Position numbers and translations under genes: made by a program. A stretch of DNA of 64,000 bases from Zooshikella harenae (GTDB lineage: Bacteria; Pseudomonadota; Gammaproteobacteria; Pseudomonadales; Zooshikellaceae): the NCBI RefSeq assembly GCF_018837975.1, contig NZ_JAGSOY010000006.1, positions 62,001-126,000 on the forward strand, given 5' to 3'. The notes below the pieces were generated by a model. That model did not search any database. It was not told where the DNA came from and saw only the letters and a list, made by a program, of their open reading frames with translations. Below, piece by piece: positions 1 through 64,000 of this stretch. Positions within the stretch are counted from its first letter, which is position 1. Each line of letters opens with the position of its first letter.

Positions 1-1086
1 TTATCTGGGTGTAGTTTTTTTGGTGACGGGGGGTATATTAGAGACCGTTCCAATGATTATTTAAAAGCGGAAACTACTCCTCGCTTACAATTGCCAGAAC
101 GCTTAAAAGAGAATGCTATTGATGATGCGATGGCAATCCCTGAAATTGATCAGGATACAACATTAGCTGATGAGTTTCGGTTACCGCGTCCTGAGCGTGT
201 GGTAGTGAAGTCAGATAATGTCCATTACCAAATTATTAAACGTGGACCTCTACGTTGGATGATTACTGATAAAACACCTGACTATGTTTGGCAGGAACTG
301 CTGTCTTTTTGGAAGCAAAATAAAATTTCGCTTGAAAAACAAGATACATCTGCAGGTGTGATGGAGACGGGTTGGTTAACACCTCGAGAGTACAGTAATG
401 CTGACTTTATTGGTCACTTTATTTTGGATCTTATTGGTGATGATGATGAGGACCTGTTTAATGACAAGTTTCGTGTATTTGTAACAAAACGTGCAGAAAC
501 AGGAGAAACTCAGGTTTTTGTTATGCATGGTCGACAAACAAAGTCGCAACGTGATGATGATGAGCAAATAGATTGGGAAAAAAATAAGCAATCGACTGAT
601 GCTTATGCGGCAGGAATGTTGAACGAACTCTTACTGTACTTCTCTCGAGGAGGGAGTGGTCAACAGGTAGTAGATACTTCACTAGACCTTAGTGCAACAG
701 CATTACTTGAGGAAGATGGTAATGGTAATCCTGCATTGTTGATCAAGGCGCCTTTTGAACGAAGCTGGGCTGCTACAGGTCAAGCACTGGCTGAGGCGAA
801 TATTAAAGTGGCAGATAAGAACAGGTCTGCAGGTTTGTACTATATAGCTGTAGGAGAGAACCAGGAACCCGTTAAGGCTGAAGAGGAAAATCCTGGGTTT
901 TTTTCCCGTCTGTTTGGCGGTGATGAGGATGAAGAAGAAGGGACAGCTAAGCCAACACAGTATCAAATCAGGGTAACGCCCTTTGGTAATAAAGTATATG
1001 TTTCTGTTGAGAAAGACATTAACACCATTGCTCCAAAAGACTTTAGTCAGGATTTGCTAAGGTTAATAAAGGATAACTTGCGATAG
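1..1086 (+). CDS. bamC: Outer membrane assembly lipoprotein BamC (5' partial)
   Basis: The frame is open from the first base and the true start lies upstream of the window. Codons 1-4 read L-S-G-C, a lipobox, so the mature lipoprotein begins at the Cys encoded at 10-12 and only the signal peptide is missing. BamC is an accessory subunit of the BAM complex, which folds beta-barrel proteins into the outer membrane; the family has an unstructured lasso followed by two helix-grip domains. The sequence DYVWQELLSFWKQNKI is typical of the first grip domain. An acidic, Glu/Asp-rich insertion (around nt 870-950, containing GFFSRLFGGDEDEEEG) separates strands of the second grip domain. A terminator follows the stop codon, and purC comes next, as in many gammaproteobacteria. 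Confidence 0.9.
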   Translation, partial: LSGCSFFGDGGYIRDRSNDYLKAETTPRLQLPERLKENAIDDAMAIPEIDQDTTLADEFRLPRPERVVVKSDNVHYQIIKRGPLRWMITDKTPDYVWQELLSFWKQNKISLEKQDTSAGVMETGWLTPREYSNADFIGHFILDLIGDDDEDLFNDKFRVFVTKRAETGETQVFVMHGRQTKSQRDDDEQIDWEKNKQSTDAYAAGMLNELLLYFSRGGSGQQVVDTSLDLSATALLEEDGNGNPALLIKAPFERSWAATGQALAEANIKVADKNRSAGLYYIAVGENQEPVKAEEENPGFFSRLFGGDEDEEEGTAKPTQYQIRVTPFGNKVYVSVEKDINTIAPKDFSQDLLRLIKDNLR

Positions 1087-1098
1087 TGATGTTGAAAG

Positions 1099-1124
1099 AC
1101 CAGGCCAAGTGCCTGGTTTTTTTT
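1099..1124 (+). terminator. Intrinsic terminator after bamC
   Basis: A 7-bp stem ACCAGGC/GCCTGGT with a 5-nt loop runs directly into eight T. It lies 13 bases after the bamC stop and 52 before the purC start, so purC probably has its own promoter or depends on readthrough. Confidence 0.8.
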
Positions 1125-1175
1125 GTCTGAATTATTCTGTGTGCCGCAATAGTGATTTGTTCGTGGAGAAAATCA

Positions 1176-1892
1176 ATGGAAAAGCGTAATGAGTTGTATT
1201 CGGGGAAAGCAAAGTCGGTTTATACGACGGATGATCCAAATCGATTGGTATTGCACTTTCGTGATGATACCTCTGCGTTTGATGGTAAGAAGAAAGAAGC
1301 ATTAAATCGTAAAGGTGCCGTTAATAACCAGTTTAATGCTTTTATTATGGAAAAACTTGAAGCTGCTGGTATAGCAACTCATTTTGATAAAATGTTATCA
1401 ACACAAGAGTCTCTGGTTAAATGCTTAAAGATGATTCCTGTAGAATGTGTGGTGAGAAATATTGCAGCAGGAAGTATCTGTCGTCGTTTAGGTGTGCAAG
1501 AAGGGATAACGCTTGAGCAACCTGTCTTTGAATTTTTCTTAAAAAATGATGAGCTGGGCGACCCAATGATCAATGACTATCATATTGCGGCATTTGGGTG
1601 GGCTGAGTCGGTGCATGTAGAGCGAATGAAAAAGCTTACCCTTGCAGTAAATGATGTGCTTAAGCCACTCTTTCTGTCTGCAGGACTCTTGTTGGTAGAC
1701 TATAAACTTGAATTTGGCCTTTATGAAGGTGAGCTAGTACTAGGTGATGAGTTTACGCCTGATGGTTGTCGTTTATGGGATGCTGAAACTAGAGCTAAGC
1801 TTGATAAAGACAGGTTTCGCCAAGGATTAGGTAGTGTGGTAGAAGCTTATGAAGAAGTAGGGCAGAGACTTGGAATTACCTTTAATTACTAA
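1176..1892 (+). CDS. purC: Phosphoribosylaminoimidazole-succinocarboxamide synthase (SAICAR synthase)
   Basis: PurC joins CAIR and aspartate using ATP to give SAICAR in cytoplasmic de novo purine synthesis. The 238-residue product matches the family length (about 237). The N-terminus [16 protein letters not shown] carries the glycine-rich ATP-binding start (YSGKAKSVY), followed by the conserved VVRNIAAGS(I/F)CRR segment and [12 protein letters not shown] near the C-terminus. The frame opens earlier at 1152, but the ATG at 1176 is preceded by GGAGA at 1165-1169 with good spacing and matches family N-termini. It stands alone between two terminators. Confidence 0.95.
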
Positions 1893-1903
1893 GCATTTTT
1901 TCT

Positions 1904-1955
1904 AGCGAAGTGTCACTGCTGGTTAGCACGCTCGCTAATGAGTGGTGACGCTTTT
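1904..1955 (+). terminator. Probable terminator after purC
   Basis: Nested pairing: AGC/GCT at the base, GTCAC (1912-1916) with GTGAC (1945-1949), and an inner hairpin TTAGC/GCTAA (1923-1938), then TTTT. The structure is branched and bulged, so the call is moderate. Confidence 0.5.
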
Positions 1956-2316
1956 GGACGGATTATACATTTGGCTTCTTATAATTTTCTCTCAGGTTTA
2001 TTACTAGTTAGTCACTAAAATGAAGTGTACATTTGCTGTTCAATTTGAAAAATAGGTCTATATTTATAGGATTTAGTCCCTTTTAATAAGGGTGATCCAC
2101 AAACTTATCCACAGAAACTGTGAGTAACCCTCATTCTGGCTTTAAATCACCATGCTTGAAATGTGCAACTAAGAACACCATGTTCATACTATAGGTTTGA
2201 AACAGTTGAGTTGTTTATTGTGCACTTTGAAAGTAGCCTTCAGCATTTTTATTTGAGTCACAATATTTAAAGTGCCAGATAATACGTCTATTTAAAAACA
2301 TTGTTTGGAAGAGAGC
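1956..2316. other. Intergenic region with two DnaA-box-like sites
   Basis: No convincing gene is visible. A perfect DnaA consensus box TTATCCACA lies at 2105-2113 and a one-mismatch copy TGATCCACA at 2093-2101, in the same orientation and 12 bases apart start to start. The rest is AT-rich and must hold the promoter of the downstream thioredoxin-family gene; no strong -35/-10 pair stands out. Confidence 0.5.
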
Positions 2317-3171
2317 ATGTCAGACAGCCCTTATATTGTTGATGTCACTGTTGATAACTTTCAACAGGTGGTTGTTGAAAAGTCGCAGTCAGTACCTGTA
2401 TTGCTAGATTTTTGGGCAGATTGGTGTCAGCCCTGTAAAAGCCAGCTTCCTATTCTGGAAAAGCTGGCAACAGCATATGGTGGTAAATTTATTGTCGCTA
2501 AAATTAATGCCGATGAACAACCCATGTTGGCACAGCATTTGGCTGTACGTTCTTTACCAACACTAAAAATTATTTTTCAGGGACAAATTGCTCAAGAATT
2601 TACGGGTTTAACCAGCGAAGCGGATTTAAAAGCTGTATTGGATGAATTGACCATGAGCCCTGCAGATCGGATTCAATTGCAAGTTGACGCTTTGGTTGAG
2701 GCAGGGCAGTTTGATCAAGCATTATTGTTTGTTCAGCAAATGCTACAAAATGAGCCTGATAACCAGGCGCTGAAAGTTCAGTTAGCTAAATTACTGTTAC
2801 AAACAGGAAAAATAGAAGATGCTAAGCAGGTAATGGCTAGCATTCCTGATGATGCACCAGGTATAGAGCAACCTAAAGCCAAAATTGCCTTTTATGAGAT
2901 GGCCGCAGAGTTGCCTTCTACAAGTGAGCTTGAAGCACAATTAAGCAAACAGCCTGAGGACCTAGAGGTTTCTTACCAGTTGGCCGTCAGGCGAGTGGTA
3001 GACGACGAGTTTGAGTCTGCATTATCTCTACTTTTCACTATTGTGCAAAAAGATCGAACCTTTAAAGAAGACGGTGCCAGATTATTAATGTTGCAGGTTT
3101 TTGATTTGCTGGGGTCTGCAGATGATCGGGTTAAGTTATTTCGTCGCAAGTTGTTTAGTCTGATGCATTAG
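2317..3171 (+). CDS. cnoX: Thioredoxin-family co-chaperone CnoX/YbbN-like
   Basis: The protein has 284 residues, the usual CnoX length. Residues 1-110 form a thioredoxin fold with the active site WCQPC (Cys37 and Cys40); residues 115-284 form a TPR-like helical region. CnoX proteins protect clients during oxidative or heat stress and hand them to DnaK and GroEL. E. coli CnoX has lost the CxxC pair, whereas this protein keeps it, so it may also act as a thiol-disulfide reductase (inference). The frame opens at a TTG (2305), but the ATG at 2317, preceded by GGAAGAG, is the better start. Single gene, ended by a shared terminator facing rdgC. Confidence 0.85.
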   Translation: MSDSPYIVDVTVDNFQQVVVEKSQSVPVLLDFWADWCQPCKSQLPILEKLATAYGGKFIVAKINADEQPMLAQHLAVRSLPTLKIIFQGQIAQEFTGLTSEADLKAVLDELTMSPADRIQLQVDALVEAGQFDQALLFVQQMLQNEPDNQALKVQLAKLLLQTGKIEDAKQVMASIPDDAPGIEQPKAKIAFYEMAAELPSTSELEAQLSKQPEDLEVSYQLAVRRVVDDEFESALSLLFTIVQKDRTFKEDGARLLMLQVFDLLGSADDRVKLFRRKLFSLMH

Positions 3172-3176
3172 TCTTA

Positions 3177-3200
3177 AAAGCCCTCTGAGAGGGCTTTATT
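3177..3200. terminator. Bidirectional terminator between cnoX and rdgC
   Basis: Perfect 9-bp stem AAAGCCCTC/GAGGGCTTT with a TGA loop, ending in T-rich sequence on the plus strand and in TTTAAGACT on the minus strand. It overlaps the last codon of the convergent rdgC gene (stop at 3196-3198). Confidence 0.8.
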
Positions 3201-4107
3201 CATCGTTGGAAAATCCTCCAAATTGTTCTCCCAACTTATTAAGAAGTGCTAACAGTGTTGTGGTCATGAGGGTAAAGTCTGCATCAAATTGTGCAGCTTT
3301 ATTATCTGGGTCATCAATAGAAGCTTGTTCTATCAATTCATCCGCAAACTTTAAGCGTTTAAGAGTGAAGTCATCAGCAAGGACAAAGGATAGCTCTGCT
3401 TCGAGTTGTAAGGACAGCTTACTGACTTGCTTGCCATTGGTAATAAGTGTGCAGATTTCATCATTAAGCAAGTCTTGACGTTTACAACGAATAATACTGC
3501 CATCCTCTGTTGGTTCTCTCAGCTCACATTCATCACCAATAATAAAAGGTGTTGGTAACTCATTACCATTAAGCCAGCTAGTCATAATGGAGTTTGGTGA
3601 GTCATTAGGCATTAGTGGTACAACAGGTAGTGAGCCTATGGATTGCCTTAGAAAACTTGTTAGCTCTTCCGCTTTCTTATGGCTTGCTGCATCCACTAAT
3701 AACCAACCTTGTTGTGGTGCCAAGCAAGCAAAGGTTTTTTGAGAGCGGCTAAATGCTTTGGGTAGAAGTGCTTGAATAGTATCTTCTTTTATTTGTTCGC
3801 GCTCTTTGCGAGTGACTTTGCGGAACTGACTTTCTTCTATTTCGGTAACTTTGTCTTGAACAAAATCTTTAATAACAGACGCTGGGAGTATTTTGTCTTC
3901 TCGTTTGGCACATAGGAGAAGTAGGCCATTAGCTTGATGAACAAATAAATCACTGTGTGATCCCAGAGGGGGAACCCAGCCATAGGTGGAAGCTTGCTGT
4001 TTAGTGCAGGGGGTAAATAAATGATCTTGTAGTTGTTGATCAAGTTGTTCGCTATCAAAATCAATGGGCTTAGTTAAACGGTAAGCGATTAAGTTTTTAA
4101 ACCACAT
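3196..4107 (-). CDS. rdgC: Recombination-associated protein RdgC
   Basis: RdgC forms a ring-shaped dimer that binds duplex DNA without sequence preference and limits RecA access. The product has 303 residues, as in E. coli. The N-terminus MWFKNLIAYRLTKPIDFD and the segment FTPCTKQQASTYGWVPPLG are typical of the family. No unusual features are seen. It is transcribed towards cnoX and shares a terminator with it; the tRNA clusters lie upstream on the other strand. Confidence 0.93.
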   Translation of the reverse strand: MWFKNLIAYRLTKPIDFDSEQLDQQLQDHLFTPCTKQQASTYGWVPPLGSHSDLFVHQANGLLLLCAKREDKILPASVIKDFVQDKVTEIEESQFRKVTRKEREQIKEDTIQALLPKAFSRSQKTFACLAPQQGWLLVDAASHKKAEELTSFLRQSIGSLPVVPLMPNDSPNSIMTSWLNGNELPTPFIIGDECELREPTEDGSIIRCKRQDLLNDEICTLITNGKQVSKLSLQLEAELSFVLADDFTLKRLKFADELIEQASIDDPDNKAAQFDADFTLMTTTLLALLNKLGEQFGGFSNDE

Positions 4108-4346
4108 ACTTGCCTCACTTTGTTAAGAGGCCGCATGTTAGCAAAAGCTTACTTGGCACCTCAAAGTTTTTTGCTTTGGCTGCATCTCATTTAACATATT
4201 GATGAAGAATATCATGCGGTGTTAATACCCAAGTTGAAAGAAGTTTATGTGGAGTTGTATGGCAGTTTTTTGGGATAGGTTGAAGAATGTTTATAAGTTA
4301 GCTGGTTGAAATAGAAAGCTAAATAAGAAAAAACTTTACAGAAGGG

Positions 4347-4376
4347 TTGCAATGCGAGCAAAAGCGCTTATATAAT
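4347..4376 (+). promoter_or_regulatory. Promoter of first tRNA-Val/tRNA-Asp pair
   Basis: TTGCAA (4347-4352) and TATAAT (4371-4376) are separated by 18 bp; the first tRNA begins 21 bases after the -10 box. The second tRNA pair has exactly the same boxes and spacing. Confidence 0.7.
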
Positions 4377-4396
4377 TCGCTCCGTCCTAAAGCGAT

Positions 4397-4472
4397 GGGC
4401 AGATAGCTCAGCTGGGAGAGCATCGCCCTTACAAGGCGAGGGTCGGGGGTTCGATCCCCTCTCTGCCCACCA
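4397..4472 (+). tRNA. tRNA-Val (anticodon TAC)
   Basis: Seventy-six nucleotides fold into a full cloverleaf: acceptor GGGCAGA/TCTGCCC, D-loop AGCTCAGCTGGGAGAGC, anticodon loop CTTACAA with TAC, T-arm GTTCGATC, and encoded CCA at 4470-4472. It is co-transcribed with the tRNA-Asp 15 bases downstream. The same gene recurs at 4808 with an identical sequence. Confidence 0.97.
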
Positions 4473-4487
4473 TTTCTTATAGGATTC

Positions 4488-4564
4488 GGAGCGGTAGTTC
4501 AGTTGGTTAGAATACCGGCCTGTCACGCCGGGGGTCGCGGGTTCGAGTCCCGTCCGCTCCGCCA
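4488..4564 (+). tRNA. tRNA-Asp (anticodon GTC)
   Basis: Seventy-seven nucleotides with acceptor GGAGCGG/CCGCTCC, anticodon loop CTGTCAC with GTC, T-arm GTTCGAGTC and encoded CCA. GTC is one of the four queuosine-type anticodons (G34 exchanged for Q). Second member of a Val-Asp pair. Confidence 0.97.
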
Positions 4565-4757
4565 TATTCATCTCATCAAAATCTCTTTTTTCCTTCATTA
4601 TAAAACTTACTAAAAATTTAGTAGTGTCTTTATAAAGCTAAGCTTTTGTGCTTTCTAGTATTTGTTTTTTTCTTAGATTAACCTCTACTTAAGCAGGCTG
4701 TATGGCGTGTGTTAAAGTGCTAGAGCTTAGCTATCAGTGAAAAGTGTTAAAAGATAG

Positions 4758-4787
4758 TTGCAATCAGTCATCTATAGTGCGTATAAT
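4758..4787 (+). promoter_or_regulatory. Promoter of second tRNA-Val/tRNA-Asp pair
   Basis: TTGCAA (4758-4763), an 18-bp spacer and TATAAT (4782-4787), followed by a GC-rich discriminator GCGCCCC. Such discriminators are typical of stable-RNA promoters under stringent control (known for the class; inferred here). Confidence 0.75.
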
Positions 4788-4807
4788 GCGCCCCGTCCTG
4801 AAGCGAT

Positions 4808-4883
4808 GGGCAGATAGCTCAGCTGGGAGAGCATCGCCCTTACAAGGCGAGGGTCGGGGGTTCGATCCCCTCTCTGCCCACCA
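4808..4883 (+). tRNA. tRNA-Val (anticodon TAC), second copy
   Basis: Identical in sequence to the tRNA at 4397-4472, with encoded CCA at 4881-4883. First gene of the second Val-Asp pair. Confidence 0.97.
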
Positions 4884-4898
4884 TTTCTTACAGGATTC

Positions 4899-4975
4899 GG
4901 AGCGGTAGTTCAGTTGGTTAGAATACCGGCCTGTCACGCCGGGGGTCGCGGGTTCGAGTCCCGTCCGCTCCGCCA
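4899..4975 (+). tRNA. tRNA-Asp (anticodon GTC), second copy
   Basis: Identical in sequence to the tRNA at 4488-4564, with encoded CCA. Followed by a weak AT-rich hairpin that may end the transcript. Confidence 0.97.
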
Positions 4976-4986
4976 TCACTTCAAAT

Positions 4987-5005
4987 AAACACACATAGTG
5001 TTTTT
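4987..5005 (+). terminator. Weak terminator after second tRNA pair
   Basis: Stem AAACAC/GTGTTT (6 bp), 5-nt loop, then TT and CTTAT. The position, 12 bases after the tRNA-Asp CCA, supports the call; the stem is AT-rich. Confidence 0.45.
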
Positions 5006-5192
5006 CTTATACTTATCCTCATCTATTTAAACATGCTCTGTTACTTTTAATTCTTTATCTTGTTCTGCTTTTGTGCTTAATGTTTTTCTTGTCCATTGAA
5101 TATAATGCTGGGATACGAGTTAGCTTTGCTTTCCTCGTTGGGCTAGTAATGAGGGCTTTGTTTGGGTGGTGAGGGGCTGCCAGGATGGTGGG

Positions 5193-5231
5193 AAAAAATG
5201 CTAAAGCTATTAGCCATTTCTGGCTAATAGC
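5193..5231 (-). terminator. Terminator of prc
   Basis: Perfect 11-bp stem GCTATTAGCCA/TGGCTAATAGC (5206-5216 and 5221-5231) with a 4-nt loop. Read on the minus strand it is followed by TTTAGCATTTTTT. It lies 27 bases past the prc stop. Confidence 0.75.
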
Positions 5232-5257
5232 ATGATACCAAATATGTTTAACAACGT

Positions 5258-7378
5258 TTAGAAAACATTATCATTAGCAGCGATGCGGTGCTTAAGCTGA
5301 ATGTAATCAACCAATACATTGCCTGCTTCAAATAGGTAGGCATCATCCTCAACAGGAAGGTCATCTTGCTCCTTCTGACTTTCTTCTGCGGCTATTTTTT
5401 CAAAGTCAGAATAGTCTTTATAAACGTTCTTTCCTTTTGCTTTGCGGAAGATGTTTTCTATTGAGAGTCGCTGCTCCTGACGCTGTTTAAGTTCGTCTTG
5501 CCGTTGTTTTTCATTTAATGAGATCGCTGTTTGCTTCTCAAGTTCTCTTTGATAATTCAACTGATCCTGAATGTAAATAAAATCAGGGCTAGATTGAATC
5601 CGTTGATTATGTTTCTTTTGCAATAACATCATTTCAGGAATACTGGCTTGATATGGCGTATGTCGAACAGGCTTGATGGTATCCCAGGGTAGAGCATCAG
5701 GTAATGAGCTTTCACCAATTTCTTCAGTATTGTAGACAGCGGGAAAATGTATGTCCGGCATAATGCCTTGGTGCTGTGTGCTTTGCCCAGATATGCGATA
5801 AAACTTCGCCAAGGTGTATTTAAGTTGCCCATGATTTAATGGCTGAATACTTTGCACTGTGCCTTTACCAAAAGTTTGGCTGCCAACGACGAGTGCACGG
5901 CGATAGTCCTGCATGGCACCAGCGAAAATCTCAGATGCAGAAGCGCTTAAGCGATTAACAAGAACGACCATGGGTCCATCATAATAAATTGAGCTATCAG
6001 GATCTTCCTGAGTATCTACTCGTCCAAAGCTGTCTTTTACAACAACCGTTGGACCTTGTTTGATAAATAATCCAGTAAGTTCATTCGCTTCTTGTAGAGA
6101 GCCACCACCATTGTTACGAAGATCAATGACTAACCCATCAATTTTTTCTTTTTCCAGCTCTTTAAGAAGACGTTTAACATCGCGTGTTGTGCTTCTGTAG
6201 TTAGGGTCGCCAGCTTGAGCAGATTTGAAGTCGATATAGAAGGTTGGAATTTGGATAATGCCAACTTTAAATGATTTTCCTTTTTCCTTAATGCTGAACA
6301 GCTTTTTCTGCGCTGACTGTTCTTCAAGCTTAACCGTATCACGCTTGATAGAATAAACTTTTCCTGGTCCTGTACTGTTGCTGCCAGAAGGAAGAACCTC
6401 TAGTCTTACAATTGTGTCTTTTTTGCCACGTATTAACTCAACAACTTCATCTAGCCGCCACCCGATTACGTCAACTATATCACCATCTGTTCCTTGACCC
6501 ACACCAACAATCTTATCTGCTGGTTTTAGTTGTCCGGCTTTATCGGCTGGCCCTTTATTTACTAGGCGGACAACTTTTGTATATTCATCTTCAGATTGTA
6601 AAACCGCACCAATACCTTCAAGCTTAAGGCTCATATTGATATCAAAGTTTTCGGCTCTGCGAGGTGAAAAGTATTGTGTGTGAGGGTCGTAGATTTGTGT
6701 GAAGGCATTTACAAAAATTTGGTAAGCATCCTCATTATTGTTTTGATGTAGTCGGTTGAGCTGGTTATTAAAGCGCTTAGTAAGCAGTTTGGCTATTTCT
6801 TTATCTTCTTTACCTGCGAGCTTCAATCGCAATATGCGGTCTTTTAATATTTTTCGCCATAAACTTTGTTGTTCTGTATGAGTCACTGACCAGTGAGCAT
6901 TTTTTCGATCAGTTTCAAGGGTCTCTTTGATAGCAAAGTTAAAGCGATTAACACCACGTTTCAATAGCTTAAGGTTGAATAGCAAGTGTTGTTTAACGCG
7001 AGCTTGATAACGATTGAATATTTCAAATGCATGGCGCAGATTGCCTGTTTTTAAATCGTTATCTAGCTTATGACGGTACTTTTCAAACGCATTAATATCT
7101 TGAACTAGGAAGTAGCGTCGGTCAGGGTCAAGATTTTCAAGGTATCGGTCAAAAATTTTAACTGAGCTTTGATCGTTAAGAGGAATCTTTTCATAATGAC
7201 GACGCAATAATTGCACCATGTTTACAGTTGCCAGACGTTGATCTTCAGTAGGCGTTAATTCTTGCAAATTTAGCTGTTCTGCAGGAATAACCTTTGCCAC
7301 TGTCGCAAGTGATATGCCAGCCAGGGTAGTAAATAATAGCGCATGTATTAGCTTGTTTTTACAGAGATTTAATGCCAT
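5258..7378 (-). CDS. prc: Carboxy-terminal (tail-specific) protease Prc/Tsp
   Basis: A periplasmic S41-family serine protease of 706 residues (E. coli Prc 682). A signal peptide covers about residues 1-28 (hydrophobic core ALLFTTLAGISLA). A helical N-terminal domain follows, then a PDZ domain (about 245-330, GIGAVL through GPADKAGQLKPADKIVGVG) and the protease core. The catalytic Ser480 lies in LSASASEIF and Lys505 in TFGKGTVQ, with the same 25-residue spacing as the E. coli Ser/Lys dyad. Prc trims proteins with nonpolar C-termini, including penicillin-binding protein 3 and murein hydrolases. Monocistronic, ending at a strong minus-strand hairpin. Confidence 0.94.
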   Translation of the reverse strand: MALNLCKNKLIHALLFTTLAGISLATVAKVIPAEQLNLQELTPTEDQRLATVNMVQLLRRHYEKIPLNDQSSVKIFDRYLENLDPDRRYFLVQDINAFEKYRHKLDNDLKTGNLRHAFEIFNRYQARVKQHLLFNLKLLKRGVNRFNFAIKETLETDRKNAHWSVTHTEQQSLWRKILKDRILRLKLAGKEDKEIAKLLTKRFNNQLNRLHQNNNEDAYQIFVNAFTQIYDPHTQYFSPRRAENFDINMSLKLEGIGAVLQSEDEYTKVVRLVNKGPADKAGQLKPADKIVGVGQGTDGDIVDVIGWRLDEVVELIRGKKDTIVRLEVLPSGSNSTGPGKVYSIKRDTVKLEEQSAQKKLFSIKEKGKSFKVGIIQIPTFYIDFKSAQAGDPNYRSTTRDVKRLLKELEKEKIDGLVIDLRNNGGGSLQEANELTGLFIKQGPTVVVKDSFGRVDTQEDPDSSIYYDGPMVVLVNRLSASASEIFAGAMQDYRRALVVGSQTFGKGTVQSIQPLNHGQLKYTLAKFYRISGQSTQHQGIMPDIHFPAVYNTEEIGESSLPDALPWDTIKPVRHTPYQASIPEMMLLQKKHNQRIQSSPDFIYIQDQLNYQRELEKQTAISLNEKQRQDELKQRQEQRLSIENIFRKAKGKNVYKDYSDFEKIAAEESQKEQDDLPVEDDAYLFEAGNVLVDYIQLKHRIAANDNVF

Positions 7379-7839
7379 TGGTTAATGCTCGATACCTTTC
7401 CGATGCTTATAGTCTTTTTATGCCCTATTTGGAGAGCCTGTATGCATTATTAGTTCCCAGTTTCCTACTTCCAGGAGAGGGGATACTTGCAATCATAACC
7501 TGTTTTACGTGTTAAGTTTAGCCTATTTATGGTTGTATCAGCCTTGAACAACTGCATAAAACCTATGGGAGGGAATCTCGAACCTGTCAATATGTGAGCT
7601 GGAAGGCTAATGATGTGAGAGTAACTGCTTTCGGCTAATAAAGAATATTGAATGAAGATGATCAAGTTGTGCAGGAAAGGTTGTATATATTGTTATATAT
7701 AAGGAAGTTAACATTGCTAGATAATATAAAGCCACTTAAAATATAAAATTAAGTGGCTTAAAGAAATCTTGGTAGTTAGCTAAGTTCTATCTAATAAACG
7801 AAGACTATAGTTAAATAGTGCTTTTAAGCTATTTGTTAT
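7379..7839. other. Intergenic region upstream of prc, no gene seen
   Basis: Only short, unconvincing frames occur. One clear inverted repeat lies at 7729-7759 (AAGCCACTTAA/TTAAGTGGCTT, 11 bp, 9-nt loop); on the minus strand it is followed by TATATT and could end the small ORF at 7840-8016. The prc promoter must lie near 7380-7450 on the minus strand, but no strong boxes are evident. Confidence 0.4.
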
Positions 7840-8016
7840 TTAATTATAGCCTCGCACAAAATTTGCGTTTGAGTCATTTTCAATATCAATTTTGGTAGTG
7901 AACTTAGACTTAAGAAGAGTAGCTGTTGAGTTTTGAGTATTTTTTTCAGATCGTTTTCCAAAACGATGGCAGGCGATGTGGTCAGCAAAGCTTGCTCTTT
8001 TGGTTCTGGTAGGCAT
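7840..8016 (-). CDS. Small basic protein of unknown function (58 aa)
   Basis: I do not recognise this protein. It starts MPTRTKRASFADHIACHR and continues FGKRSEKNTQ, with many Lys/Arg in the first half and a more acidic, Asn-rich tail; it has no membrane segment or signal peptide. The frame extends upstream to 8043, but the ATG at 8016 has a good ribosome binding site (GGAG, six bases ahead), the main reason to treat it as real. It lies between prc and apeB on the same strand. A plus-strand RNA candidate (8094-8190) sits just upstream and could overlap its transcript. It could be a regulatory or nucleic-acid-binding peptide (inference only). Confidence 0.45.
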   Translation of the reverse strand: MPTRTKRASFADHIACHRFGKRSEKNTQNSTATLLKSKFTTKIDIENDSNANFVRGYN

Positions 8017-8093
8017 GTTGAGCTCCAAGCGTTGGTCATGCAAGTTCTGGCTGCTTCAGACTGAGCCTTTGGCTTTTCTCAATCCGTGATGGT

Positions 8094-8190
8094 TATTTTA
8101 GCACCAATTTGGTGTGAACTGACTCCGTATGAATACGTAAATGTGGATGGTACTGCGACTATATCTTCATAAAGTCGCAGTTTTTTTATT
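8094..8190 (+). ncRNA. Candidate small structured RNA ending at an intrinsic terminator
   Basis: Three consecutive hairpins occur within about 90 bases: CACCAA/TTGGTG (8102-8114), CGTAT/ATACG (8126-8137) and ACTGCGACT/AGTCGCAGT (8152-8181) followed by seven T. No plus-strand protein gene leads to this terminator, so a short transcript is the simplest explanation. A possible promoter is TTGGCT (8069-8074) with TATTTT (8094-8099), which is weak. No known RNA family is recognised. Confidence 0.35.
8152..8187 (+). terminator. Strong plus-strand intrinsic terminator
   Basis: Perfect 9-bp stem ACTGCGACT/AGTCGCAGT with a 12-nt loop and a run of seven T. The flanking protein genes are both on the minus strand, where the T tract would precede the stem, so it is polarised for a plus-strand transcript. 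Confidence 0.7.
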
Positions 8191-8228
8191 GCGGAAAATG
8201 AGGGCTTTCGTACTATTTTGCTATTGAT

Positions 8229-9545
8229 TTATGAAGGAAGTTGAGGTGTTTTAAAAAAGGTTTGTAATACCTTATTTAAGGTATAGCCATCTTGGTTACC
8301 AGTTAATTCTCTAGGTGAGTGCATAGCAAAAGTAGGAACACCAATATCTAACGTTTTTACCCCTAATTCTCCTGCAGTAATTGGACCAATGGTTGAGCCA
8401 CATGCCATATCTGTGCGGACAATAAATGATTGAAAGGGCGCATTTTGCTGCTGACTTAACCATTTGTAAATAGCTGCTGTTTCACTGTTTGTAGCATATC
8501 GTTGATTACAATTTTGTTTAATGACTGGGCCATGATTAAGTATTGGGCCATGGTTAGCATCATGCCGGTCTGCATAGTTTGGGTGAATACCATGGGCATT
8601 ATCTACAGAAATCATAAGTGAATCTGACATTACTTTAGCTGTGGTGATAGGGCAGCCGATGATACGAGTTAATGTTTGTTGTAGAAAAGGTCCCTGAGCA
8701 CCACAGTGTGATTGACTGCCGACTTCTTCGTGATCATTACAAACCAGTAAGCATGGCACTTCATTACTTTGATAGTCACTGTTGACTAGGGCATGAAGTC
8801 CAATAAAGCAACTTAACAAATTATCCAGTCGAGCACTGGCAATAAACTCTTTTTTTAAGCCAACTAGTGCTGGAGGCTGTTTGTCATAGAAGCAAAGTTC
8901 GTAATCTAAAATTTCTTTAATATCTTGATGACCAGTACTGTTCAATTGATCAATTAACAGTTTATTGAGAGTAGGTTTTTCTGTGCTGTCCTCTGCAATT
9001 AGGCCTAAAATAGGCGGGATATCCGTTTGAGGGTTAATAGAACGTTCTTTATTAGCATTTCTATCCAGGTGTATAGCTAAGCTTGGAATAATAGCTATAG
9101 GCTCCTCAAAATTAATTAAGGTACTGCACATTTGTTTTTGGTTATTTAAAAAAGTAACGCGGCCAGCCAAAGATAAATCACGGTCATACCAAGGGTTTAG
9201 CAAAGCACCACCATAAACTTCTACACCCAATTGCCAATAGTTTTGTTGGTATAGGTCAGCATTTGGTTTGACTTTAAGGCAGGGGCTATCTGTATGGGCA
9301 CCCACAAAACGCCAGCCATGTTTGGTGTATTGCTGGTTACCAGTTGTAAAAACAATAATTGAAGAGTCATTTCGTGTGATAAAATATCCCTGAAAGTCTT
9401 TGAGTGACCAGTCTTCATTTTCTTTTAAAGGTATAAATCCAGCGTTAATCAGCAATTCTGTCATAGAAGAAACAGCGTGAAATGGTGTAGGAGATGCATT
9501 CAAAAACTGTAGAAGCTGCTGATTGAAGTCTGACAATGTACTCAT
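8229..9545 (-). CDS. apeB: M18-family aminopeptidase (ApeB, aspartyl-aminopeptidase type)
   Basis: A 438-residue M18 metallo-aminopeptidase, a cytoplasmic dodecameric enzyme that removes N-terminal residues, often acidic, using two metal ions. Family motifs are present: the metal ligands in HTDSP near residue 80, YGGALLNPWYDRDLSLAGR, the catalytic/metal segment NDHEEVGSQSHCGAQGP, and AMHSPRE near the C-terminus with a metal-binding His. Length matches the family (about 430). It is divergent from the DUF3524 gene, and the two coding regions nearly abut. Confidence 0.92.
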   Translation of the reverse strand: MSTLSDFNQQLLQFLNASPTPFHAVSSMTELLINAGFIPLKENEDWSLKDFQGYFITRNDSSIIVFTTGNQQYTKHGWRFVGAHTDSPCLKVKPNADLYQQNYWQLGVEVYGGALLNPWYDRDLSLAGRVTFLNNQKQMCSTLINFEEPIAIIPSLAIHLDRNANKERSINPQTDIPPILGLIAEDSTEKPTLNKLLIDQLNSTGHQDIKEILDYELCFYDKQPPALVGLKKEFIASARLDNLLSCFIGLHALVNSDYQSNEVPCLLVCNDHEEVGSQSHCGAQGPFLQQTLTRIIGCPITTAKVMSDSLMISVDNAHGIHPNYADRHDANHGPILNHGPVIKQNCNQRYATNSETAAIYKWLSQQQNAPFQSFIVRTDMACGSTIGPITAGELGVKTLDIGVPTFAMHSPRELTGNQDGYTLNKVLQTFFKTPQLPS

Positions 9546-9564
9546 AAGTTACTCTAAATCCATA

Positions 9565-10755
9565 ATGAAAGCTTTGTTTTATTCATATAGTGCCAAAGCT
9601 ATGCCAGAAAACAATACACCAGTTATTTTTCCTAAACGTATTTTGCTGCTTTCACCCTATGATGCAGTGAGTCATCGATATTGGCATAAGGGATTAGTGA
9701 AAGCTTTTCCTGCAATAGAGTGGACGGTACTGACGTTGTCACCACGCTATTTTTCTTGGCGAATTCGTGGAAATAGTTTGACGCTAGGATTGGGCTATCA
9801 AGATACACTTCTTCAGCCGTATGATTTAGTTATCGCTACTTCAATGACGGACCTGTCATCCCTTCGTGGACTGGTACCCGCGTTAACTCAGATACCAACA
9901 ATTCTTTATTGTCATGAAAATCAGTTTGTGTATCCAGCTCAGGAAAATGCTGTTGATTCTGTGGGTGCACAAGTCGTAACGCTTTACTCAGCATTAGCGG
10001 CTGACTGTGTGGTATTTAATACACTGTATAATCAGGAGACTTTTATTTCTGGAGCAAAAAAATTATTAGGTCAGTTTCCTGATGGGGTGCCAAAAAACGT
10101 GATATCTGAAATAACAAGAAAGAGCAGGGTGATACCTGTACCACTACAAGCAGATCTCTTTTTTAAAATTAAACCTACAGTATCAGAGCAGAAATTACAG
10201 ATCGTTTGGAATCATCGCTGGGAGTATGATAAAGCGCCAGAACGTTTTTTTTCAGCAATTGCTCAGTTAGCTACCAAAACGAGAAATATATGTGTTCATG
10301 TGGTTGGACAACAATTTCGAAAGAAGCCACCGTACTTTGCTGAGTTTTATCAGAAATATGCCGATATAGTCGGACAGTGGGGATTTGTTGATAGTCGTGA
10401 AGATTATCATCAGTTGCTGGCCAACAGTGATGTTGTTGTTTCTACTGCATTACATGACTTTCAAGGAATATCAATTCAAGAAGCTGTGGCGTTAGGCTGT
10501 ATTCCTGTTGTACCTGATCGGCTTGCTTACCCTTATTTATTTTCTAAAGCGTTCTGTTATCAATCTAATATTGATGACGTTGAAGGTGAGGTAGATACTC
10601 TTGCGAATCGACTATATCAACTTGTAGTTGCAAAGCAGGAAAATAAATTACCTCAAGCGCCTGAAATGCAAGAGTGGTATTGGTCATCATTAAAAGAAGC
10701 TTATGCTTCCTTATTCACTCAAGTTTGCACTTCATTAACTAAGTACGAGTTATAG
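9565..10755 (+). CDS. DUF3524 glycosyltransferase, tRNA-queuosine mannosyltransferase (QTMAN/GTDC1)-like
   Basis: The N-terminus carries RILLLSPYDAVSHRYWHKGL and SWRIRGNSL, then YCHENQFVYP, VVFNTLYNQETF, IVWNHRWEYDKAPE and STALHDFQGISIQEAVALGC. Each aligns by eye with vertebrate GTDC1, which has been shown to mannosylate queuosine in tRNA-Asp. The second half is a GT-B fold of GT4 type (donor-site EAVALGC). The likely role is glycosylation of Q-containing tRNA; this rests on homology only. The start is uncertain: the frame opens at 9523 inside apeB, ATG codons occur at 9565 and 9601, and no clear ribosome binding site decides. rluA, another tRNA/rRNA modification gene, follows convergently. 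Confidence 0.8.
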   Translation: MKALFYSYSAKAMPENNTPVIFPKRILLLSPYDAVSHRYWHKGLVKAFPAIEWTVLTLSPRYFSWRIRGNSLTLGLGYQDTLLQPYDLVIATSMTDLSSLRGLVPALTQIPTILYCHENQFVYPAQENAVDSVGAQVVTLYSALAADCVVFNTLYNQETFISGAKKLLGQFPDGVPKNVISEITRKSRVIPVPLQADLFFKIKPTVSEQKLQIVWNHRWEYDKAPERFFSAIAQLATKTRNICVHVVGQQFRKKPPYFAEFYQKYADIVGQWGFVDSREDYHQLLANSDVVVSTALHDFQGISIQEAVALGCIPVVPDRLAYPYLFSKAFCYQSNIDDVEGEVDTLANRLYQLVVAKQENKLPQAPEMQEWYWSSLKEAYASLFTQVCTSLTKYEL

Positions 10756-10774
10756 GGCTGCTTTATAAGTGTTT

Positions 10775-11410
10775 TTAAAAGGGGGCAGGAGAAGAAAAAG
10801 ACATTGGGTTAGCATGAATTGGGTGATTAAACTTTAAGTATTTTGCATGAAGTAGCATTCGTTCACTCAAGCGTTGTACTTCATCTGGTGCATACAGTGA
10901 ATCACCAAGGATCGGGTGTCCTAGCATCATCATGTGTACACGTAATTGATGAGAACGACCTGTCACAGGTTTAAGCTTAACACGGGAATGCTGTTTTGTT
11001 TTGTGTATAACATGCCAGTGAGTTAAAGCGGGCTTGCCTTGTTGAGAGTCTACTTTTTGTTTTGGGCGGTTTGGCCAGTCAGCACAAAGAGGCCAAGTAG
11101 CTTTTCCATGATCTTCTTTTATTGCTCCATGTACTATAGCTTCATAGCATTTATCAACTAAGCGATCATGAAACTGTTTTGATAAGTTTCGGTGTGATGT
11201 TTTATCTAAGGCAAGTACCATTAAACCAGATGTTTCCCAGTCAAGGCGATGTATAACTGAGGCATTAGGAAACAACTGTTGTGCTCGAGATGCAATACTA
11301 TCCTTATGCTCAGGTAAGCGGCCTGGAACCGCCAGCAAGCTATTGGGCTTATTGACCACTAAAATATGATTATCTTGAAAGATAATATCGAGTGCTGCTT
11401 GCTGGGGCAT
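10775..11410 (-). CDS. rluA: Dual-specificity 23S rRNA/tRNA pseudouridine synthase RluA
   Basis: A compact 211-residue RluA with no N-terminal S4 domain, as in E. coli RluA (219), which makes pseudouridine 746 in 23S rRNA and 32 in some tRNAs. The catalytic motif HRLDWETSG places Asp57. Other signatures shared with E. coli RluA are DWPNRPKQKVD and VTGRSHQLRVHMMMLGHPILGD. It lies downstream of minE on the same strand, 54 bases from the minE stop, and may be part of the min transcript. Confidence 0.92.
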   Translation of the reverse strand: MPQQAALDIIFQDNHILVVNKPNSLLAVPGRLPEHKDSIASRAQQLFPNASVIHRLDWETSGLMVLALDKTSHRNLSKQFHDRLVDKCYEAIVHGAIKEDHGKATWPLCADWPNRPKQKVDSQQGKPALTHWHVIHKTKQHSRVKLKPVTGRSHQLRVHMMMLGHPILGDSLYAPDEVQRLSERMLLHAKYLKFNHPIHANPMSFSSPAPF

Positions 11411-11464
11411 GAGGTTTAACCAGTGATACGGCAGGAACTACTTTAGTCCTAGAAAATCCACCCA

Positions 11465-11734
11465 CTACTCTTGAGCGGGAAGGTTCTCGGGTAGGGTTAC
11501 ATTAAGCTCCAAAATGGCATAGTCATCGAGGGTATCAAAATTAACGGCAACATCCTCTGGATTGATTGAAATATAACGACGCACGACTTCTAATATATCT
11601 CGCTGTAAAGCGGGTAAATAATCTGGCCCATCACGCGTGGCACGTTCATGTGCCACAATGATTTGCAGGCGCTCTTTAGCCATTGAAGCACTGGCATCTT
11701 TTTTGGTGTTTTTAAAAATTTCAAAAAAACTCAT
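11465..11734 (-). CDS. minE: Cell division topological specificity factor MinE
   Basis: Eighty-nine residues (E. coli 88). The N-terminal membrane-targeting segment MSFFEIF is followed by the anti-MinCD helix (ASMAKERLQIIVAHERATR) and the dimerising domain. MinE stimulates the MinD ATPase and drives pole-to-pole oscillation. Six bases separate the minD stop from its start, so the two are translated from one message. Confidence 0.96.
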   Translation of the reverse strand: MSFFEIFKNTKKDASASMAKERLQIIVAHERATRDGPDYLPALQRDILEVVRRYISINPEDVAVNFDTLDDYAILELNVTLPENLPAQE

Positions 11735-11740
11735 GATGGG

Positions 11741-12550
11741 TTAGCCTCCAAACATCCGCTTTAGCAGGCCTTTCTTTTGCACTTCAAGAAAGCGGTGGGG
11801 CAGATCTTTACCAAGAAATCGATCCACAGAATCAGCATAGGCTTGTCCTGCATCACTTTCAGCATCATGGATAACAGGAATCCCTTGGTTGGATGCCTTA
11901 AGGACGGCTTTTGACTCAGGAATAACCCCCAATAAAGGAATGGCAAGAATATCTTCTACATCACTTACGCTCAGCATTTCACCGCGATTTACGCGCTCAG
12001 GATCATAGCGACTAAGCAGTAAATACTCTTTAACGGGCTCTAGGTCTTGCTCAGCCCGGACGGATTTACTTTGTAAAATACCCAGGATTCTATCAGAGTC
12101 ACGAACGGAAGAAATTTCAGGGTTAGTGACAATAATGGCTTCATCTGCATAATAAAGTGCCATTAGAGCACCTTTTTCAATACCTGCAGGAGAGTCACAA
12201 ACGATATAATCATAAGACTTGCGAAGCTCTTCTAAAACGCGTCCTACGCCTTCTTTCGTTAAGGCTTCTTTATCACGTGTTTGTGAAGCAGGTAAAACAA
12301 ATAAATTAGCAATTCGCTTATCTTTAATAAGTGCTTGTTTTATGTTTGACTCTTCGTTAATCACATTAACAAAGTCATACACCACTCGGCGTTCACAGCC
12401 CATCACTAAGTCAAGATTACGTAACCCCACGTCAAAGTCGATGACAACTGTTTTATAACCACGCATTGCTAAACCTGTGGCAATAGCTGCACTGGTCGTG
12501 GTTTTGCCAACGCCACCTTTGCCTGAAGTGACAACAATTATTTTGGCCAA
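11741..12550 (-). CDS. minD: Septum site-determining ATPase MinD
   Basis: A deviant Walker A motif KGGVGKTT at residues 11-18 (Lys11 and Lys16) marks the ParA/MinD ATPase family. The 269-residue protein ends with the amphipathic membrane-binding helix (KKGLLKRMFGG). MinD recruits MinC to the membrane and oscillates with MinE to place the division site at mid-cell. Middle gene of minC-minD-minE. Confidence 0.97.
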   Translation of the reverse strand: MAKIIVVTSGKGGVGKTTTSAAIATGLAMRGYKTVVIDFDVGLRNLDLVMGCERRVVYDFVNVINEESNIKQALIKDKRIANLFVLPASQTRDKEALTKEGVGRVLEELRKSYDYIVCDSPAGIEKGALMALYYADEAIIVTNPEISSVRDSDRILGILQSKSVRAEQDLEPVKEYLLLSRYDPERVNRGEMLSVSDVEDILAIPLLGVIPESKAVLKASNQGIPVIHDAESDAGQAYADSVDRFLGKDLPHRFLEVQKKGLLKRMFGG

Positions 12551-12605
12551 CGTAGCACCCTATAAAAAAATTAGTTTCTAGCGTAATTTATCAAAAAATT
12601 ATTGT

Positions 12606-13346
12606 TTAAAGTGGAAGGATCTGCAAGTTTTCTCCTTCACGAAAAATATGAGCACCTTTTTGCCAGAAAGACTGGAAGGGCGTCATTTCTGTCATATAGT
12701 GTCCTGCGATTGCTACAAGCTCAGCTGCAAACTGTAAGCAAAAAATACCTGTATTGGTGTTGCCTTCTATACCGGCAAGCGCTCGCCCCCGAAGAGGTCC
12801 GTAAACATGAATATTACCTTTTGCTAGTAACTCAGCACCAGCACTGACTGGAGCAAGTACGATAAGATCTCCTTCAGGAGCAATAACTTGTTGGCCTGAG
12901 CGCACAGGTTTATTTACGACAACATGCTTTGGATGTATGGGCTTTGGTTCTGAATTTGCTGTTTGCTCAATGGTTTGATGCTGAGGTTTGCTAATTGGTT
13001 CGTCTGACTGTGTTGAAAGTGTGGGTAAATAGGCAATTTCAGTTGTTTTTAAGCAATGGCGCCAGTGGGCTTGTGCTCGAATTGCTATTATTCTTAGTCC
13101 CATTCGTTCACATTCATGGATGATCGCGTTAATATTGCACGTTTTCTCTGGTAGAGCCACTTTTTCAAGGCTTAATATCACAGGCATGTCATGGAGTAAA
13201 TTAGGTGCAAGCTTGGCCTGTTCTGTTAATTGAAGCCGAATTATTTCTAGCTCGAGACTAAGTAGCTCAAGCGTGGTCAGCGTTAACCGGCTTCTTTTTA
13301 ATTGGAAACCAGTTGAGTTATTAGGATGAGAGGCATTCGCAGTCAT
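12606..13346 (-). CDS. minC: Septum site-determining protein MinC
   Basis: Inhibitor of FtsZ ring assembly. It has 246 residues: an N-terminal FtsZ-binding domain (about 15-120), a variable linker, and a C-terminal beta-helix with VRSGQQVIAPEGDLIVLAPVSAGAELLAKGNIHVYG and GRALAGIEGN, which binds MinD. First gene of the operon, 55 bases before minD. The LpxL-like gene diverges upstream. Confidence 0.95.
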   Translation of the reverse strand: MTANASHPNNSTGFQLKRSRLTLTTLELLSLELEIIRLQLTEQAKLAPNLLHDMPVILSLEKVALPEKTCNINAIIHECERMGLRIIAIRAQAHWRHCLKTTEIAYLPTLSTQSDEPISKPQHQTIEQTANSEPKPIHPKHVVVNKPVRSGQQVIAPEGDLIVLAPVSAGAELLAKGNIHVYGPLRGRALAGIEGNTNTGIFCLQFAAELVAIAGHYMTEMTPFQSFWQKGAHIFREGENLQILPL

Positions 13347-13575
13347 TGTTTGCGCATCAGTTAGAGTTTATTGCTGAATTTACCTGGTTTATTGGCTGTT
13401 AAATTATACGACATGAGTTTATAAGGCGTTGACCTTGGTATCAGCAGACATTACTTGTAATGGCTGCATGACTAACTGTAGTTGTTTTTAGCATCAATTG
13501 CTATTTTATTAAACGCGTATGTGTCAATGAGGCTAATCATTGAGCACTGTTCGTCATTAGTATTTGAGTGTTTTT

Positions 13576-14490
13576 ATGGAGCCTTTGAAATTTTCCAAGC
13601 AATTTTTACATCCTCGGTTTTGGCTAACCTGGCTGGGATTAGGTGTAATGTGGTTGCTTTGTCAACTGCCTTATGCATGGATCCAGTTTATAGGAAAAGG
13701 TTTAGGAAAAGTTGCATATTATATAGGAAAACAGCGCCGTCATATTGCGGAAACAAATATTAAGCTGTGTTTTCCTGAGCTATCATCTGGCGAACAAGCA
13801 GCGCTGGTGAAGCAGAGTTTTCAGTCTTTGGGCATTAGCATGCTGGAAACAGGAATGGCATGGTGGTGGTCAAAGTCACGACTAGCAAAATACGTTGTAT
13901 TTGAGGGTAAGGAGCATCTTGAAGCATTAAAAGAGCAAGGGGTGTTATTAGTTGCGATGCATTTCACAACTTTGGAGATTGGCGCTGCATTGCTTGGTCT
14001 CCATTTTCCAATTGATGGTATGTACCGCAAACACAAAAACCCAGTATTTGATTATGTACAAAGACAAGGCAGGGAGAATTATCATCCTTCTTCACGCACG
14101 ATTCCCAGAAAAGATATTCGAACAATGTTAAAGGCACTACGTGATGGTCGGATAGTGTGGTATGCGCCTGACCAGGACTATGGCCCAAAACAAAGTGTTT
14201 TTGTGCCTTTTTTTGGTGTTCAAGCGGCTACTGTTACTGCAACGTCAAAGTTTGCGCGGATGGGTAAGGCAAAAGTTGTTGTATTTTCACAGCAGCGGTT
14301 ACCTGGAAATAAAGGCTATTTGGTTACTATACACCCACCGCTGACAGATTTTCCATCAAAAGATGAAGCTGCTGATGCAATCAGAGTTAACCAGTGTATT
14401 GAGCAAGAAATCCGAAAACAACCAGATCAGTATATGTGGTTACATCGCCGTTTTAAAACGCGTCCAGAGGGAGAGAATAAGTTATATTAG
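13576..14490 (+). CDS. lpxL: Lauroyl/acyl-ACP-dependent lipid A acyltransferase (LpxL/HtrB family)
   Basis: A 304-residue inner-membrane enzyme that adds a secondary acyl chain to lipid A. A hydrophobic anchor lies at about residues 14-40. The catalytic HX4E motif is His129-Glu134 (MHFTTLE), followed by the typical YRKHKNPVFDYVQRQGR and WYAPDQDYG motifs. The frame opens at a TTG (13564), but the ATG at 13576 gives the usual family length. Divergent from minC, the same neighbour as in Pseudomonas. LpxL and LpxM paralogues look alike, so the chain transferred cannot be told from sequence. Confidence 0.88.
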   Translation: MEPLKFSKQFLHPRFWLTWLGLGVMWLLCQLPYAWIQFIGKGLGKVAYYIGKQRRHIAETNIKLCFPELSSGEQAALVKQSFQSLGISMLETGMAWWWSKSRLAKYVVFEGKEHLEALKEQGVLLVAMHFTTLEIGAALLGLHFPIDGMYRKHKNPVFDYVQRQGRENYHPSSRTIPRKDIRTMLKALRDGRIVWYAPDQDYGPKQSVFVPFFGVQAATVTATSKFARMGKAKVVVFSQQRLPGNKGYLVTIHPPLTDFPSKDEAADAIRVNQCIEQEIRKQPDQYMWLHRRFKTRPEGENKLY

Positions 14491-14572
14491 TTGCACAGTT
14501 TAAGGTGGGTTGAGCCTAAAGATCTCTCTAAAAACTGATTAAGAGATATTTTTAATAAATTAAACTGTAAAG

Positions 14573-14604
14573 CGTAAGTAGGGCGTTAGTAGCACCTACT
14601 TACG
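14573..14604. terminator. Hairpin between convergent lpxL and rapA
   Basis: Perfect 10-bp stem CGTAAGTAGG/CCTACTTACG with a 12-nt loop, followed by TTATATT on the plus strand. It sits between two convergent genes and probably serves both. A weaker stem, ATCTCT/AGAGAT with ATTTTTA after it, lies upstream at 14522-14553. Confidence 0.65.
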
Positions 14605-14622
14605 TTATATTCCCTCTCAGTT

Positions 14623-17505
14623 TTACCCAGCAAACATAACACGTACAGCATCAAGCCGGAGTTGAGCTTGAGATAACCCACTAAGCCCAGATGCGATAGT
14701 TTGTTGAAGATGTGTAATTTCTTCTTCCCGGATATTAGGGTTTACTTCCTTAAGTGCTTGTAGACGTTCAAGCTCAGCACCAAGTGTTGTCTTAAACGTT
14801 TGAGTAGCTGATTTGACAATATCCGGCATTTGTTGGGCCGCTGCGTTTTCTGCCAGCTTTAATGTTTGCATGATGGGTTCATGTTGTGCTTTGACCAGTT
14901 TTCGTGCAGTCTTTTTCTTTAAAGGATGTAACTGAGCATCAAGTGTATCAAAGTTCACACTGTTATTGAGGTCATTTCCTTTAGGATCAATTAAAGTACG
15001 AATACTGGTAGGAGGTAAAAAGCGATGTAATTGACGGTGCTCAACTGGTGGTACTACTACATAAATTGCTTCTACTAGCATTGTGCCAGGCTTAAGCGCT
15101 TTATTTTTCAGTAGGGCAACTGTGGTATTACCAAACTCACTATCGAGTAACATCTCCATGCCATTACGCAATAGAGGGTGTTCCCAGGTGAGAAAGTGTA
15201 TATCTTCACGACTGAGAGCAATATCTCGGCTAAAGGTCATGGTCATACCTTCTTCTTGCAAGCCTGGAAATGAGGGTACCAGCATTTGCTCACTGGGTCT
15301 GACGACAATGCAATCCTTTGAGTGATCTTCATGGTCAATACCAAAACAGCTAAATAACTTTTCAGTGTATTTACGAAGCTTTTTGCTATTCCCTTCGTTT
15401 TGAAGTGCATTTATCAGGTCAAAGCTTTTAATATTACCCTGAGAGTTGAGCTCAAGAAGGCGATCTCGCCCTTCATGAAGGTTATGTGCAATTTGTTTAA
15501 GCTGCTGTTGGGTATTTTTTAGTAGGGTTGGCCACTTATCATCGTTAAATGGATTTGTTTGTTGGCATAAAGTAATTATTTCTTTTTGAAAGAGTGAATA
15601 TAGCTGTGTGCCAGCTGGACAGGTATCTAGAAAAGCATTTAAGCCATCATGGTACCAGCTATAGACCAGGGCTTGAGATGAGCTTTCAAAGTAAGGTACA
15701 TGAATTCTAATGGCTTCTGTTTGTCCGATCCGGTCAAGTCGACCAATGCGTTGCTCCAGCAGGTCAGGGTTGAGTGGTAAGTCAAATAAAACCAAGTGGT
15801 GAGCAAACTGAAAATTGCGTCCCTCGCTGCCAATTTCAGAGCAAATTAAAATTTGTGATCCATACTCTTGGTCGGCAAAATAAGCAGCAGCACGATCACG
15901 TTCAATAATCGACATGCCTTCTTCAAACACGGCACTTGGTATGCCAGAGCGAACTCGGATCGCTTCATCAAGGTCAAGCGCTGTTGTGGCATTAGCGCAA
16001 ATAAGTAATATTTTTTCGCCTTTTAATGCTTTGAGTAGAGTAAGGAGCCAATCAACTCTTGGGTCGAATCGCCACCAAGGATCTTTATCGTCAACAGTAA
16101 TTCTCTGCTGGTATGCTATTTCAGGAAAGAGAAACTCTTCTAGCTTTTCGCTATCTTCCCAGGCAAGTTTGTAAAGTTCGGGTATTTGTTGTGGATAAGG
16201 CTGTACAAGTCGCCCAGGAAAACCATGCACGCCAGCACGAGTATTACGAAATAGAACACGACTGGTGCCGTGCCTATCAAGCAGTATATTGATGAGAGAA
16301 GATTTTGCTTGCTCTCGCTCGTCGTTATCTTTAGATGTTTGGATAACGTTTATTAAGTCTTGTGCTCTGTGTTGCTCTGTAGAGGTAAACGTCAGAAGGA
16401 GTTTAGCGGTATCTTCACTAATCGAGTCAAGTTCAATTAAGTTTTGAACAGCTTTTGCGACTGGCGTGTAAGCGGTTTCTTCTTCAATAAACGCTTCTAA
16501 ACTATGAAAACGTATGGGGTCTAACAACCTCAGCCGAGCAAAGTGACTCTCTTTACCCAGCTGTTCAGGTGTAGCGGTTAGTAGTAGCACGCCTGGTGTT
16601 GCGTGTGCCAACTTTTCAATACATAAATACTGTTTACTGGGTTGGTCAATAGACCAGGTTAAGTGGTGAGCCTCATCAACAATCATTAAGTCCCAGCCCG
16701 CTTTGCAGCATTGCTCGTGGTAGATAGGATGCTGAGAGAGAAATTCCAGGCTTGTCAGTACAAGTTGTGCACTGTCAAAAGGGTTTTCGTCTGGGTATTG
16801 CTGACAGCGTTCTAAATCAAACAAGCTAAAGTGCAGGTTGAAACGACGAAGCAGCTCTACTAGCCATTGATGTTGAAGTGTTTCTGGGACAATAACTAAA
16901 ACACGCTGGGCACGCATTGATAAAAGTTGTTGATAAATGATCAGCCCTGCCTCAATGGTTTTCCCAAGGCCTACCTCATCTGCAAGTAATACACGAGGTG
17001 CTGTTCGTTGTCCTACCTCGTAAGCAATATGCAGCTGATGGGGAATTAACGCTGTGCGTGAGCCCACTAAACCGAGTAGATTAGAGCTAAGTAATTGGTG
17101 ATTATGTTGTAATGTTTTATACCTTAGGGAAAAGTGCTGGTTTTGATCTAGCTGTCCAGCTAATAAACGCTCTTGTGGTTTATTAAATGTAATAAAGTTA
17201 CCCAAACATGATTCGGGTACCTCAACAGTTTCCCCTATAGAATTGCTACCAGTGTATGTGATTAGGTCATTTTTAGTAGCAACATCTGTGACTTTAACCT
17301 GCTCGCCTTCATGATTTTCAATCGTATCACCAATATTAAAAACCACCCGGGTCAAAGGAGCGTTATGGATAGAGTAAATCCGTGTGTCGCCAGTGGAAGG
17401 AAATAATAGCGTGACCAGGCGGTTATCCAGCGTCAGAATAGTACCCAGACCCAGCTCTGTTTCGGTATCACTAATCCAACGTTGTCCTGGAGCAAATGTT
17501 GTCAT
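14623..17505 (-). CDS. rapA: RNA polymerase-associated ATPase RapA
   Basis: A 960-residue Swi2/Snf2 ATPase that binds core RNA polymerase and helps recycle it after termination (E. coli RapA 968). In order: an N-terminal Tudor-like region (GQRWISDTETELGLG), the helicase Walker A segment ADEVGLGKTIEAG, the DEAH box (VDEAHHL), the second RecA lobe with EQRIGRLDRIGQ (motif VI), and the RapA-specific C-terminal domain. Single gene with a hairpin after its stop. Confidence 0.96.
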   Translation of the reverse strand: MTTFAPGQRWISDTETELGLGTILTLDNRLVTLLFPSTGDTRIYSIHNAPLTRVVFNIGDTIENHEGEQVKVTDVATKNDLITYTGSNSIGETVEVPESCLGNFITFNKPQERLLAGQLDQNQHFSLRYKTLQHNHQLLSSNLLGLVGSRTALIPHQLHIAYEVGQRTAPRVLLADEVGLGKTIEAGLIIYQQLLSMRAQRVLVIVPETLQHQWLVELLRRFNLHFSLFDLERCQQYPDENPFDSAQLVLTSLEFLSQHPIYHEQCCKAGWDLMIVDEAHHLTWSIDQPSKQYLCIEKLAHATPGVLLLTATPEQLGKESHFARLRLLDPIRFHSLEAFIEEETAYTPVAKAVQNLIELDSISEDTAKLLLTFTSTEQHRAQDLINVIQTSKDNDEREQAKSSLINILLDRHGTSRVLFRNTRAGVHGFPGRLVQPYPQQIPELYKLAWEDSEKLEEFLFPEIAYQQRITVDDKDPWWRFDPRVDWLLTLLKALKGEKILLICANATTALDLDEAIRVRSGIPSAVFEEGMSIIERDRAAAYFADQEYGSQILICSEIGSEGRNFQFAHHLVLFDLPLNPDLLEQRIGRLDRIGQTEAIRIHVPYFESSSQALVYSWYHDGLNAFLDTCPAGTQLYSLFQKEIITLCQQTNPFNDDKWPTLLKNTQQQLKQIAHNLHEGRDRLLELNSQGNIKSFDLINALQNEGNSKKLRKYTEKLFSCFGIDHEDHSKDCIVVRPSEQMLVPSFPGLQEEGMTMTFSRDIALSREDIHFLTWEHPLLRNGMEMLLDSEFGNTTVALLKNKALKPGTMLVEAIYVVVPPVEHRQLHRFLPPTSIRTLIDPKGNDLNNSVNFDTLDAQLHPLKKKTARKLVKAQHEPIMQTLKLAENAAAQQMPDIVKSATQTFKTTLGAELERLQALKEVNPNIREEEITHLQQTIASGLSGLSQAQLRLDAVRVMFAG

Positions 17506-17641
17506 GCTTTACGCCTACTACCTCTGAAAAAAAGCCGCTATGGTAGCTGATCCTGACAGAATGACAATAGGGAGGTGAGACAAATAATAATTGTCAGGCT
17601 GACTTACACGGTTTATCAAAGTGTAAGCCAGCAATGCAACA

Positions 17642-17944
17642 CTATGTGTCTTTTTTCTCAGCTTTTTTACTGGAGGATGCAGCTGTTTTCAGGTCAGCTT
17701 GAGGCTCAATTTCTAAAATGAGCTCAGGCTTTCCTTTTATTGCTTTAGCGATTGTTTCCTTGTTTTGGGCAAAAAGCAAGCCAATGTCTTCCGCAAGTTT
17801 TTCATCAATTGTTGAATAATGACGTTCTAACATGTGAGTGATGTTAGCCGCCAGCTCCAGCATTTTATCGTGCTCTTCAGCAGCTTTTTTATCATCAAAC
17901 ATACTGCCATCCCTATCACATTTCCACATGGGTATTACCGGCAT
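17642..17944 (-). CDS. yebG: SOS-induced DNA damage protein YebG
   Basis: One hundred residues. The core F(D/T)xKKxAxExDKMLE...LLxxxxxxxIDEKLAEDIGLLFAQNKETIAKAIKG matches the YebG family by eye; the tail is Lys/Ala/Ser-rich. The biochemical function is unknown even in E. coli. A LexA box with exact CTG-N10-CAG spacing lies 66 bases upstream, supporting both the identity and SOS control. Confidence 0.85.
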   Translation of the reverse strand: MPVIPMWKCDRDGSMFDDKKAAEEHDKMLELAANITHMLERHYSTIDEKLAEDIGLLFAQNKETIAKAIKGKPELILEIEPQADLKTAASSSKKAEKKDT

Positions 17945-18009
17945 GGGTCACCTCGATTGAATTTACGCAGGATAAGGGTTGAGTTGGTATCCCTAGAGTA
18001 AAGCGCACA

Positions 18010-18025
18010 CTGTATAAAATATCAG
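18010..18025 (-). promoter_or_regulatory. LexA-binding SOS box upstream of yebG
   Basis: CTGTATAAAATATCAG matches the LexA operator CTG-N10-CAG with an AT-rich centre. On the minus strand the box overlaps a possible -10 region, consistent with repression of yebG. Confidence 0.85.
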
Positions 18026-18050
18026 TATTGATGTCTATTATTAACTGAGG

Positions 18051-18266
18051 ATTGTTAAAAACTTTAAGTGTGACTTATTTGTTTGGGAGTTTGATGACCA
18101 GCTCTCTGGTATTAGAAAAAATTGCGGTAAATCAATAGAAGAATTGATGCTGATTAGTTATTTATCCGTATTGACTAAAGTCAAATATCCTTCTGAGAGA
18201 TCAGTGCTAGCCTTACAAACAGTCAATGCAGTAATACAAACCATCCAAGCAATTCAAGACAGTTAA
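18051..18266 (+). other. Protein-like open frame without a clear start
   Basis: The frame is open from 18045 to a TAA at 18264-18266. The translation between contains WEFDDQLSGIRKNCGKS, IEELMLISYLSVLTK and ALQTVNAVIQTIQAIQDS, which read like natural protein. The only usual starts are TTG (18144) and ATG (18147), which would leave 39-40 residues; earlier codons are ATT and GTT. It may be a short gene starting at 18147, a gene with an ATT start (18051), or the remnant of a longer one. It lies just upstream of the CcoM-like gene and ends 15 bases before its ATG. Confidence 0.3.
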
Positions 18267-18280
18267 TGTGAGGTTCGACC

Positions 18281-18397
18281 ATGTTTGTTGCTGGGACAGT
18301 TGTAGCTGGCCTATTTGTTGTAACAATGGTGATTGTGTTTTTAGGTGGTTTTGCTTGGTTTATAAAACACGATAGTAAAAAGTATAAGACACAATGA
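18281..18397 (+). CDS. Single-pass membrane peptide resembling cbb3 oxidase subunit CcoM (38 aa)
   Basis: The product begins MFVAGTVVAGLFVVTMV, continues IVFLGGFAWFIKHDSKKYK and is one transmembrane helix (about 4-28) with a short basic C-terminus. A ribosome binding site (GAGG) lies about eight bases ahead of the ATG. The pattern MF-x3-VV-AG-x3-V-x2-MV-x-FL-GF-x2-FI-x2-DS-x-K resembles my recollection of CcoM, the small extra subunit of Pseudomonas stutzeri cbb3 cytochrome c oxidase. No ccoNOP genes are nearby, so the assignment rests on one short resemblance. Confidence 0.55.
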   Translation: MFVAGTVVAGLFVVTMVIVFLGGFAWFIKHDSKKYKTQ

Positions 18398-18859
18398 TCT
18401 TAAATTGAAAAACAACATAAAGTGTATTTTAACAACAGATCTAAATTACTTAAGATGATTCAGGGTGGTAAGTGTTATATCACTTTTTTAACATTAAATA
18501 GTTGAATGCACATTAACAAACAAAAGGAGAGCTGGCGAAACAAGAGCGAACGCAGGGTAGGTTAAGAGTTATCAATAATTATTGCTCAGCTTCTGGCTGC
18601 ATATAATAACAAAACTATAAGTGGGGTATCGCCCGCTAAAACATATCATGCTGATATGTGCTTAAAAGGCAGATGAGACAGATAAAAGAGGTCAGGTCCT
18701 TTTAACTGCTTTATCTGTCTTTTTCTTATCTATAATTTCCAGTCTAAAAGCAGCTAGCTGCTTGTTTTTCAGTATTTAACCCTAATCTCTATGTGTGTAT
18801 GGTGTGAGCTAATTCTGTTAGGCTTGTACTAAGAATTTCTGGATTTTGAGGGTTAGTGC
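18398..18859. other. Intergenic region with paired hairpins; possible RNA
   Basis: No protein gene is visible. A perfect 8-bp hairpin ACATATCA/TGATATGT with a 3-nt loop (18641-18659) is followed at once by a terminator-like hairpin (18676-18724). A purine-rich stretch AAGGAGAGCTGGCGAAAC lies near 18520. The region may be the 3' end of the CcoM-like transcript or a separate small RNA. bolA starts at its right edge. Confidence 0.4.
18676..18724 (+). terminator. Intrinsic terminator upstream of bolA
   Basis: Stem AGACAGATAAA(A)G/CTTTATCTGTCT, about 12 bp, then TTTT. The loop contains CAGGTCCTTT. It ends whatever transcript covers 18281-18676. Confidence 0.7.
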
Positions 18860-19171
18860 GTGACTGTGCAAGATGCCATTATTAGCAAGCTGAATGAGGG
18901 TTTGCAGCCAACGTATTTAGATGTGCAGAATGAAAGTTATATGCACAATGTCCCACCTGACTCAAGTACACACTTTAAGGTTGTTATTGTTTCCAAAGCC
19001 TTTGCTGATAAACGCAGTGTGGCCCGTCATCAGCTGGTTTATCATCTGTTAGCCAATGAGCTGGCGGGCCTAGTACATGCATTAGCACTTCATACTTATA
19101 CACCTGAAGAGTGGCAAACACGATCAGCCTCAGCGCCACAATCACCCAATTGTCAGGGTGGGGGTCATTAA
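18860..19171 (+). CDS. bolA: BolA family protein
   Basis: One hundred and three residues (E. coli BolA 105). It keeps the HFKVVIVSKAF strand, the helix-turn-helix-like RSVARHQLVYHLLANEL and HALALHTYTPEEW, with a conserved His implicated in Fe-S ligation in complexes with monothiol glutaredoxins. BolA affects morphology, biofilm and stationary-phase gene expression in enterics. GTG start. Its stop codon is immediately followed by the ATG of the next gene, so the two are co-transcribed. Confidence 0.92.
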   Translation: MTVQDAIISKLNEGLQPTYLDVQNESYMHNVPPDSSTHFKVVIVSKAFADKRSVARHQLVYHLLANELAGLVHALALHTYTPEEWQTRSASAPQSPNCQGGGH

Positions 19172-19603
19172 ATGTGTGGTGGAGTGACCTTCCAACAAGA
19201 ACAAGAGACGATTCGCACTTTTTTTCCCAATCCTAAGAGTTGCCTGCCTGTTCGCAGTAAGCGTGGGCAGATAGTACTTGTTCCCTGGGGCAGAAGAGAA
19301 AAACAGCCTGGTTTTACTCCCTTAGGTGGGTGGGCGCGCTTAGAATCAATCCATTCTGGGAAGTGGAATAATTATAATCCTAGGCCCGTCAAAATTATGA
19401 TTGATGGATTTATGGAAAAGGATCAGCAGGGAAATAGTCACTGGTATACTTTAGGTGAAGATGAGTTTATTCAAGGGTTATTGACTGAGGATGCAGGTAT
19501 TACCCGTATCTATGTTGTCACTATAACAGATCCTCAGTCTCAACATAAAAGTACGCGCTGGCCTCGTATTCTAAAACACCAAGAAAATAACCTGGGTGAG
19601 TAA
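19172..19603 (+). CDS. Compact SRAP-domain (YedK/HMCES-like) protein
   Basis: The N-terminus MCGGVTF places a Cys directly after the initiator Met, as in SRAP proteins, where Cys2 makes a thiazolidine crosslink to abasic sites in single-stranded DNA. Further matches by eye are VPWGRREKQPGFTPLGGWAR, N-x-R in NYNPRPVK, DGFMEKD (the Glu of the DGFYEW motif), and a His before TRWPRIL corresponding to HxRMPxIL. With 143 residues it is much shorter than YedK (about 220), so loops are missing. The start abuts the bolA stop. Activity is unproven. Confidence 0.65.
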   Translation: MCGGVTFQQEQETIRTFFPNPKSCLPVRSKRGQIVLVPWGRREKQPGFTPLGGWARLESIHSGKWNNYNPRPVKIMIDGFMEKDQQGNSHWYTLGEDEFIQGLLTEDAGITRIYVVTITDPQSQHKSTRWPRILKHQENNLGE

Positions 19604-19636
19604 TTACCATTTAGCCTTTATTAGTGAGAACCAATT

Positions 19637-20563
19637 ATGTCGTTTGTGGTGGCAGCATTATATAAGTTTGTTGAGCTATCGGATTATCAGATGCTGCAGG
19701 CTAGTTATAAGGCGGAAATGCTGAAATATGATATCAAAGGTACCTTGTTGCTAGCAAAAGAGGGTATTAATGGCACGATAGTGGGCACTAGATTTAATCT
19801 GGACCAGTTTTTGTCATATTTAAGGTCTGACAATCGTTTGGCAGACCTAGCCCATAAAGAATCATATAGTGAAAAAATGCCATTTTACCGAACTAAGGTA
19901 AAACTCAAAAAAGAGATTGTTACATTAGGACAGCCAGGGATTGATCCAACCAAAAAAGTGGGCTCATATGTTAAGCCTCAGGACTGGAATGCACTCATCT
20001 CTGATCCTGAAGTAGTGTTAATAGATACTCGAAATGATTATGAAGTCAAAATTGGCTCATTTCAGGGAGCCGTTAACCCTGAGACAAAAACATTCCGAGA
20101 GTTTCCCGATTATGCGAAACAGCTAGACCCCAAAAAGCATAAAAAAGTGGCGATGTTCTGTACGGGTGGGATTCGTTGTGAAAAAGCATCAGCTTTTATG
20201 TTGGATATGGGCTTTGAAGAGGTATATCACTTAGAAGGTGGTATTTTGAAGTATTTGGAAGACGTGCCTCAAGATGAAAGCTTGTGGCAGGGGGAGTGCT
20301 TTGTTTTTGATGGGCGAGTTGCAGTAAAGCATGATCTTTCTGAAGGACGGTACGACATGTGCTTTGGTTGTCGAGAGCCAATAAGTGAGGAAGATAAGCG
20401 TTCGCCTCAATATATGCCTGGTGTGTATTGTCCTAATTGTTTCGATATTCAATCTGAGCGAACTCGACAGCGAGTCATGGCAAGACAAAAGCAGATTGAC
20501 TTAGCTAAGCAGCGTCAACAACCTCATCCCATTGGCTCCACACAAGCAAAAAAGAATAAATAG
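19637..20563 (+). CDS. trhO: tRNA uridine(34) hydroxylase TrhO (rhodanese family)
   Basis: TrhO makes 5-hydroxyuridine at the tRNA wobble position, independent of prephenate. The 308-residue protein has an N-terminal acylphosphatase-like domain ([14 protein letters not shown]), a rhodanese domain ([22 protein letters not shown]) with the active-site Cys in [12 protein letters not shown], and a C-terminal Cys-rich segment (CFGCREP...YCPNCFD). Typical length and motifs for the former UPF0176 family. It starts 33 bases after the SRAP gene and may share its transcript. Confidence 0.93.
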
Positions 20564-20757
20564 TTACCAGTTAAGTTATTAACAGGTGTTGTTTAAAGGA
20601 TTAAGCAACGCCTAAGTTTGCTTAAAACCTCATGAATAAAAACCAGAAAGTCACATTTCATAGCAGGTTTCCTGTTTTAGCTTGGATACAATTCAGAAGC
20701 TGAATTATTTATTAATAGGCTTATGTCGGATGAGTGTGAAGTCCAAGGAGTTGGTTT

Positions 20758-21198
20758 ATGGCATCATCTTTTGAAATTGCTTCAATGCCTGTGGTCATAG
20801 ATGCAACTGTAGAATGGGGGCAGATGGATGCATTAGGGCATGTGAATAACACAACTTATTTTCATTATTTTGAAAATGTACGCATAGCCTATTTTGAGCG
20901 CTTGATGCAGGGTAATTTACTGGATTCACAACACCTTGTGCCTGTTTTGGCTGAGACCTCTTGTCGTTTTAAAATGCCTCTGGTTTATCCAGATAAATTG
21001 GCGATAGGCGCGAAAGTAACGGAAATACTCACTGATCGAATAAAAATGCAGTATGTTGTTTTTAGTCAAAAGGCACAGCGAATTGCAGCAGAAGGAATTG
21101 GGACTGTGGTGTGTTTTGATGTGTCAAAGCACACCAAAACTGCATTGCCTGATCATGTTACTGAGGCTATTCGTAAACTAGAAGGGAGTCAGGTTTGA
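20758..21198 (+). CDS. Acyl-CoA thioesterase, hotdog (4HBT/YbgC-like) family
   Basis: A 146-residue hotdog-fold protein with the YbgC-type active-site segment WGQMDALGHVNNTTYFHYFE, whose Asp is the catalytic residue in this family. It should hydrolyse a CoA thioester; the substrate is unknown. The next gene starts within its last codons, so the two are translationally coupled. Confidence 0.8.
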   Translation: MASSFEIASMPVVIDATVEWGQMDALGHVNNTTYFHYFENVRIAYFERLMQGNLLDSQHLVPVLAETSCRFKMPLVYPDKLAIGAKVTEILTDRIKMQYVVFSQKAQRIAAEGIGTVVCFDVSKHTKTALPDHVTEAIRKLEGSQV

Positions 21199-22259
21199 GC
21201 GAAAGCATGCTGATTGATCAACATGAATCTGTAGAGCAGTTCCCTGATGCAAAGCTAATCCAACAAAATGGTCAGCCTCGATTTGGGATTATAGATTACC
21301 CAATTTCTGAAATAAATTATCGTGATTGCCGTTTGTTGACGCCAATGGGGAAGGTTGCATCGCGTTGGCAACGTTGGTTTGGTTTTAATGCTTTTCAATA
21401 TTACGGAATTATTTCACCTGAAATTGTTTTAGGTTGTGCATTGGTCGATACCAAACTGGTGGGGTTGGCATTTTGTTATTTATATCACCCACCTTCTAAG
21501 CAAAGGTGGGCATTAACATTTCATGATTTACTGAGCCAGAACTGTCACTTGAGTTTAAGCCCGGATGAAGGTGGCAGCTATTTTAAGCGTGGTAACCGGG
21601 TTATTGTCATGAAATATGATCGGTTAACACGAACGAAATCACTTCGTATTGAGTTGCCCAACCTGAATGTAAACTGTGTATTTGATGAAGCAATTCAACC
21701 TATGCAGCCATTACGTATTTGTACACGTTGTGGTCCAACTGGCTGGGTTTATGCGCAAAAAGTGGCTGGGTTGGCTGTTCAAGGTGAAATCCATTGTGAA
21801 TGGGGTCACTTTGATTTATCCAAAGTAAAGGCATCTGCCCACCATGACTTTTCAGCTGGGTATATGCGCCGAGAAACTTTTTGGAACTGGGCATGCTTAG
21901 GTGGAAGGTTGCATTCTGGCGAATGGCTGGGATTGAATTTATCTGCAGGTGTGAATGAAACGAGCTTTACTGAAAACTGTTATTGGTTGGATGGCCAGTT
22001 AGGAAAAATAGATCATATTCACTTTGACTATCATGTGGATGATATCTATTTGCCTTGGCACATCACATCTTATGATAAGTCTCTTAATTTAACGTTTACG
22101 CCTCTTGGTGCGCACCGTGAATGTTTAAATTTATGGTTAATGGCGACCAATTTTCATCAACTCTATGGCTATTTTTCAGGGACGATAGAGACTGGACAGC
22201 AAACAATTCAAGTAGATAATATTTTAGGATTTGTTGAAGAGCATTATGCCAAGTGGTAG
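21195..22259 (+). CDS. DUF2804 family protein
   Basis: A 354-residue protein with no signal peptide or obvious membrane helix. The segment WNWACLGGRLHSGEWLGLNLSAGVNETSFTENCYW is characteristic of DUF2804. The fold is predicted to be beta-rich (many alternating aromatic/hydrophobic residues); function is unknown, though family members sit near lipid-related genes. It begins with TTG overlapping the thioesterase stop by four bases, or with ATG at 21207. The coupling suggests joint action with the thioesterase on a lipid or acyl substrate (inference). Confidence 0.7.
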   Translation: MSESMLIDQHESVEQFPDAKLIQQNGQPRFGIIDYPISEINYRDCRLLTPMGKVASRWQRWFGFNAFQYYGIISPEIVLGCALVDTKLVGLAFCYLYHPPSKQRWALTFHDLLSQNCHLSLSPDEGGSYFKRGNRVIVMKYDRLTRTKSLRIELPNLNVNCVFDEAIQPMQPLRICTRCGPTGWVYAQKVAGLAVQGEIHCEWGHFDLSKVKASAHHDFSAGYMRRETFWNWACLGGRLHSGEWLGLNLSAGVNETSFTENCYWLDGQLGKIDHIHFDYHVDDIYLPWHITSYDKSLNLTFTPLGAHRECLNLWLMATNFHQLYGYFSGTIETGQQTIQVDNILGFVEEHYAKW

Positions 22260-22294
22260 GAGTGTGGTAAGCCTATGGAATAAGGGTGCTTTGA

Positions 22295-22945
22295 ATGAAA
22301 GTAAAAGTCCCACGCTATAGTTTTGCCTCGCTTTTAGTTGCACTTATTTTAGTGGGTATTATCTTTCCTTTAATTCCTGAGCTTATTACCCGTAGCGTTA
22401 TGTTGAAAGCCAGTTTAACTTTGTTACTGGTCTGCTCTATTTATGTTTTTAGTCATGATCGACGGACATTAATTTCAACACTGATTTTAGCGATTCCTAC
22501 AGCTCTTACTGGCTGGATATCTGTAAGCAGGGGAACACCAACCTTTGCAATGCTGGACACTTTTTTGTACATCATTTTTTTTGCGTACATTATTATTCGT
22601 ATTATTAAACTGGTATTTGCTAACACGGTTATTACGCGTGATACGCTTTATGGTGCTATGTGTGTTTACCTGTTGTTTGGTATTTGGTGGGCGTTATGCT
22701 ACAGCTTCATTGAGTTGGTTCATCCAGATTCATTCCATGGCATTAATGCTGTGGATGGTTATGATGTGTGGGGTTTTATCTATTTTAGTTATGTTTCTTT
22801 AACCACGTTAGGGCTTGGTGATATGGTACCCATTACCCGAGCAGCGCAGTCATTGACTGCACTGGAAGCTGTTGTTGGGCAGTTTTATTTAGCGGTTTCT
22901 GTTGCCAGGCTGGTGGGAATGCATATTTCTCAAAAAATCGCTTAA
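22295..22945 (+). CDS. Potassium-channel-like ion channel protein
   Basis: A 216-residue integral membrane protein with about six hydrophobic segments (about residues 10-28, 33-50, 54-75, 82-105, 118-140, 185-205). The pore region reads YVSLTTLGLGDMVP, similar to the K+ selectivity filter T-x-G-Y-G-D but with Leu in place of Tyr. Gln/Phe-rich VVGQFYLAVSVARLVGM forms the last helix, typical of the two-TM ion-channel (Ion_trans_2) domain. No cytoplasmic RCK domain. It starts 35 bases after the DUF2804 gene and converges with the O-methyltransferase, overlapping its end by four bases. Confidence 0.8.
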   Translation: MKVKVPRYSFASLLVALILVGIIFPLIPELITRSVMLKASLTLLLVCSIYVFSHDRRTLISTLILAIPTALTGWISVSRGTPTFAMLDTFLYIIFFAYIIIRIIKLVFANTVITRDTLYGAMCVYLLFGIWWALCYSFIELVHPDSFHGINAVDGYDVWGFIYFSYVSLTTLGLGDMVPITRAAQSLTALEAVVGQFYLAVSVARLVGMHISQKIA

Positions 22946-23583
22946 CACTTTCGTATGATATTGACGCCATCGCGAATGCTAAGTAAGACATTTTCAAGTG
23001 TTTCGCTTTCAGCAACATAACGGTTTAACTCAGCAACAGCCTGGTCTCTCTCATCATTAGGTGTCAGTACATTTCCCTGCCACAGTGCATTGTCAACAAT
23101 AATGAGTCCTCCTGACCTAACAAGCGGTAGTGTTGAATGCAAGTAATGGGTGTAGTTTTTTTTGTCAGCATCAATAAACACTAAGTCAAAAGTCATCTCA
23201 ACCAGGGATGATATGGTATCCAAAGCTTTACCAAAGCGAATATCAATTTTATGGCCATGAGGCGATTGCTCAAAAAACTGCTTAGCGAACTCAATTGCTC
23301 GAGGGTTTGTTTCACAACAAATGATTTTACCTTCTTCAGGTAATGCTTCTGCCATTGATAATGCTGAGTAGCCAGTGAACATACCAATTTCAAGAATCGT
23401 CTTGGTTTGACTAATGCTGACAATCAGTTTTAATAGGCGCCCTACCTGTCTACCCGATAACTTGACGGGATAGCCCATATTTTGGTTGGTTTCGTCAATA
23501 AGGGAGAGGAGCAAGTCTGACTCTTTTGTGGTGTGTTGGTGGCAATAATCTTCTATATCAGGGTTAACAAGATAGTCCAGCAT
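22942..23583 (-). CDS. SAM-dependent O-methyltransferase (COMT-like)
   Basis: A 213-residue class I methyltransferase of the caffeoyl-CoA/catechol O-methyltransferase family. The SAM-binding motif is TILEIGMFTGYSALSMAEALP; the metal-binding and catalytic region is DLVFIDADKKNYTHYL and IIVDNALWQGNV. Family members methylate catechol-type hydroxyls with a divalent metal; the substrate here is unknown. It converges with the ion-channel gene. Confidence 0.85.
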   Translation of the reverse strand: MLDYLVNPDIEDYCHQHTTKESDLLLSLIDETNQNMGYPVKLSGRQVGRLLKLIVSISQTKTILEIGMFTGYSALSMAEALPEEGKIICCETNPRAIEFAKQFFEQSPHGHKIDIRFGKALDTISSLVEMTFDLVFIDADKKNYTHYLHSTLPLVRSGGLIIVDNALWQGNVLTPNDERDQAVAELNRYVAESETLENVLLSIRDGVNIIRKC

Positions 23584-23774
23584 AATAATGATCGTGTAAA
23601 AAGAAGTAATGATGGCCGGCTAGTTTAACGTGTCCATTCTTGAATAGCTATTTGCTTCAGCAGGAATAAAACGATTGAATGCTAAAGAGTGTATAGCTGG
23701 CTTTTTGGCCAGAATAACTATTAATAATAATGCAGTGTAATCGATGATTACGTTTGGATTAGTTTGAGGTTATT

Positions 23775-24053
23775 ATGATGAAGAAGCCATTAGTAACGAT
23801 TGAGTACTGTTGTCAGTGTCAGTGGTTGTTTAGAGCGGCTTGGTTGGCTCAGGAGCTTTTAAACACATTTGCTGAGGATCTTGCAGGCGTTACCCTTAAG
23901 CCTACGCACGGCGGCCGGTTTTATATCTATGCAGATGATGTTTTGCTCTGGGAGCGTAAGCGTGATGGAGGCTTTCCTGAGGCAAAAATACTCAAACAAC
24001 GCTTACGCAATTATTTTCAGCCAGATAGAGACTTAGGCCATATCGATAGTTAA
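23775..24053 (+). CDS. SelT/SelW/SelH-family (Rdx) redox protein
   Basis: Ninety-two residues with a thioredoxin-like Rdx fold. The N-terminal redox motif lies in IEYCCQCQW, a CxxC in which Cys replaces the selenocysteine of animal homologues; TEGGRF-like PTHGGRFYIYADD and the GGFPEAK(I/V)LKQ segment complete the family signature. Function in bacteria is not established. It overlaps the end of the convergent SH3-domain gene by four bases. Confidence 0.8.
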   Translation: MMKKPLVTIEYCCQCQWLFRAAWLAQELLNTFAEDLAGVTLKPTHGGRFYIYADDVLLWERKRDGGFPEAKILKQRLRNYFQPDRDLGHIDS

Positions 24054-24733
24054 AGCCATTCACTTTGTTTACGACGTAGTCTAATTCGAGGCAAAACTAA
24101 GCCTAAAGTGATGCCAAGAATCATAGTACCTGCCCCATACAAGAACCACTTTAAGTAGGCCATTTGGGATAGCTCACTATTTTCCGCTTGTAAGATATTG
24201 ATTTGTTCAGTGAGCTGAGTGTGAGTATTGCTGAGCGTTTTATTTCGAGCCACAATTTGCTGTGTATTTTTTGTCATTGTTTCAAGTGTTTGAAGGCGCT
24301 TCTGAATGGTTTGTTTCTCTTTTTTTAGTTGGTCATTCAAGGATAAGATATCTTGGTGCTCATTTTTATAATCAGTAATAAGCTTTTCTAACCTGGTTTT
24401 TTCCGCAGTTAGGGAAGACATGTCACTTTGTAACTCCTCAAGCTGAATTTTGGCAACAGGTTCTTCAACCAGGTATTGGTTTTCAATATATCCTTCTAAA
24501 CCTGAAGGTGTTTTAACTAAGCTGTAACCTTTTTCGAGGTCATAGGCGAGAATCTCAAGTTGAGTACCTGTTTTAAGACCTGAATGGACAATACGGTAGC
24601 TACTGGCTGGACCTGCACGGAGGGGGACATAGATTTCATCACCGACGTATCCAATACGGGCAGCTTGAGCAGATGAGGAAAGTAAAAAAAAGACTGCAAT
24701 AAAAAAGGTCACAATGCTTCGCATTCGGCCCAA
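24050..24733 (-). CDS. SH3-domain protein of the YgiM/TIGR04211 family
   Basis: A 227-residue envelope protein. A signal peptide covers about residues 1-24 (FFIAVFFLLSSSAQA), then a bacterial SH3 domain (about 28-92, YVPLRAGPASSYRIVHSGLKTGTQLEIL), a long coiled coil (about 95-190) and a C-terminal transmembrane helix (about 195-218, WFLYGAGTMILGITLGLVL) followed by a basic tail. The layout matches YgiM. Its exact role is unknown. Confidence 0.82.
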   Translation of the reverse strand: MGRMRSIVTFFIAVFFLLSSSAQAARIGYVGDEIYVPLRAGPASSYRIVHSGLKTGTQLEILAYDLEKGYSLVKTPSGLEGYIENQYLVEEPVAKIQLEELQSDMSSLTAEKTRLEKLITDYKNEHQDILSLNDQLKKEKQTIQKRLQTLETMTKNTQQIVARNKTLSNTHTQLTEQINILQAENSELSQMAYLKWFLYGAGTMILGITLGLVLPRIRLRRKQSEWL

Positions 24734-24996
24734 CTCCCTGTCTCAGCAAAAATACGTAGTTTTTTGTGTTGTTCAGAAAAAGTTATTCAGCTTTAAATGT
24801 GTTAGCAAAATATAGTCAACGCTATTTTTTCATTGAACAAACAAAGGAAAGATTAAGAGAATAACACAAATTTTTTATGAACTTGAACGGATAAAAACGA
24901 TATTACATCGCTGGGGCAGTAAGCCTGACCTTTTACTTAGAATTATTGGCGTCTTAGTCCGCCAATCTGAGTGGGGCAGGCAAAGCGAGAAAACTA

Positions 24997-25296
24997 TTAC
25001 GGGAAAACTTTCTTGAAAGGTTTTACCGTTGTTTGAGCGTACACACCTGCTTTTATGTAGGGGTCATCATTTGCCCAACTTTTAGCATCCTCTAATGAGC
25101 CAAATTCAGCAATTATGACGCTTCCAGTAAAACCAGCTTCTCCAGGGTCACTACTATCGATAGCTGGTGTAGGGCCTGCTATCACCAGCCTGCCTTCCTC
25201 TTTAAGTTGTTCTAGTCGAGCAAGGTGTTGTGGACGTACCTGCTGACGAAGGGGCAGACTATTTGGGACATCTTCAGCAATTATGATATATAGCAT
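24997..25296 (-). CDS. yciI: YciI-family protein
   Basis: Ninety-nine residues with the ferredoxin-like YciI fold: [32 protein letters not shown] near residue 40, and a conserved Asp-containing [14 protein letters not shown]. The catalytic role proposed for the family is unproven. It follows yciB at nine bases, the arrangement seen in E. coli and Pseudomonas. Confidence 0.9.
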
Positions 25297-25305
25297 AAGG
25301 TTCTG

Positions 25306-25902
25306 TTATTCTTGGTCTTCGTTGATTATTGCAGGCTCAGTTTTTTGCTCAGAATCCATATAGCGAGATAGTGGCATAATCAACGCAATCATAAAAACTA
25401 GCGTGATGCCTGTTAAGCCAAATAATTTAAAGTTGACCCAAGCTGACTCACTGAACTGGTAAGCAACATAAAGGTTGGCGACGCCAATTGCCGCTAGAAA
25501 CCCAAAAACGCTTAAATTTAGCCTATTCCAGGTAGTGGTTGGTACTGCTTGGAGTTGAACATTTGAGCTTTTTAGCAACCCTTCAAGACTTCGCTGGGTA
25601 AGGTTTTTCTTTCCCCAAAACTGAGAAACAAGGACGGCCACACCCATTACCCAGTAGAGGATAGTAGGCTTCCATTGTAAAAAGGCGGAGTTATCAAAAA
25701 GCAGTGTCATACCACCAAGTACTGCAAGCAACCCTGCTGAAATAAGATGAATACGTTCAATTTTGCGGTGACGAAACCAGCTATAAGCCATTTGCAGACC
25801 AGTTGCAGCCAGAATGCTGATGGTTGCCAGTAAAAAATCACCTGTAAGTTTGTATACCGTGAAAAAAATGATGATTGGGAGTAGATCAACAAAGAATTTC
25901 AT
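25306..25902 (-). CDS. yciB: Inner membrane septation/envelope protein YciB (IspZ)
   Basis: A 198-residue polytopic membrane protein with about six hydrophobic segments and the family N-terminus MKFFVDLLPIIIFFTVYKL. YciB interacts with envelope synthesis and division proteins in E. coli. The acidic C-terminal tail (EQKTEPAIINEDQE) is cytoplasmic. Upstream partner of yciI in one operon; divergent from the PHP gene. Confidence 0.92.
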   Translation of the reverse strand: MKFFVDLLPIIIFFTVYKLTGDFLLATISILAATGLQMAYSWFRHRKIERIHLISAGLLAVLGGMTLLFDNSAFLQWKPTILYWVMGVAVLVSQFWGKKNLTQRSLEGLLKSSNVQLQAVPTTTWNRLNLSVFGFLAAIGVANLYVAYQFSESAWVNFKLFGLTGITLVFMIALIMPLSRYMDSEQKTEPAIINEDQE

Positions 25903-26167
25903 TGCGTTTCTGTCACCCTGGGTAGTAAGTAAGCGTTTATAGTACTTTATTTTGTTGGCAATCTAAATAAAAAGTCTTCCTACCATAATGGCAGGGGTCA
26001 GGCTGAGGGTATTGTTAAGTTGGTACTAAAGAGGTATTTCTGCTGTTATTTGAGTCCTTAGTGATTAGTTTAGTTCAATTGAGCGAGCTAGGGAGGCTTG
26101 ATGACATTAACACACATCAATAAAAACTGTTACTATGAGCTGATGTAAGTAAAAATAGAGAGTTAAC

Positions 26168-27040
26168 GTGCTATACGATTTGCACACTCATACAACAGCC
26201 TCTGATGGCCTATTATCCCCTTTAGCTCTGATTGACCGCGCAAAAGCGCAACAAGTTGATGTGCTTGCCATAACTGATCATGACAGTGTGGCTGGTATTA
26301 ACTGGTTGAATCATTCTTGTGGATCAGAATTACAATCACAACCTTTGGTTGTTATTCCTGGTATTGAGTTTTCCTGCGTTTGGCGAGGGATCACATTACA
26401 TGTATTGGGCTTAAATATTCATCTGCAAGCGCCAGGTTTGCAGCAAGCACTCGTTTTTCAGCATCAGGCAAGGGAAGCTCGTGCTATCAAAATTGCAGAA
26501 CGTTTAGCCAAAATAGGTGTTCATGACCCATTGGAGGGTGCATTAGAGGTTGTTCGAAAACAAACAGAAGGTATTTTTGCTGATCAAGAGTTACAACTAG
26601 GACGGCCCCATTTTGCGGAACATATGGTTCGTTCAGGCTTTGTGGAAACTCGTGATCAGGCATTTAAGCGGTGGCTGGGGGCTGGCAAAATGGGCGATGT
26701 AAAAAGCCAGTGGCCAGATTTGCAGCAAGTTATCACTTGGATTAGTGAAGCAGACGGTCAAGCCGTATTGGCGCATCCTGCTCGATATAAATTGACTAAT
26801 ACTAAGCTACGTAGCCTGCTACAGCAGTTTAAAGCATATGGTGGCCACGGGATGGAAGTGGCTACTGCAGGTACTACCCCCGATCGCTTAGCGTATTTAG
26901 CCAAGTTAAGTTGTGATTATGAGTTACTGGCATCCTGTGGTAGCGACTTTCATGGGCCTGCGACCCGCTGGGCTGATGTGGGCAAAGTACCTCCATTACC
27001 CAAACAGTGTCGACCAGTCTGGTCTGCCTGGTCGCTTTGA
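26168..27040 (+). CDS. rnm: PHP-domain 5'-3' exoribonuclease (YciV/Rnm, RNase AM-like)
   Basis: A 290-residue PHP phosphoesterase. The metal-binding motifs are DLHTHTTASDG at the N-terminus, ITDHDSVAG, and VLAHPARYK and SDFHGP in the second half. E. coli Rnm trims 5' ends of rRNAs and degrades short oligonucleotides and pAp. Length and motifs match. It starts the operon with yciO, 23 bases apart. Confidence 0.87.
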   Translation: MLYDLHTHTTASDGLLSPLALIDRAKAQQVDVLAITDHDSVAGINWLNHSCGSELQSQPLVVIPGIEFSCVWRGITLHVLGLNIHLQAPGLQQALVFQHQAREARAIKIAERLAKIGVHDPLEGALEVVRKQTEGIFADQELQLGRPHFAEHMVRSGFVETRDQAFKRWLGAGKMGDVKSQWPDLQQVITWISEADGQAVLAHPARYKLTNTKLRSLLQQFKAYGGHGMEVATAGTTPDRLAYLAKLSCDYELLASCGSDFHGPATRWADVGKVPPLPKQCRPVWSAWSL

Positions 27041-27063
27041 ATATAAAACAGTAGGTAAATACT

Positions 27064-27690
27064 GTGAGTCAATTTTTTCAAATTCATTGTGAAAATCCCC
27101 AGCAGCGTTTAATACGACAAGCTGCAGATATTATTCACCAAGGGGGGGTGGTCGTTTATCCAACAGATTCTGCCTATGCGTTAGGTTGCCATATTGGAGA
27201 TAAAAAAGCGGTTGATCGTATTCGTCGTATTCGAAACTTAGATGAACGCCATAATTTTACATTGATGTGTCGTGACTTATCTGAACTTGCAATTTATGCA
27301 CGTGTTGAGAATACAGCCTATCGTTTACTAAAAGCATATACACCAGGGCCTTATACGTTTATTTTGCAGGCTACCCGCGAAGTCCCTCGTCGTTTAATGC
27401 ATCCAAAACGGCGAACGATAGGTTTGCGTGTACCAGATTTTGCAATCACCCAGGCCCTGTTAGCTGATTTGGGAGAGCCTCTCATGAGCACGACTCTGAT
27501 TATGCCTGGGGACGAATATCCACTCATCGATCCTTATGATATGCGTGATTTATTAGAGCATCAGGTTGACCTTATCATTGATGGCGGGTTTTGCGGAATG
27601 GAGCCTACAACTGTGATCAATATGGTTGATGAGGTGCCCAGTGTCATTCGAGAAGGCAAAGGAGATTCTGCACCTTTTTTACAGGCATAA
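27064..27690 (+). CDS. yciO: YciO, Sua5/TsaC-like RNA-binding protein
   Basis: A 208-residue YrdC-fold protein with GTG start. The segment IIHQGGVVVYPTDSAYALGCHIGDKKA and KRRTIGLRVPDF are family signatures. It resembles threonylcarbamoyl-AMP synthase (TsaC) and binds ATP/RNA; whether YciO takes part in t6A synthesis is uncertain. Downstream of the PHP gene as in E. coli. Confidence 0.9.
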   Translation: MSQFFQIHCENPQQRLIRQAADIIHQGGVVVYPTDSAYALGCHIGDKKAVDRIRRIRNLDERHNFTLMCRDLSELAIYARVENTAYRLLKAYTPGPYTFILQATREVPRRLMHPKRRTIGLRVPDFAITQALLADLGEPLMSTTLIMPGDEYPLIDPYDMRDLLEHQVDLIIDGGFCGMEPTTVINMVDEVPSVIREGKGDSAPFLQA

Positions 27691-28114
27691 AATTCTCTCT
27701 TTAGCATTTGGACATTTGGGTGAACTATTTTCTTCTAAGCTGATTATAGTGTGGTTATTTATTGCTCCTTAATATTACCGTATGAAACATATGTATGGTC
27801 AGCTTTTCCTAGAAGCCAGATAAATGCTCAGTCTGGAACTTTTATCAAGATTTATTCAGATATAGCCGCACAAAAATGGGTGCAGGATAGGTGTTGTTTT
27901 GCGAAAATAGACTGTTTAGACAACTGAAATGGTATTGCTATGGAGGTTGATTTCCTCTTTGTCAAAATAGTTGTTATCAATACATTAAAAAGTACCTGTG
28001 ATGTTGATTGAGGTTTACGCTAGTCGAGTCAGCCTTTTGCAGGATTTGAGTAAGCCCAACCACCTGAAAAAGCCCGTTTAACTATGTGCTTGCTCTATCG
28101 TTAGGAATGCATGA
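27691..28114. other. Intergenic region before scpA, no gene seen
   Basis: No frame longer than about 25 codons has a plausible start. The region presumably holds the scpAB-rluB promoter; nothing close to a consensus -35/-10 pair is evident. No strong hairpin follows yciO. Confidence 0.4.
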
Positions 28115-29014
28115 ATGTCAGAACCAGTGCCTCAACCGGAAAATACTACCGTCAAAGATGCGGTGGATCACCGAACTGACTTGCTATCTGAAAGCCAGAT
28201 CTATCAGCGTCGTTTTCGGCAAACACCTGAGCAGGCTGAGCTACCCTTTGCGATAGTGCAAGGTGAACCTGTCACAGAAATACCGCAGGATCTGTACATT
28301 CCTCCAGAAGCGCTGGAAGTCTTTCTTGAGGCTTTTGAAGGGCCTTTGGATTTACTCCTGTATCTAATTCGACGACAGAATGTGGATGTTTTGGAAATAT
28401 GTGTTGCAGATATTACACAGCAGTACATGGAGTATGTTGAACTAATGAAGGCTGTCCATTTTGAGCTGGCGGCAGAGTACTTGGTGATGGCTGCAATGTT
28501 GGCAGAAATTAAATCTCGTATGCTTTTACCAAGAATGAGTGAAGAAACTGAAGAGGAAGAGGACGATCCTCGAGCAGAGCTAATAAGACGTTTATTGGAG
28601 TATGAAAGGTTTAAAAAAGCGGCTGAATCTATTGATGAAATGCCAAGGCAAGGGCGTGATATTCATTTAGCAAGAGCATTACCACCACACATTGTGCATG
28701 ATAAACCTCAGCCGGATGTGGACTTGAAAGAGGTATTGGTTGCATTTGCGGGTGTACTAAAGCGTGCAGAAATGTTTGAAAGTCATCAAGTGGAACAAGA
28801 AGCACTTTCGACCAGGGAACGCATGTCTCAAGTGTTGGGGGCTCTATCAGCTGACCATTTTACGCCTTTTGTAGCACTTTTCTCACTTGAAGAAGGACGG
28901 TTAGGGGTTGTTGTGACATTCTTAGCTGTTTTGGAATTAATAAAAGAGTCCCTTATTGAGCTAGTTCAAACAGAGCCATTTGGGGCTATTCATGTAAAAG
29001 CACGAGCCTCATGA
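28115..29014 (+). CDS. scpA: Segregation and condensation protein ScpA (kleisin)
   Basis: A 299-residue kleisin of the SMC-ScpAB condensin. After a variable N-terminal 60 residues, the SMC-neck-binding helix region reads FEGPLDLLLYLIRRQNVDVLEI, followed by MAAMLAEIKSRMLLPR and a C-terminal winged helix (FLAVLELIKESLIELVQTEPFGAIHV). It overlaps scpB by four bases. GGA lies seven to ten bases before the ATG. Confidence 0.94.
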   Translation: MSEPVPQPENTTVKDAVDHRTDLLSESQIYQRRFRQTPEQAELPFAIVQGEPVTEIPQDLYIPPEALEVFLEAFEGPLDLLLYLIRRQNVDVLEICVADITQQYMEYVELMKAVHFELAAEYLVMAAMLAEIKSRMLLPRMSEETEEEEDDPRAELIRRLLEYERFKKAAESIDEMPRQGRDIHLARALPPHIVHDKPQPDVDLKEVLVAFAGVLKRAEMFESHQVEQEALSTRERMSQVLGALSADHFTPFVALFSLEEGRLGVVVTFLAVLELIKESLIELVQTEPFGAIHVKARAS

Positions 29015-30006
29015 CAGATTTTGACGTTACTTTAAGCATGATATTAGAAGGTGCGTTACTTGCGTCACCAAAGCCCTTAACCATAGAACATATGCAACTT
29101 CTGTTTTCAGAAAATAGTCGTCCAGACTCTGAAGCCATTAAGCAAGCTTTAACAGTAATCAGTGAGCAGTGTGAAGGGCGTGGGTTTGAACTTAAAGAGG
29201 TCGCTTCAGGCTATCGCTTTCAAGTACGCAGTCAGTTGAGTGAGTGGGTTGGTAAGCTGTGGGAAGAGCGACCACCTCGTTATACTCGGGCTCTGCTGGA
29301 AACACTTGCACTCATTGCTTATCGGCAGCCAATTACACGTGGTGAAATTGAAGATATTCGTGGTGTCAGTGTAAGTTCTTCCATCATTAAAACCTTGCAA
29401 GAGCGAGAGTGGGTAAGGGTGGTAGGGCATCGTGATGTGCCTGGCAGGCCTGCAATGTATGCAACAACACGTCAATTTTTAGATTACTTCAATCTGCAAA
29501 GCTTAGATCAGCTGCCGCCGCTTGCTGAAATTAAAGAAATGGCTGCGAATGAAGAACTGGCTCTGGATGAGTCTGGAGAACAGCAAGTAGGCTCAAGTGA
29601 GGAGTCACAGGATAAACCAATGTCAGCAGATGAACTGTTTGCTGAGCTTGATGATATGGAGCAGCATTTACCTGAACATTTTGATCAGTTGTTATCTGGC
29701 AAGTTTGAGCCAGAAGCTGACGAAGAGGAAGCTGCAAGTGAAGACACGACTGAAAGCATTGATCAGGATAAGTCATTACATGAAGCGTCTTTGTCCGTGA
29801 TTGAAGTTGAAGAAACAGAAAAAGTGACATTGGCAGAAGAAACTGCAAGAGCTCAAGAGCGTGTAGCAGCATTCTTGGATAAGCAGCTTCAAGAAGAACA
29901 CGTACAACATGGCACTGAAGAAACTGATTCAAGTGAATCTGAAGTAATATCTGATGAAAGAACTTTAGATGAGTCTTCCTCTCAACAGGATGGCTCTGCT
30001 TCTTAA
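29011..30006 (+). CDS. scpB: Segregation and condensation protein ScpB
   Basis: Two winged-helix domains occupy about residues 5-175 (LEGALLASPKPLTIEHM; TLALIAYRQPITRGEIEDIRGV and GHRDVPGRPAMYATT). About 155 C-terminal residues form an acidic, low-complexity tail rich in Glu, Asp and Ser, longer than the tail of many ScpB proteins (usual total 180-330). Partner of ScpA in chromosome condensation. ATGA overlap with scpA. Confidence 0.94.
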   Translation: MTDFDVTLSMILEGALLASPKPLTIEHMQLLFSENSRPDSEAIKQALTVISEQCEGRGFELKEVASGYRFQVRSQLSEWVGKLWEERPPRYTRALLETLALIAYRQPITRGEIEDIRGVSVSSSIIKTLQEREWVRVVGHRDVPGRPAMYATTRQFLDYFNLQSLDQLPPLAEIKEMAANEELALDESGEQQVGSSEESQDKPMSADELFAELDDMEQHLPEHFDQLLSGKFEPEADEEEAASEDTTESIDQDKSLHEASLSVIEVEETEKVTLAEETARAQERVAAFLDKQLQEEHVQHGTEETDSSESEVISDERTLDESSSQQDGSAS

Positions 30007-30071
30007 TAAAGATTTCTTTAATTTGAAAAACTGGAAGCTCAATACCTGAGATTGGTAGTAAGCTTTAATTA

Positions 30072-30947
30072 TTGAAAACGGTTGTGAGTAAAAACGAAGT
30101 GGAAACGGTTAAGTTACAAAAAGCCTTGGCTCAAACAGGCCTGGCTTCCAGGCGTGAAATTGAGCGATGGATTGCCGAAGGTCGTGTTCAGGTAAATGGG
30201 CAAACAGCGGCTTTAGGTGCAAGAGTTTCTAGTGTTGATCAGGTAAAAGTAGATGACCGATTAGTAACCATTAGTTGTGGTGCTGAACATCGACGTGTAT
30301 TGGTTTATAACAAGCCTGAAGGAGAAGTTTGTTCAAGAAAAGACAATGAGGGCCGTCCTACAGTCTTTGATCGACTACCAAAGCTTAAAGGAGAACGCTG
30401 GATAAATATCGGGCGTCTGGATATAAACACATCAGGGTTATTGTTATTTACCAGTGATGGTGAGTTGGCAAATCGCCTGATGCATCCTTCATATCAGGTT
30501 GAGCGAGAATATGCTGTTCGAGTCATGGGTGAGGTAACACCTGAAATAACTGAACGCTTATTTAAGGGGGTAACGCTGGAGGATGGCCCTGCACGCTTTA
30601 CGGATATTGTTGATTCTGGTGGTGATGGCATTAATCGCTGGTTTCATGTTGTTATCATGGAAGGCCGAAACAGAGAAGTTCGTCGTCTTTGGGAGTCTCA
30701 AGGGGTAAAAGTAAGCCGTCTAAAACGCGTGCGTTACGGAAATGTTATTTTGTCTAGTCGTGTCAAGGTTGGCGCTTGGGAAGAGCTTCCCCAGCGAGAA
30801 GTGGATGAATTAGCTAAGCTGGTAGGCTTAAGTGTTAAACCTGTGCCAGTGCATAGTAAACAAGGTAAGACGGATTTACAGCGCCAGCAGCGAAAGCATC
30901 CCACCAGTAAGCCTAGAAAAAAGAAGCCAGTTCGCCCTCAGCGTTAA
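30072..30947 (+). CDS. rluB: 23S rRNA pseudouridine synthase RluB
   Basis: An S4 domain at the N-terminus ([21 protein letters not shown]) is followed by the RsuA/RluB catalytic domain with [14 protein letters not shown] (catalytic Asp) and [11 protein letters not shown]. It has 291 residues with a basic tail ([18 protein letters not shown]). It makes pseudouridine at position 2605 in E. coli numbering. The start is TTG at 30072 or GTG at 30084; neither has a strong ribosome binding site. Third gene of scpA-scpB-rluB. Confidence 0.92.
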
Positions 30948-30956
30948 TTAGTGTGA

Positions 30957-31904
30957 CTAACTATTAACGACCACATTTCGACCTGATGCTTTAGCACGGT
31001 ACAAGGCTTGGTCTGCTCTATTAAATAAGTCTTGTATCGTATCTTTTGCCTGAAGCGTTGATGTGCCCAAGCTAACAGTGAGTGGAATTGCAGCGTTATT
31101 AAATTGGCATTGCATATCTTCAATACTCTTACGCAAACGCTCTGCCACAACTGTTGCGGCTTTTTTACTGGTTTTAGAGAGCAGGACAATAAATTCCTCG
31201 CCACCATACCGAAAAACCATATCTACATTTCTTAAGCTGTTATGTAAACAGGCTACAGTTTGCTTAAGTACATAGTCTCCAGCACTATGGCCGTAATTAT
31301 CATTGATTTGTTTAAAATGATCTAAATCTAAGACCAGCAAGGACAGAGGTTGTTTTTCCCGCTTACAAACCTGTAACTCTCTATGAAGCGCATTATCAAG
31401 TGCAATGCGGTTGCCTGCACCTGTTAGTGGATCGTAAAGAGCAGCCTGAATAGCTGACCGATACTGCAATGCATTGCGTAGCGGGCAAACGACATACTGC
31501 AGTAACTCTTCCATACAGGCCAATTCATCTTCAGTAAAACGGCGTTGGCGGTAGCCGATTATTTCTCCGAGCTGATCCGTTTCTGTGATCATTCTATAAC
31601 TACAGCTGTGGTGCTTGGTTTTTCCACAGTGAATACTCAGGCCATAATCTTTATGAAGATAGGTAAGGCCATCTAGCTCAACCAGCCCATCGATACTACT
31701 AAAGATTTGTTGAATGAGTGTCTCTATTTCCAGTGAGGTTTGCAGTCGTTGGATAAACTGCAAACGCTGTGTTATTGAAAGGTTATCCGTTTGAATTGTG
31801 TGTAGCGGTTGTCTATTAACCTTTGCGTTGGATGAGGCTTGTCCATTGACTGCGGTGAGCTTTCTTAACTTGCTCATGTGAGATTGCTGCACAGGTTGAT
31901 TCAT
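30957..31904 (-). CDS. Diguanylate cyclase (GGDEF)
   Basis: A soluble c-di-GMP synthase of about 315 residues. The C-terminal half is a GGDEF domain: DPLTGAGNRIALDNAL, LDLDHFKQINDNYGHSAGD, and the active site RYGGEEF. An inhibitory I-site RNVD lies five residues before GGEEF, so product feedback is expected. The N-terminal 150 residues show no transmembrane helix and could be a GAF-like sensor (TYLHKDYGLSIHCGKTKHHSCSYRM). The frame opens at a TTG (31913); the ATG at 31904 is preferred. It converges with rluB with only nine bases between. Confidence 0.9.
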   Translation of the reverse strand: MNQPVQQSHMSKLRKLTAVNGQASSNAKVNRQPLHTIQTDNLSITQRLQFIQRLQTSLEIETLIQQIFSSIDGLVELDGLTYLHKDYGLSIHCGKTKHHSCSYRMITETDQLGEIIGYRQRRFTEDELACMEELLQYVVCPLRNALQYRSAIQAALYDPLTGAGNRIALDNALHRELQVCKREKQPLSLLVLDLDHFKQINDNYGHSAGDYVLKQTVACLHNSLRNVDMVFRYGGEEFIVLLSKTSKKAATVVAERLRKSIEDMQCQFNNAAIPLTVSLGTSTLQAKDTIQDLFNRADQALYRAKASGRNVVVNS

Positions 31905-31913
31905 AACGACCAA

Positions 31914-32294
31914 AGCCTTCTGTAAATAGTTCCGTCTTGTTCGCTAAACCATTGCGAATTTTATGCCACTTAATTAATTTTTTATTATTTAAATATTTCT
32001 GCGGCTTTACAGTCCCGTAACGAGCTAAGGCGGCAAACTGGTTCCGCCTGAATGGCTATTATTTGATTTAACAACTAATAATAACGGATAGAGTGGGGGG
32101 AGCGTCAAATAAGTGACGAAAAAAAGCAGTTTGTTATAGGTGCTTTTTTGCTTTTAACAATTAGCAGGAGAACTAATAATAGGCTCAGTAATAGCTTTTC
32201 AATGCTCAAAGAGGAGCATGTAATCCTCTTTGAGCATTTTATGGGATGATTTCAGGTTTTACTTTACTGGAAGGAAATTATTAATAACGGGCGT
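31914..32294. other. Intergenic region with several hairpins
   Basis: No gene is seen. AGGCGG/CCGCCT (32028-32049, 10-nt loop) and CGTCA/TGACG (32108-32124) are small hairpins, and a long perfect hairpin occurs at 32202-32237. The region separates the diguanylate cyclase promoter from the end of yciK. Confidence 0.4.
32202..32240. terminator. Long perfect hairpin beyond yciK
   Basis: A 14-bp perfect stem ATGCTCAAAGAGGA/TCCTCTTTGAGCAT with an 8-nt loop, followed by TTTATGG on the plus strand. It lies 58 bases past the yciK stop, on the minus-strand exit side, but no T tract follows on that strand, so termination is probable rather than certain. Confidence 0.5.
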
Positions 32295-33035
32295 TTATTG
32301 AGCATTAAAGGCTTGGCCATTGACGGGTTGACTCTCAGGTCCCATTAAATAGAGGTAAACATTCATGATGTCTTCTGGGCTAGCCAATTTAGCTTGATCC
32401 TCTGCCGGATAAGCTTGTGCTCGCATGGCTGTTCTGGTTGCTCCTGGGTTCACCGAGTTAAAGCGGATGTGGCTAATTTCTTCCTCTTCATCGGCAAGTA
32501 CCTGCATCAGTCCTTCAGTTGCAAATTTGGATACAGCATATGCGCCCCAATGCGCTCTGCCCTTACGCCCAACAGAGGATGACGTAAAAATGACAGAGGC
32601 ATCACTTGATTTGCGAAGTAGTGGTAGAAGCGCTTGCGTCATCATAAAGGCTGCATTGACATTAACCTGCATGACCTGATGCCATGTATCAATATTGTAC
32701 TGGCTAATGGGGGTCAGTGTTCCTAAGCTTCCTGCATTATGAAGCAGGCCATCTAACTGACCAAATTCCTGGTCAATACGTTGTGCTAAATCATCATAAT
32801 CTTTAGGGCTAGCACCATCTAAATTCATTGGGTAAATAGCAGGTTGTGGATAGCCTTTTTGCTCAATTTCATCATAAACAGCTTCTAGCTTTTTGGTGGT
32901 ACGGCCTAGCAAAATTACAGTGGCGCCGTAATGGGCAAAACTTAGGGCAGCTGCCTTGCCAATGCCATCACCAGCACCTGTAACCAAAATAACACGATCA
33001 GCTAACAGATTATCGTGTGCTTGATATTCAAACAT
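32295..33035 (-). CDS. yciK: YciK-type short-chain dehydrogenase/reductase
   Basis: An SDR of 246 residues (E. coli YciK 252). The NAD(P)-binding motif is VTGAGDGIGKAAA; the HNAG motif and the catalytic Ser (SSSVGRKG), Tyr and Lys (YAVSKFA) are all present. The substrate is unknown. The open frame runs to 33185, but the ATG at 33035 (MFEYQAHD) fits the family. It follows mupP at 22 bases, as in Pseudomonas. Confidence 0.9.
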   Translation of the reverse strand: MFEYQAHDNLLADRVILVTGAGDGIGKAAALSFAHYGATVILLGRTTKKLEAVYDEIEQKGYPQPAIYPMNLDGASPKDYDDLAQRIDQEFGQLDGLLHNAGSLGTLTPISQYNIDTWHQVMQVNVNAAFMMTQALLPLLRKSSDASVIFTSSSVGRKGRAHWGAYAVSKFATEGLMQVLADEEEEISHIRFNSVNPGATRTAMRAQAYPAEDQAKLASPEDIMNVYLYLMGPESQPVNGQAFNAQ

Positions 33036-33057
33036 GATGTTCGCCCAATTAGTAAAG

Positions 33058-33744
33058 TTAAGCTCGTAAAGTCCAGTTGTTATCGTCAAGCCAATCAAGA
33101 ATATCCATGGCAGAATCTGCATGAAAATCAGCAGGCCAGGATTCTGGATTGCTGTCATTGTCAATATAGCCATAGCATGCCGCAACCGTCACCATACCTG
33201 CACGTTGGCCTGCTTCAATGTCCCGTTCATGATCACCAATGTAAATACACTGCTGAGGTATGCAGTTAAGCTGATTGCAGGCAGTGAGTAGCGCTTCTGG
33301 GTGAGGTTTGCGCTGCTGAACATGATCTGGACATAGCGTTACTGCACTGCGTTTAGTGAGTGCAAGTGAGTCCATTATTGGCAAAGTATATTGACTGGGT
33401 TTGTTGGTAACTACGCCCCAGGGGAGCTGGCGAGACTCAATAGCTTGCAGTAAATGATCCATGCCTGGAAATAAGGTTGTTTCGTTGACAAGCTGCTCTT
33501 CATAAAAGGCTAACAGTTGCTGGTGTAATGCAGTAAAGCGCTCATCCTCTTCTGTTATCGAAAAAGCTAGTTTGACTAAGGCTTTTGCGCCATTAGAAAC
33601 GCAGTTGCGTACCAAATCGTAGTCAAGGTTACTTTCACCATGAGCGTGGCGCAGACGATTTACTGCAGCAACTAAGTCTGGAGCGGTGTCGAGTAAAGTG
33701 CCATCTAAGTCAAACAAAATGGCATGGATTGGAGACGTTTGCAT
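33058..33744 (-). CDS. mupP: HAD phosphatase, probable N-acetylmuramic acid 6-phosphate phosphatase MupP
   Basis: A 228-residue HAD hydrolase with the nucleophile motif LFDLDGTLLDTAPD, motif II VTNKP, Lys in QRKPHPE and motif IV IGDHERDIEAG. Sequence alone resembles phosphoglycolate phosphatase (Gph). The order ubiG-mupP-yciK is that of Pseudomonas, where the enzyme dephosphorylates MurNAc-6-P in the anhydromuropeptide recycling bypass. MupP is therefore preferred over Gph; this is an inference from context. Confidence 0.8.
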   Translation of the reverse strand: MQTSPIHAILFDLDGTLLDTAPDLVAAVNRLRHAHGESNLDYDLVRNCVSNGAKALVKLAFSITEEDERFTALHQQLLAFYEEQLVNETTLFPGMDHLLQAIESRQLPWGVVTNKPSQYTLPIMDSLALTKRSAVTLCPDHVQQRKPHPEALLTACNQLNCIPQQCIYIGDHERDIEAGQRAGMVTVAACYGYIDNDSNPESWPADFHADSAMDILDWLDDNNWTLRA

Positions 33745-33834
33745 GAAGGTTTCTGCTTCTCAACTGAACAGGTGTTACTCATTATGTTTGGTTTAGCTCA
33801 GATAACTAAACCTGAGCTATGCCAACTACAGTAT

Positions 33835-34587
33835 TCATTCTGGTTTTACAGTGTGCAGCAAATAGTTGACGCTGACATCGTGTTCATCCAGTTTATAGTG
33901 TTTGGTGATGGGGTTATAGCTCATCCCTGTCATAGTTTGTGACTGTAAGCCTGCAGCACGTACCCAGCGAGCAAGTTCTGCTGGACGTAAGAACTTGTTC
34001 CACTCATGAGTACCTTTAGGAAGTAGCTTTAAAACGTATTCAGCACCGACGATGGCAAATAAATAAGATTTGGGGTTACGGTTAATAGTTGAGAAGAAGA
34101 CATGGCCGCCAGGTTTAACCAATTGGCTGCATGCTTTTATGACTGATGATGGATCAGGGACGTGTTCTAACATTTCAAGACAAGTGACAACATCAAAATA
34201 CCCTGGCTTTTCTTGCGCTAAGGTTTCTGCTGTGGTTTGAGCGTATTCAACACTTGCGCCGGATTCCAGACAGTGGAGTTTAGCAACGGTTAATGGCGCT
34301 TCACCCATATCGATGCCTTGCACTTGAGCACCACGTAAGGCCATGGACTCAGCAAGAATGCCACCACCACAGCCGACATCGAGTACTTTTTTGCCTGGCA
34401 GAGATGCTCGTTCATCAATGAAATTAAGCCTCAGCGGATTGATATCATGGAGCGGCTTAAACTCACTGTTACGATCCCACCAGCGGCTAGCTAATGCCTC
34501 AAACTTAGCGATTTCATCGGCATCAACGTTTTTATCTGTATTAACATTGTTTGGGGTATTAACGTTGCTGTTAGGGGATTGTTCCAT
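33835..34587 (-). CDS. ubiG: Ubiquinone biosynthesis O-methyltransferase UbiG
   Basis: UbiG performs both O-methylations in ubiquinone synthesis. The SAM motif is [23 protein letters not shown] and [12 protein letters not shown] are family hallmarks. The frame opens at 34659 inside mtaD; the ATG at 34587 is favoured because GGGA precedes it with usable spacing, giving 250 residues. The N-terminus is Asn-rich ([15 protein letters not shown]), longer than usual. A small hairpin TAGCTCAG/CTGAGCTA (33794-33819) lies between ubiG and mupP. Confidence 0.93.
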
Positions 34588-34628
34588 TGCGAGCATTTCC
34601 CGTTTTAAAGTACCTTGCTGGTACTGGT

Positions 34629-35957
34629 TTATTTGCCAGTAATGATATGTTCTTTCCAACGTAAAGTGTTGGCTTTGAGATAATCAATATCTAATGTAGT
34701 GAGTTCCCGATTGTTTAACACTAAATTACCGTCAACCCAAACATGCGTCACTTGTCGTGAACTTGCGGTGTACACAATTTGTGAAACAGGATGGTACATG
34801 GGCAGATTTTCCAGCTCATCTAGATTGATGGCCGTAACATCTGCAGCTTTATTAACTTCTAAACTACCCGTGATGTCATCAATGCCTAATGTTTTTGCAC
34901 CATTTATTGTCGCCATGGCGAGTGCTTCATGGGCAGACAAAGCGGCAGCATCTTCAGCAACCGCTTTAGCTAGTAAGGCCGCCGTACGCATTTCGCCCAG
35001 CATATCCAGGTCATTATTGCTGGCTGCACCATCAGTACCTAAGGAAACATTAACACCTGCTTTTAGAAGCTGATCAACAGGGCTAAAACCGCTGGCTAGT
35101 TTTAAGTTGGATTCTGGGCAATGAACAACATGTGCTCCTGTTTGCAGGAGTAGCTGAATATCTGCTTCAGTGATTTGGGTCATATGCACACACTGTAGGC
35201 GTGGGCTGAGTAAGCCTAAATCATGCAGTCGCTGTAAAGGACGTTTTCCTGTTTTAGCCAGTCCCTCATCAACTTCAGTGGGGGTTTCATGAATATGCAT
35301 TTGGACTGCGGCATCTAATTGCTCAGATAGAGTAGCAATACGTTTTAGTGGTTCATCTGACACGGTGTAAGGGGCATGAGGGCCAAACATAATGCGCGTC
35401 ATAGACTGATGACGGAACTGATCAAAAACCTCAAGCCCTTTGTGAATATATTCGTCTGGATCTTTGGCCCAGGGGGTGGGGAAGTCCATAATAGGAAAGC
35501 TGATCTGGCTACGAATTTTAGCATCTAAAGCGACTCTGGCGGCTACTTCTGGGAAAAAATACATATCACTGAAGGTTGTAGTACCACAGCGAAGCATTTC
35601 AGCAATCGCAAGTTGGGTGCCATCGTGAACAAATTCAGCGCTTACCCATTGAGATTCTGCAGGCCAAATATGTTCATTTAGCCAAGTCATTAAAGGAAGG
35701 TCATCCGCTTTTCCACGGAAAAATGACATTGCTGCATGACAGTGAGTATTAATAAAGCCGGGAATGAGTGCATGGTTCGGTAGTTGTTGATGGTTTGTTG
35801 GCTGGTACTGATTTAGTACTTGTTCATTAGGTATGATGGCAATGATTGTTCCACCATTTATAACAAGTGCATGATTTTGGAGTACTTCTTTATCACCATT
35901 GACAGGGATGACCCAGCCAGCCTCAATAATAGTATCGACAACTTTTTTTTCACTCAT
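34629..35957 (-). CDS. mtaD: 5'-methylthioadenosine / S-adenosylhomocysteine deaminase (TRZ/ATZ amidohydrolase)
   Basis: A 442-residue amidohydrolase of the TRZ/ATZ family. Metal ligands are in [20 protein letters not shown] and [14 protein letters not shown]. In Pseudomonas aeruginosa the same-position gene deaminates methylthioadenosine to methylthioinosine in methionine salvage. The ATG at 35957 has GGAAG five bases upstream, preferred over a GTG at 35969. First gene of mtaD-ubiG-mupP-yciK, divergent from mtnA, which acts later in the same salvage route. Confidence 0.87.
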
Positions 35958-36341
35958 AGCGGCTTCCACAGACTGATTAAAAATACAACAGCATTAGTTA
36001 GTAGACTTATTCTAGTAATAAGTGATCAGCACGTGTTCATGCATCCTGCACTAACCGGCTGTATCCAGAGATCAGTCGGCAGTATATAGTTTTGTGTTGT
36101 CTATTTCGAGTTTGATATTCATCGTATGTCGTGTAGCGGGTCTCCTGCTCATATAAATAGGTAAATAAATTAATATACGACAACTAAATTATTTATGGTG
36201 TTATTAAAATAATTGAATGTTTAGATAGTGGTCTGATTCAAGGGTAAAAGGTTTTATAAATATACAGATTTTTGCGCTGTAAACTGACAAGTAACCATGC
36301 TGAGTGAGTTTATTAAGTTGATGTAAAAGGATACAAAAAAG
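35958..36341. other. Divergent promoter region between mtaD and mtnA
   Basis: It must contain the promoters of both transcription units. It is AT-rich in its mtnA half (around 36160-36270) with TATAAA-like stretches; I cannot assign boxes with confidence. No gene or strong hairpin is seen. Confidence 0.4.
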
Positions 36342-37409
36342 ATGCAGTCTTCTTTTTCAAAGGTCGAAGCGATTAGTTGGACAGGGACGCAGTTAAAGCT
36401 GCTGGATCAACAAGTATTACCCAGTCAAATACATTATGTACTGTGCTCAACAGCAGAGGATGTAGCTAAGGCAATACAACAAATGGTTGTTCGTGGCGCG
36501 CCTGCTATTGGTATTAGCGCAGCTTATGGTGCTGTTCTTGCAGCAACAGAGGGGCAATCAATAAGCTCACTAATGGCTATGCTTGATATGTTGTCTGCAG
36601 CAAGACCAACAGCCGTTAATCTTCGTTGGGCAATAGAGCGAATGCGTAAGCTAACCAATGAACATGTATCATCTTCAGCTGAAGAGCAGGTTACTGCATC
36701 ACTGAAAAATAAGCTTATGGCTGAAGCCGTGGCTATTCATCAGGAGGATGTCTCTGCTAATCAAATCATGGGGCAGTATGGTAAGAAGGCTATCTTAGCA
36801 TCATCATCTGCTGGCCATAAGCTCAGTGTGATGACCCACTGTAATGCTGGAGCACTCGCAACAGGCGGCTATGGAACTGCTCTGGGAGTTATTAGGGCAT
36901 TGGCTGAAACTAATGAGTTAGATAAGGTTTGGGTTAATGAAACGCGTCCATGGTTACAAGGTGCTCGGTTAACGGCATGGGAGCTGACCCAGGAAAACAT
37001 TCCATTTGTTGTAGGTGTAGATGGCGCTGCAGCCTATCATATGACGACGAATAAAATAGACTGGGTCATCGTAGGTGCTGACCGTATTACCGCAAATGGT
37101 GATACAGCTAATAAAATTGGAACCTATGGTTTGGCACTGTTGGCCCATCATCATGGGTGTAAATTTATGGTTGTAGCCCCTTCGTCGACAGTTGATATGA
37201 GTTTGGCATCAGGAGAAGAAATTGAAATTGAGTGCCGAGGGCGTAATGAGTTAATCATGCTAGGTGATAAAATGCTAGCACCTGAAAACACCTCTGTGAG
37301 CAACCCTGTGTTTGATGTGACGCCTGCTAGTTTAATCAATATGATTGTCACAGAGCGTGGTGTGATAGAAAATCCAACGCAGGCAAAAATGCAACAACTG
37401 TTTTGCTGA
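36342..37409 (+). CDS. mtnA: S-methyl-5-thioribose-1-phosphate isomerase MtnA
   Basis: A 355-residue aldose-ketose isomerase of the eIF-2B alpha/beta/delta family. It has the conserved VVRGAPAIGISAAYG near residue 50, the active-site Cys region MTHCNAGALATGGYGTALG, and GADRITANGDTANKIGTYGLA with the catalytic Asp. It acts in methionine salvage, downstream of MTA/MTI phosphorolysis. An AAGGA-type ribosome binding site lies ahead of the ATG. Confidence 0.95.
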   Translation: MQSSFSKVEAISWTGTQLKLLDQQVLPSQIHYVLCSTAEDVAKAIQQMVVRGAPAIGISAAYGAVLAATEGQSISSLMAMLDMLSAARPTAVNLRWAIERMRKLTNEHVSSSAEEQVTASLKNKLMAEAVAIHQEDVSANQIMGQYGKKAILASSSAGHKLSVMTHCNAGALATGGYGTALGVIRALAETNELDKVWVNETRPWLQGARLTAWELTQENIPFVVGVDGAAAYHMTTNKIDWVIVGADRITANGDTANKIGTYGLALLAHHHGCKFMVVAPSSTVDMSLASGEEIEIECRGRNELIMLGDKMLAPENTSVSNPVFDVTPASLINMIVTERGVIENPTQAKMQQLFC

Positions 37410-37990
37410 AAATGAGGCTGATAGTCGTAATGTGACGACTTAAATGTATTGTTGGAATAGCTTAAGTTAGATGCATTGATTAAATATACACCTTTGCGGT
37501 AATTGGTTATAATTACTCATCTTTTTGCTGGGTGACCGGAACTTCACGGAATATTGCCCAGCCCAACTAACAGTAACTGGTTGTATTAAAGCTGGCTAAG
37601 CGTTACCAGTGGTGAATAGATTAATTGTGCATTGAGCATGGTAAAACCCATACCCCTTTACATTAATCATTGACGTAATCCGTGTTGAGGATGCGTTCCT
37701 ATTGGTTTTTTGAGCGTTTCTGGTAAAGGAGGTGGGGCTGTAGTGCATGTTAGGTGATGTCGATAAATAGTGTTACTTAAAGCTGTAAGTAGTACGGGCA
37801 TCTTAATAAAAGCGCTATGAGTTGTCAGAGTGATTCGAGTTGACTCGATTTTAGAAGACAAGTGCTCAATACGTTTTTTCATGTAGATAGCTTCACTTGG
37901 TGCAGTTACTTAATGCATAGGTGTTATCGGTTTTTGACTCATTGATGCTGGCATCAGTCAGAACCCACAGCATAAGGAAACATATCCGTA
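37410..37990. other. Intergenic region upstream of gyrA
   Basis: No convincing gene. TATAAT at 37508-37513 is a possible -10 box; just after it lies a hairpin with internal loop, GCTGGG (37527-37532) with CCCAGC (37557-37562), enclosing CCG/CGG. A small stem AGTCGT/ACGACT (37424-37441) may end mtnA. AAGGAA about 15 bases before the gyrA ATG is the likely ribosome binding site. Confidence 0.4.
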
Positions 37991-40675
37991 ATGGGTGATT
38001 TAGCTAAAGAAATACTTCCGATTAATATCGAAGATGAGCTGAAACAGTCGTATCTTGATTATGCTATGAGCGTGATTGTTGGGCGTGCATTGCCTGATGT
38101 CCGCGATGGTTTGAAGCCAGTACATCGTCGTGTACTGTTTGCGATGAGTGAGCTTAATAATGATTGGAACAAAGCTTACAAAAAGTCGGCACGTGTTGTT
38201 GGTGACGTAATCGGTAAGTATCACCCGCATGGTGACTCTGCTGTATACGATACAATTGTCCGCATGGCGCAGCCTTTTGCGATGCGTTATGTGTTGGTTG
38301 ATGGCCAAGGTAACTTTGGTTCTGTTGATGGTGACTCGGCAGCGGCTATGCGTTATACCGAAGTACGCATGGCAAAAATTGCCCATTCCATATTGGCAGA
38401 TTTAGAAAAAGAAACCGTCGATTTTACACCTAACTATGATGGCACAGAGCAAATCCCCGTTGTTTTGCCTACGCGTATACCAAACTTATTGGTTAATGGT
38501 TCATCTGGTATTGCGGTGGGAATGGCAACCAATATTCCTCCCCACAACTTGAGAGAGGTGGTTAATGGTTGTTTAGCATTGCTTGATGATGCTTCTTTAT
38601 CTATTGATCAGTTGATGGAATATATCCCAGGGCCTGACTTCCCTACAGGTGCAATCATTAATGGCCGAGCAGGGATTCTCCAAGCTTACCGTACTGGTCG
38701 TGGCCGGATCTATCTCAGAGCAAAAGCTGATATTGAAGAGGATCCTAAGACGGGTAAGCAAACGATTATCGTTTCTGAAATTCCCTATCAACTTAATAAA
38801 GCGAAGTTGATTGAAAAAATTGCTGAGCTGGTAAAAGATCGAAAAATTGAAGGCATTACTGAGCTTCGCGATGAGTCTGATAAAGATGGGATGCGTGTTG
38901 TTATTGAGCTGCGCCGAGGTGAGTCGGGAGATGTTGTACTCAATAATCTTTACTCTCAGACTCAGTTGGAAAGTGTTTTTGGTATTAATATGGTTGCGCT
39001 GGTTGATGGTCAACCTAAGCTGCTAAACCTTAAAGAATTAATTGAAGCCTTTATCCGTCATCGCCGTGAAGTCGTTACTCGTCGTACAGTTTACGAACTT
39101 CGCAAAGCTAGAGAGCGTGGCCATATTTTGGAAGGTCAGGCAGTTGCTCTGTCCAATATTGACCCTGTTATTCAGCTTATTAAAGAATCTCCCTCACCCG
39201 CAGAAGCTAAAGATAAGTTAATTAATACTCCCTGGCAGCCCGGCCATGTGTTAAACATGATTGACCGTGCTGGAGCTGTTTCTTGTCGCCCTGATGGTTT
39301 AGCAGAAGAATTTGGGTTGCGCGATGGGAAGTATTATTTATCACCTGAGCAGGCGCAAGCTATCCTTGAGCTACGTTTGCATCGGCTGACTGGTTTAGAG
39401 CATGAAAAGTTATTGAATGAGTATCAGGAACTACTCAAGCGAATTGCTGAGTTGATGCTTATTTTGTCAGATACAAACCGGCTCAAAGCGGTTATTCGTG
39501 AAGAGTTAGAGCAAGTTCGTGAAGAGTATGGTGATGAGCGTTGTTCTGAGATTGTCAGCTCGCGAGTTGATTTAACCGTTGAAGACTTGATCACTGAAGA
39601 AGATATGGTAGTTACGATTTCACGTAGCGGTTATGCCAAGACAACGCCTCTGGATACCTATCAGGCTCAGCGTCGTGGTGGTCGTGGTAAGTCGGCAAGC
39701 TCTTTGAAAGACGAAGACTATATCGAACACTTGTTAGTTGCCAATACCCATACTCAAATTCTATGTTTTTCGTCTGTTGGTAAGGTGTACTCGTTAAAGG
39801 TTTATGAAATTCCCGCTGCAGGTCGAACATCTCGAGGACGTCCGATTAATAACCTATTATCACTGCAAGCAGATGAATATATTACCGCTATATTGCCAGT
39901 AACCGAGTTTACTGAAGGACATTTTGTCTTCATGGCTACAGCTAATGGCACTGTGAAGAAAACACCGCTGGAGCAGTTTTCACGTCCACGTAATGCAGGC
40001 CTCCGCGCATTAGAGCTTGATGAAGCAGACCGTCTTGTTGGTGTTGCTATTACAGACGGTGAGCAGGATGTCATGCTGATAAGCAGTTCTGGTAAAGCTA
40101 TTCGCTTTAAAGAGTCAGATGTGCGTGCGATGGGGCGGACAGCTAAAGGGGTGAGAGGTATTCGCCTGCAACAGCAGCAAAAGGTAATTTCACTGATTAT
40201 TCCTGATAATGATGGCTTTATTCTTACTGCAAGTGAAAATGGTTATGGTAAGCGTACCCAGGTTGCTGAGTTTCCTATTTATGGGCGTGGTGGTCAGGGT
40301 GTGATTGGTATGCAAAGTAGTGAGCGTAATGGCGCTATTATTGGAGCTATTCAAGTCTGGGATAATGATGAAATGATGCTGATTTCTGACCAGGGTACAT
40401 TGGTTAGAACACGTATTGATGAAATTTCAGTACTTGGCAGAAATACTCAGGGTGTACGCCTAATTAAACTGGGTAATGGTGAACGTCTAGTCAGTATTGA
40501 GCAAGTTGCAGAGCCTGAAGAGACTGATGATATCGAAGGCGATATAGAAGCCCTTGATGATGCTCTAGAGGAAAATGTTGACGTTTCACATGACATGACC
40601 ACTGAAACAGATGAGCCAGAAGTTGATACTGATGACCCTGGTGCTCAGGATGGAGAAGAACCTGGTGAGGACTGA
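37991..40675 (+). CDS. gyrA: DNA gyrase subunit A
   Basis: An 894-residue type II topoisomerase subunit. The catalytic Tyr122 lies in MRYTEVRM. The quinolone-resistance region [17 protein letters not shown] has Ser83 and Asp87, the wild-type (sensitive) residues in E. coli numbering. The C-terminal domain contains the GyrA box (QRRGGRGK) and six beta-pinwheel blades; the tail is acidic ([21 protein letters not shown]). A long intrinsic terminator follows. Confidence 0.98.
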
Positions 40676-40744
40676 CGGACGGCAACGAAAGAATGAACAG
40701 TTAGCTGGTGGTCAAGCTGATCAGGAGCCGCTAAGTTGTTAACA

Positions 40745-40784
40745 AAACGGCCAATATCCTTACAAGGATATTGGCCGTTTTATT
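40745..40784 (+). terminator. Strong terminator between gyrA and serC
   Basis: Perfect 17-bp complementarity AAACGGCCAATATCCTT / AAGGATATTGGCCGTTT with a tiny loop, ending TTTTATT. It lies only 32 bases before the serC ATG. Confidence 0.85.
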
Positions 40785-40815
40785 GTCTATGGTGTTAGTT
40801 GGTACGGTATTGCTT

Positions 40816-41904
40816 ATGACACGAGCCTTTAATTTTTGTGCAGGACCTGCTGCTTTGCCTGATGAAGTGTTGCTACAGGCTCAGGCTGAACTACTTGATT
40901 GGCAGCAAATGGGCATTTCTGTGATGGAAATAAGTCACCGTCATGCAGCTTTTGAATCTATGGCAGCAGAGGCAGAGCAAGATTTACGAGATCTGCTGCA
41001 AGTGCCTGATGACTATGCCGTATTGTTTATGCAAGGGGGGGCGACAGCTCAATTCTCACTTATTCCTATGAACCTTTTAGGTAAAGAGGCTGACCCTCTG
41101 GTTGCTTGTGTTAATACCGGTATTTGGTCGCAAAAAGCCACTGCTGAAGCTGCTCGGTATGCAAAAACGCACATCGTGGCGGATGCCCAAACCTTTCAGA
41201 ATACAACAATCCCTCCGTTGGTTGAGTGGGATATTCCCAAACAGGCTTCATATTTGCACTACACCCCAAATGAAACGATTGGTGGGCTTGAATTCCATTT
41301 TGTCCCCGAGGTGGAATCAATACCACTGGTCGTTGATATGTCTTCTACGCTGCTTTCTCGCCCGATTGATGTAAGCAAATTTGCGTTGATTTATGCAGGG
41401 GCACAAAAAAATATTGGGCCAGCTGGGATTACTCTGGTGATTGTGCGTAAAGACTTACTTGATCGTGTTATGCCATCAACACCTTCAGTGTTTAATTACC
41501 AGCGTATTGCTGATCATGGTTCGATGTTAAATACGCCTCCAACATTTGCCTGGTACTTATCTGGTTTGGTATTTAAATGGTTAAAGCGTCAAGGGGGACT
41601 GTCAGCAATGGCAGAAATTAATAAACGAAAAGCCACTAAGTTATATCGCTTTATTGATGAGAGTGACTTTTATCATAATCCAATTGATCCTGATTGCCGC
41701 TCTTGGATGAATGTGCCGTTCACTTTAAAAGATGACGCCTTAAATGCTTGTTTTCTGCAAGAGGCTGAAGCAAATAAGCTGATGAACTTAAAAGGTCATC
41801 GCTCTGTAGGGGGGATGCGTGCTTCTATCTATAATGCAGTTCCAGAGCAAGCGGTAGATGTATTGATTGATTTAATGAAAGATTTTGAGAAACGCCGTGG
41901 TTAA
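40816..41904 (+). CDS. serC: Phosphoserine aminotransferase SerC
   Basis: A PLP-dependent class V aminotransferase of 362 residues for serine and pyridoxal phosphate synthesis. The N-terminus MTRAFNFCAGPAALP and the PLP-lysine region YAGAQKNIGPAG are diagnostic. The frame opens at 40771, but the ATG at 40816 fits the family. It is followed after seven bases by pheA, the order seen in Pseudomonas. Confidence 0.96.
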   Translation: MTRAFNFCAGPAALPDEVLLQAQAELLDWQQMGISVMEISHRHAAFESMAAEAEQDLRDLLQVPDDYAVLFMQGGATAQFSLIPMNLLGKEADPLVACVNTGIWSQKATAEAARYAKTHIVADAQTFQNTTIPPLVEWDIPKQASYLHYTPNETIGGLEFHFVPEVESIPLVVDMSSTLLSRPIDVSKFALIYAGAQKNIGPAGITLVIVRKDLLDRVMPSTPSVFNYQRIADHGSMLNTPPTFAWYLSGLVFKWLKRQGGLSAMAEINKRKATKLYRFIDESDFYHNPIDPDCRSWMNVPFTLKDDALNACFLQEAEANKLMNLKGHRSVGGMRASIYNAVPEQAVDVLIDLMKDFEKRRG

Positions 41905-41911
41905 GAAAAGT

Positions 41912-43000
41912 ATGTCGGAATCTGAGCAAAAATTAAAAGAGCTACGTAATCGCATTGATACTATCGATAGTAAATTACTGACGCTGATGAGTGAACGCGC
42001 TGACTGTGCGAAAAGTGTTGCCCAAGTAAAGCAACTTGAAGGCGATAGCTTTTATTACCGGCCTGAGCGAGAAGCACAGGTGTTGCGAAGCATCATGCAG
42101 AATAATCAAGGTCCACTAGATGATGAGGAAGTGGCCCGTCTGTTTCGTGAAATTATGTCTGCTTGTTTAGCTTTGGAGCAGCCAATTCAAGTGGCCTACC
42201 TGGGACCAGAAGGCACATTTACGCAAGCCGCCTCAATAAAACATTTTGGGCATTCCGCTGTGTGTGTGCCAATGGCAACTATTGATGAAGTATTTAGGGA
42301 AGTACTCGCAGGTGCAGTTAATTACGGTATTGTGCCTGTTGAGAACTCTACGGAAGGGGTTATCAACCACACGCTTGACTCATTTATGGAGTCACCCTTA
42401 AAGATTTGTGGTGAAGTTGAGCTCCGTATTCATCATCATTTATTGGTTTCAGAGCATACTCGCCGCGATAAAATTTCTCGTATTTACTCGCATGCTCAGT
42501 CATTAGCACAATGTCGCAAATGGCTGGACTCCTACTATCCTAGTGCTGAGCGAGTAGCGGTGAATAGTAATGCTGAAGCAGCGAAGCGCATTAAAAGTGA
42601 ATGGCATTCAGCAGCCATTGCGGGAGATATGGCTGCTGAACTTTATGAGCTAGAAAAAGTAGCAGAGAAAATTGAAGACCGTCCTGACAACTCAACACGG
42701 TTTTTAATAATTGGAACCCAAGAAGCGTTACCAAGTGGGCAGGATAAAACATCAATCATGGTTTCAATGCGTAACCAGCCAGGTGCTTTGCATGAGTTAT
42801 TGGAGCCATTCCATAAGGGAAATATTGATTTAACGCGAGTAGAAACGCGTCCTTCAAACACTGGTACCTGGAATTATGTGTTCTTTATCGACTTCTTAGG
42901 ACATGTTCATGACCCTAAAATTGCTGAAGTAATGAAAAATGTTGCAGCTAAAGCTTCTGACTTGAAAATTTTAGGGTCTTATCCGAAAGGGGTTCTTTAG
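41912..43000 (+). CDS. pheA: Bifunctional chorismate mutase/prephenate dehydratase (P-protein)
   Basis: A 362-residue phenylalanine enzyme. Residues 1-90 are the AroQ-type chorismate mutase (LRNRIDTIDSKLLTLMSERADCAKSVAQVK), about 95-275 the prephenate dehydratase (VAYLGPEGTFTQAA; VPVENSTEGVINHTLD), and about 285-362 an ACT domain (TSIMVSMRNQPGALHELLEPF) for Phe feedback inhibition. ATG at 41912 chosen over 41885, which lies inside serC. Confidence 0.96.
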   Translation: MSESEQKLKELRNRIDTIDSKLLTLMSERADCAKSVAQVKQLEGDSFYYRPEREAQVLRSIMQNNQGPLDDEEVARLFREIMSACLALEQPIQVAYLGPEGTFTQAASIKHFGHSAVCVPMATIDEVFREVLAGAVNYGIVPVENSTEGVINHTLDSFMESPLKICGEVELRIHHHLLVSEHTRRDKISRIYSHAQSLAQCRKWLDSYYPSAERVAVNSNAEAAKRIKSEWHSAAIAGDMAAELYELEKVAEKIEDRPDNSTRFLIIGTQEALPSGQDKTSIMVSMRNQPGALHELLEPFHKGNIDLTRVETRPSNTGTWNYVFFIDFLGHVHDPKIAEVMKNVAAKASDLKILGSYPKGVL

Positions 43001-43032
43001 TAAAACACATTAATAATAATTAGGGAGTGGCT

Positions 43033-44136
43033 ATGTCGGTGGATTATACGCAGTTGGCTGTACAGGGGGTTAGACAGTTACAGCCTTATATACCAGGCAA
43101 ACCTGTTGACGAAGTTGCTAGAGAACTGGGGTTAGCGCCAGAAAATATTGTAAAACTGGCAAGTAATGAGAATCCTTTAGGACCTTCGTCCAAGGTTTTA
43201 GAGGCTATTACCAAGGCTCAAAGTGAGTTAACGCGTTATCCTGATAGCAATGGCTATAGCTTAAAAAATACACTCTGTGCTCACCTTAACGTAGCATTTG
43301 ACCAAATCACGTTGGGTAATGGCTCTAATGATGTGCTTGATCTTTTAGCGCGTGCATTTGTAGCTCCAGGTGCAGAAGTTATTTTTTCGCAATATGCTTT
43401 TATTGTGTATCCCATTGTCACGCAGGCTGTTGGGGGTAAAGCTGTTGTGGTCCCTGCGGTAGAGTGGGGGCATGATCTTGAGGCGATGGCGAAGGCAGTT
43501 ACTGAAAAAACTGTAATGGTGTTTTTAGCGAATCCAAATAATCCCACGGGTACCTGCTTTTCTCGAAGTGAGTTAGTTAAGTTCCTTGGGCAGGTTCCTG
43601 AGCATGTCATTGTAGTGCTTGATGAAGCCTACTTTGAATATGTTGATAGTGAAGACTACCCTAACGGGTTACGACTCCAGCAGGACCTCCCTAATTTAGT
43701 TGTGTGTCGTACTTTTTCTAAAGCCTATGGGCTTGCAGGTTTGCGAGTGGGTTATGCGGTTGCATCACCTGAAATAACAGATATGTTGAACAGAGTGCGA
43801 CAGCCTTTCAATGTAAGTAGCCTAGCGCTGGCTGCAGCTGAGGCTGCTTTGCATGATCAGCCATATTTAACAAAAGCCTGTCAGATAAACCATGAAGGTA
43901 TGGAGCAAATTACATCTGCACTCAATGCTTTTGAAGTGAGTTTTATTCCTTCAAAGGGTAATTTCGTGACAGCTGATTTTGGTGAGAATGCGGCGGGTAT
44001 TAATCAACAGTTGCTTCAGCAGGGGGTAATTGTTCGTCCTGTTGCAAACTATGGTATGGCTCGTCATCTGCGTATATCTATAGGCTTACCCAAAGAAAAT
44101 GAACGATTGATTAAGGTGCTTGAACAGATTCTTTAA
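43033..44136 (+). CDS. hisC: Histidinol-phosphate aminotransferase HisC
   Basis: A 367-residue fold-type I PLP aminotransferase. Signatures: KLASNENPLGPS near the start, FLANPNNPTGT, DEAYFEY and the PLP lysine in FSKAYGLAGLRVGYA. AGGGAG sits just ahead of the ATG at 43033, making it a better start than the GTG at 43027. In this context (pheA before, tyrA::aroA after) the enzyme may also transaminate aromatic keto acids, as proposed for hisC2-type genes (inference). Confidence 0.94.
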   Translation: MSVDYTQLAVQGVRQLQPYIPGKPVDEVARELGLAPENIVKLASNENPLGPSSKVLEAITKAQSELTRYPDSNGYSLKNTLCAHLNVAFDQITLGNGSNDVLDLLARAFVAPGAEVIFSQYAFIVYPIVTQAVGGKAVVVPAVEWGHDLEAMAKAVTEKTVMVFLANPNNPTGTCFSRSELVKFLGQVPEHVIVVLDEAYFEYVDSEDYPNGLRLQQDLPNLVVCRTFSKAYGLAGLRVGYAVASPEITDMLNRVRQPFNVSSLALAAAEAALHDQPYLTKACQINHEGMEQITSALNAFEVSFIPSKGNFVTADFGENAAGINQQLLQQGVIVRPVANYGMARHLRISIGLPKENERLIKVLEQIL

Positions 44137-44201
44137 CTTTCAAGCGACATTCATATTACCTATATTGCTAGTTGAAATGAGTTAAGCGAAATTTGTAGAT
44201 C

Positions 44202-44222
44202 ATGAGCAGTAGAACATTATGA
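44202..44222 (+). other. Six-codon minicistron overlapping the tyrA-aroA start
   Basis: ATG AGC AGT AGA ACA TTA TGA encodes MSSRTL and its stop overlaps the ATG at 44219. The sequence ATGAGCAGTA occurs at both starts (44202 and 44219), a direct repeat. Neither start has a clear ribosome binding site. Confidence 0.35.
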
Positions 44223-46471
44223 GCAGTACTGAGCCAAATGGCTTTGTTATGAAACCGTTATCAAAGCAAACGCTGGTTGTTGTTGGGTTAGGCTTGATTG
44301 GTGGATCTGTGGCGACGGCTGTAAAGCAGCGGTCGCTTTGTCACCGTGTATTAGGCGTCGATCTTGATCAACAGGCATTGAAAATAGCCAAAGCGATACA
44401 GGTAATTGATGATTATTTGCCATTAGCTGATGCAGTAAAAGCAGCTGATATCATTGTTTTAGCGATACCGATGTTGCGAATGCAACAAATGTTGCAGTCA
44501 GTGGCTGACGTTGAAGGTTGGCAAGATAAAGTCATCACTGATGTGGGTAGTGCTAAAGGGTGTTTAATTGATGCTACTGAGGCGGTATTTGGTGAGTGGC
44601 CTCAAAATTTTATTCCTGGACACCCCATTGCTGGTTCAGAAAAAAGTGGGGTGACTGCAGCAAATCCAGACCTGTTTGTTAACCATAAAGTGATTCTGAC
44701 ACCGCATGCGATGGCAAATCATCAGGCGCTATGCTGTGTACGTCAGTTGTGGCAGGGGATTGGTGCTGATGTTTTGCAAATGGATATTCAACGACATGAT
44801 GAAGTGCTTGCGGTAACAAGTCATTTACCCCATCTCCTTGCTTTTTCTCTGGTTGATACGCTAGCAACAGAGCGTGATAATCAAGATATTTTTCGCTATG
44901 CAGCGGGTGGCTTTCGTGATTTTACTCGAATTGCCGCTAGTGATCCGACTATGTGGCACGATATTTTTGTGGCCAATAAAGGCGCTGTGCTGCGAGCACT
45001 TAATGATTTTACAGCCGATTTAGTCAAACTGCAGAAGGCTGTGGAAACAGAAGATAGCCAGTATATGCTGGGCGTTTTTACGCGAGCCAAAGTGGCTCGT
45101 GAACACTTTAGTAAAATGTTGGCCCGTCGTGCCTATGTGGAGCCTATGAAACAGCAAGAAATACGTTATATCAGTCGTCAGGCAGGTCCGTTATCTGGAG
45201 AGATTCGAGTTCCTGGAGATAAGTCTATTTCTCATCGTTCTATTATGCTGGGATCGTTAGCAGACGGCGTGACGGAAATAGAAGGCTTTTTGGAAGGTGA
45301 AGATAGTCTGGCCACATTGCAAGCATTTCGGGATATGGGGGTAGTGATTGAAGGCCCTCATCAAGGTAAAGTCACTATCTATGGAGTAGGCTTGCATGGA
45401 CTTAAGCAGCCACCAGGGCCTCTCTATCTTGGTAATTCAGGTACCGCGATGCGGTTGTTTGCTGGGTTGTTGGCTGCACAGAAATTTGATGTCACCTTGA
45501 CAGGAGATGCCTCGTTATCTGGAAGGCCAATGAGTCGAGTTGCTGTGCCTTTACAACAAATGGGTGCAGTCATTAACACGGAGGCTGAAGGTCGACCCCC
45601 GCTAAAAATTGAGGGTGGGCATCAATTAACTGGCATAGATTACATACTACCGATGGCCAGTGCCCAAGTTAAATCCTGTTTGTTGCTTGCGGGTATGTAT
45701 GCTCAGGGCTCGACGACAGTGACTGAACCTGCGCCCACTCGTGATCACACAGAACGTATGCTAACAGGGTTTGGTTATCCCGTAGCGGTTAATGGCAATT
45801 CAGCGACGATCCAGGGTGGTGGTCAACTTTCTGCGTGCAAAATTGAAGTACCAGCAGATGTTTCTTCTGCTGCATTTTTTATGGTTGCTGCTTCCATTGT
45901 GCCTGGGTCTGAATTGCTGATTAAGCATGTAGGGATTAATCCAACACGTGTAGGAGTGATTAATATCTTGCGCTTAATGGGTGGAAATATCACCCTGGAA
46001 AATGAGCGTGAAGTGGGTGGTGAACCTGTTGCTGATGTTCGTGTACGTTCTGCTCAGCTCCAGGGCATTGAGGTTCCTGAAGATCAGGTACCGCTAGCTA
46101 TTGACGAATTTCCTGTACTTTGTATTGCTGCAGCCAATGCGCAGGGTACTACCACGGTGCGAGGTGCAAGTGAGTTGCGGGTCAAAGAAAGTGATCGTAT
46201 TCAAGCCATGGCTGATGGTCTGGATGCGCTGGGGGCTCGTGTCGAAACAACCTTGGATGGCATTATCATTAAAGGTGGTCAGACATTGCAGGGTGGTAAG
46301 GTTGATAGTTTAGGTGATCATCGTATAGCAATGGCGTTTGCTGTTGCAGGCTTACGAGCAAGTGGTCCTATAGAAATAGCAAATTGTGCTAACGTGGCGA
46401 CCTCATTTCCAAACTTCATAGAACTTGCGAAAGTAACAGGATTTAATCTAGTCGTGGAGTCAGCTGAGTGA
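44219..46471 (+). CDS. tyrA-aroA: Fused prephenate/arogenate dehydrogenase (TyrA) and EPSP synthase (AroA)
   Basis: A 750-residue fusion. Residues about 15-300 are a TyrA dehydrogenase with the NAD(P) motif VVGLGLIGGSVA and GHPIAGSEKSG. Residues about 315-745 are EPSP synthase with PGDKSISHRS, LGNSGTAMRLF and the RVKESDRI and GDHRIAMA motifs. The same fusion occurs in Pseudomonas. It joins tyrosine synthesis to the shikimate pathway in one polypeptide. A six-codon reading frame overlaps its start (ATGA). It overlaps cmk by four bases. Confidence 0.95.
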   Translation: MSSTEPNGFVMKPLSKQTLVVVGLGLIGGSVATAVKQRSLCHRVLGVDLDQQALKIAKAIQVIDDYLPLADAVKAADIIVLAIPMLRMQQMLQSVADVEGWQDKVITDVGSAKGCLIDATEAVFGEWPQNFIPGHPIAGSEKSGVTAANPDLFVNHKVILTPHAMANHQALCCVRQLWQGIGADVLQMDIQRHDEVLAVTSHLPHLLAFSLVDTLATERDNQDIFRYAAGGFRDFTRIAASDPTMWHDIFVANKGAVLRALNDFTADLVKLQKAVETEDSQYMLGVFTRAKVAREHFSKMLARRAYVEPMKQQEIRYISRQAGPLSGEIRVPGDKSISHRSIMLGSLADGVTEIEGFLEGEDSLATLQAFRDMGVVIEGPHQGKVTIYGVGLHGLKQPPGPLYLGNSGTAMRLFAGLLAAQKFDVTLTGDASLSGRPMSRVAVPLQQMGAVINTEAEGRPPLKIEGGHQLTGIDYILPMASAQVKSCLLLAGMYAQGSTTVTEPAPTRDHTERMLTGFGYPVAVNGNSATIQGGGQLSACKIEVPADVSSAAFFMVAASIVPGSELLIKHVGINPTRVGVINILRLMGGNITLENEREVGGEPVADVRVRSAQLQGIEVPEDQVPLAIDEFPVLCIAAANAQGTTTVRGASELRVKESDRIQAMADGLDALGARVETTLDGIIIKGGQTLQGGKVDSLGDHRIAMAFAVAGLRASGPIEIANCANVATSFPNFIELAKVTGFNLVVESAE

Positions 46472-47154
46472 TGAATGAAGTACCTGTTATTACCATTGAT
46501 GGGCCTAGTGGTTCAGGAAAAGGTACCGTTAGCAGTCTTTTGGCTCAACAGCTTGGTTGGCACTTACTGGATAGTGGTGCACTTTACCGTTTAACAGCAC
46601 TTGCTGCACTAAAGGCTCAGGCTGATCTTGATGATATTGCTGCATTATCTGCACTAGCCAAAGACTTAGATGTGTCTTTTCGCACTTGTGATGGTTCATC
46701 ACAAAGGCAGATTTTTCTTGGTGAAGAAGATGTTAGTCTCCAAATCAGAACAGAAGAAGTGAGCCTGTCTGCATCAAAAGTAGCTGCAATAACTGAGGTA
46801 CGTGATAGTTTATTTGCCAGGCAACAGGCTTTTGCACAGATGCCTGGGTTAGTTGCGGATGGTCGTGATATGGGGACGGTGGTATTTCCACATGCAACCA
46901 TGAAGTTTTATATCACCGCTTCTGCTGAAGCGCGCGCCCAGCGAAGGCTTAAACAATTGCAAGCACAGGGTATTGATGCTAATATCCAGCGCATTTTTGA
47001 GGATATCGTGGCTCGAGATAAGCGAGACAGTGAGCGCGCTATCTCACCTTTGTTGCCGGCGACAGATGCAATCATTATTGATACAACACCTTTGAGTATT
47101 GAAGAGGTTATCGTTGAAATAAAAATGCACCTGAAGCACAAAGGTCTGCTATAA
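46468..47154 (+). CDS. cmk: Cytidylate kinase
   Basis: A 228-residue nucleoside monophosphate kinase that phosphorylates CMP and dCMP. P-loop IDGPSGSGKGTVS at residues 9-21; LLDSGALYR and VADGRDMGTVVFP are the substrate-binding motifs. ATGA overlap with the aroA part upstream and rpsA downstream, the standard gammaproteobacterial order aroA-cmk-rpsA. Confidence 0.96.
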   Translation: MMNEVPVITIDGPSGSGKGTVSSLLAQQLGWHLLDSGALYRLTALAALKAQADLDDIAALSALAKDLDVSFRTCDGSSQRQIFLGEEDVSLQIRTEEVSLSASKVAAITEVRDSLFARQQAFAQMPGLVADGRDMGTVVFPHATMKFYITASAEARAQRRLKQLQAQGIDANIQRIFEDIVARDKRDSERAISPLLPATDAIIIDTTPLSIEEVIVEIKMHLKHKGLL

Positions 47155-47180
47155 CAAGTTTATTTATGTAAAAAGGTAAG

Positions 47181-47217
47181 CAGCACACTGTTGAGCCAGC
47201 GGCGCGGTGTGCTGTTT
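47181..47217 (+). terminator. Possible terminator/attenuator between cmk and rpsA
   Basis: Stem CAGCACAC/GTGTGCTG (8 bp, 18-nt loop) followed by TTTGATT. A second hairpin CCGCAG/CTGCGG lies at 47232-47252 in the rpsA leader. The T tract is short, so partial readthrough into rpsA is likely. Confidence 0.45.
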
Positions 47218-47325
47218 GATTATTGGGCAACCCGCAGATGCTGGTCCTGCGGCCACTGTAGTGTATCATCCGCTCAACAGATTAAGGGTGCTCTATGCTA
47301 CTCAGTCAACTAGTAGGTATGTGTA

Positions 47326-49005
47326 ATGAGCGAAAGCTTTGCTGAATTATTTGAAGAAAGTTTAAAAGAATTAGACATGCAACCAGGCTCTATTATCAGT
47401 GGAGTGGTGGTTGATATTGATCAGGACTGGGTTACTGTCCATGCTGGCTTGAAGTCTGAAGGTGTGATTCCTCGTGAGCAGTTCCTGAGCGAAAGTGGTG
47501 AGCTTACTATTCAAGTGGGTGATGAAGTTCAGGTTGCTCTGGATACTGTAGAAGACGGTTTTGGTGAAACTCGCCTGTCTCGTGAAAAAGCTAAACGTGC
47601 AGAAGCTTGGAAAGAGCTTGAAGCTGCGTTTGAAGCAGATGAAGTGGTTAAAGGTATTATCAATGGTAAAGTTAAAGGCGGCTTTACAGTTGATATTAAC
47701 TCTATTCGTGCATTCCTACCTGGTTCACTAGTTGACGTTAGACCAGTCCGTGATACAACTCACCTTGAAGGCAAAGAGCTTGACTTTAAAGTGATCAAGC
47801 TGGATCAAAAACGTAACAACGTTGTTGTTTCTCGTCGTAGCGTACTTGAAGCTGAAAACAGTGCTGAGCGTGAAGCATTGTTGGCAACACTGCAAGAAGG
47901 TCAAGAAGTTAAAGGTATCGTTAAGAACCTGACTGATTACGGTGCGTTCGTTGACTTGGGTGGTGTTGATGGTCTACTACATATCACTGATATGGCTTGG
48001 AAGCGTATTAAGCATCCAAGTGAAATTGTGAATGTCGGTGATGAAATCAACGTTAAAGTATTGAAGTTCGACCGTGATCGTAACCGTGTGTCTCTTGGCC
48101 TGAAACAATTGGGTGAAGATCCATGGGTTGCAGTGAAAGCACGTTTCCCTGAAGGTACACGTACTTCTGGTCGTGTAACTAACCTGACTGACTACGGCTG
48201 CTTCGTAGAGCTGGAAGAAGGTGTTGAAGGTCTGGTTCACGTTTCAGAAATGGATTGGACTAATAAGAACATTCATCCTTCTAAAGTGGTTTCTTTGGGT
48301 GATGAAGTTGAAGTTCAAGTACTGGATATTGATGAAGAGCGCCGTCGTATCTCCTTAGGAATCAAGCAATGTAAAGTGAATCCTTGGGAAGAGTTCTCTA
48401 CTAAATACAATAAAGGTGACAAAGTTTCAGGAACCATTAAGTCTATTACTGACTTTGGTATCTTTATCGGTCTTGATGGTGCTATCGACGGTTTGGTTCA
48501 CTTGTCTGACATTTCTTGGAGTGAAGCAGGCGAGCAAGCTGTTCGTAAGTATAAGAAAGGTGAAGAGCTTGAAACTGTTATCTTGTCAATCGATCCTGAG
48601 CGTGAGCGTATCTCGCTAGGCATTAAGCAGCTTCAAGACGATCCATTTGCAGCATATGCTTCTAAGCATGAAAAAGGCGCGATTGTTAATGGTATGATTA
48701 AAGAAGTGACTGCTAAAGCAGCAACTATTCAGCTTGCTGATGACGTTGAAGGTACATTGAAAGCTTCTGAAATCAGCCGTGATCGTGTTGAAGATGCTTC
48801 CAACGCGTTGAAAGAAGGTGATGCTATTGATGCTAAAATTATCAGCATTGATCGCAAAAACCGTGTAATCAGTCTTTCTATTAAAGCAAAAGACGAGGCT
48901 GATGAGAAAGCAGCATTGAAAGAGTTGCGTAAGCAAGAAATGGAAGCTGCAGGACCTACTACCATTGGTGACTTAATCAAAGCACAAATGGATAGCAAGG
49001 AATAA
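47326..49005 (+). CDS. rpsA: 30S ribosomal protein S1
   Basis: A 559-residue protein (E. coli 557) with six S1 OB-fold repeats; repeats 3-6 are clear in segments such as [27 protein letters not shown] and [29 protein letters not shown]1 unfolds and recruits mRNA to the 30S subunit. Codon use is noticeably biased, as expected for a highly expressed gene. The leader (47155-47325) contains two hairpins and could mediate S1 autoregulation, which is known in E. coli. A strong terminator follows. Confidence 0.98.
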
Positions 49006-49034
49006 ATTCTCTTACAGTTTATTTAAGAGAGTAT

Positions 49035-49066
49035 AAAAAGGGTGGCCATTTGGTCACCCTTTTTTG
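49035..49066 (+). terminator. Terminator after rpsA
   Basis: Stem AAAAAGGGTGgCC/GGtCACCCTTTTT with a short loop and a T run, 30 bases past the stop. Confidence 0.85.
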
Positions 49067-49221
49067 TTATGAGAGAATAAGTGTTAAATACAAGCGTTGT
49101 ACATCTATTGTGTTGTATTTTAGATATGATATATCCTTTATAATCAAATAGTTACTTGAATTAAGTTGATTTCTTGGCTATGTTAGTGATGGTGCCATAT
49201 GACCAAGGTGAGGATGCCTGC

Positions 49222-49518
49222 ATGACCAAGTCAGAACTAATCGAACGCATTGCTGAGCAACAGCCGCAATTGTCTCTCAAGGACGTTGAATTGGCGGTTA
49301 AAACGATGTTAGAGCAAATGTCATATGCGTTAGCAAATGGTGACCGTATTGAAATACGGGGCTTTGGTAGCTTTTCACTACATTTTCGTGAGCCTCGTTT
49401 AGGCCGAAATCCAAAAACAGGTGAGGCTGTTATGTTGGAAGGAAAATATGTACCTCACTTTAAACCAGGCAAAGAACTAAGAGATCGGGTAAATAAAGGG
49501 TTAACGGCCAGTTATTAA
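49222..49518 (+). CDS. ihfB: Integration host factor beta subunit
   Basis: A 98-residue DNA-bending protein of the HU/IHF family: [20 protein letters not shown], then the DNA-contacting arm [20 protein letters not shown] with the conserved Pro. The frame opens at 49174, but the ATG at 49222 matches family N-termini. It pairs with IHF-alpha encoded elsewhere. Followed by a terminator. Confidence 0.96.
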
Positions 49519-49541
49519 GCATCCATTAAAAATTCATTATG

Positions 49542-49577
49542 AAACGGTATGATCTTTTGATAGTACCGTTTTTTTTA
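49542..49577 (+). terminator. Terminator after ihfB
   Basis: Stem AAACGGTA/TACCGTTT (8 bp, 14-nt loop) followed by TTTTT. Confidence 0.8.
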
Positions 49578-49634
49578 TCTGTTATTTAACCCTATAATGC
49601 CTTGCATAGTGTAACTAACCAGTGAGTTTTATTC

Positions 49635-49943
49635 ATGTTGAAACGGTTCGTATCTTGGTTTAAGTGGATTGGAGCAGGTCTTGTCGCATTGCTGTTAGCG
49701 TTAGTGATGGCAGATTTTATTAGTAGTAATACATTGCTTGTTGATTTAAACCTTGTGGGTTTTTCATTTCCAGGGCTCTCTTTACCTTGGCTTATTATTG
49801 TATCGTTTGTAGTAGGAGGCATTTTAGGCCTTTTATCTGCGTTGATGATTATTATATTAGCTAAGCATAAAATTCGCCGGCTAGAGAAGAAGCTCAAAAG
49901 TCGAGATGAAGAATTACAAAAAATTAGGACAAGCACACTGTAA
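49635..49943 (+). CDS. lapA: LapA (YciS) membrane protein
   Basis: A 102-residue inner-membrane protein with two transmembrane helices (about 10-30 and 48-75) and a C-terminal coiled coil (RRLEKKLKSRDEELQKI). LapA works with LapB in control of lipopolysaccharide synthesis. It is followed after 11 bases by lapB. Confidence 0.9.
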   Translation: MLKRFVSWFKWIGAGLVALLLALVMADFISSNTLLVDLNLVGFSFPGLSLPWLIIVSFVVGGILGLLSALMIIILAKHKIRRLEKKLKSRDEELQKIRTSTL

Positions 49944-49954
49944 GGTGCAAGTGA

Positions 49955-51136
49955 ATGTCTGAATCGCTGTTATTTGGAATGGTATTAACAGCTATTGCTG
50001 TTGGTTATGTATTGGGCCGCTGGGACCGAAAGAAGAGACAACAACGTGTCAAGGACCGGCTATCAAAGGAATATTTTATTGGGTTAAATTATTTGCTTAA
50101 TGAGCAAACAGATGAAGCGATTGATATTTTTATTAAAGCATTAGAGATCAACCCTGATAGTCACGAAGCTTTTGAAACATGTATTGCCCTAGGTCGATTG
50201 TTTTGCCGACGCGGAGAGGTTCAGCGAGCTATTCAGATTCATCAAAGTTTGTTAGCTCGACCAAGTTTAAATCGTAGGCAGTCATTACAGGTACAACTTG
50301 AGTTAGCACGGGACTATTTGTCCGCAGGAGTACTTGATCGAGCTGAGTCTTTATTTTTAGAGGTTACAAAGTCGGGTCATGATTTAAAGTTCACAGCATT
50401 ACAGGCGCTGGTTGAAATTTACCAACAGGAAAAAGAATGGGAAGAAGCAATTAATATTGCTGATCAATTAGTATCCTATGATAGCCCCCGCTATATTCCC
50501 CTTTTAGCCCATTTTTGCTGTGAGCAAGCTGAGCATTGTATTAGTAAGCAAGACTATAGTGCGGCTAGGCAAGCTATAAAACGTGCAATGAAATACGATA
50601 AATGTTGTGCACGTGCTTATTTAATCTTAGGTCGTTTAGAGTTTGAGCAGGAAAACTACAAAGAAGCAATTAAAATATTGCAACAAATTTTTCATCAAGA
50701 CCCTGACTTTGTTTCTGAGTCTGTACCTTTATTAATAGAATGTGATCGTAAAGCAAAAACGCTCTTTGGTATTAATGGATATTTATCAAAATGTCTCAAA
50801 GAATATCCTTCAATATCAGTGGTTTTAGCGTTGGCACAAAGTATTCGAGAAAAAGAAGGTGATAAAGCAGCAGGAAAGTTTATTGCAGAGCAGCTAGTGC
50901 AACGGCCCTCGCTGCGTGGGCTAAATGCACTGATTGACTTACATATTGCGAATACAGAAGGTAAAGCTAAAAAGAATTTGGGGTTATTGCGTGAGCTGAC
51001 TGGTCGGTTAGTTGACAATAAGCCTATTTACCGCTGTCATCACTGTGGTTTTGCAGGGAAGGAGCTTCATTGGTTGTGCCCAAGTTGTCACCAATGGGGG
51101 AAAGTTAAACCTATTAGAGGTATTGAAGGACAATAG
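49955..51136 (+). CDS. lapB: Lipopolysaccharide assembly protein LapB (YciM)
   Basis: A 393-residue protein with an N-terminal membrane anchor (LLFGMVLTAIAVGYVLGRW), a TPR array (about 40-330) and a C-terminal rubredoxin-like zinc/iron site (YRCHHCGF...WLCPSCHQWG, two CxxC pairs). LapB presents LpxC to FtsH and so limits LPS production. Operon with lapA, pyrF downstream as in E. coli. Confidence 0.94.
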   Translation: MSESLLFGMVLTAIAVGYVLGRWDRKKRQQRVKDRLSKEYFIGLNYLLNEQTDEAIDIFIKALEINPDSHEAFETCIALGRLFCRRGEVQRAIQIHQSLLARPSLNRRQSLQVQLELARDYLSAGVLDRAESLFLEVTKSGHDLKFTALQALVEIYQQEKEWEEAINIADQLVSYDSPRYIPLLAHFCCEQAEHCISKQDYSAARQAIKRAMKYDKCCARAYLILGRLEFEQENYKEAIKILQQIFHQDPDFVSESVPLLIECDRKAKTLFGINGYLSKCLKEYPSISVVLALAQSIREKEGDKAAGKFIAEQLVQRPSLRGLNALIDLHIANTEGKAKKNLGLLRELTGRLVDNKPIYRCHHCGFAGKELHWLCPSCHQWGKVKPIRGIEGQ

Positions 51137-51390
51137 GTTTTGTATTAATGAGATGTATTATCAAACAAGGTATAGCTATTCTTAATTAGCTTTAAATAAA
51201 GTCTTTATACTTTTTAATTTAACCCAAAGCACTAACCCATATAGAATTGTGCGCTACTCGGTAAATTAGCGAGTTTGTATTTTATCTGTTTAGCACTTTA
51301 GTCAGAGAAGACTTGCAAAGTGAAATCTGATATTATCGCGCAGCTAAATTTCTATCGTTGACTTAAAACTGCAGGCAAATGGGTTTGAGT

Positions 51391-52083
51391 ATGTCTCCAA
51401 TCATTGTTGCGTTGGATTATCCAACAAAACAAGCTGCTTTACATATGGCTAAGCAGCTTGATCCCCAAATCTGTCGTGTAAAAGTAGGTAAAGAACTTTT
51501 TACTGCCTGTGGTCCTGCTATTGTTGAAGCGCTTCAAAAGGAAGGCTTTGACGTTTTTTTAGATTTAAAATTTCATGATATTCCAACAACGACTGCAAAA
51601 GCAGTCAATGCTGCAGCTCAGTTAGGGGTATGGATGGTGAATATTCATGCTTCAGGTGGGCAGAGAATGCTAGCGGCTTGTAGAGATGCTATAGAGAAAT
51701 GTCGGCATAAACCATTACTGATAGCGGTAACTGTTTTAACCAGTATGGATAGTTCTGACTTTAAAACGCTTGGCCACACAATTTCCCCTGAAGAGTATGC
51801 ATTAGCCCTTGCCAGATTATCCTACAAATGTGGTGTTGATGGTGTCGTTTGTTCGGCCTTTGAAGCAACAGATATTAAGAACCATACTTGCAAAGATTTT
51901 CTAACAGTAACCCCTGGAATCCGCTTAAAAGAGAATCATTCAGACGATCAACGTCGAATTATGACACCTGCTGAGGCTGCAAAGAATAATGCGGATTATT
52001 TAGTGATAGGTAGGCCTGTAACACAGGCAAAATCACCATCTGTTGTTATTCAGGATATTGTACGAGATCTTTCCTCTTTCTAA
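51391..52083 (+). CDS. pyrF: Orotidine 5'-phosphate decarboxylase
   Basis: A 230-residue TIM-barrel enzyme making UMP from OMP. Conserved: IIVALDYP, RVKVGKELFT, FLDLKFHDIPTTTAKAV (catalytic Lys/Asp array), TPGIR and GRPVTQA. An ATG at 51379 would add four residues; 51391 is chosen by resemblance to Pseudomonas PyrF. rfaH begins 17 bases after its stop. Confidence 0.95.
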   Translation: MSPIIVALDYPTKQAALHMAKQLDPQICRVKVGKELFTACGPAIVEALQKEGFDVFLDLKFHDIPTTTAKAVNAAAQLGVWMVNIHASGGQRMLAACRDAIEKCRHKPLLIAVTVLTSMDSSDFKTLGHTISPEEYALALARLSYKCGVDGVVCSAFEATDIKNHTCKDFLTVTPGIRLKENHSDDQRRIMTPAEAAKNNADYLVIGRPVTQAKSPSVVIQDIVRDLSSF

Positions 52084-52100
52084 GACAAGGATTGTTGAGT

Positions 52101-52580
52101 ATGTGGTATTTACTGAAAACAAAACCACGTGAAGAGGTGCGTGCTGTAACTCATTTAGAAAATCAGAACTTTACTGTGTATTGCCCTTGGATTGATAAGC
52201 TTGATAAGGCTGGAAAAATAAAAAAAGAGCCTTTATTTCCAGGTTATGTTTTTTTAAATAATGAAAATGTCGAAGGTATAAATTATACCAAAGTACGTTC
52301 AACCAGAGGTGTGGCAAATTTTGTTCGTTTTGGTATTAATCACGCACAAGCAAGTGATGAGTTAATAGAGCGAATAAAGCGGCAAGAAGATTTATTGTGC
52401 GCAGAACCAAAAGAAAAGTTTAAAATAAACCAGTTAGTAGAATTTAAAGAAGGACCTTTTAAATATCTACAGGGAATTTATCTGAGTAAGTCAGGTGATG
52501 AGCGCTGTATTATTTTGTTAAGTTTTCTGAGTAGATCCCAGAAAGTAAATGTGGCTCAGAAAAGCATTAAATCTGTTTAA
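52101..52580 (+). CDS. rfaH: RfaH-type transcription antiterminator (NusG paralogue)
   Basis: A 159-residue NusG-like protein. N-terminal NGN domain with MWYLLKTKPREEVRAVTHLENQNF and LFPGYVFLN, typical of RfaH; a KOW-type C-terminal domain starts near residue 110 (NQLVEFKEGPFKYLQGIY). RfaH loads on RNA polymerase paused at an ops element and suppresses Rho termination in long surface-polysaccharide operons. An ops element lies at 52655-52666, ahead of wzz, so it probably acts on the downstream locus. ATG at 52101 fits the family better than the start at 52092. Confidence 0.9.
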   Translation: MWYLLKTKPREEVRAVTHLENQNFTVYCPWIDKLDKAGKIKKEPLFPGYVFLNNENVEGINYTKVRSTRGVANFVRFGINHAQASDELIERIKRQEDLLCAEPKEKFKINQLVEFKEGPFKYLQGIYLSKSGDERCIILLSFLSRSQKVNVAQKSIKSV

Positions 52581-52654
52581 CTAATAATAGAGTTATTATC
52601 ATACGACTTAGGTTTCAAGCGTAGAGTTTTTAAGATAGAAACTGTAAATCTTAG

Positions 52655-52666
52655 GGCGGTAGCTTG
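52655..52666 (+). promoter_or_regulatory. ops element (RfaH recruitment site)
   Basis: GGCGGTAGCTTG matches the ops consensus GGCGGTAGCGTG at all but one position and is followed by CATTTTTT, similar to enterobacterial ops sites. It lies 36 bases before the wzz ATG in the leader of the O-antigen operon. Confidence 0.85.
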
Positions 52667-52701
52667 CATTTTTTATATAAAACACATAAAAGTAGAAAGA
52701 A

Positions 52702-53730
52702 ATGAATGCTCGAAATTATTCGTATCAAAACGAAATTGAGGTAAAAGTTTTACTTAAAGAGTTATCTAGAGAAAAAAAAATAATTTTTTTGTTTTTAACT
52801 GCAAGCCTACTTTTTTCTCTAAGTTATATTTTTATTAAAACACCAATTTATAAAGCAGAAGTGGTTTTAGGAAAACCATATGAATCACAGTTGCTTGAGT
52901 TGAATGTTGACAATATATATAAAGTGTCGCCGGCCACGACAGTTGTCTCGGTTGTAGATAGTTTTCGTAATGGTAAATATTTATTAGAGTTTTATAGAAA
53001 CAATAGGAAGCTATTCACTAATTATTTAATTGATGAAAGAAATATTGAAGTGAATTTAATGAATGTGACGAGTGCATGGAAAGTGAATAGTTTGAAAATT
53101 GAAAAGAAAGAAATAGGTTTTTTTTCCTTTGCAATTGAATATCCAGAAATAATTGAAGGACATAATCTTTTAAATAAATATATCGAATTTATTATAGAAG
53201 AAGAAAAAAAAATATATCTAAATGAATTAAAGGAAATAGTAAAATCTAAGATTAGTTTGGTTGAGAAATACATGAATGCAAGTAAATTGGCATATGAAAT
53301 AGAAAAGCAAGCAAAAATTGAAATGTTTGATGAGGCAATTATAACTGCGAAGGCTATAGGGTTAAAAAAACCTTATGAGCAAGAAAATGATAAAAGTAAC
53401 ACTGTATTAAAAGCACAAATTAACAATCAACAAAATCCTTTGTATTATAGAGGGTATGATGCTTTGGAGGCTGAGAAAAAAGTATTGTTGGAGAGGGAAA
53501 AAGATGAGCTTTTTATTGCTGAACTTGTCGAGTTAAAGAAAAAATTATTTCTTTTAAATAAAATTGATCCGGAAAACAAGAAAATATTAATAGTAAATTG
53601 GGTGAAAAAAGCTTTTAAACAAGAAGAAAAAATTGAACCAAGAAATTTGCTTGTTATTTTGTTGTCTATTTTAGTTGGACTAATTATAGCTTTTCTTAAG
53701 ATTTTGATTAAAATGACGTTTGAAAAATAG
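52702..53730 (+). CDS. wzz: O-antigen chain-length determinant, Wzz family
   Basis: A 342-residue polysaccharide co-polymerase. Two transmembrane helices (about 28-46, IIFLFLTASLLFSLSYIF; about 316-336, LLVILLSILVGLIIAFL) flank a periplasmic, Lys/Glu-rich coiled region. It controls the length of Wzy-polymerised O-antigen. The gene is very AT-rich compared with pyrF upstream, suggesting recent transfer. First gene after the ops element; an IS element lies downstream. Confidence 0.8.
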   Translation: MNARNYSYQNEIEVKVLLKELSREKKIIFLFLTASLLFSLSYIFIKTPIYKAEVVLGKPYESQLLELNVDNIYKVSPATTVVSVVDSFRNGKYLLEFYRNNRKLFTNYLIDERNIEVNLMNVTSAWKVNSLKIEKKEIGFFSFAIEYPEIIEGHNLLNKYIEFIIEEEKKIYLNELKEIVKSKISLVEKYMNASKLAYEIEKQAKIEMFDEAIITAKAIGLKKPYEQENDKSNTVLKAQINNQQNPLYYRGYDALEAEKKVLLEREKDELFIAELVELKKKLFLLNKIDPENKKILIVNWVKKAFKQEEKIEPRNLLVILLSILVGLIIAFLKILIKMTFEK

Positions 53731-53778
53731 CAAGACAATTAAGTTTATGCTGTAGTGTTTAGTGGGTTCTGTTACCAG

Positions 53779-53803
53779 TGATCTTCACCCCATTTAACGG
53801 ACA
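53779..53803 (+). repeat. Left inverted repeat of IS3-family element
   Basis: Begins TGATCTTCACCCCATTTAAC and ends GGACA. It pairs with 55089-55113 with two mismatches. Confidence 0.85.
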
Positions 53804-53807
53804 CCCA

Positions 53808-54007
53808 GTGCGCCGGGCTAAGCCGGCAAAAGGTTGGAGGTGAAATTCCTCTACTCAGTAAGGGCTAGCGACCCGCTGAGACTTCGAGTCATGGGCGGTT
53901 GTCCGTAAGGACAATGGTTAAGCGTTGACAGAAGCATGTATAGGCTCAGTATTGAGCTCCGAAATCACCACGTTGAGAGCGCTGACCTTGTTGGGTGAAG
54001 GGGGACG
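53808..54007 (+). other. 5' fragment of a group II intron (domain I-like)
   Basis: The segment begins GTGCGCC, a GUGYG-type group II intron 5' end, immediately followed by hairpin GCCGG/CCGGC. It contains GGAGGTGAAATTCCTCTAC, close to the GGTGAAAGTCC element common in bacterial group II introns, plus several further helices. There is no reverse transcriptase and no domain V/VI, so only the 5' portion remains. Its 3' boundary with orfA is estimated at about 54007. The family call is from memory and moderate. Confidence 0.6.
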
Positions 54008-54010
54008 GCG

Positions 54011-54211
54011 ATTGCAAAAGAGCTAGGTATTGGAGTGAGTTTGCTTTACGCGTGGATTAACCAACAGACAGTTGAGCACCCGATGAGCGTAACCCCAAAG
54101 CAAATGGAGACCCAGAGGATCAAGGAGCTTGAAGCAGAGATCAGGAAACTAAAATCTGAAAACTCCCTGTTAAAAAAGGTGGCAGCATACTTCGCGAAAG
54201 ACCAGCTGTGA
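54011..54211 (+). pseudogene. IS3-family orfA, 5'-truncated
   Basis: Sixty-six codons survive: part of the helix-turn-helix (IAKELGIGVSLLYAWI) and the leucine zipper (LEAEIRKLKSENSLLKKVAAYFAKDQL split by heptads). The frame is closed by a TGA a few codons upstream, within the intron-like sequence, so the N-terminal half of orfA is missing. A slippery A6G run (54172-54178) lies where IS3 elements make the -1 frameshift into orfB. Confidence 0.85.
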
Positions 54212-55073
54212 AGTATGCCTTTATCAAGCAAAACATGCAGGACTGGGCTGTGGCTTTTCAATGTCATGTTTTTAATGCTTCTCGGTCAGGCTACTATCCT
54301 ACTATCAATGATGCCAGTCAGATGAAACACAGAGAATCACGCGTAATCAGCAATTGGATAACGATATTATCGAGCTATTTGAACACCATAAAGGCCGTTA
54401 CGGTTCTCCTCGTATCACCAAAGCATTAAAAGACAACAAGCAATGTGTTAATCACAAACGGGTTGCTAAACGGATGGTAGCGCTAGGGCTTCAAGCTAAA
54501 CAAGCCAAAAAGTTCAAGGCCACAACGAATAGCGAGCATGGTTTACCGGTAGCTGAAAATTTTTTGCAACAGGATTTTAGTGCGAAAAAACCGAATGAAA
54601 AGTGGGTGGGTGATATCACGTATGTTTGGACACTGCAAGGCTGGCTATATCTCGCTATTTTCATTGATGTCTTTAGCCGACAAGTCATCGGTTGGTTGAT
54701 GTCTAGGCGTATCAATAAAGAATTAGTCTATGATGCATTATTAATGGCGTTATGGCGCCGTAATTTTACAACAGGTGTCATTGTTCACAGCGACAGAGGT
54801 AGCCAATATTGCTCTAAAAAATACCAACAACTACTTAAGGACAATAAACTTATCTGTAGTATGAGTGGCAAAGGCTGTAGTTACGATAACGCTCTTGCTG
54901 AAAGCTTTTTCCATAGCCTTAAAGTGGAGTGTATCTATGATTATACTTTTAGTGATCGAGCTCAGGCAAAAAAGATAATTTTTGAGTACATTGAAGTTTA
55001 TTATAATCAGCAAAGGTCGCACTCATCTATTGGTTATAAAACACCGGCTAGGTTTGAGCAGCTATGCGTGTAA
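54208..55073 (+). pseudogene. IS3-family orfB transposase, frameshifted
   Basis: The start (GTG at 54208, overlapping the orfA stop) reads VKYAFIKQNMQDWAV up to about 54350, then the frame is lost; homology resumes in another frame as NDIIELFEHHKGRYGSPRITKAL. A one-base loss near 54340-54355 explains this. Downstream the integrase core is intact with DDE residues in WVGDITYVW, VHSDRGSQYCS and ALAESFFHSLK. Inactive as it stands. Confidence 0.88.
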
Positions 55074-55088
55074 ACTCCTAATAACAGA

Positions 55089-55113
55089 TGTCCGTTAAAT
55101 TGGGTAAAGATCA
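55089..55113 (+). repeat. Right inverted repeat of IS3-family element
   Basis: Begins TGTCCGTTAAATTGGGTAAA and ends GATCA, the reverse complement of the left repeat with two mismatches. Confidence 0.85.
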
Positions 55114-55235
55114 ATTTTTTTAGATAAAAGAAACGTCAAAGTTATCAGAAAGAGCCGTAGGGTTAACAAGATTAATCAAGAATCAAACTTATAAGCACAT
55201 CCAAAATTGAATACTTCGTATAGGTGCAAGTAACA

Positions 55236-56234
55236 ATGCCAATAATTAAGTTGACTTCTGGCATTCACTTTAAGAGTCAGCGGGATATATCAATTCTCGA
55301 AGCAGCTTCTCAAGCTCAAGTATTATTGCCTTACAGTTGCAAAAATGGGCGCTGTAGCGCTTGCAGGTGTAAATTGATAAGTGGAAAGACTCTAGCTCTT
55401 CAGCCAGAAATTGGACTAAGCAAATATGAAAAAGCTGAAGGCTGGATACTTAGCTGCATTCGCTCGGCAGAAACGGATGTGCTTCTTGAGGCAGAAAACC
55501 TTGATGGAATTTCTTTGCCTCATGCTAAAATGCTACCTTGTCGAATTAGCCAAATTCAGCATTTAGCACCTAACGTTATTAAAGTTAACCTTCGCCTTCC
55601 TCCAGCAGCTGACTTTTATTTTATCCCTGGCCAATACATAGATGTGGTTGGTCCAACTGGAGTCTGTCGTAGTTACTCCCTTGCAAATGCTGACTTTAAA
55701 GGTAAAGTTTTGGAGTTGCATATTCGAGCTTTTGAAGGTGGGGCGATGAGTCAATATTGGTTTAATCAAGCCAAGGTTAATGATTTATTGCGTATTAATG
55801 GTCCTTTAGGAACATTCTTTTTACGAAATACAGCAGGCATTGATTTAATCTTCCTAGCAACAGGTACAGGTATTGCTCCTATTAAAGCCATGCTTGAATC
55901 GATAACAGCTTTACCAAGTAAACTACAACCTAATTCAGTTACTATTTTGTGGGGGGGGAGAACACTTCAAGACCTATATCTTGATATTATTTGCATTACT
56001 TCTAATAAGTTCACTTATGTGCCTGTCTTGTCACGCCCAACTAATTGCTGGTCAGGTTCTCAAGGTTATATTCAAGATGTTTTGCTCAGTATAAAGCCCA
56101 ACTTGAGTAAAGCTAATGTATATGCATGTGGATCAGTCCAAATGATACATGATGCTAAAGAATGCCTCACTCAAGCGGGGTTATCACCTAAACACTTCTA
56201 TTCAGATGCATTTGTTTGTTCAGGCAAAAATTAA
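55236..56234 (+). CDS. rfbI: CDP-6-deoxy-delta-3,4-glucoseen reductase (E3; AscD/DdhD/RfbI family)
   Basis: A 332-residue iron-sulfur flavoprotein. An N-terminal 2Fe-2S ferredoxin domain has the ligands in CKNGRCSACRCKL and a distal Cys (LSCIR). FAD-binding (SYSLAN) and NAD-binding (LATGTGIAPIKAML, ACGSVQMI) domains follow. It passes electrons from NADH to the E1 dehydrase (RfbH) to complete C-3 deoxygenation. The ATG at 55236 gives the family N-terminus. First sugar gene after the IS, 122 bases downstream. Confidence 0.9.
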   Translation: MPIIKLTSGIHFKSQRDISILEAASQAQVLLPYSCKNGRCSACRCKLISGKTLALQPEIGLSKYEKAEGWILSCIRSAETDVLLEAENLDGISLPHAKMLPCRISQIQHLAPNVIKVNLRLPPAADFYFIPGQYIDVVGPTGVCRSYSLANADFKGKVLELHIRAFEGGAMSQYWFNQAKVNDLLRINGPLGTFFLRNTAGIDLIFLATGTGIAPIKAMLESITALPSKLQPNSVTILWGGRTLQDLYLDIICITSNKFTYVPVLSRPTNCWSGSQGYIQDVLLSIKPNLSKANVYACGSVQMIHDAKECLTQAGLSPKHFYSDAFVCSGKN

Positions 56235-56254
56235 TTAAACAGAGATCATCGTAA

Positions 56255-57028
56255 ATGAAAGCGGTTATTTTGGCAGGCGGTCTTGGGACTCGTCTGAGCG
56301 AAGAAACATCAACAAGACCCAAGCCTATGGTTGAAATTGGGGGGCAGCCAATTTTATGGCACATAATGAAGATGTATTCTCATCATGGAATTCAGGATTT
56401 CATTATTTGTTGTGGCTATAAGGGTTATGTAATCAAGGAGTATTTTGCAAACTACTTCTTACACATGTCAGATGTAACATTTGATATGCAAGCTAACACT
56501 ATGCATGTGCATGAAAAGCGCGCTGAGCCTTGGAAAGTTACCCTTGTTGATACAGGAGAAAACTCTATGACAGGGGGGCGACTTGGCCGCATAGCTGATT
56601 ATCTGAAAGAGGAAGATGCCTTTTGCTTTACATATGGTGATGGTGTTGGTGACATCGATATATCTGCCACGATAGACTTTCATTACCAGCATGGCAAGTG
56701 GGCGACGCTGACAGCCACCTACCCTCCAGGCCGGTTTGGTGCACTGGATATTCAAAATCGACAGGTGATGAGCTTTAAAGAAAAACCTAAAGGTGATGGG
56801 GCTATGATTAATGGCGGATTTTTTGTTCTATCACCTAAGGTTCTTACCCATATAAGAGGCGATAACACAGTTTGGGAGCAAGAACCATTGATGAAATTAG
56901 CAAAAAATGGCGAACTTATGGCTTTCGAGCATCAAGGATTTTGGCAGCCTATGGATACTCTTCGTGATAAACATCATTTAGAAGAACTATGGGAAAGTGG
57001 AAGAGCTCCCTGGAAAAAATGGGATTGA
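56255..57028 (+). CDS. rfbF: Glucose-1-phosphate cytidylyltransferase
   Basis: A 257-residue nucleotidyltransferase that makes CDP-glucose from glucose-1-P and CTP. The N-terminal loop [18 protein letters not shown] and [17 protein letters not shown] are diagnostic, with [10 protein letters not shown] carrying the metal Asp. It is followed two bases later by rfbG. First committed step of the dideoxyhexose pathway. Confidence 0.95.
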
Positions 57029-57030
57029 TA

Positions 57031-58098
57031 ATGCAACCAATTAGTCCTGATTTTTGGAGAGGCAAGAGAGTTTTTCTAACTGGCCACACAGGTTTTAAAG
57101 GTAGTTGGTTGAGTATTTGGTTAAAATCAATGGGAGTTGAACTATATGGTTTAGCACTTCCTCCACCTACTAAACCTGCTCTATTTAGTGAAGCTAATAT
57201 TGAATTGGGAATGACCAGTACAATTGGTGATATAAGGGATTATGATATTGTCTTGGCTGCAGTGGATGATTGTAAACCTGAAATTATTATACATATGGCC
57301 GCGCAACCATTAGTACGACCTTCCTACCAAGCGCCAATTGAGACCTATGCTACCAATGTAATGGGCACGATTCATGTTTTTGAGGCTGCCCGTAATGTTG
57401 GAACAGCGAAGGCTATTGTCAACGTTACAACTGATAAGTGTTATGAAAATAGAGAGTGGGTTTGGGGTTACAGAGAAGATGAACCTATGGGGGGCTATGA
57501 CCCATATAGCAATAGTAAAGGCTGCTCAGAGCTAGTAACGAGTGCCTATCGACGTTCATTTTTTCAACAAAGTCGAGTTGCTTTGGCATCCGCTCGAGCT
57601 GGTAACGTGATTGGTGGTGGAGATTGGGCTACCGACCGTCTAGTACCTGATATCCTTAAAGCTTTTGAGAGCAAGAAATCTGTTACCATTCGCAACGCTC
57701 ATGCAACTCGACCTTGGCAGCATGTACTAGAGCCTTTGTCTGGATATCTCTTGTTGGCAGAACATCTATATAACGATGGGCAATGTTTTGCGGAAGGGTG
57801 GAATTTTGGTCCTTCTGAAGAGGATTCACGATCTGTTCAGTGGATTGTTGAGCATATGGCGAAAGAGTGGGGCAAAGGGGCAAATTGGCAATTGGATAGT
57901 GGAAAACACCCACATGAAGCAAACCATCTCAAGCTTGATATATCAAAAGCCCGTTTTAAACTAGGCTGGAGTCCTCGTTGGAGTCTAGCGACAGCCATAG
58001 AAAAAATCATTGATTGGCACAACACATGGTTGGCTAAGGCTGATGTGCAAGCAAAGTGCCTGCAACAAATTGCTGAATACCAAAGAACAGCTATTTAA
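57031..58098 (+). CDS. rfbG: CDP-glucose 4,6-dehydratase
   Basis: A 355-residue SDR-type dehydratase. NAD-binding VFLTGHTGFKGSWLS, the catalytic Thr/Lys region VTTDKCYENREW and Tyr/Lys in YDPYSNSKGCSE. It produces CDP-4-keto-6-deoxyglucose. The ATG at 57031, two bases after the rfbF stop, is preferred over 56989, which lies inside rfbF. Confidence 0.95.
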   Translation: MQPISPDFWRGKRVFLTGHTGFKGSWLSIWLKSMGVELYGLALPPPTKPALFSEANIELGMTSTIGDIRDYDIVLAAVDDCKPEIIIHMAAQPLVRPSYQAPIETYATNVMGTIHVFEAARNVGTAKAIVNVTTDKCYENREWVWGYREDEPMGGYDPYSNSKGCSELVTSAYRRSFFQQSRVALASARAGNVIGGGDWATDRLVPDILKAFESKKSVTIRNAHATRPWQHVLEPLSGYLLLAEHLYNDGQCFAEGWNFGPSEEDSRSVQWIVEHMAKEWGKGANWQLDSGKHPHEANHLKLDISKARFKLGWSPRWSLATAIEKIIDWHNTWLAKADVQAKCLQQIAEYQRTAI

Positions 58099-58118
58099 CA
58101 GACTGAACGGAACTTATC

Positions 58119-59462
58119 GTGATTACTTCTGAAAATAATGAAACACCCAAAACTTTGGATGCTATCCGTCAAGAAATTGCCAACCTTGTACAGCAATATG
58201 CAGATATCGCTTACACCCAAAAGCCTTTTATTCCTGGAAAGACTCCTGTTCCCGTTTCAGGTAAGGTTATTGGTGCTTCGGAGCTAAGAAATATGGTTGA
58301 AGCTAGTCTGGATGGTTGGCTGACTACTGGACGATTTAACGAAATGTTTGAGGGGCGGTTGGCAAAATACCTTGGGGTTAAACACCTTATGACTGTCAAC
58401 TCTGGCTCTTCAGCTAACCTAGTCGCCTTCTCAGCTTTGACTTCCTCTAAGTTAGGTGAGCGAGCTATAAAACCTGGGGATGAAGTGATTGGTGTTGCTG
58501 CAGGTTTTCCAACGACAGTAAATCCCATAATCCAATTTGGAGCTGTACCTGTCTTTGTAGACATAGATCTCACTACCCACAATATAGATGCCAGCAAGAT
58601 TGAAGAGGCTATTGGCCCAAAAACCAAAGCCATTATGCTAGCTCATTCACTAGGAAATCCTTTTAATCTAGAAGTAGTAACAGCTTTATGTAAAAAATAT
58701 AATCTTTGGCTGGTAGAAGACTGCTGTGATGCTTTGGGGGCTACCTACAATGGACAGATGGTTGGCACCTTTGGAGATATTGCGACACTAAGCTTTTACC
58801 CTGCCCATCATATCACCATGGGAGAAGGTGGAGCAGTATTCACCAATAATGCAACGCTCATGCAAATTGCTGAGTCTTTTCGTGACTGGGGGCGTGACTG
58901 CTATTGTCCCCCGGGAAAAGATAACACCTGTGCTAAACGATTTTGCTGGAAGCTAGGTAACTTGCCTGAAGGTTATGACCATAAGTACACTTACAGTCAT
59001 CTTGGATACAACCTTAAAATAACCGACATGCAAGCAGCTTGTGCTTTAGCTCAGATGGATCGGTTAGAAGAATTTATTGCTGCTCGTAAAAATAATTTTG
59101 TTTACCTGAAAAATCGTCTTCAATCATGTGCAGATTACTTGCATTTACCTGAAGCTACTCACAACTCCGATCCATCTTGGTTTGGTTTCCCTATAATTCT
59201 TAAGGAAAACGCCCATGTCAGACGTGTTGATCTCTTAAATTACCTTGATCAGAATAAGATTGGCACACGTCTATTATTTGCTGGAAATCTCACCCGTCAA
59301 CCTTACATGATTGGACGAAGTTACCGTGTCAGTGGTGAGCTGGTAAACACAGATATTGTAATGAATCAAACGTTTTGGCTTGGTGTTTATCCAGGACTCC
59401 AAAGTGAGCATTTAGACTTTATCGCAGATCGCTTAGAAGAGTTTTTGGGTATTAGTTTTTAA
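58119..59462 (+). CDS. rfbH: CDP-4-keto-6-deoxy-D-glucose 3-dehydrase (E1)
   Basis: A 447-residue PMP-dependent and 2Fe-2S-containing dehydrase. Segments: [37 protein letters not shown], and [16 protein letters not shown], where His replaces the usual PLP-binding Lys, a hallmark of this enzyme. The Cys-rich [17 protein letters not shown] region holds iron-sulfur ligands. It works with the E3 reductase (55236). GTG start. Confidence 0.95.
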
Positions 59463-59479
59463 ATCAATGGTGCATTCTT

Positions 59480-60361
59480 TTGAAAATTCTTTTAACTGGT
59501 GCTAGTGGGTTTCTTGGAAGTGCGTTAGCCCTTCACTTTCTGGATGCTGGACATCAAGTCTCCCTTCTCTTACGACCTAATTCAGTTTTAAATCGCTTAC
59601 AAGGAAGGGACTCAGAATTTATTCTAGGCCACTGTTTGTCTAATGATGAAATCGACGCTTTTGTTCGCCATGTTGAGCCTGATATTGTTATTCATTCTGC
59701 TTGTTCTTATGGTCGTCAAGGTGAAACACTGCTGCAAATCTGTGACACCAATTTACGTCTAGGGCTTGTTTTACTAGAAGCTTTAACAAAATTAGACCAG
59801 CAAATCACATTTATTAATACAGGTACTGTACTTGAGTCAAAAGTCAGTCCTTATGCGCTTGCTAAGCATCAATTTGTCGAATGGGGAAAATTATTCGCAA
59901 CTCAACCTCAGAAAAATTTACGTTTCGTAAACGTGCTGCTTCAACATATGTATGGACCTGGTGATGCTCCATCAAAATTCACCACTTATGTGCTAAATAC
60001 CTGCTACCGTAATGAACCTGTTCTTGAGCTCACAGCTGGAGAACAAAAGCGTGATTTCATTTATATTGATGATGTCGTGAGTGCATATTCAATAATAGTT
60101 AATCAAAGACATAGGTTTGAGTTGGTTTTTGACATTGAGGTAGGTTCAGGTGTTGCTCCTACCATTCGAGAGTTTGTTGAAACTACGCACCAGCTAACTG
60201 AATCCCGTACCAAATTATTTTTTGGAGCACTTCCTTATCGTAAAAATGAAGCAATGCACTGTCAGGCAGATACTACACAATTAAAGGCTCTTGGTTGGAA
60301 ACCAAGATTCGATCTAAAGACTGGTTTAAGAAAAACTATAGAATTAGAGTTTATAAAATGA
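59480..60361 (+). CDS. rfbS: CDP-paratose/CDP-abequose synthase family reductase
   Basis: A 293-residue extended [21 protein letters not shown] at the N-terminus, YALAKHQ as the catalytic Tyr/Lys motif. It resembles Salmonella CDP-paratose synthase (RfbS) in INTGTVLES-, [16 protein letters not shown] and [14 protein letters not shown]-like segments. It reduces CDP-3,6-dideoxy-4-ketoglucose. Because rfbE follows directly, the paratose product is more likely than abequose. TTG start; it overlaps rfbE by four bases. Confidence 0.82.
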
Positions 60362-61377
60362 AATTGATTATCACTGGTGGGTGTGGTTTTCTTGGCAGCA
60401 ACCTTGCCGCCGAAGCTCTTGCTAATGGTCACCAACTCGTCGTATTCGACAATCTATATAGAAGTGGATCCCGTAAAAACCTAGCCTGGTTACAAACTCA
60501 AGGGCAGTTAACCTTTGTTCACGGAGATATACGCAACCAGAATGATATTTCTCGTATCATCGAATCCTTTAGGCCTGATACAATTTTTCATCTAGCTGGG
60601 CAGGTAGCGATGACTACATCAATAGTCAATCCGCGGATGGATTTTGAGGTAAATGTACTAGGCACACACAATTTACTGGAAGCTGTTCGGCAACATGCTC
60701 CTAAATCTATAATTGTTTACTCATCAACTAATAAGGTTTATGGTGATCTTGAACAGTACACCTATGAGGAAACTGAAACACGCTACCACTGCATACAGCA
60801 CCCTGAAGGTTTCAATGAGGATATTTCTCTTGAATTTCATTCACCTTATGGTTGCTCCAAAGGTGCTGCCGATCAATACATGCTCGATTATGCCCGCATT
60901 TTTGGTCTTAAGACAGTTGTTTTCCGCCATTCCTCAATGTATGGAGGTAGACAGTTTGCAACTTATGATCAGGGGTGGGTTGGGTGGTTTTGCCAAAAGG
61001 CTATAGAGGCCAGTCGTGGCCAAATTCAAGAGCCGTTCACCATATCAGGTACTGGTAAACAGGTCCGGGATGTACTCCATGCTGCTGATATGAATCGGCT
61101 TTACTCTGCAGCGGTAACTAATATAGATAAGGCACAAGGCCAAGCGTTTAATATTGGTGGAGGAATTGAGAACAGCCTATCTTTATTAGAGCTTTTTTCT
61201 CTACTTGAAGAACAGCTCAGTATCAAACTTTGTTATAACCATCTTCCTGTACGTGAAAGTGATCAGCGTGTTTTTGTTGCCGATATTGGAAAAGCTAAGC
61301 GTTTGCTAAATTGGCAGCCAGTTGTTTCGGCTCCAAACGGGATTGAGCGTATGATTGATTGGGTAAGCAAAGCTTGA
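60358..61377 (+). CDS. rfbE: CDP-paratose 2-epimerase (CDP-tyvelose synthesis)
   Basis: A 339-residue NAD-dependent epimerase. It keeps long identical stretches with Salmonella RfbE, such as [20 protein letters not shown] and [16 protein letters not shown], plus the Rossmann motif [13 protein letters not shown] and the catalytic YGCSK. It converts CDP-paratose to CDP-tyvelose, the last step. The ATG at 60358 overlaps the upstream stop (ATGA). Start codon of wzx overlaps its stop by one base. Confidence 0.93.
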
Positions 61378-62714
61378 TGATTAAGGAAAACTCAACAGAG
61401 CGTAGCCGTAACTATCTTCAGCAACTTAAGGGAGCTGTTATTTACAGAGCAGTTGCTATAACAGCTTCATTCATAGCAATTCCTTTAATGATTAATTACC
61501 TAGGACAAGAGCAGTTTGGAATTTGGTCAACTCTCTTATCTGTAATGTCCTGGGTGATCTTTTTCGAACTAGGTATTGGTAATGGTATGCGGAACAAGGT
61601 TGCAGAATATCTTGCAAAGGATGAAAAAGCAAAAGCTGTTAACTACATTTCTTCTGGTTATGCGCTCATTGGTTTGATTGGACTCTTTCTTTGGGTTGTT
61701 ATCACGACAATATCATATTTTGTTCCTTGGCAAGGAGTATTTAATACCATAAAGATATCTGAAGATACTTTAGGTAATACCTTTCGGATCGTGACATTTT
61801 TTGTAGTTTTAAACTTCTGGCTTGGGCTAATTAGTTCACTTCTCAGTGCTCTCCAAAAAACTTCACTAATAGCTCTTGGACAACTAATAACAAACCTTCT
61901 CGTTTTAACCTTTGTGTTTGTTTTATCAAAGTTCACGAGTGCCTCAATAATTAACTTAGCATTTGCCTATGGCCTATCAATCACTAGTGCTAATCTATTG
62001 TTAAGCATTTGGTTTTTTCGGACAAATCCTGAATTACTTTCTACTCTTTGTATTGATAAGCAGCATATAAGTCCGTTGTTAGCAATTGGCCTACAGTTTT
62101 TTATTATCCAATTTGCAGTTCTTATTATATTCTCAACGGACAAGATTTTAATAACACAACTCTTTGGTCCAAGCTTTGTCACCGAATATGAGGTTGTATT
62201 CAAGCTTTTTAGCGTCATTACACTTGCTCATGGATTGATATCTACTCCACTCTGGTCTGCATATACTGATGCCTATCATCGCTCAGACTTTAAATGGATT
62301 AGGCAAATGTTAAATAAACAGCTCATTATATTTATGGGTATTTTTTGCGCAGTTATTATACTTTGTCTTTCGACTAAATCGATCCTAGCAATTTGGATAG
62401 AGGGTGAACTAGATGTATCTTTCTCTCTAATAGTTTTAATGGGAGCATTTGTTTTGATTTCATCCTGGAATAACATTTTTGCAATGTTAGTCAACGGGAT
62501 TGGAAAAATCACCCTACAGTTGTATACTGCTGTAGCAGCGATGGTGGTTAATATTCCGCTCTCGATATTTTTTGGAATAAATACCAGTCTAGGTATAAGT
62601 GGGATTGTTTTAGGTACCATTTGTAGCCTTGTTTTTGCATCTATAGCCCTTCCTCTTCAAGTAACACAACAAATTAACTCTTTAACTAAAATACAGCAAA
62701 ATGTTTCAAAATAG
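61377..62714 (+). CDS. wzx: O-antigen flippase Wzx
   Basis: A 445-residue polytopic membrane protein with about twelve hydrophobic helices and the family N-terminal pattern YRAVAITASFIAIPLMINYLG and LGIGNGMRNKVAEYLA. It should carry the lipid-linked repeat unit across the inner membrane. It overlaps rfbE by one base and the glycosyltransferase by 14 bases, so expression is coupled. Assignment rests on topology, length and locus. Confidence 0.85.
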   Translation: MIKENSTERSRNYLQQLKGAVIYRAVAITASFIAIPLMINYLGQEQFGIWSTLLSVMSWVIFFELGIGNGMRNKVAEYLAKDEKAKAVNYISSGYALIGLIGLFLWVVITTISYFVPWQGVFNTIKISEDTLGNTFRIVTFFVVLNFWLGLISSLLSALQKTSLIALGQLITNLLVLTFVFVLSKFTSASIINLAFAYGLSITSANLLLSIWFFRTNPELLSTLCIDKQHISPLLAIGLQFFIIQFAVLIIFSTDKILITQLFGPSFVTEYEVVFKLFSVITLAHGLISTPLWSAYTDAYHRSDFKWIRQMLNKQLIIFMGIFCAVIILCLSTKSILAIWIEGELDVSFSLIVLMGAFVLISSWNNIFAMLVNGIGKITLQLYTAVAAMVVNIPLSIFFGINTSLGISGIVLGTICSLVFASIALPLQVTQQINSLTKIQQNVSK

Positions 62715-63663
62715 TCGCTCACCAAAAGTGAGTATTTTAATTCCGGTATACAATCGTGCAAACTTTATCAAAGACTGTATTCAATCGGCACTTTATCAAA
62801 CATATTCAGACTTTGAAGTAATTGTAATTGACAACGCTAGTAATGATGGTACTTGGGATATACTTACTGAATTATCAAAATATGATGATAGGATAAAAAT
62901 ACATAAAAATAGTACAAATATAGGTCCGTTGAGAAATCTAGTCTTTGGAATAGCAAAGTGTAGAGGTGAGTATGTTAAAATACTATTTTCAGATGATTTA
63001 ATGGCTAGAAATTGTCTTGAGAAAATGGTTTATGTATTAGCTAACAACTCAGACACTGGAATTGTTATATCGAATATAAAAACGATTAGAGATCAAACTA
63101 ATGATAACTCAGTCAAATATAATTTTGAGAATGGAAAGTTAAGTTCTGTCGATTATATTGAGAAGGCTCTGCTTTCTAACTCCATACCATTATCACCTGG
63201 CTCATGCCTGTTTCGAAAAAAAGACATACTTAAAAACTACATAGTTGATATTAAATCACCAATTGATAGAAAATTCGAGGAACATGGAGCTGGACCAGAT
63301 TTATTATCTATGCTATTGACTGCTGCAGACTATGAGAATGTTTTTTTTATTAATGAGCCACTTAACATTTTTCGGGAACACACTCATTCTCTTTCAATAT
63401 CTGAGTCAGGAAATAAGTTATCGGATTGCTACATACAGTGTAAAATAAATTTTGCGACCAACTATTATAATGAGCAAAAACTCTATTCAGTAATCGCTCA
63501 AATTTATTGGTGTAGAAATATTGGTTATAAGTGCTTTTTAACTCCTGCTAAGTTTATTCAATTATTTGGAATATCCTTTTCAACTAGAGCGCGCTTTACT
63601 CTATATGTTGAAATCCTTAACTACATATTCATAAAAATTACTAAGGCGTTATTTGGCGGATGA
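62701..63663 (+). CDS. Family 2 glycosyltransferase
   Basis: A 320-residue GT-A fold enzyme: SILIPVYNRANFIKDCIQSALYQTYSDFEVIVIDNASNDGT at the N-terminus and the metal-binding FSDD (DXD-like) near residue 100. A candidate for adding a sugar to the O-unit; neither sugar nor linkage can be read from sequence. AT-rich like its neighbours. Confidence 0.85.
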   Translation: MFQNSRSPKVSILIPVYNRANFIKDCIQSALYQTYSDFEVIVIDNASNDGTWDILTELSKYDDRIKIHKNSTNIGPLRNLVFGIAKCRGEYVKILFSDDLMARNCLEKMVYVLANNSDTGIVISNIKTIRDQTNDNSVKYNFENGKLSSVDYIEKALLSNSIPLSPGSCLFRKKDILKNYIVDIKSPIDRKFEEHGAGPDLLSMLLTAADYENVFFINEPLNIFREHTHSLSISESGNKLSDCYIQCKINFATNYYNEQKLYSVIAQIYWCRNIGYKCFLTPAKFIQLFGISFSTRARFTLYVEILNYIFIKITKALFGG

Positions 63664-64000
63664 AAGTCATTCACATATCGTATGTAGATGATGGAGAAGG
63701 TGCAGCTATAGCGGCGACACGAATATGTGAAGCTTTGATTGAAAATAATATTGACTCAAAAATTATTGTAAAACGTAAAATTAGCGGAAAACCTTTTATA
63801 ATAAAGAATGCTAAAAGTTTGATGAGAAACGTAATCTCTTGGGGGCTTTTAGGTGTTGACATGTTAATTTCACGCTTAGTATCTAAAGATAGATCTACCT
63901 ACTTTAGTATTCCTCTCTTTTCATCATTTGATTTAAATAATGAAGTTCGAAATGCTGATATAATTCATCTTCATTGGGTTAATCGTGGTTATTTAAATTT
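63660..64000 (+). CDS. Glycosyltransferase, family 4-like (3' partial)
   Basis: Begins MKVIHISYVDDGEGAAIAATRI and contains ADIIHLHWVNRGYL, typical of the N-terminal domain of GT4 enzymes acting on O-antigen. It overlaps the previous gene by four bases (ATGA) and runs off the window end with the frame open. The donor-binding C-terminal domain is not visible. Confidence 0.75.
   Translation, partial: MKVIHISYVDDGEGAAIAATRICEALIENNIDSKIIVKRKISGKPFIIKNAKSLMRNVISWGLLGVDMLISRLVSKDRSTYFSIPLFSSFDLNNEVRNADIIHLHWVNRGYLN

Follow-up and report, generated by a model that had tools for sequence, protein, structure and literature searches.

Mannosyl-queuosine (manQ) has so far been assigned to animals only. 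In animals, the enzyme QTMAN (GTDC1) gives the queuosine (Q) of tRNA-Asp an alpha-linked mannose at its allylic 3-OH (PMC8654956, PMC12518689). Such a linkage is the outcome that would be expected of a retaining enzyme working with GDP-alpha-mannose. Two reviews call manQ eukaryotic or vertebrate, and a domain assignment (PMC7694415) excludes ManQ and GalQ from Bacteria. No report of a bacterial queuosine mannosyltransferase was found by title or abstract in a partial literature collection, the term DUF3524 was not found in the partial collection searched, and the available portions of PMC12518689 and PMC12313893 mention no bacterial QTMAN enzyme. A different enzyme, the glutamyl-queuosine tRNA-Asp synthetase GluQ-RS (YadB), acts on the Q34 cyclopentenediol of tRNA-Asp (PMC3542578, PMC11332805); according to PMC12710937, it is known from bacteria alone.

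Here, we analyzed a gene from Zooshikella harenae that lies in a window of 64,000 nucleotides (the whole stretch of DNA analyzed) and whose product is very probably a Q34-tRNA glycosyltransferase. Like animal QTMAN, the protein has a full-length QTMAN_N domain followed by a GT4-type domain; it differs in being bacterial, in having a predicted substrate, and in sharing its genome with GluQ-RS. Its likely target, the cyclopentenediol of Q34, would be the same as that of GluQ-RS, whereas GluQ-RS, a paralogue of aminoacyl-tRNA synthetases, makes an ester linkage and has a fold unrelated to that of the QTMAN-like protein. The actinobacterial GDP-mannose-dependent GT4 enzymes PimA, PimB', and methylmannose polysaccharide mannosyltransferase share the GT-B fold with it (Z 26-29 over 316-326 residues) but only 11-16% identity, act on lipid or sugar acceptors, and have no QTMAN_N domain named in them.

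Results

Gene and domain architecture

The open frame extends from a TTG codon at 9523 to 10755 on the + strand (410 aa). The earlier note had placed the start at the ATG at 9565, which yields the 396-aa version whose residue numbering is used throughout. The frame itself is real and intact; the start codon, however, is more likely the ATG at 9601, because the ATG at 9565 is missing in a genome of the same genus (G001) that retains the one at 9601, and because conservation among relatives begins at residue 25. The gene is single-copy, being its own sole match in the genome, and the protein does not appear to be secreted as far as its sequence indicates. The gene and its predicted elements are as follows.

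9601..10755, + strand: QTMAN-like glycosyltransferase gene, likely coding range of 384 aa (open frame, Pfam match, start codon comparison)
9637..10146, + strand: QTMAN_N domain (PF12038), N-terminal and Rossmann-like, the acceptor side of a GT-B enzyme (Pfam, model)
9745..9774, + strand: conserved basic/aromatic loop R61-YFSWRIRG-N70, candidate tRNA/queuosine contact
9913..9924, + strand: HENQ motif, residues 117-120, expected on the active-site side of the acceptor pocket
10177..10554, + strand: Glycos_transf_1 domain (PF00534), the nucleotide-sugar (donor) side (Pfam, E 3.6e-9)
10207..10233, + strand: WNHRWEYDK, residues 215-223, its Arg and Lys at what would be the usual GT4 diphosphate-binding place
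10456..10482, + strand: DFQGISIQE, residues 298-306, the (D/E)-x7-E retaining-GT4 motif with Asp first

The match to QTMAN_N covers the full length of the profile (1-168 of 168) and, with 181 bits, far exceeds the cut-off of 25 (E 2.3e-53). Pfam calls this domain 'tRNA-queuosine alpha-mannosyltransferase N-terminal', and it is through the Pfam family that the protein is linked to the vertebrate one. The match supports the view, already taken in the earlier note, that the protein is a bacterial homologue within the QTMAN family. NCBIfam holds no model for the QTMAN-like protein. The window protein carries HENQ at 117-120 and FNT at 151-153, and the aligned rows listed carry HENQ and FN[ST]; we take HENQ and the FNS-type motif to be those of the Pfam DUF3524 description.

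Conservation and phylogeny

The two halves of the protein were compared in an alignment, A1, of the window protein with 38 of the best 80 related loci of more than 589; all 39 members match QTMAN_N, and 38 of the 39 match Glycos_transf_1. Over the 741 A1 pairs, mean identity was 55.8% in the N-domain (residues 25-194) versus 42.7% in the C-domain (205-375), and N-domain identity exceeded C-domain identity in 738 of the 741. In GT-B enzymes, the acceptor is held by the N-domain and the nucleotide sugar by the C-domain. The higher conservation of the N-domain, in a comparison made within this one family, therefore suggests one fixed acceptor, the same in all these bacteria, rather than a variable surface sugar.

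Residues S36, H37, R61, W65, R66, HENQ 117-120, F151, N152, N156, R218, K223, and G301 are at least 97% conserved in 116 rows, and the acceptor-side motifs HENQ, FN[ST], and R-x3-W-R are retained across several phyla. The NHR of the donor-side motif is 98-99% conserved, a figure that applies to 116 of the 120 rows; it is not invariant, since L087, L093, L098, and L099 lack it while keeping HENQ and W-x-x-R-W-E-x-D-K-G. In the L093 protein, additional sequence immediately before the usual W-x-x-R-W contains this motif once more in degenerate form.

In a tree of 116 of the 120 rows, built with a quick method, the window protein adjoins its genus mate; its closest named relative among the matches listed is that of Endozoicomonas (L002), at 55% identity. 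Seven rows, all from the second phylum sample (L114, L115, L117, L120, L121, L124, and L126), form a clade with 98% SH-aLRT support and carry an E-F-F-G-type C-terminal motif instead of D/E-F-Q-G. The window protein lies outside this clade, which presumably resembles the animal enzyme more, and the function of the window protein could differ.

Predicted structure

A structure prediction, which the earlier note had proposed as a check, gave a confident GT-B fold (AlphaFold2; pLDDT, 86.8; pTM, 0.86), and the nearest structures are GT-B glycosyltransferases. The top neighbors found with VIA-align were sucrose-phosphate synthase (Z 31.6), GlgM, MshA, and BshA. GDP-mannose enzymes are also among the neighbors, namely, methylmannose polysaccharide mannosyltransferase (7qsg, Z 29.0), PimB' (3oka, Z 27.0), and PimA (2gej, Z 26.0); enzymes using UDP-sugars equal or outrank them, and the fold neighbors of the predicted model do not separate GDP-sugar from UDP-sugar use. 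Sequence searches of the PDB returned no QTMAN structure and matched only the generic C-terminal (donor) half of the protein, e.g., to TarM and WaaG.

Distribution of the family

QTMAN_N was found in 24 of 56 relatives, a set with mostly a single genome for each family of the order. In a sample of 398 genomes from the phylum, 27 have a match that exceeds the cut-off and 28 have one at E 0.001 or better. The domain is also present in 16 of 188 genomes of the phylum to which the Lujinxingiaceae genome G085, the source of locus L040, belongs. It was found in none of 14 well-known control genomes, among them Escherichia coli, laboratory strains of which make both Q and GluQ. Among the best 80 of more than 589 loci, the named ones are mostly from marine gammaproteobacteria, the others being Mariprofundus (L022, L032), a Denitrovibrio bin (L046), and the Lujinxingiaceae bin. 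No phage copy covered more than 80% of the query; the phage matches, which cover at most 65% of it at 25-35% identity, were rejected as other glycosyltransferases. A plasmid search gave no match, and none was confirmed on viral contigs (IMG/VR). The lack of phage, plasmid, or viral copies in these searches fits a chromosomal housekeeping-type gene.

Queuosine pathway and GDP-mannose

Absence of the queuosine pathway had been named in the earlier note as evidence that would count against its reading. The Zooshikella genome has the pathway genes tgt (558.6 bits), queA, which adjoins tgt (L131), and queG (504.9 bits), and it also has GMP-PMI (729.6 bits) for GDP-mannose synthesis; both the acceptor substrate and the donor are thus plausible. 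Tgt was over the cut-off in 23 of the 24 QTMAN-positive relatives, the last (G035) having a fragment at a contig end. It was over the cut-off in 38 of the 42 genomes behind 42 of the best 80 loci, with fragments in two and none in two; one of the latter (G077) has QueA, and the other (G064) lacks QueA and has GluQ-RS over the cut-off. A third sample gave a Tgt match in all 16 QTMAN-positive genomes. These genome sets overlap (G035 and G070 appear identical, and G085 is in two sets), and one or more Q-specific genes are present in each of the QTMAN-positive genomes checked. Tgt is, however, nearly universal in the samples whether QTMAN is present or not (54 of 56 relatives; 184 of 188 genomes of the second phylum sample), so the presence of the pathway is necessary yet says little about function.

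GDP-mannose synthesis showed no significant association with the gene, being over the cut-off in 22 of 24 QTMAN-positive relatives versus 25 of 32 others (Fisher test ignoring kinship; P value, 0.27, or 0.12 if a contig-edge fragment in G050 is included). One genome, G021, has QTMAN_N and no GMP-PMI match. Many genomes in the sample of G085's phylum (G093, G098-G284) have two or more Tgt-like genes.

Proposed reaction and alternatives

We consider the protein to be, with better than even probability, a retaining GT-B enzyme that moves a hexose onto Q34 of one or more GUN tRNAs; the acceptor, sugar, and tRNA in this reading are inferred. By a retaining GT4-type transfer, the hexose, most likely mannose from the donor GDP-mannose, would be attached to a hydroxyl of the queuosine cyclopentenediol at position 34. 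The C-domain, with WNHRWEYDK and D-x7-E, would hold the nucleotide sugar, and the N-domain, with R61-x-F-x-W-R-x-R-x-N70, HENQ, and FN[ST], would bind the anticodon loop that carries Q. On tRNA-Asp, the enzyme would be in competition with GluQ-RS from the same genome.

GluQ-RS is the key complication for tRNA-Asp as the substrate, one that the earlier note did not mention. The allylic OH that bears the mannose in manQ is also the one that bears the glutamyl group in GluQ. In the Zooshikella genome, GluQ-RS is encoded by a separate gene (366.9 bits; cut-off, 276.7), so that mannosylation and glutamylation would be rivals on tRNA-Asp unless the enzyme used another GUN tRNA. QTMAN does not appear to replace GluQ-RS, as the two genes coexist: GluQ-RS is over the cut-off in 23 of the 24 QTMAN-positive relatives (G048 has a fragment) versus 25 of the 32 others, the direction being that of coexistence (Fisher test ignoring kinship; P value, 0.12). 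Over all 57 QTMAN-positive genomes, it is over the cut-off in 42, of which 41 are safer, since G081 has a 508-aa GltX-looking frame. With GluQ-RS already acting on Q34 of tRNA-Asp, the enzyme might instead glycosylate this position in tRNA-Tyr, -His, or -Asn or might use another sugar, an alternative that is unlikely but that we take seriously. Besides this coexistence, the GT4 neighbors in the PDB, which use UDP- and GDP-sugars alike, argue for it; the family, on the other hand, is named after an Asp-specific mannosyltransferase, some QTMAN-positive genomes have no clear GluQ-RS (G087, for example, has matches only to GltX/GlnS-sized frames), and no feature of the sequence selects the tRNA.

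Two further alternatives would take the protein away from RNA altogether. A GT4 enzyme of small-molecule metabolism, such as that of glucosylglycerate-type compatible solutes, would account for the loci in which the gene follows genes for an MPGP-family phosphatase, a GpgS-like protein, and a sucrose-phosphorylase-like protein. This set is not a constant neighborhood, being found at 6 of the best 80 of more than 589 loci and absent from the window. All six are confined to a Marinobacter clade, and the set is missing from other Marinobacter and from all other lineages, while the remaining loci show unrelated contexts such as tsaB-uppP-apeB-QTMAN-trpS; we regard this role as improbable. A role in lipopolysaccharide, capsule, or exopolysaccharide synthesis is more improbable still. 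The profile matches to TarM and WaaG and the WaaG-like structures among the fold neighbors point that way, but the profile matches are confined to the generic donor domain, and no surface-polysaccharide cluster recurs around the gene in the 80 loci (best 80 of more than 589). In surface-sugar enzymes, the acceptor domain is expected to be less conserved than the donor domain, and the opposite is seen here.

If the protein does have QTMAN-like activity, sugar-modified queuosine is not limited to animals, and a simple bacterial system would become available in which to address the role of manQ, long an open question. Together with GluQ-RS, it would set two hypermodifications against each other at a single wobble base, and the question would arise whether animal QTMAN has a bacterial origin. 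We put forward only tentatively a broader proposal, possible but on balance doubtful, that mannosyl-Q or another hexosyl-Q is made by many marine gammaproteobacteria, by Mariprofundus, and by some bacteria of other phyla and that, where a genome has both genes, the labile GluQ ester and the stable sugar compete for the wobble base of tRNA-Asp and form a switch in Asp decoding that depends on sugar supply.

Gene neighborhood and tRNA genes

The following genes surround the QTMAN-like gene in the window; the two flanking protein genes serve as context only.

4488..4564, + strand: tRNA-Asp(GUC), copy 1, a possible substrate gene whose location is not conserved
4899..4975, + strand: tRNA-Asp(GUC), copy 2, identical to copy 1
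8229..9545, - strand: apeB, M18 aminopeptidase, divergent neighbor, with a homologue in 21 of 80 related loci (best 80 of more than 589)
10775..11410, - strand: RluA-family pseudouridine synthase, convergent neighbor, in 0 of 80 related loci (best 80 of more than 589)

The earlier note had pointed to rluA as the adjoining gene. An RluA-family gene does adjoin (over the TIGR00005 cut-off and under the RluA equivalog cut-off), yet it is found at none of the other 80 loci (best 80 of more than 589), and, being convergent with the QTMAN gene, it is not an operon partner. It was also rejected as a functional partner on the evidence of Endozoicomonas L002, where the order apeB-QTMAN-minE-minD-minC, otherwise common to the window, has no rluA. 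In the window, rluA lies between QTMAN and minE, which indicates a local insertion or loss.

No fixed gene partner of QTMAN emerged from the 80 loci (best 80 of more than 589). The order tsaB-uppP-apeB-QTMAN-trpS recurs in Cellvibrionales-type genomes, and homologues of TrpS, ApeB, TsaB, and UppP occur at 23, 21 (window excluded), 19, and 18 of these 80 loci, respectively; the set is translation-flavored, but it is one inherited synteny block. QueA lies about 4-5 kb downstream of QTMAN at 4 of the 80 loci, with other genes between, and linkage to queA or tgt was set aside as too local to weigh, all four loci being from Spongiibacteraceae.

At the six Marinobacter loci with the glucosylglycerate-type set (L049, L051, L069, L070, L071, and L073), the QTMAN-like gene comes directly after the solute-type genes, as if co-transcribed; the gap before it measures 14-15 bases at five of the loci and 110 at L070.

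Two tRNA-Asp(GUC) genes, which the earlier note had reported in the window as genes of the substrate type, are present at 4488-4564 and 4899-4975. Their proximity carries no weight as evidence, as none of the 60 loci scanned among the best 80 has a tRNA-Asp gene; any tRNA gene was found at 4 of the 60 (L015, L018, L029, and L052), among them Pro, Leu twice, and Phe. In the window, a tRNA-Val(UAC)/tRNA-Asp(GUC) pair is tandemly duplicated (4397-4564 and 4808-4975), with identical tRNAs and one mismatch within the first 160 bases of each copy.
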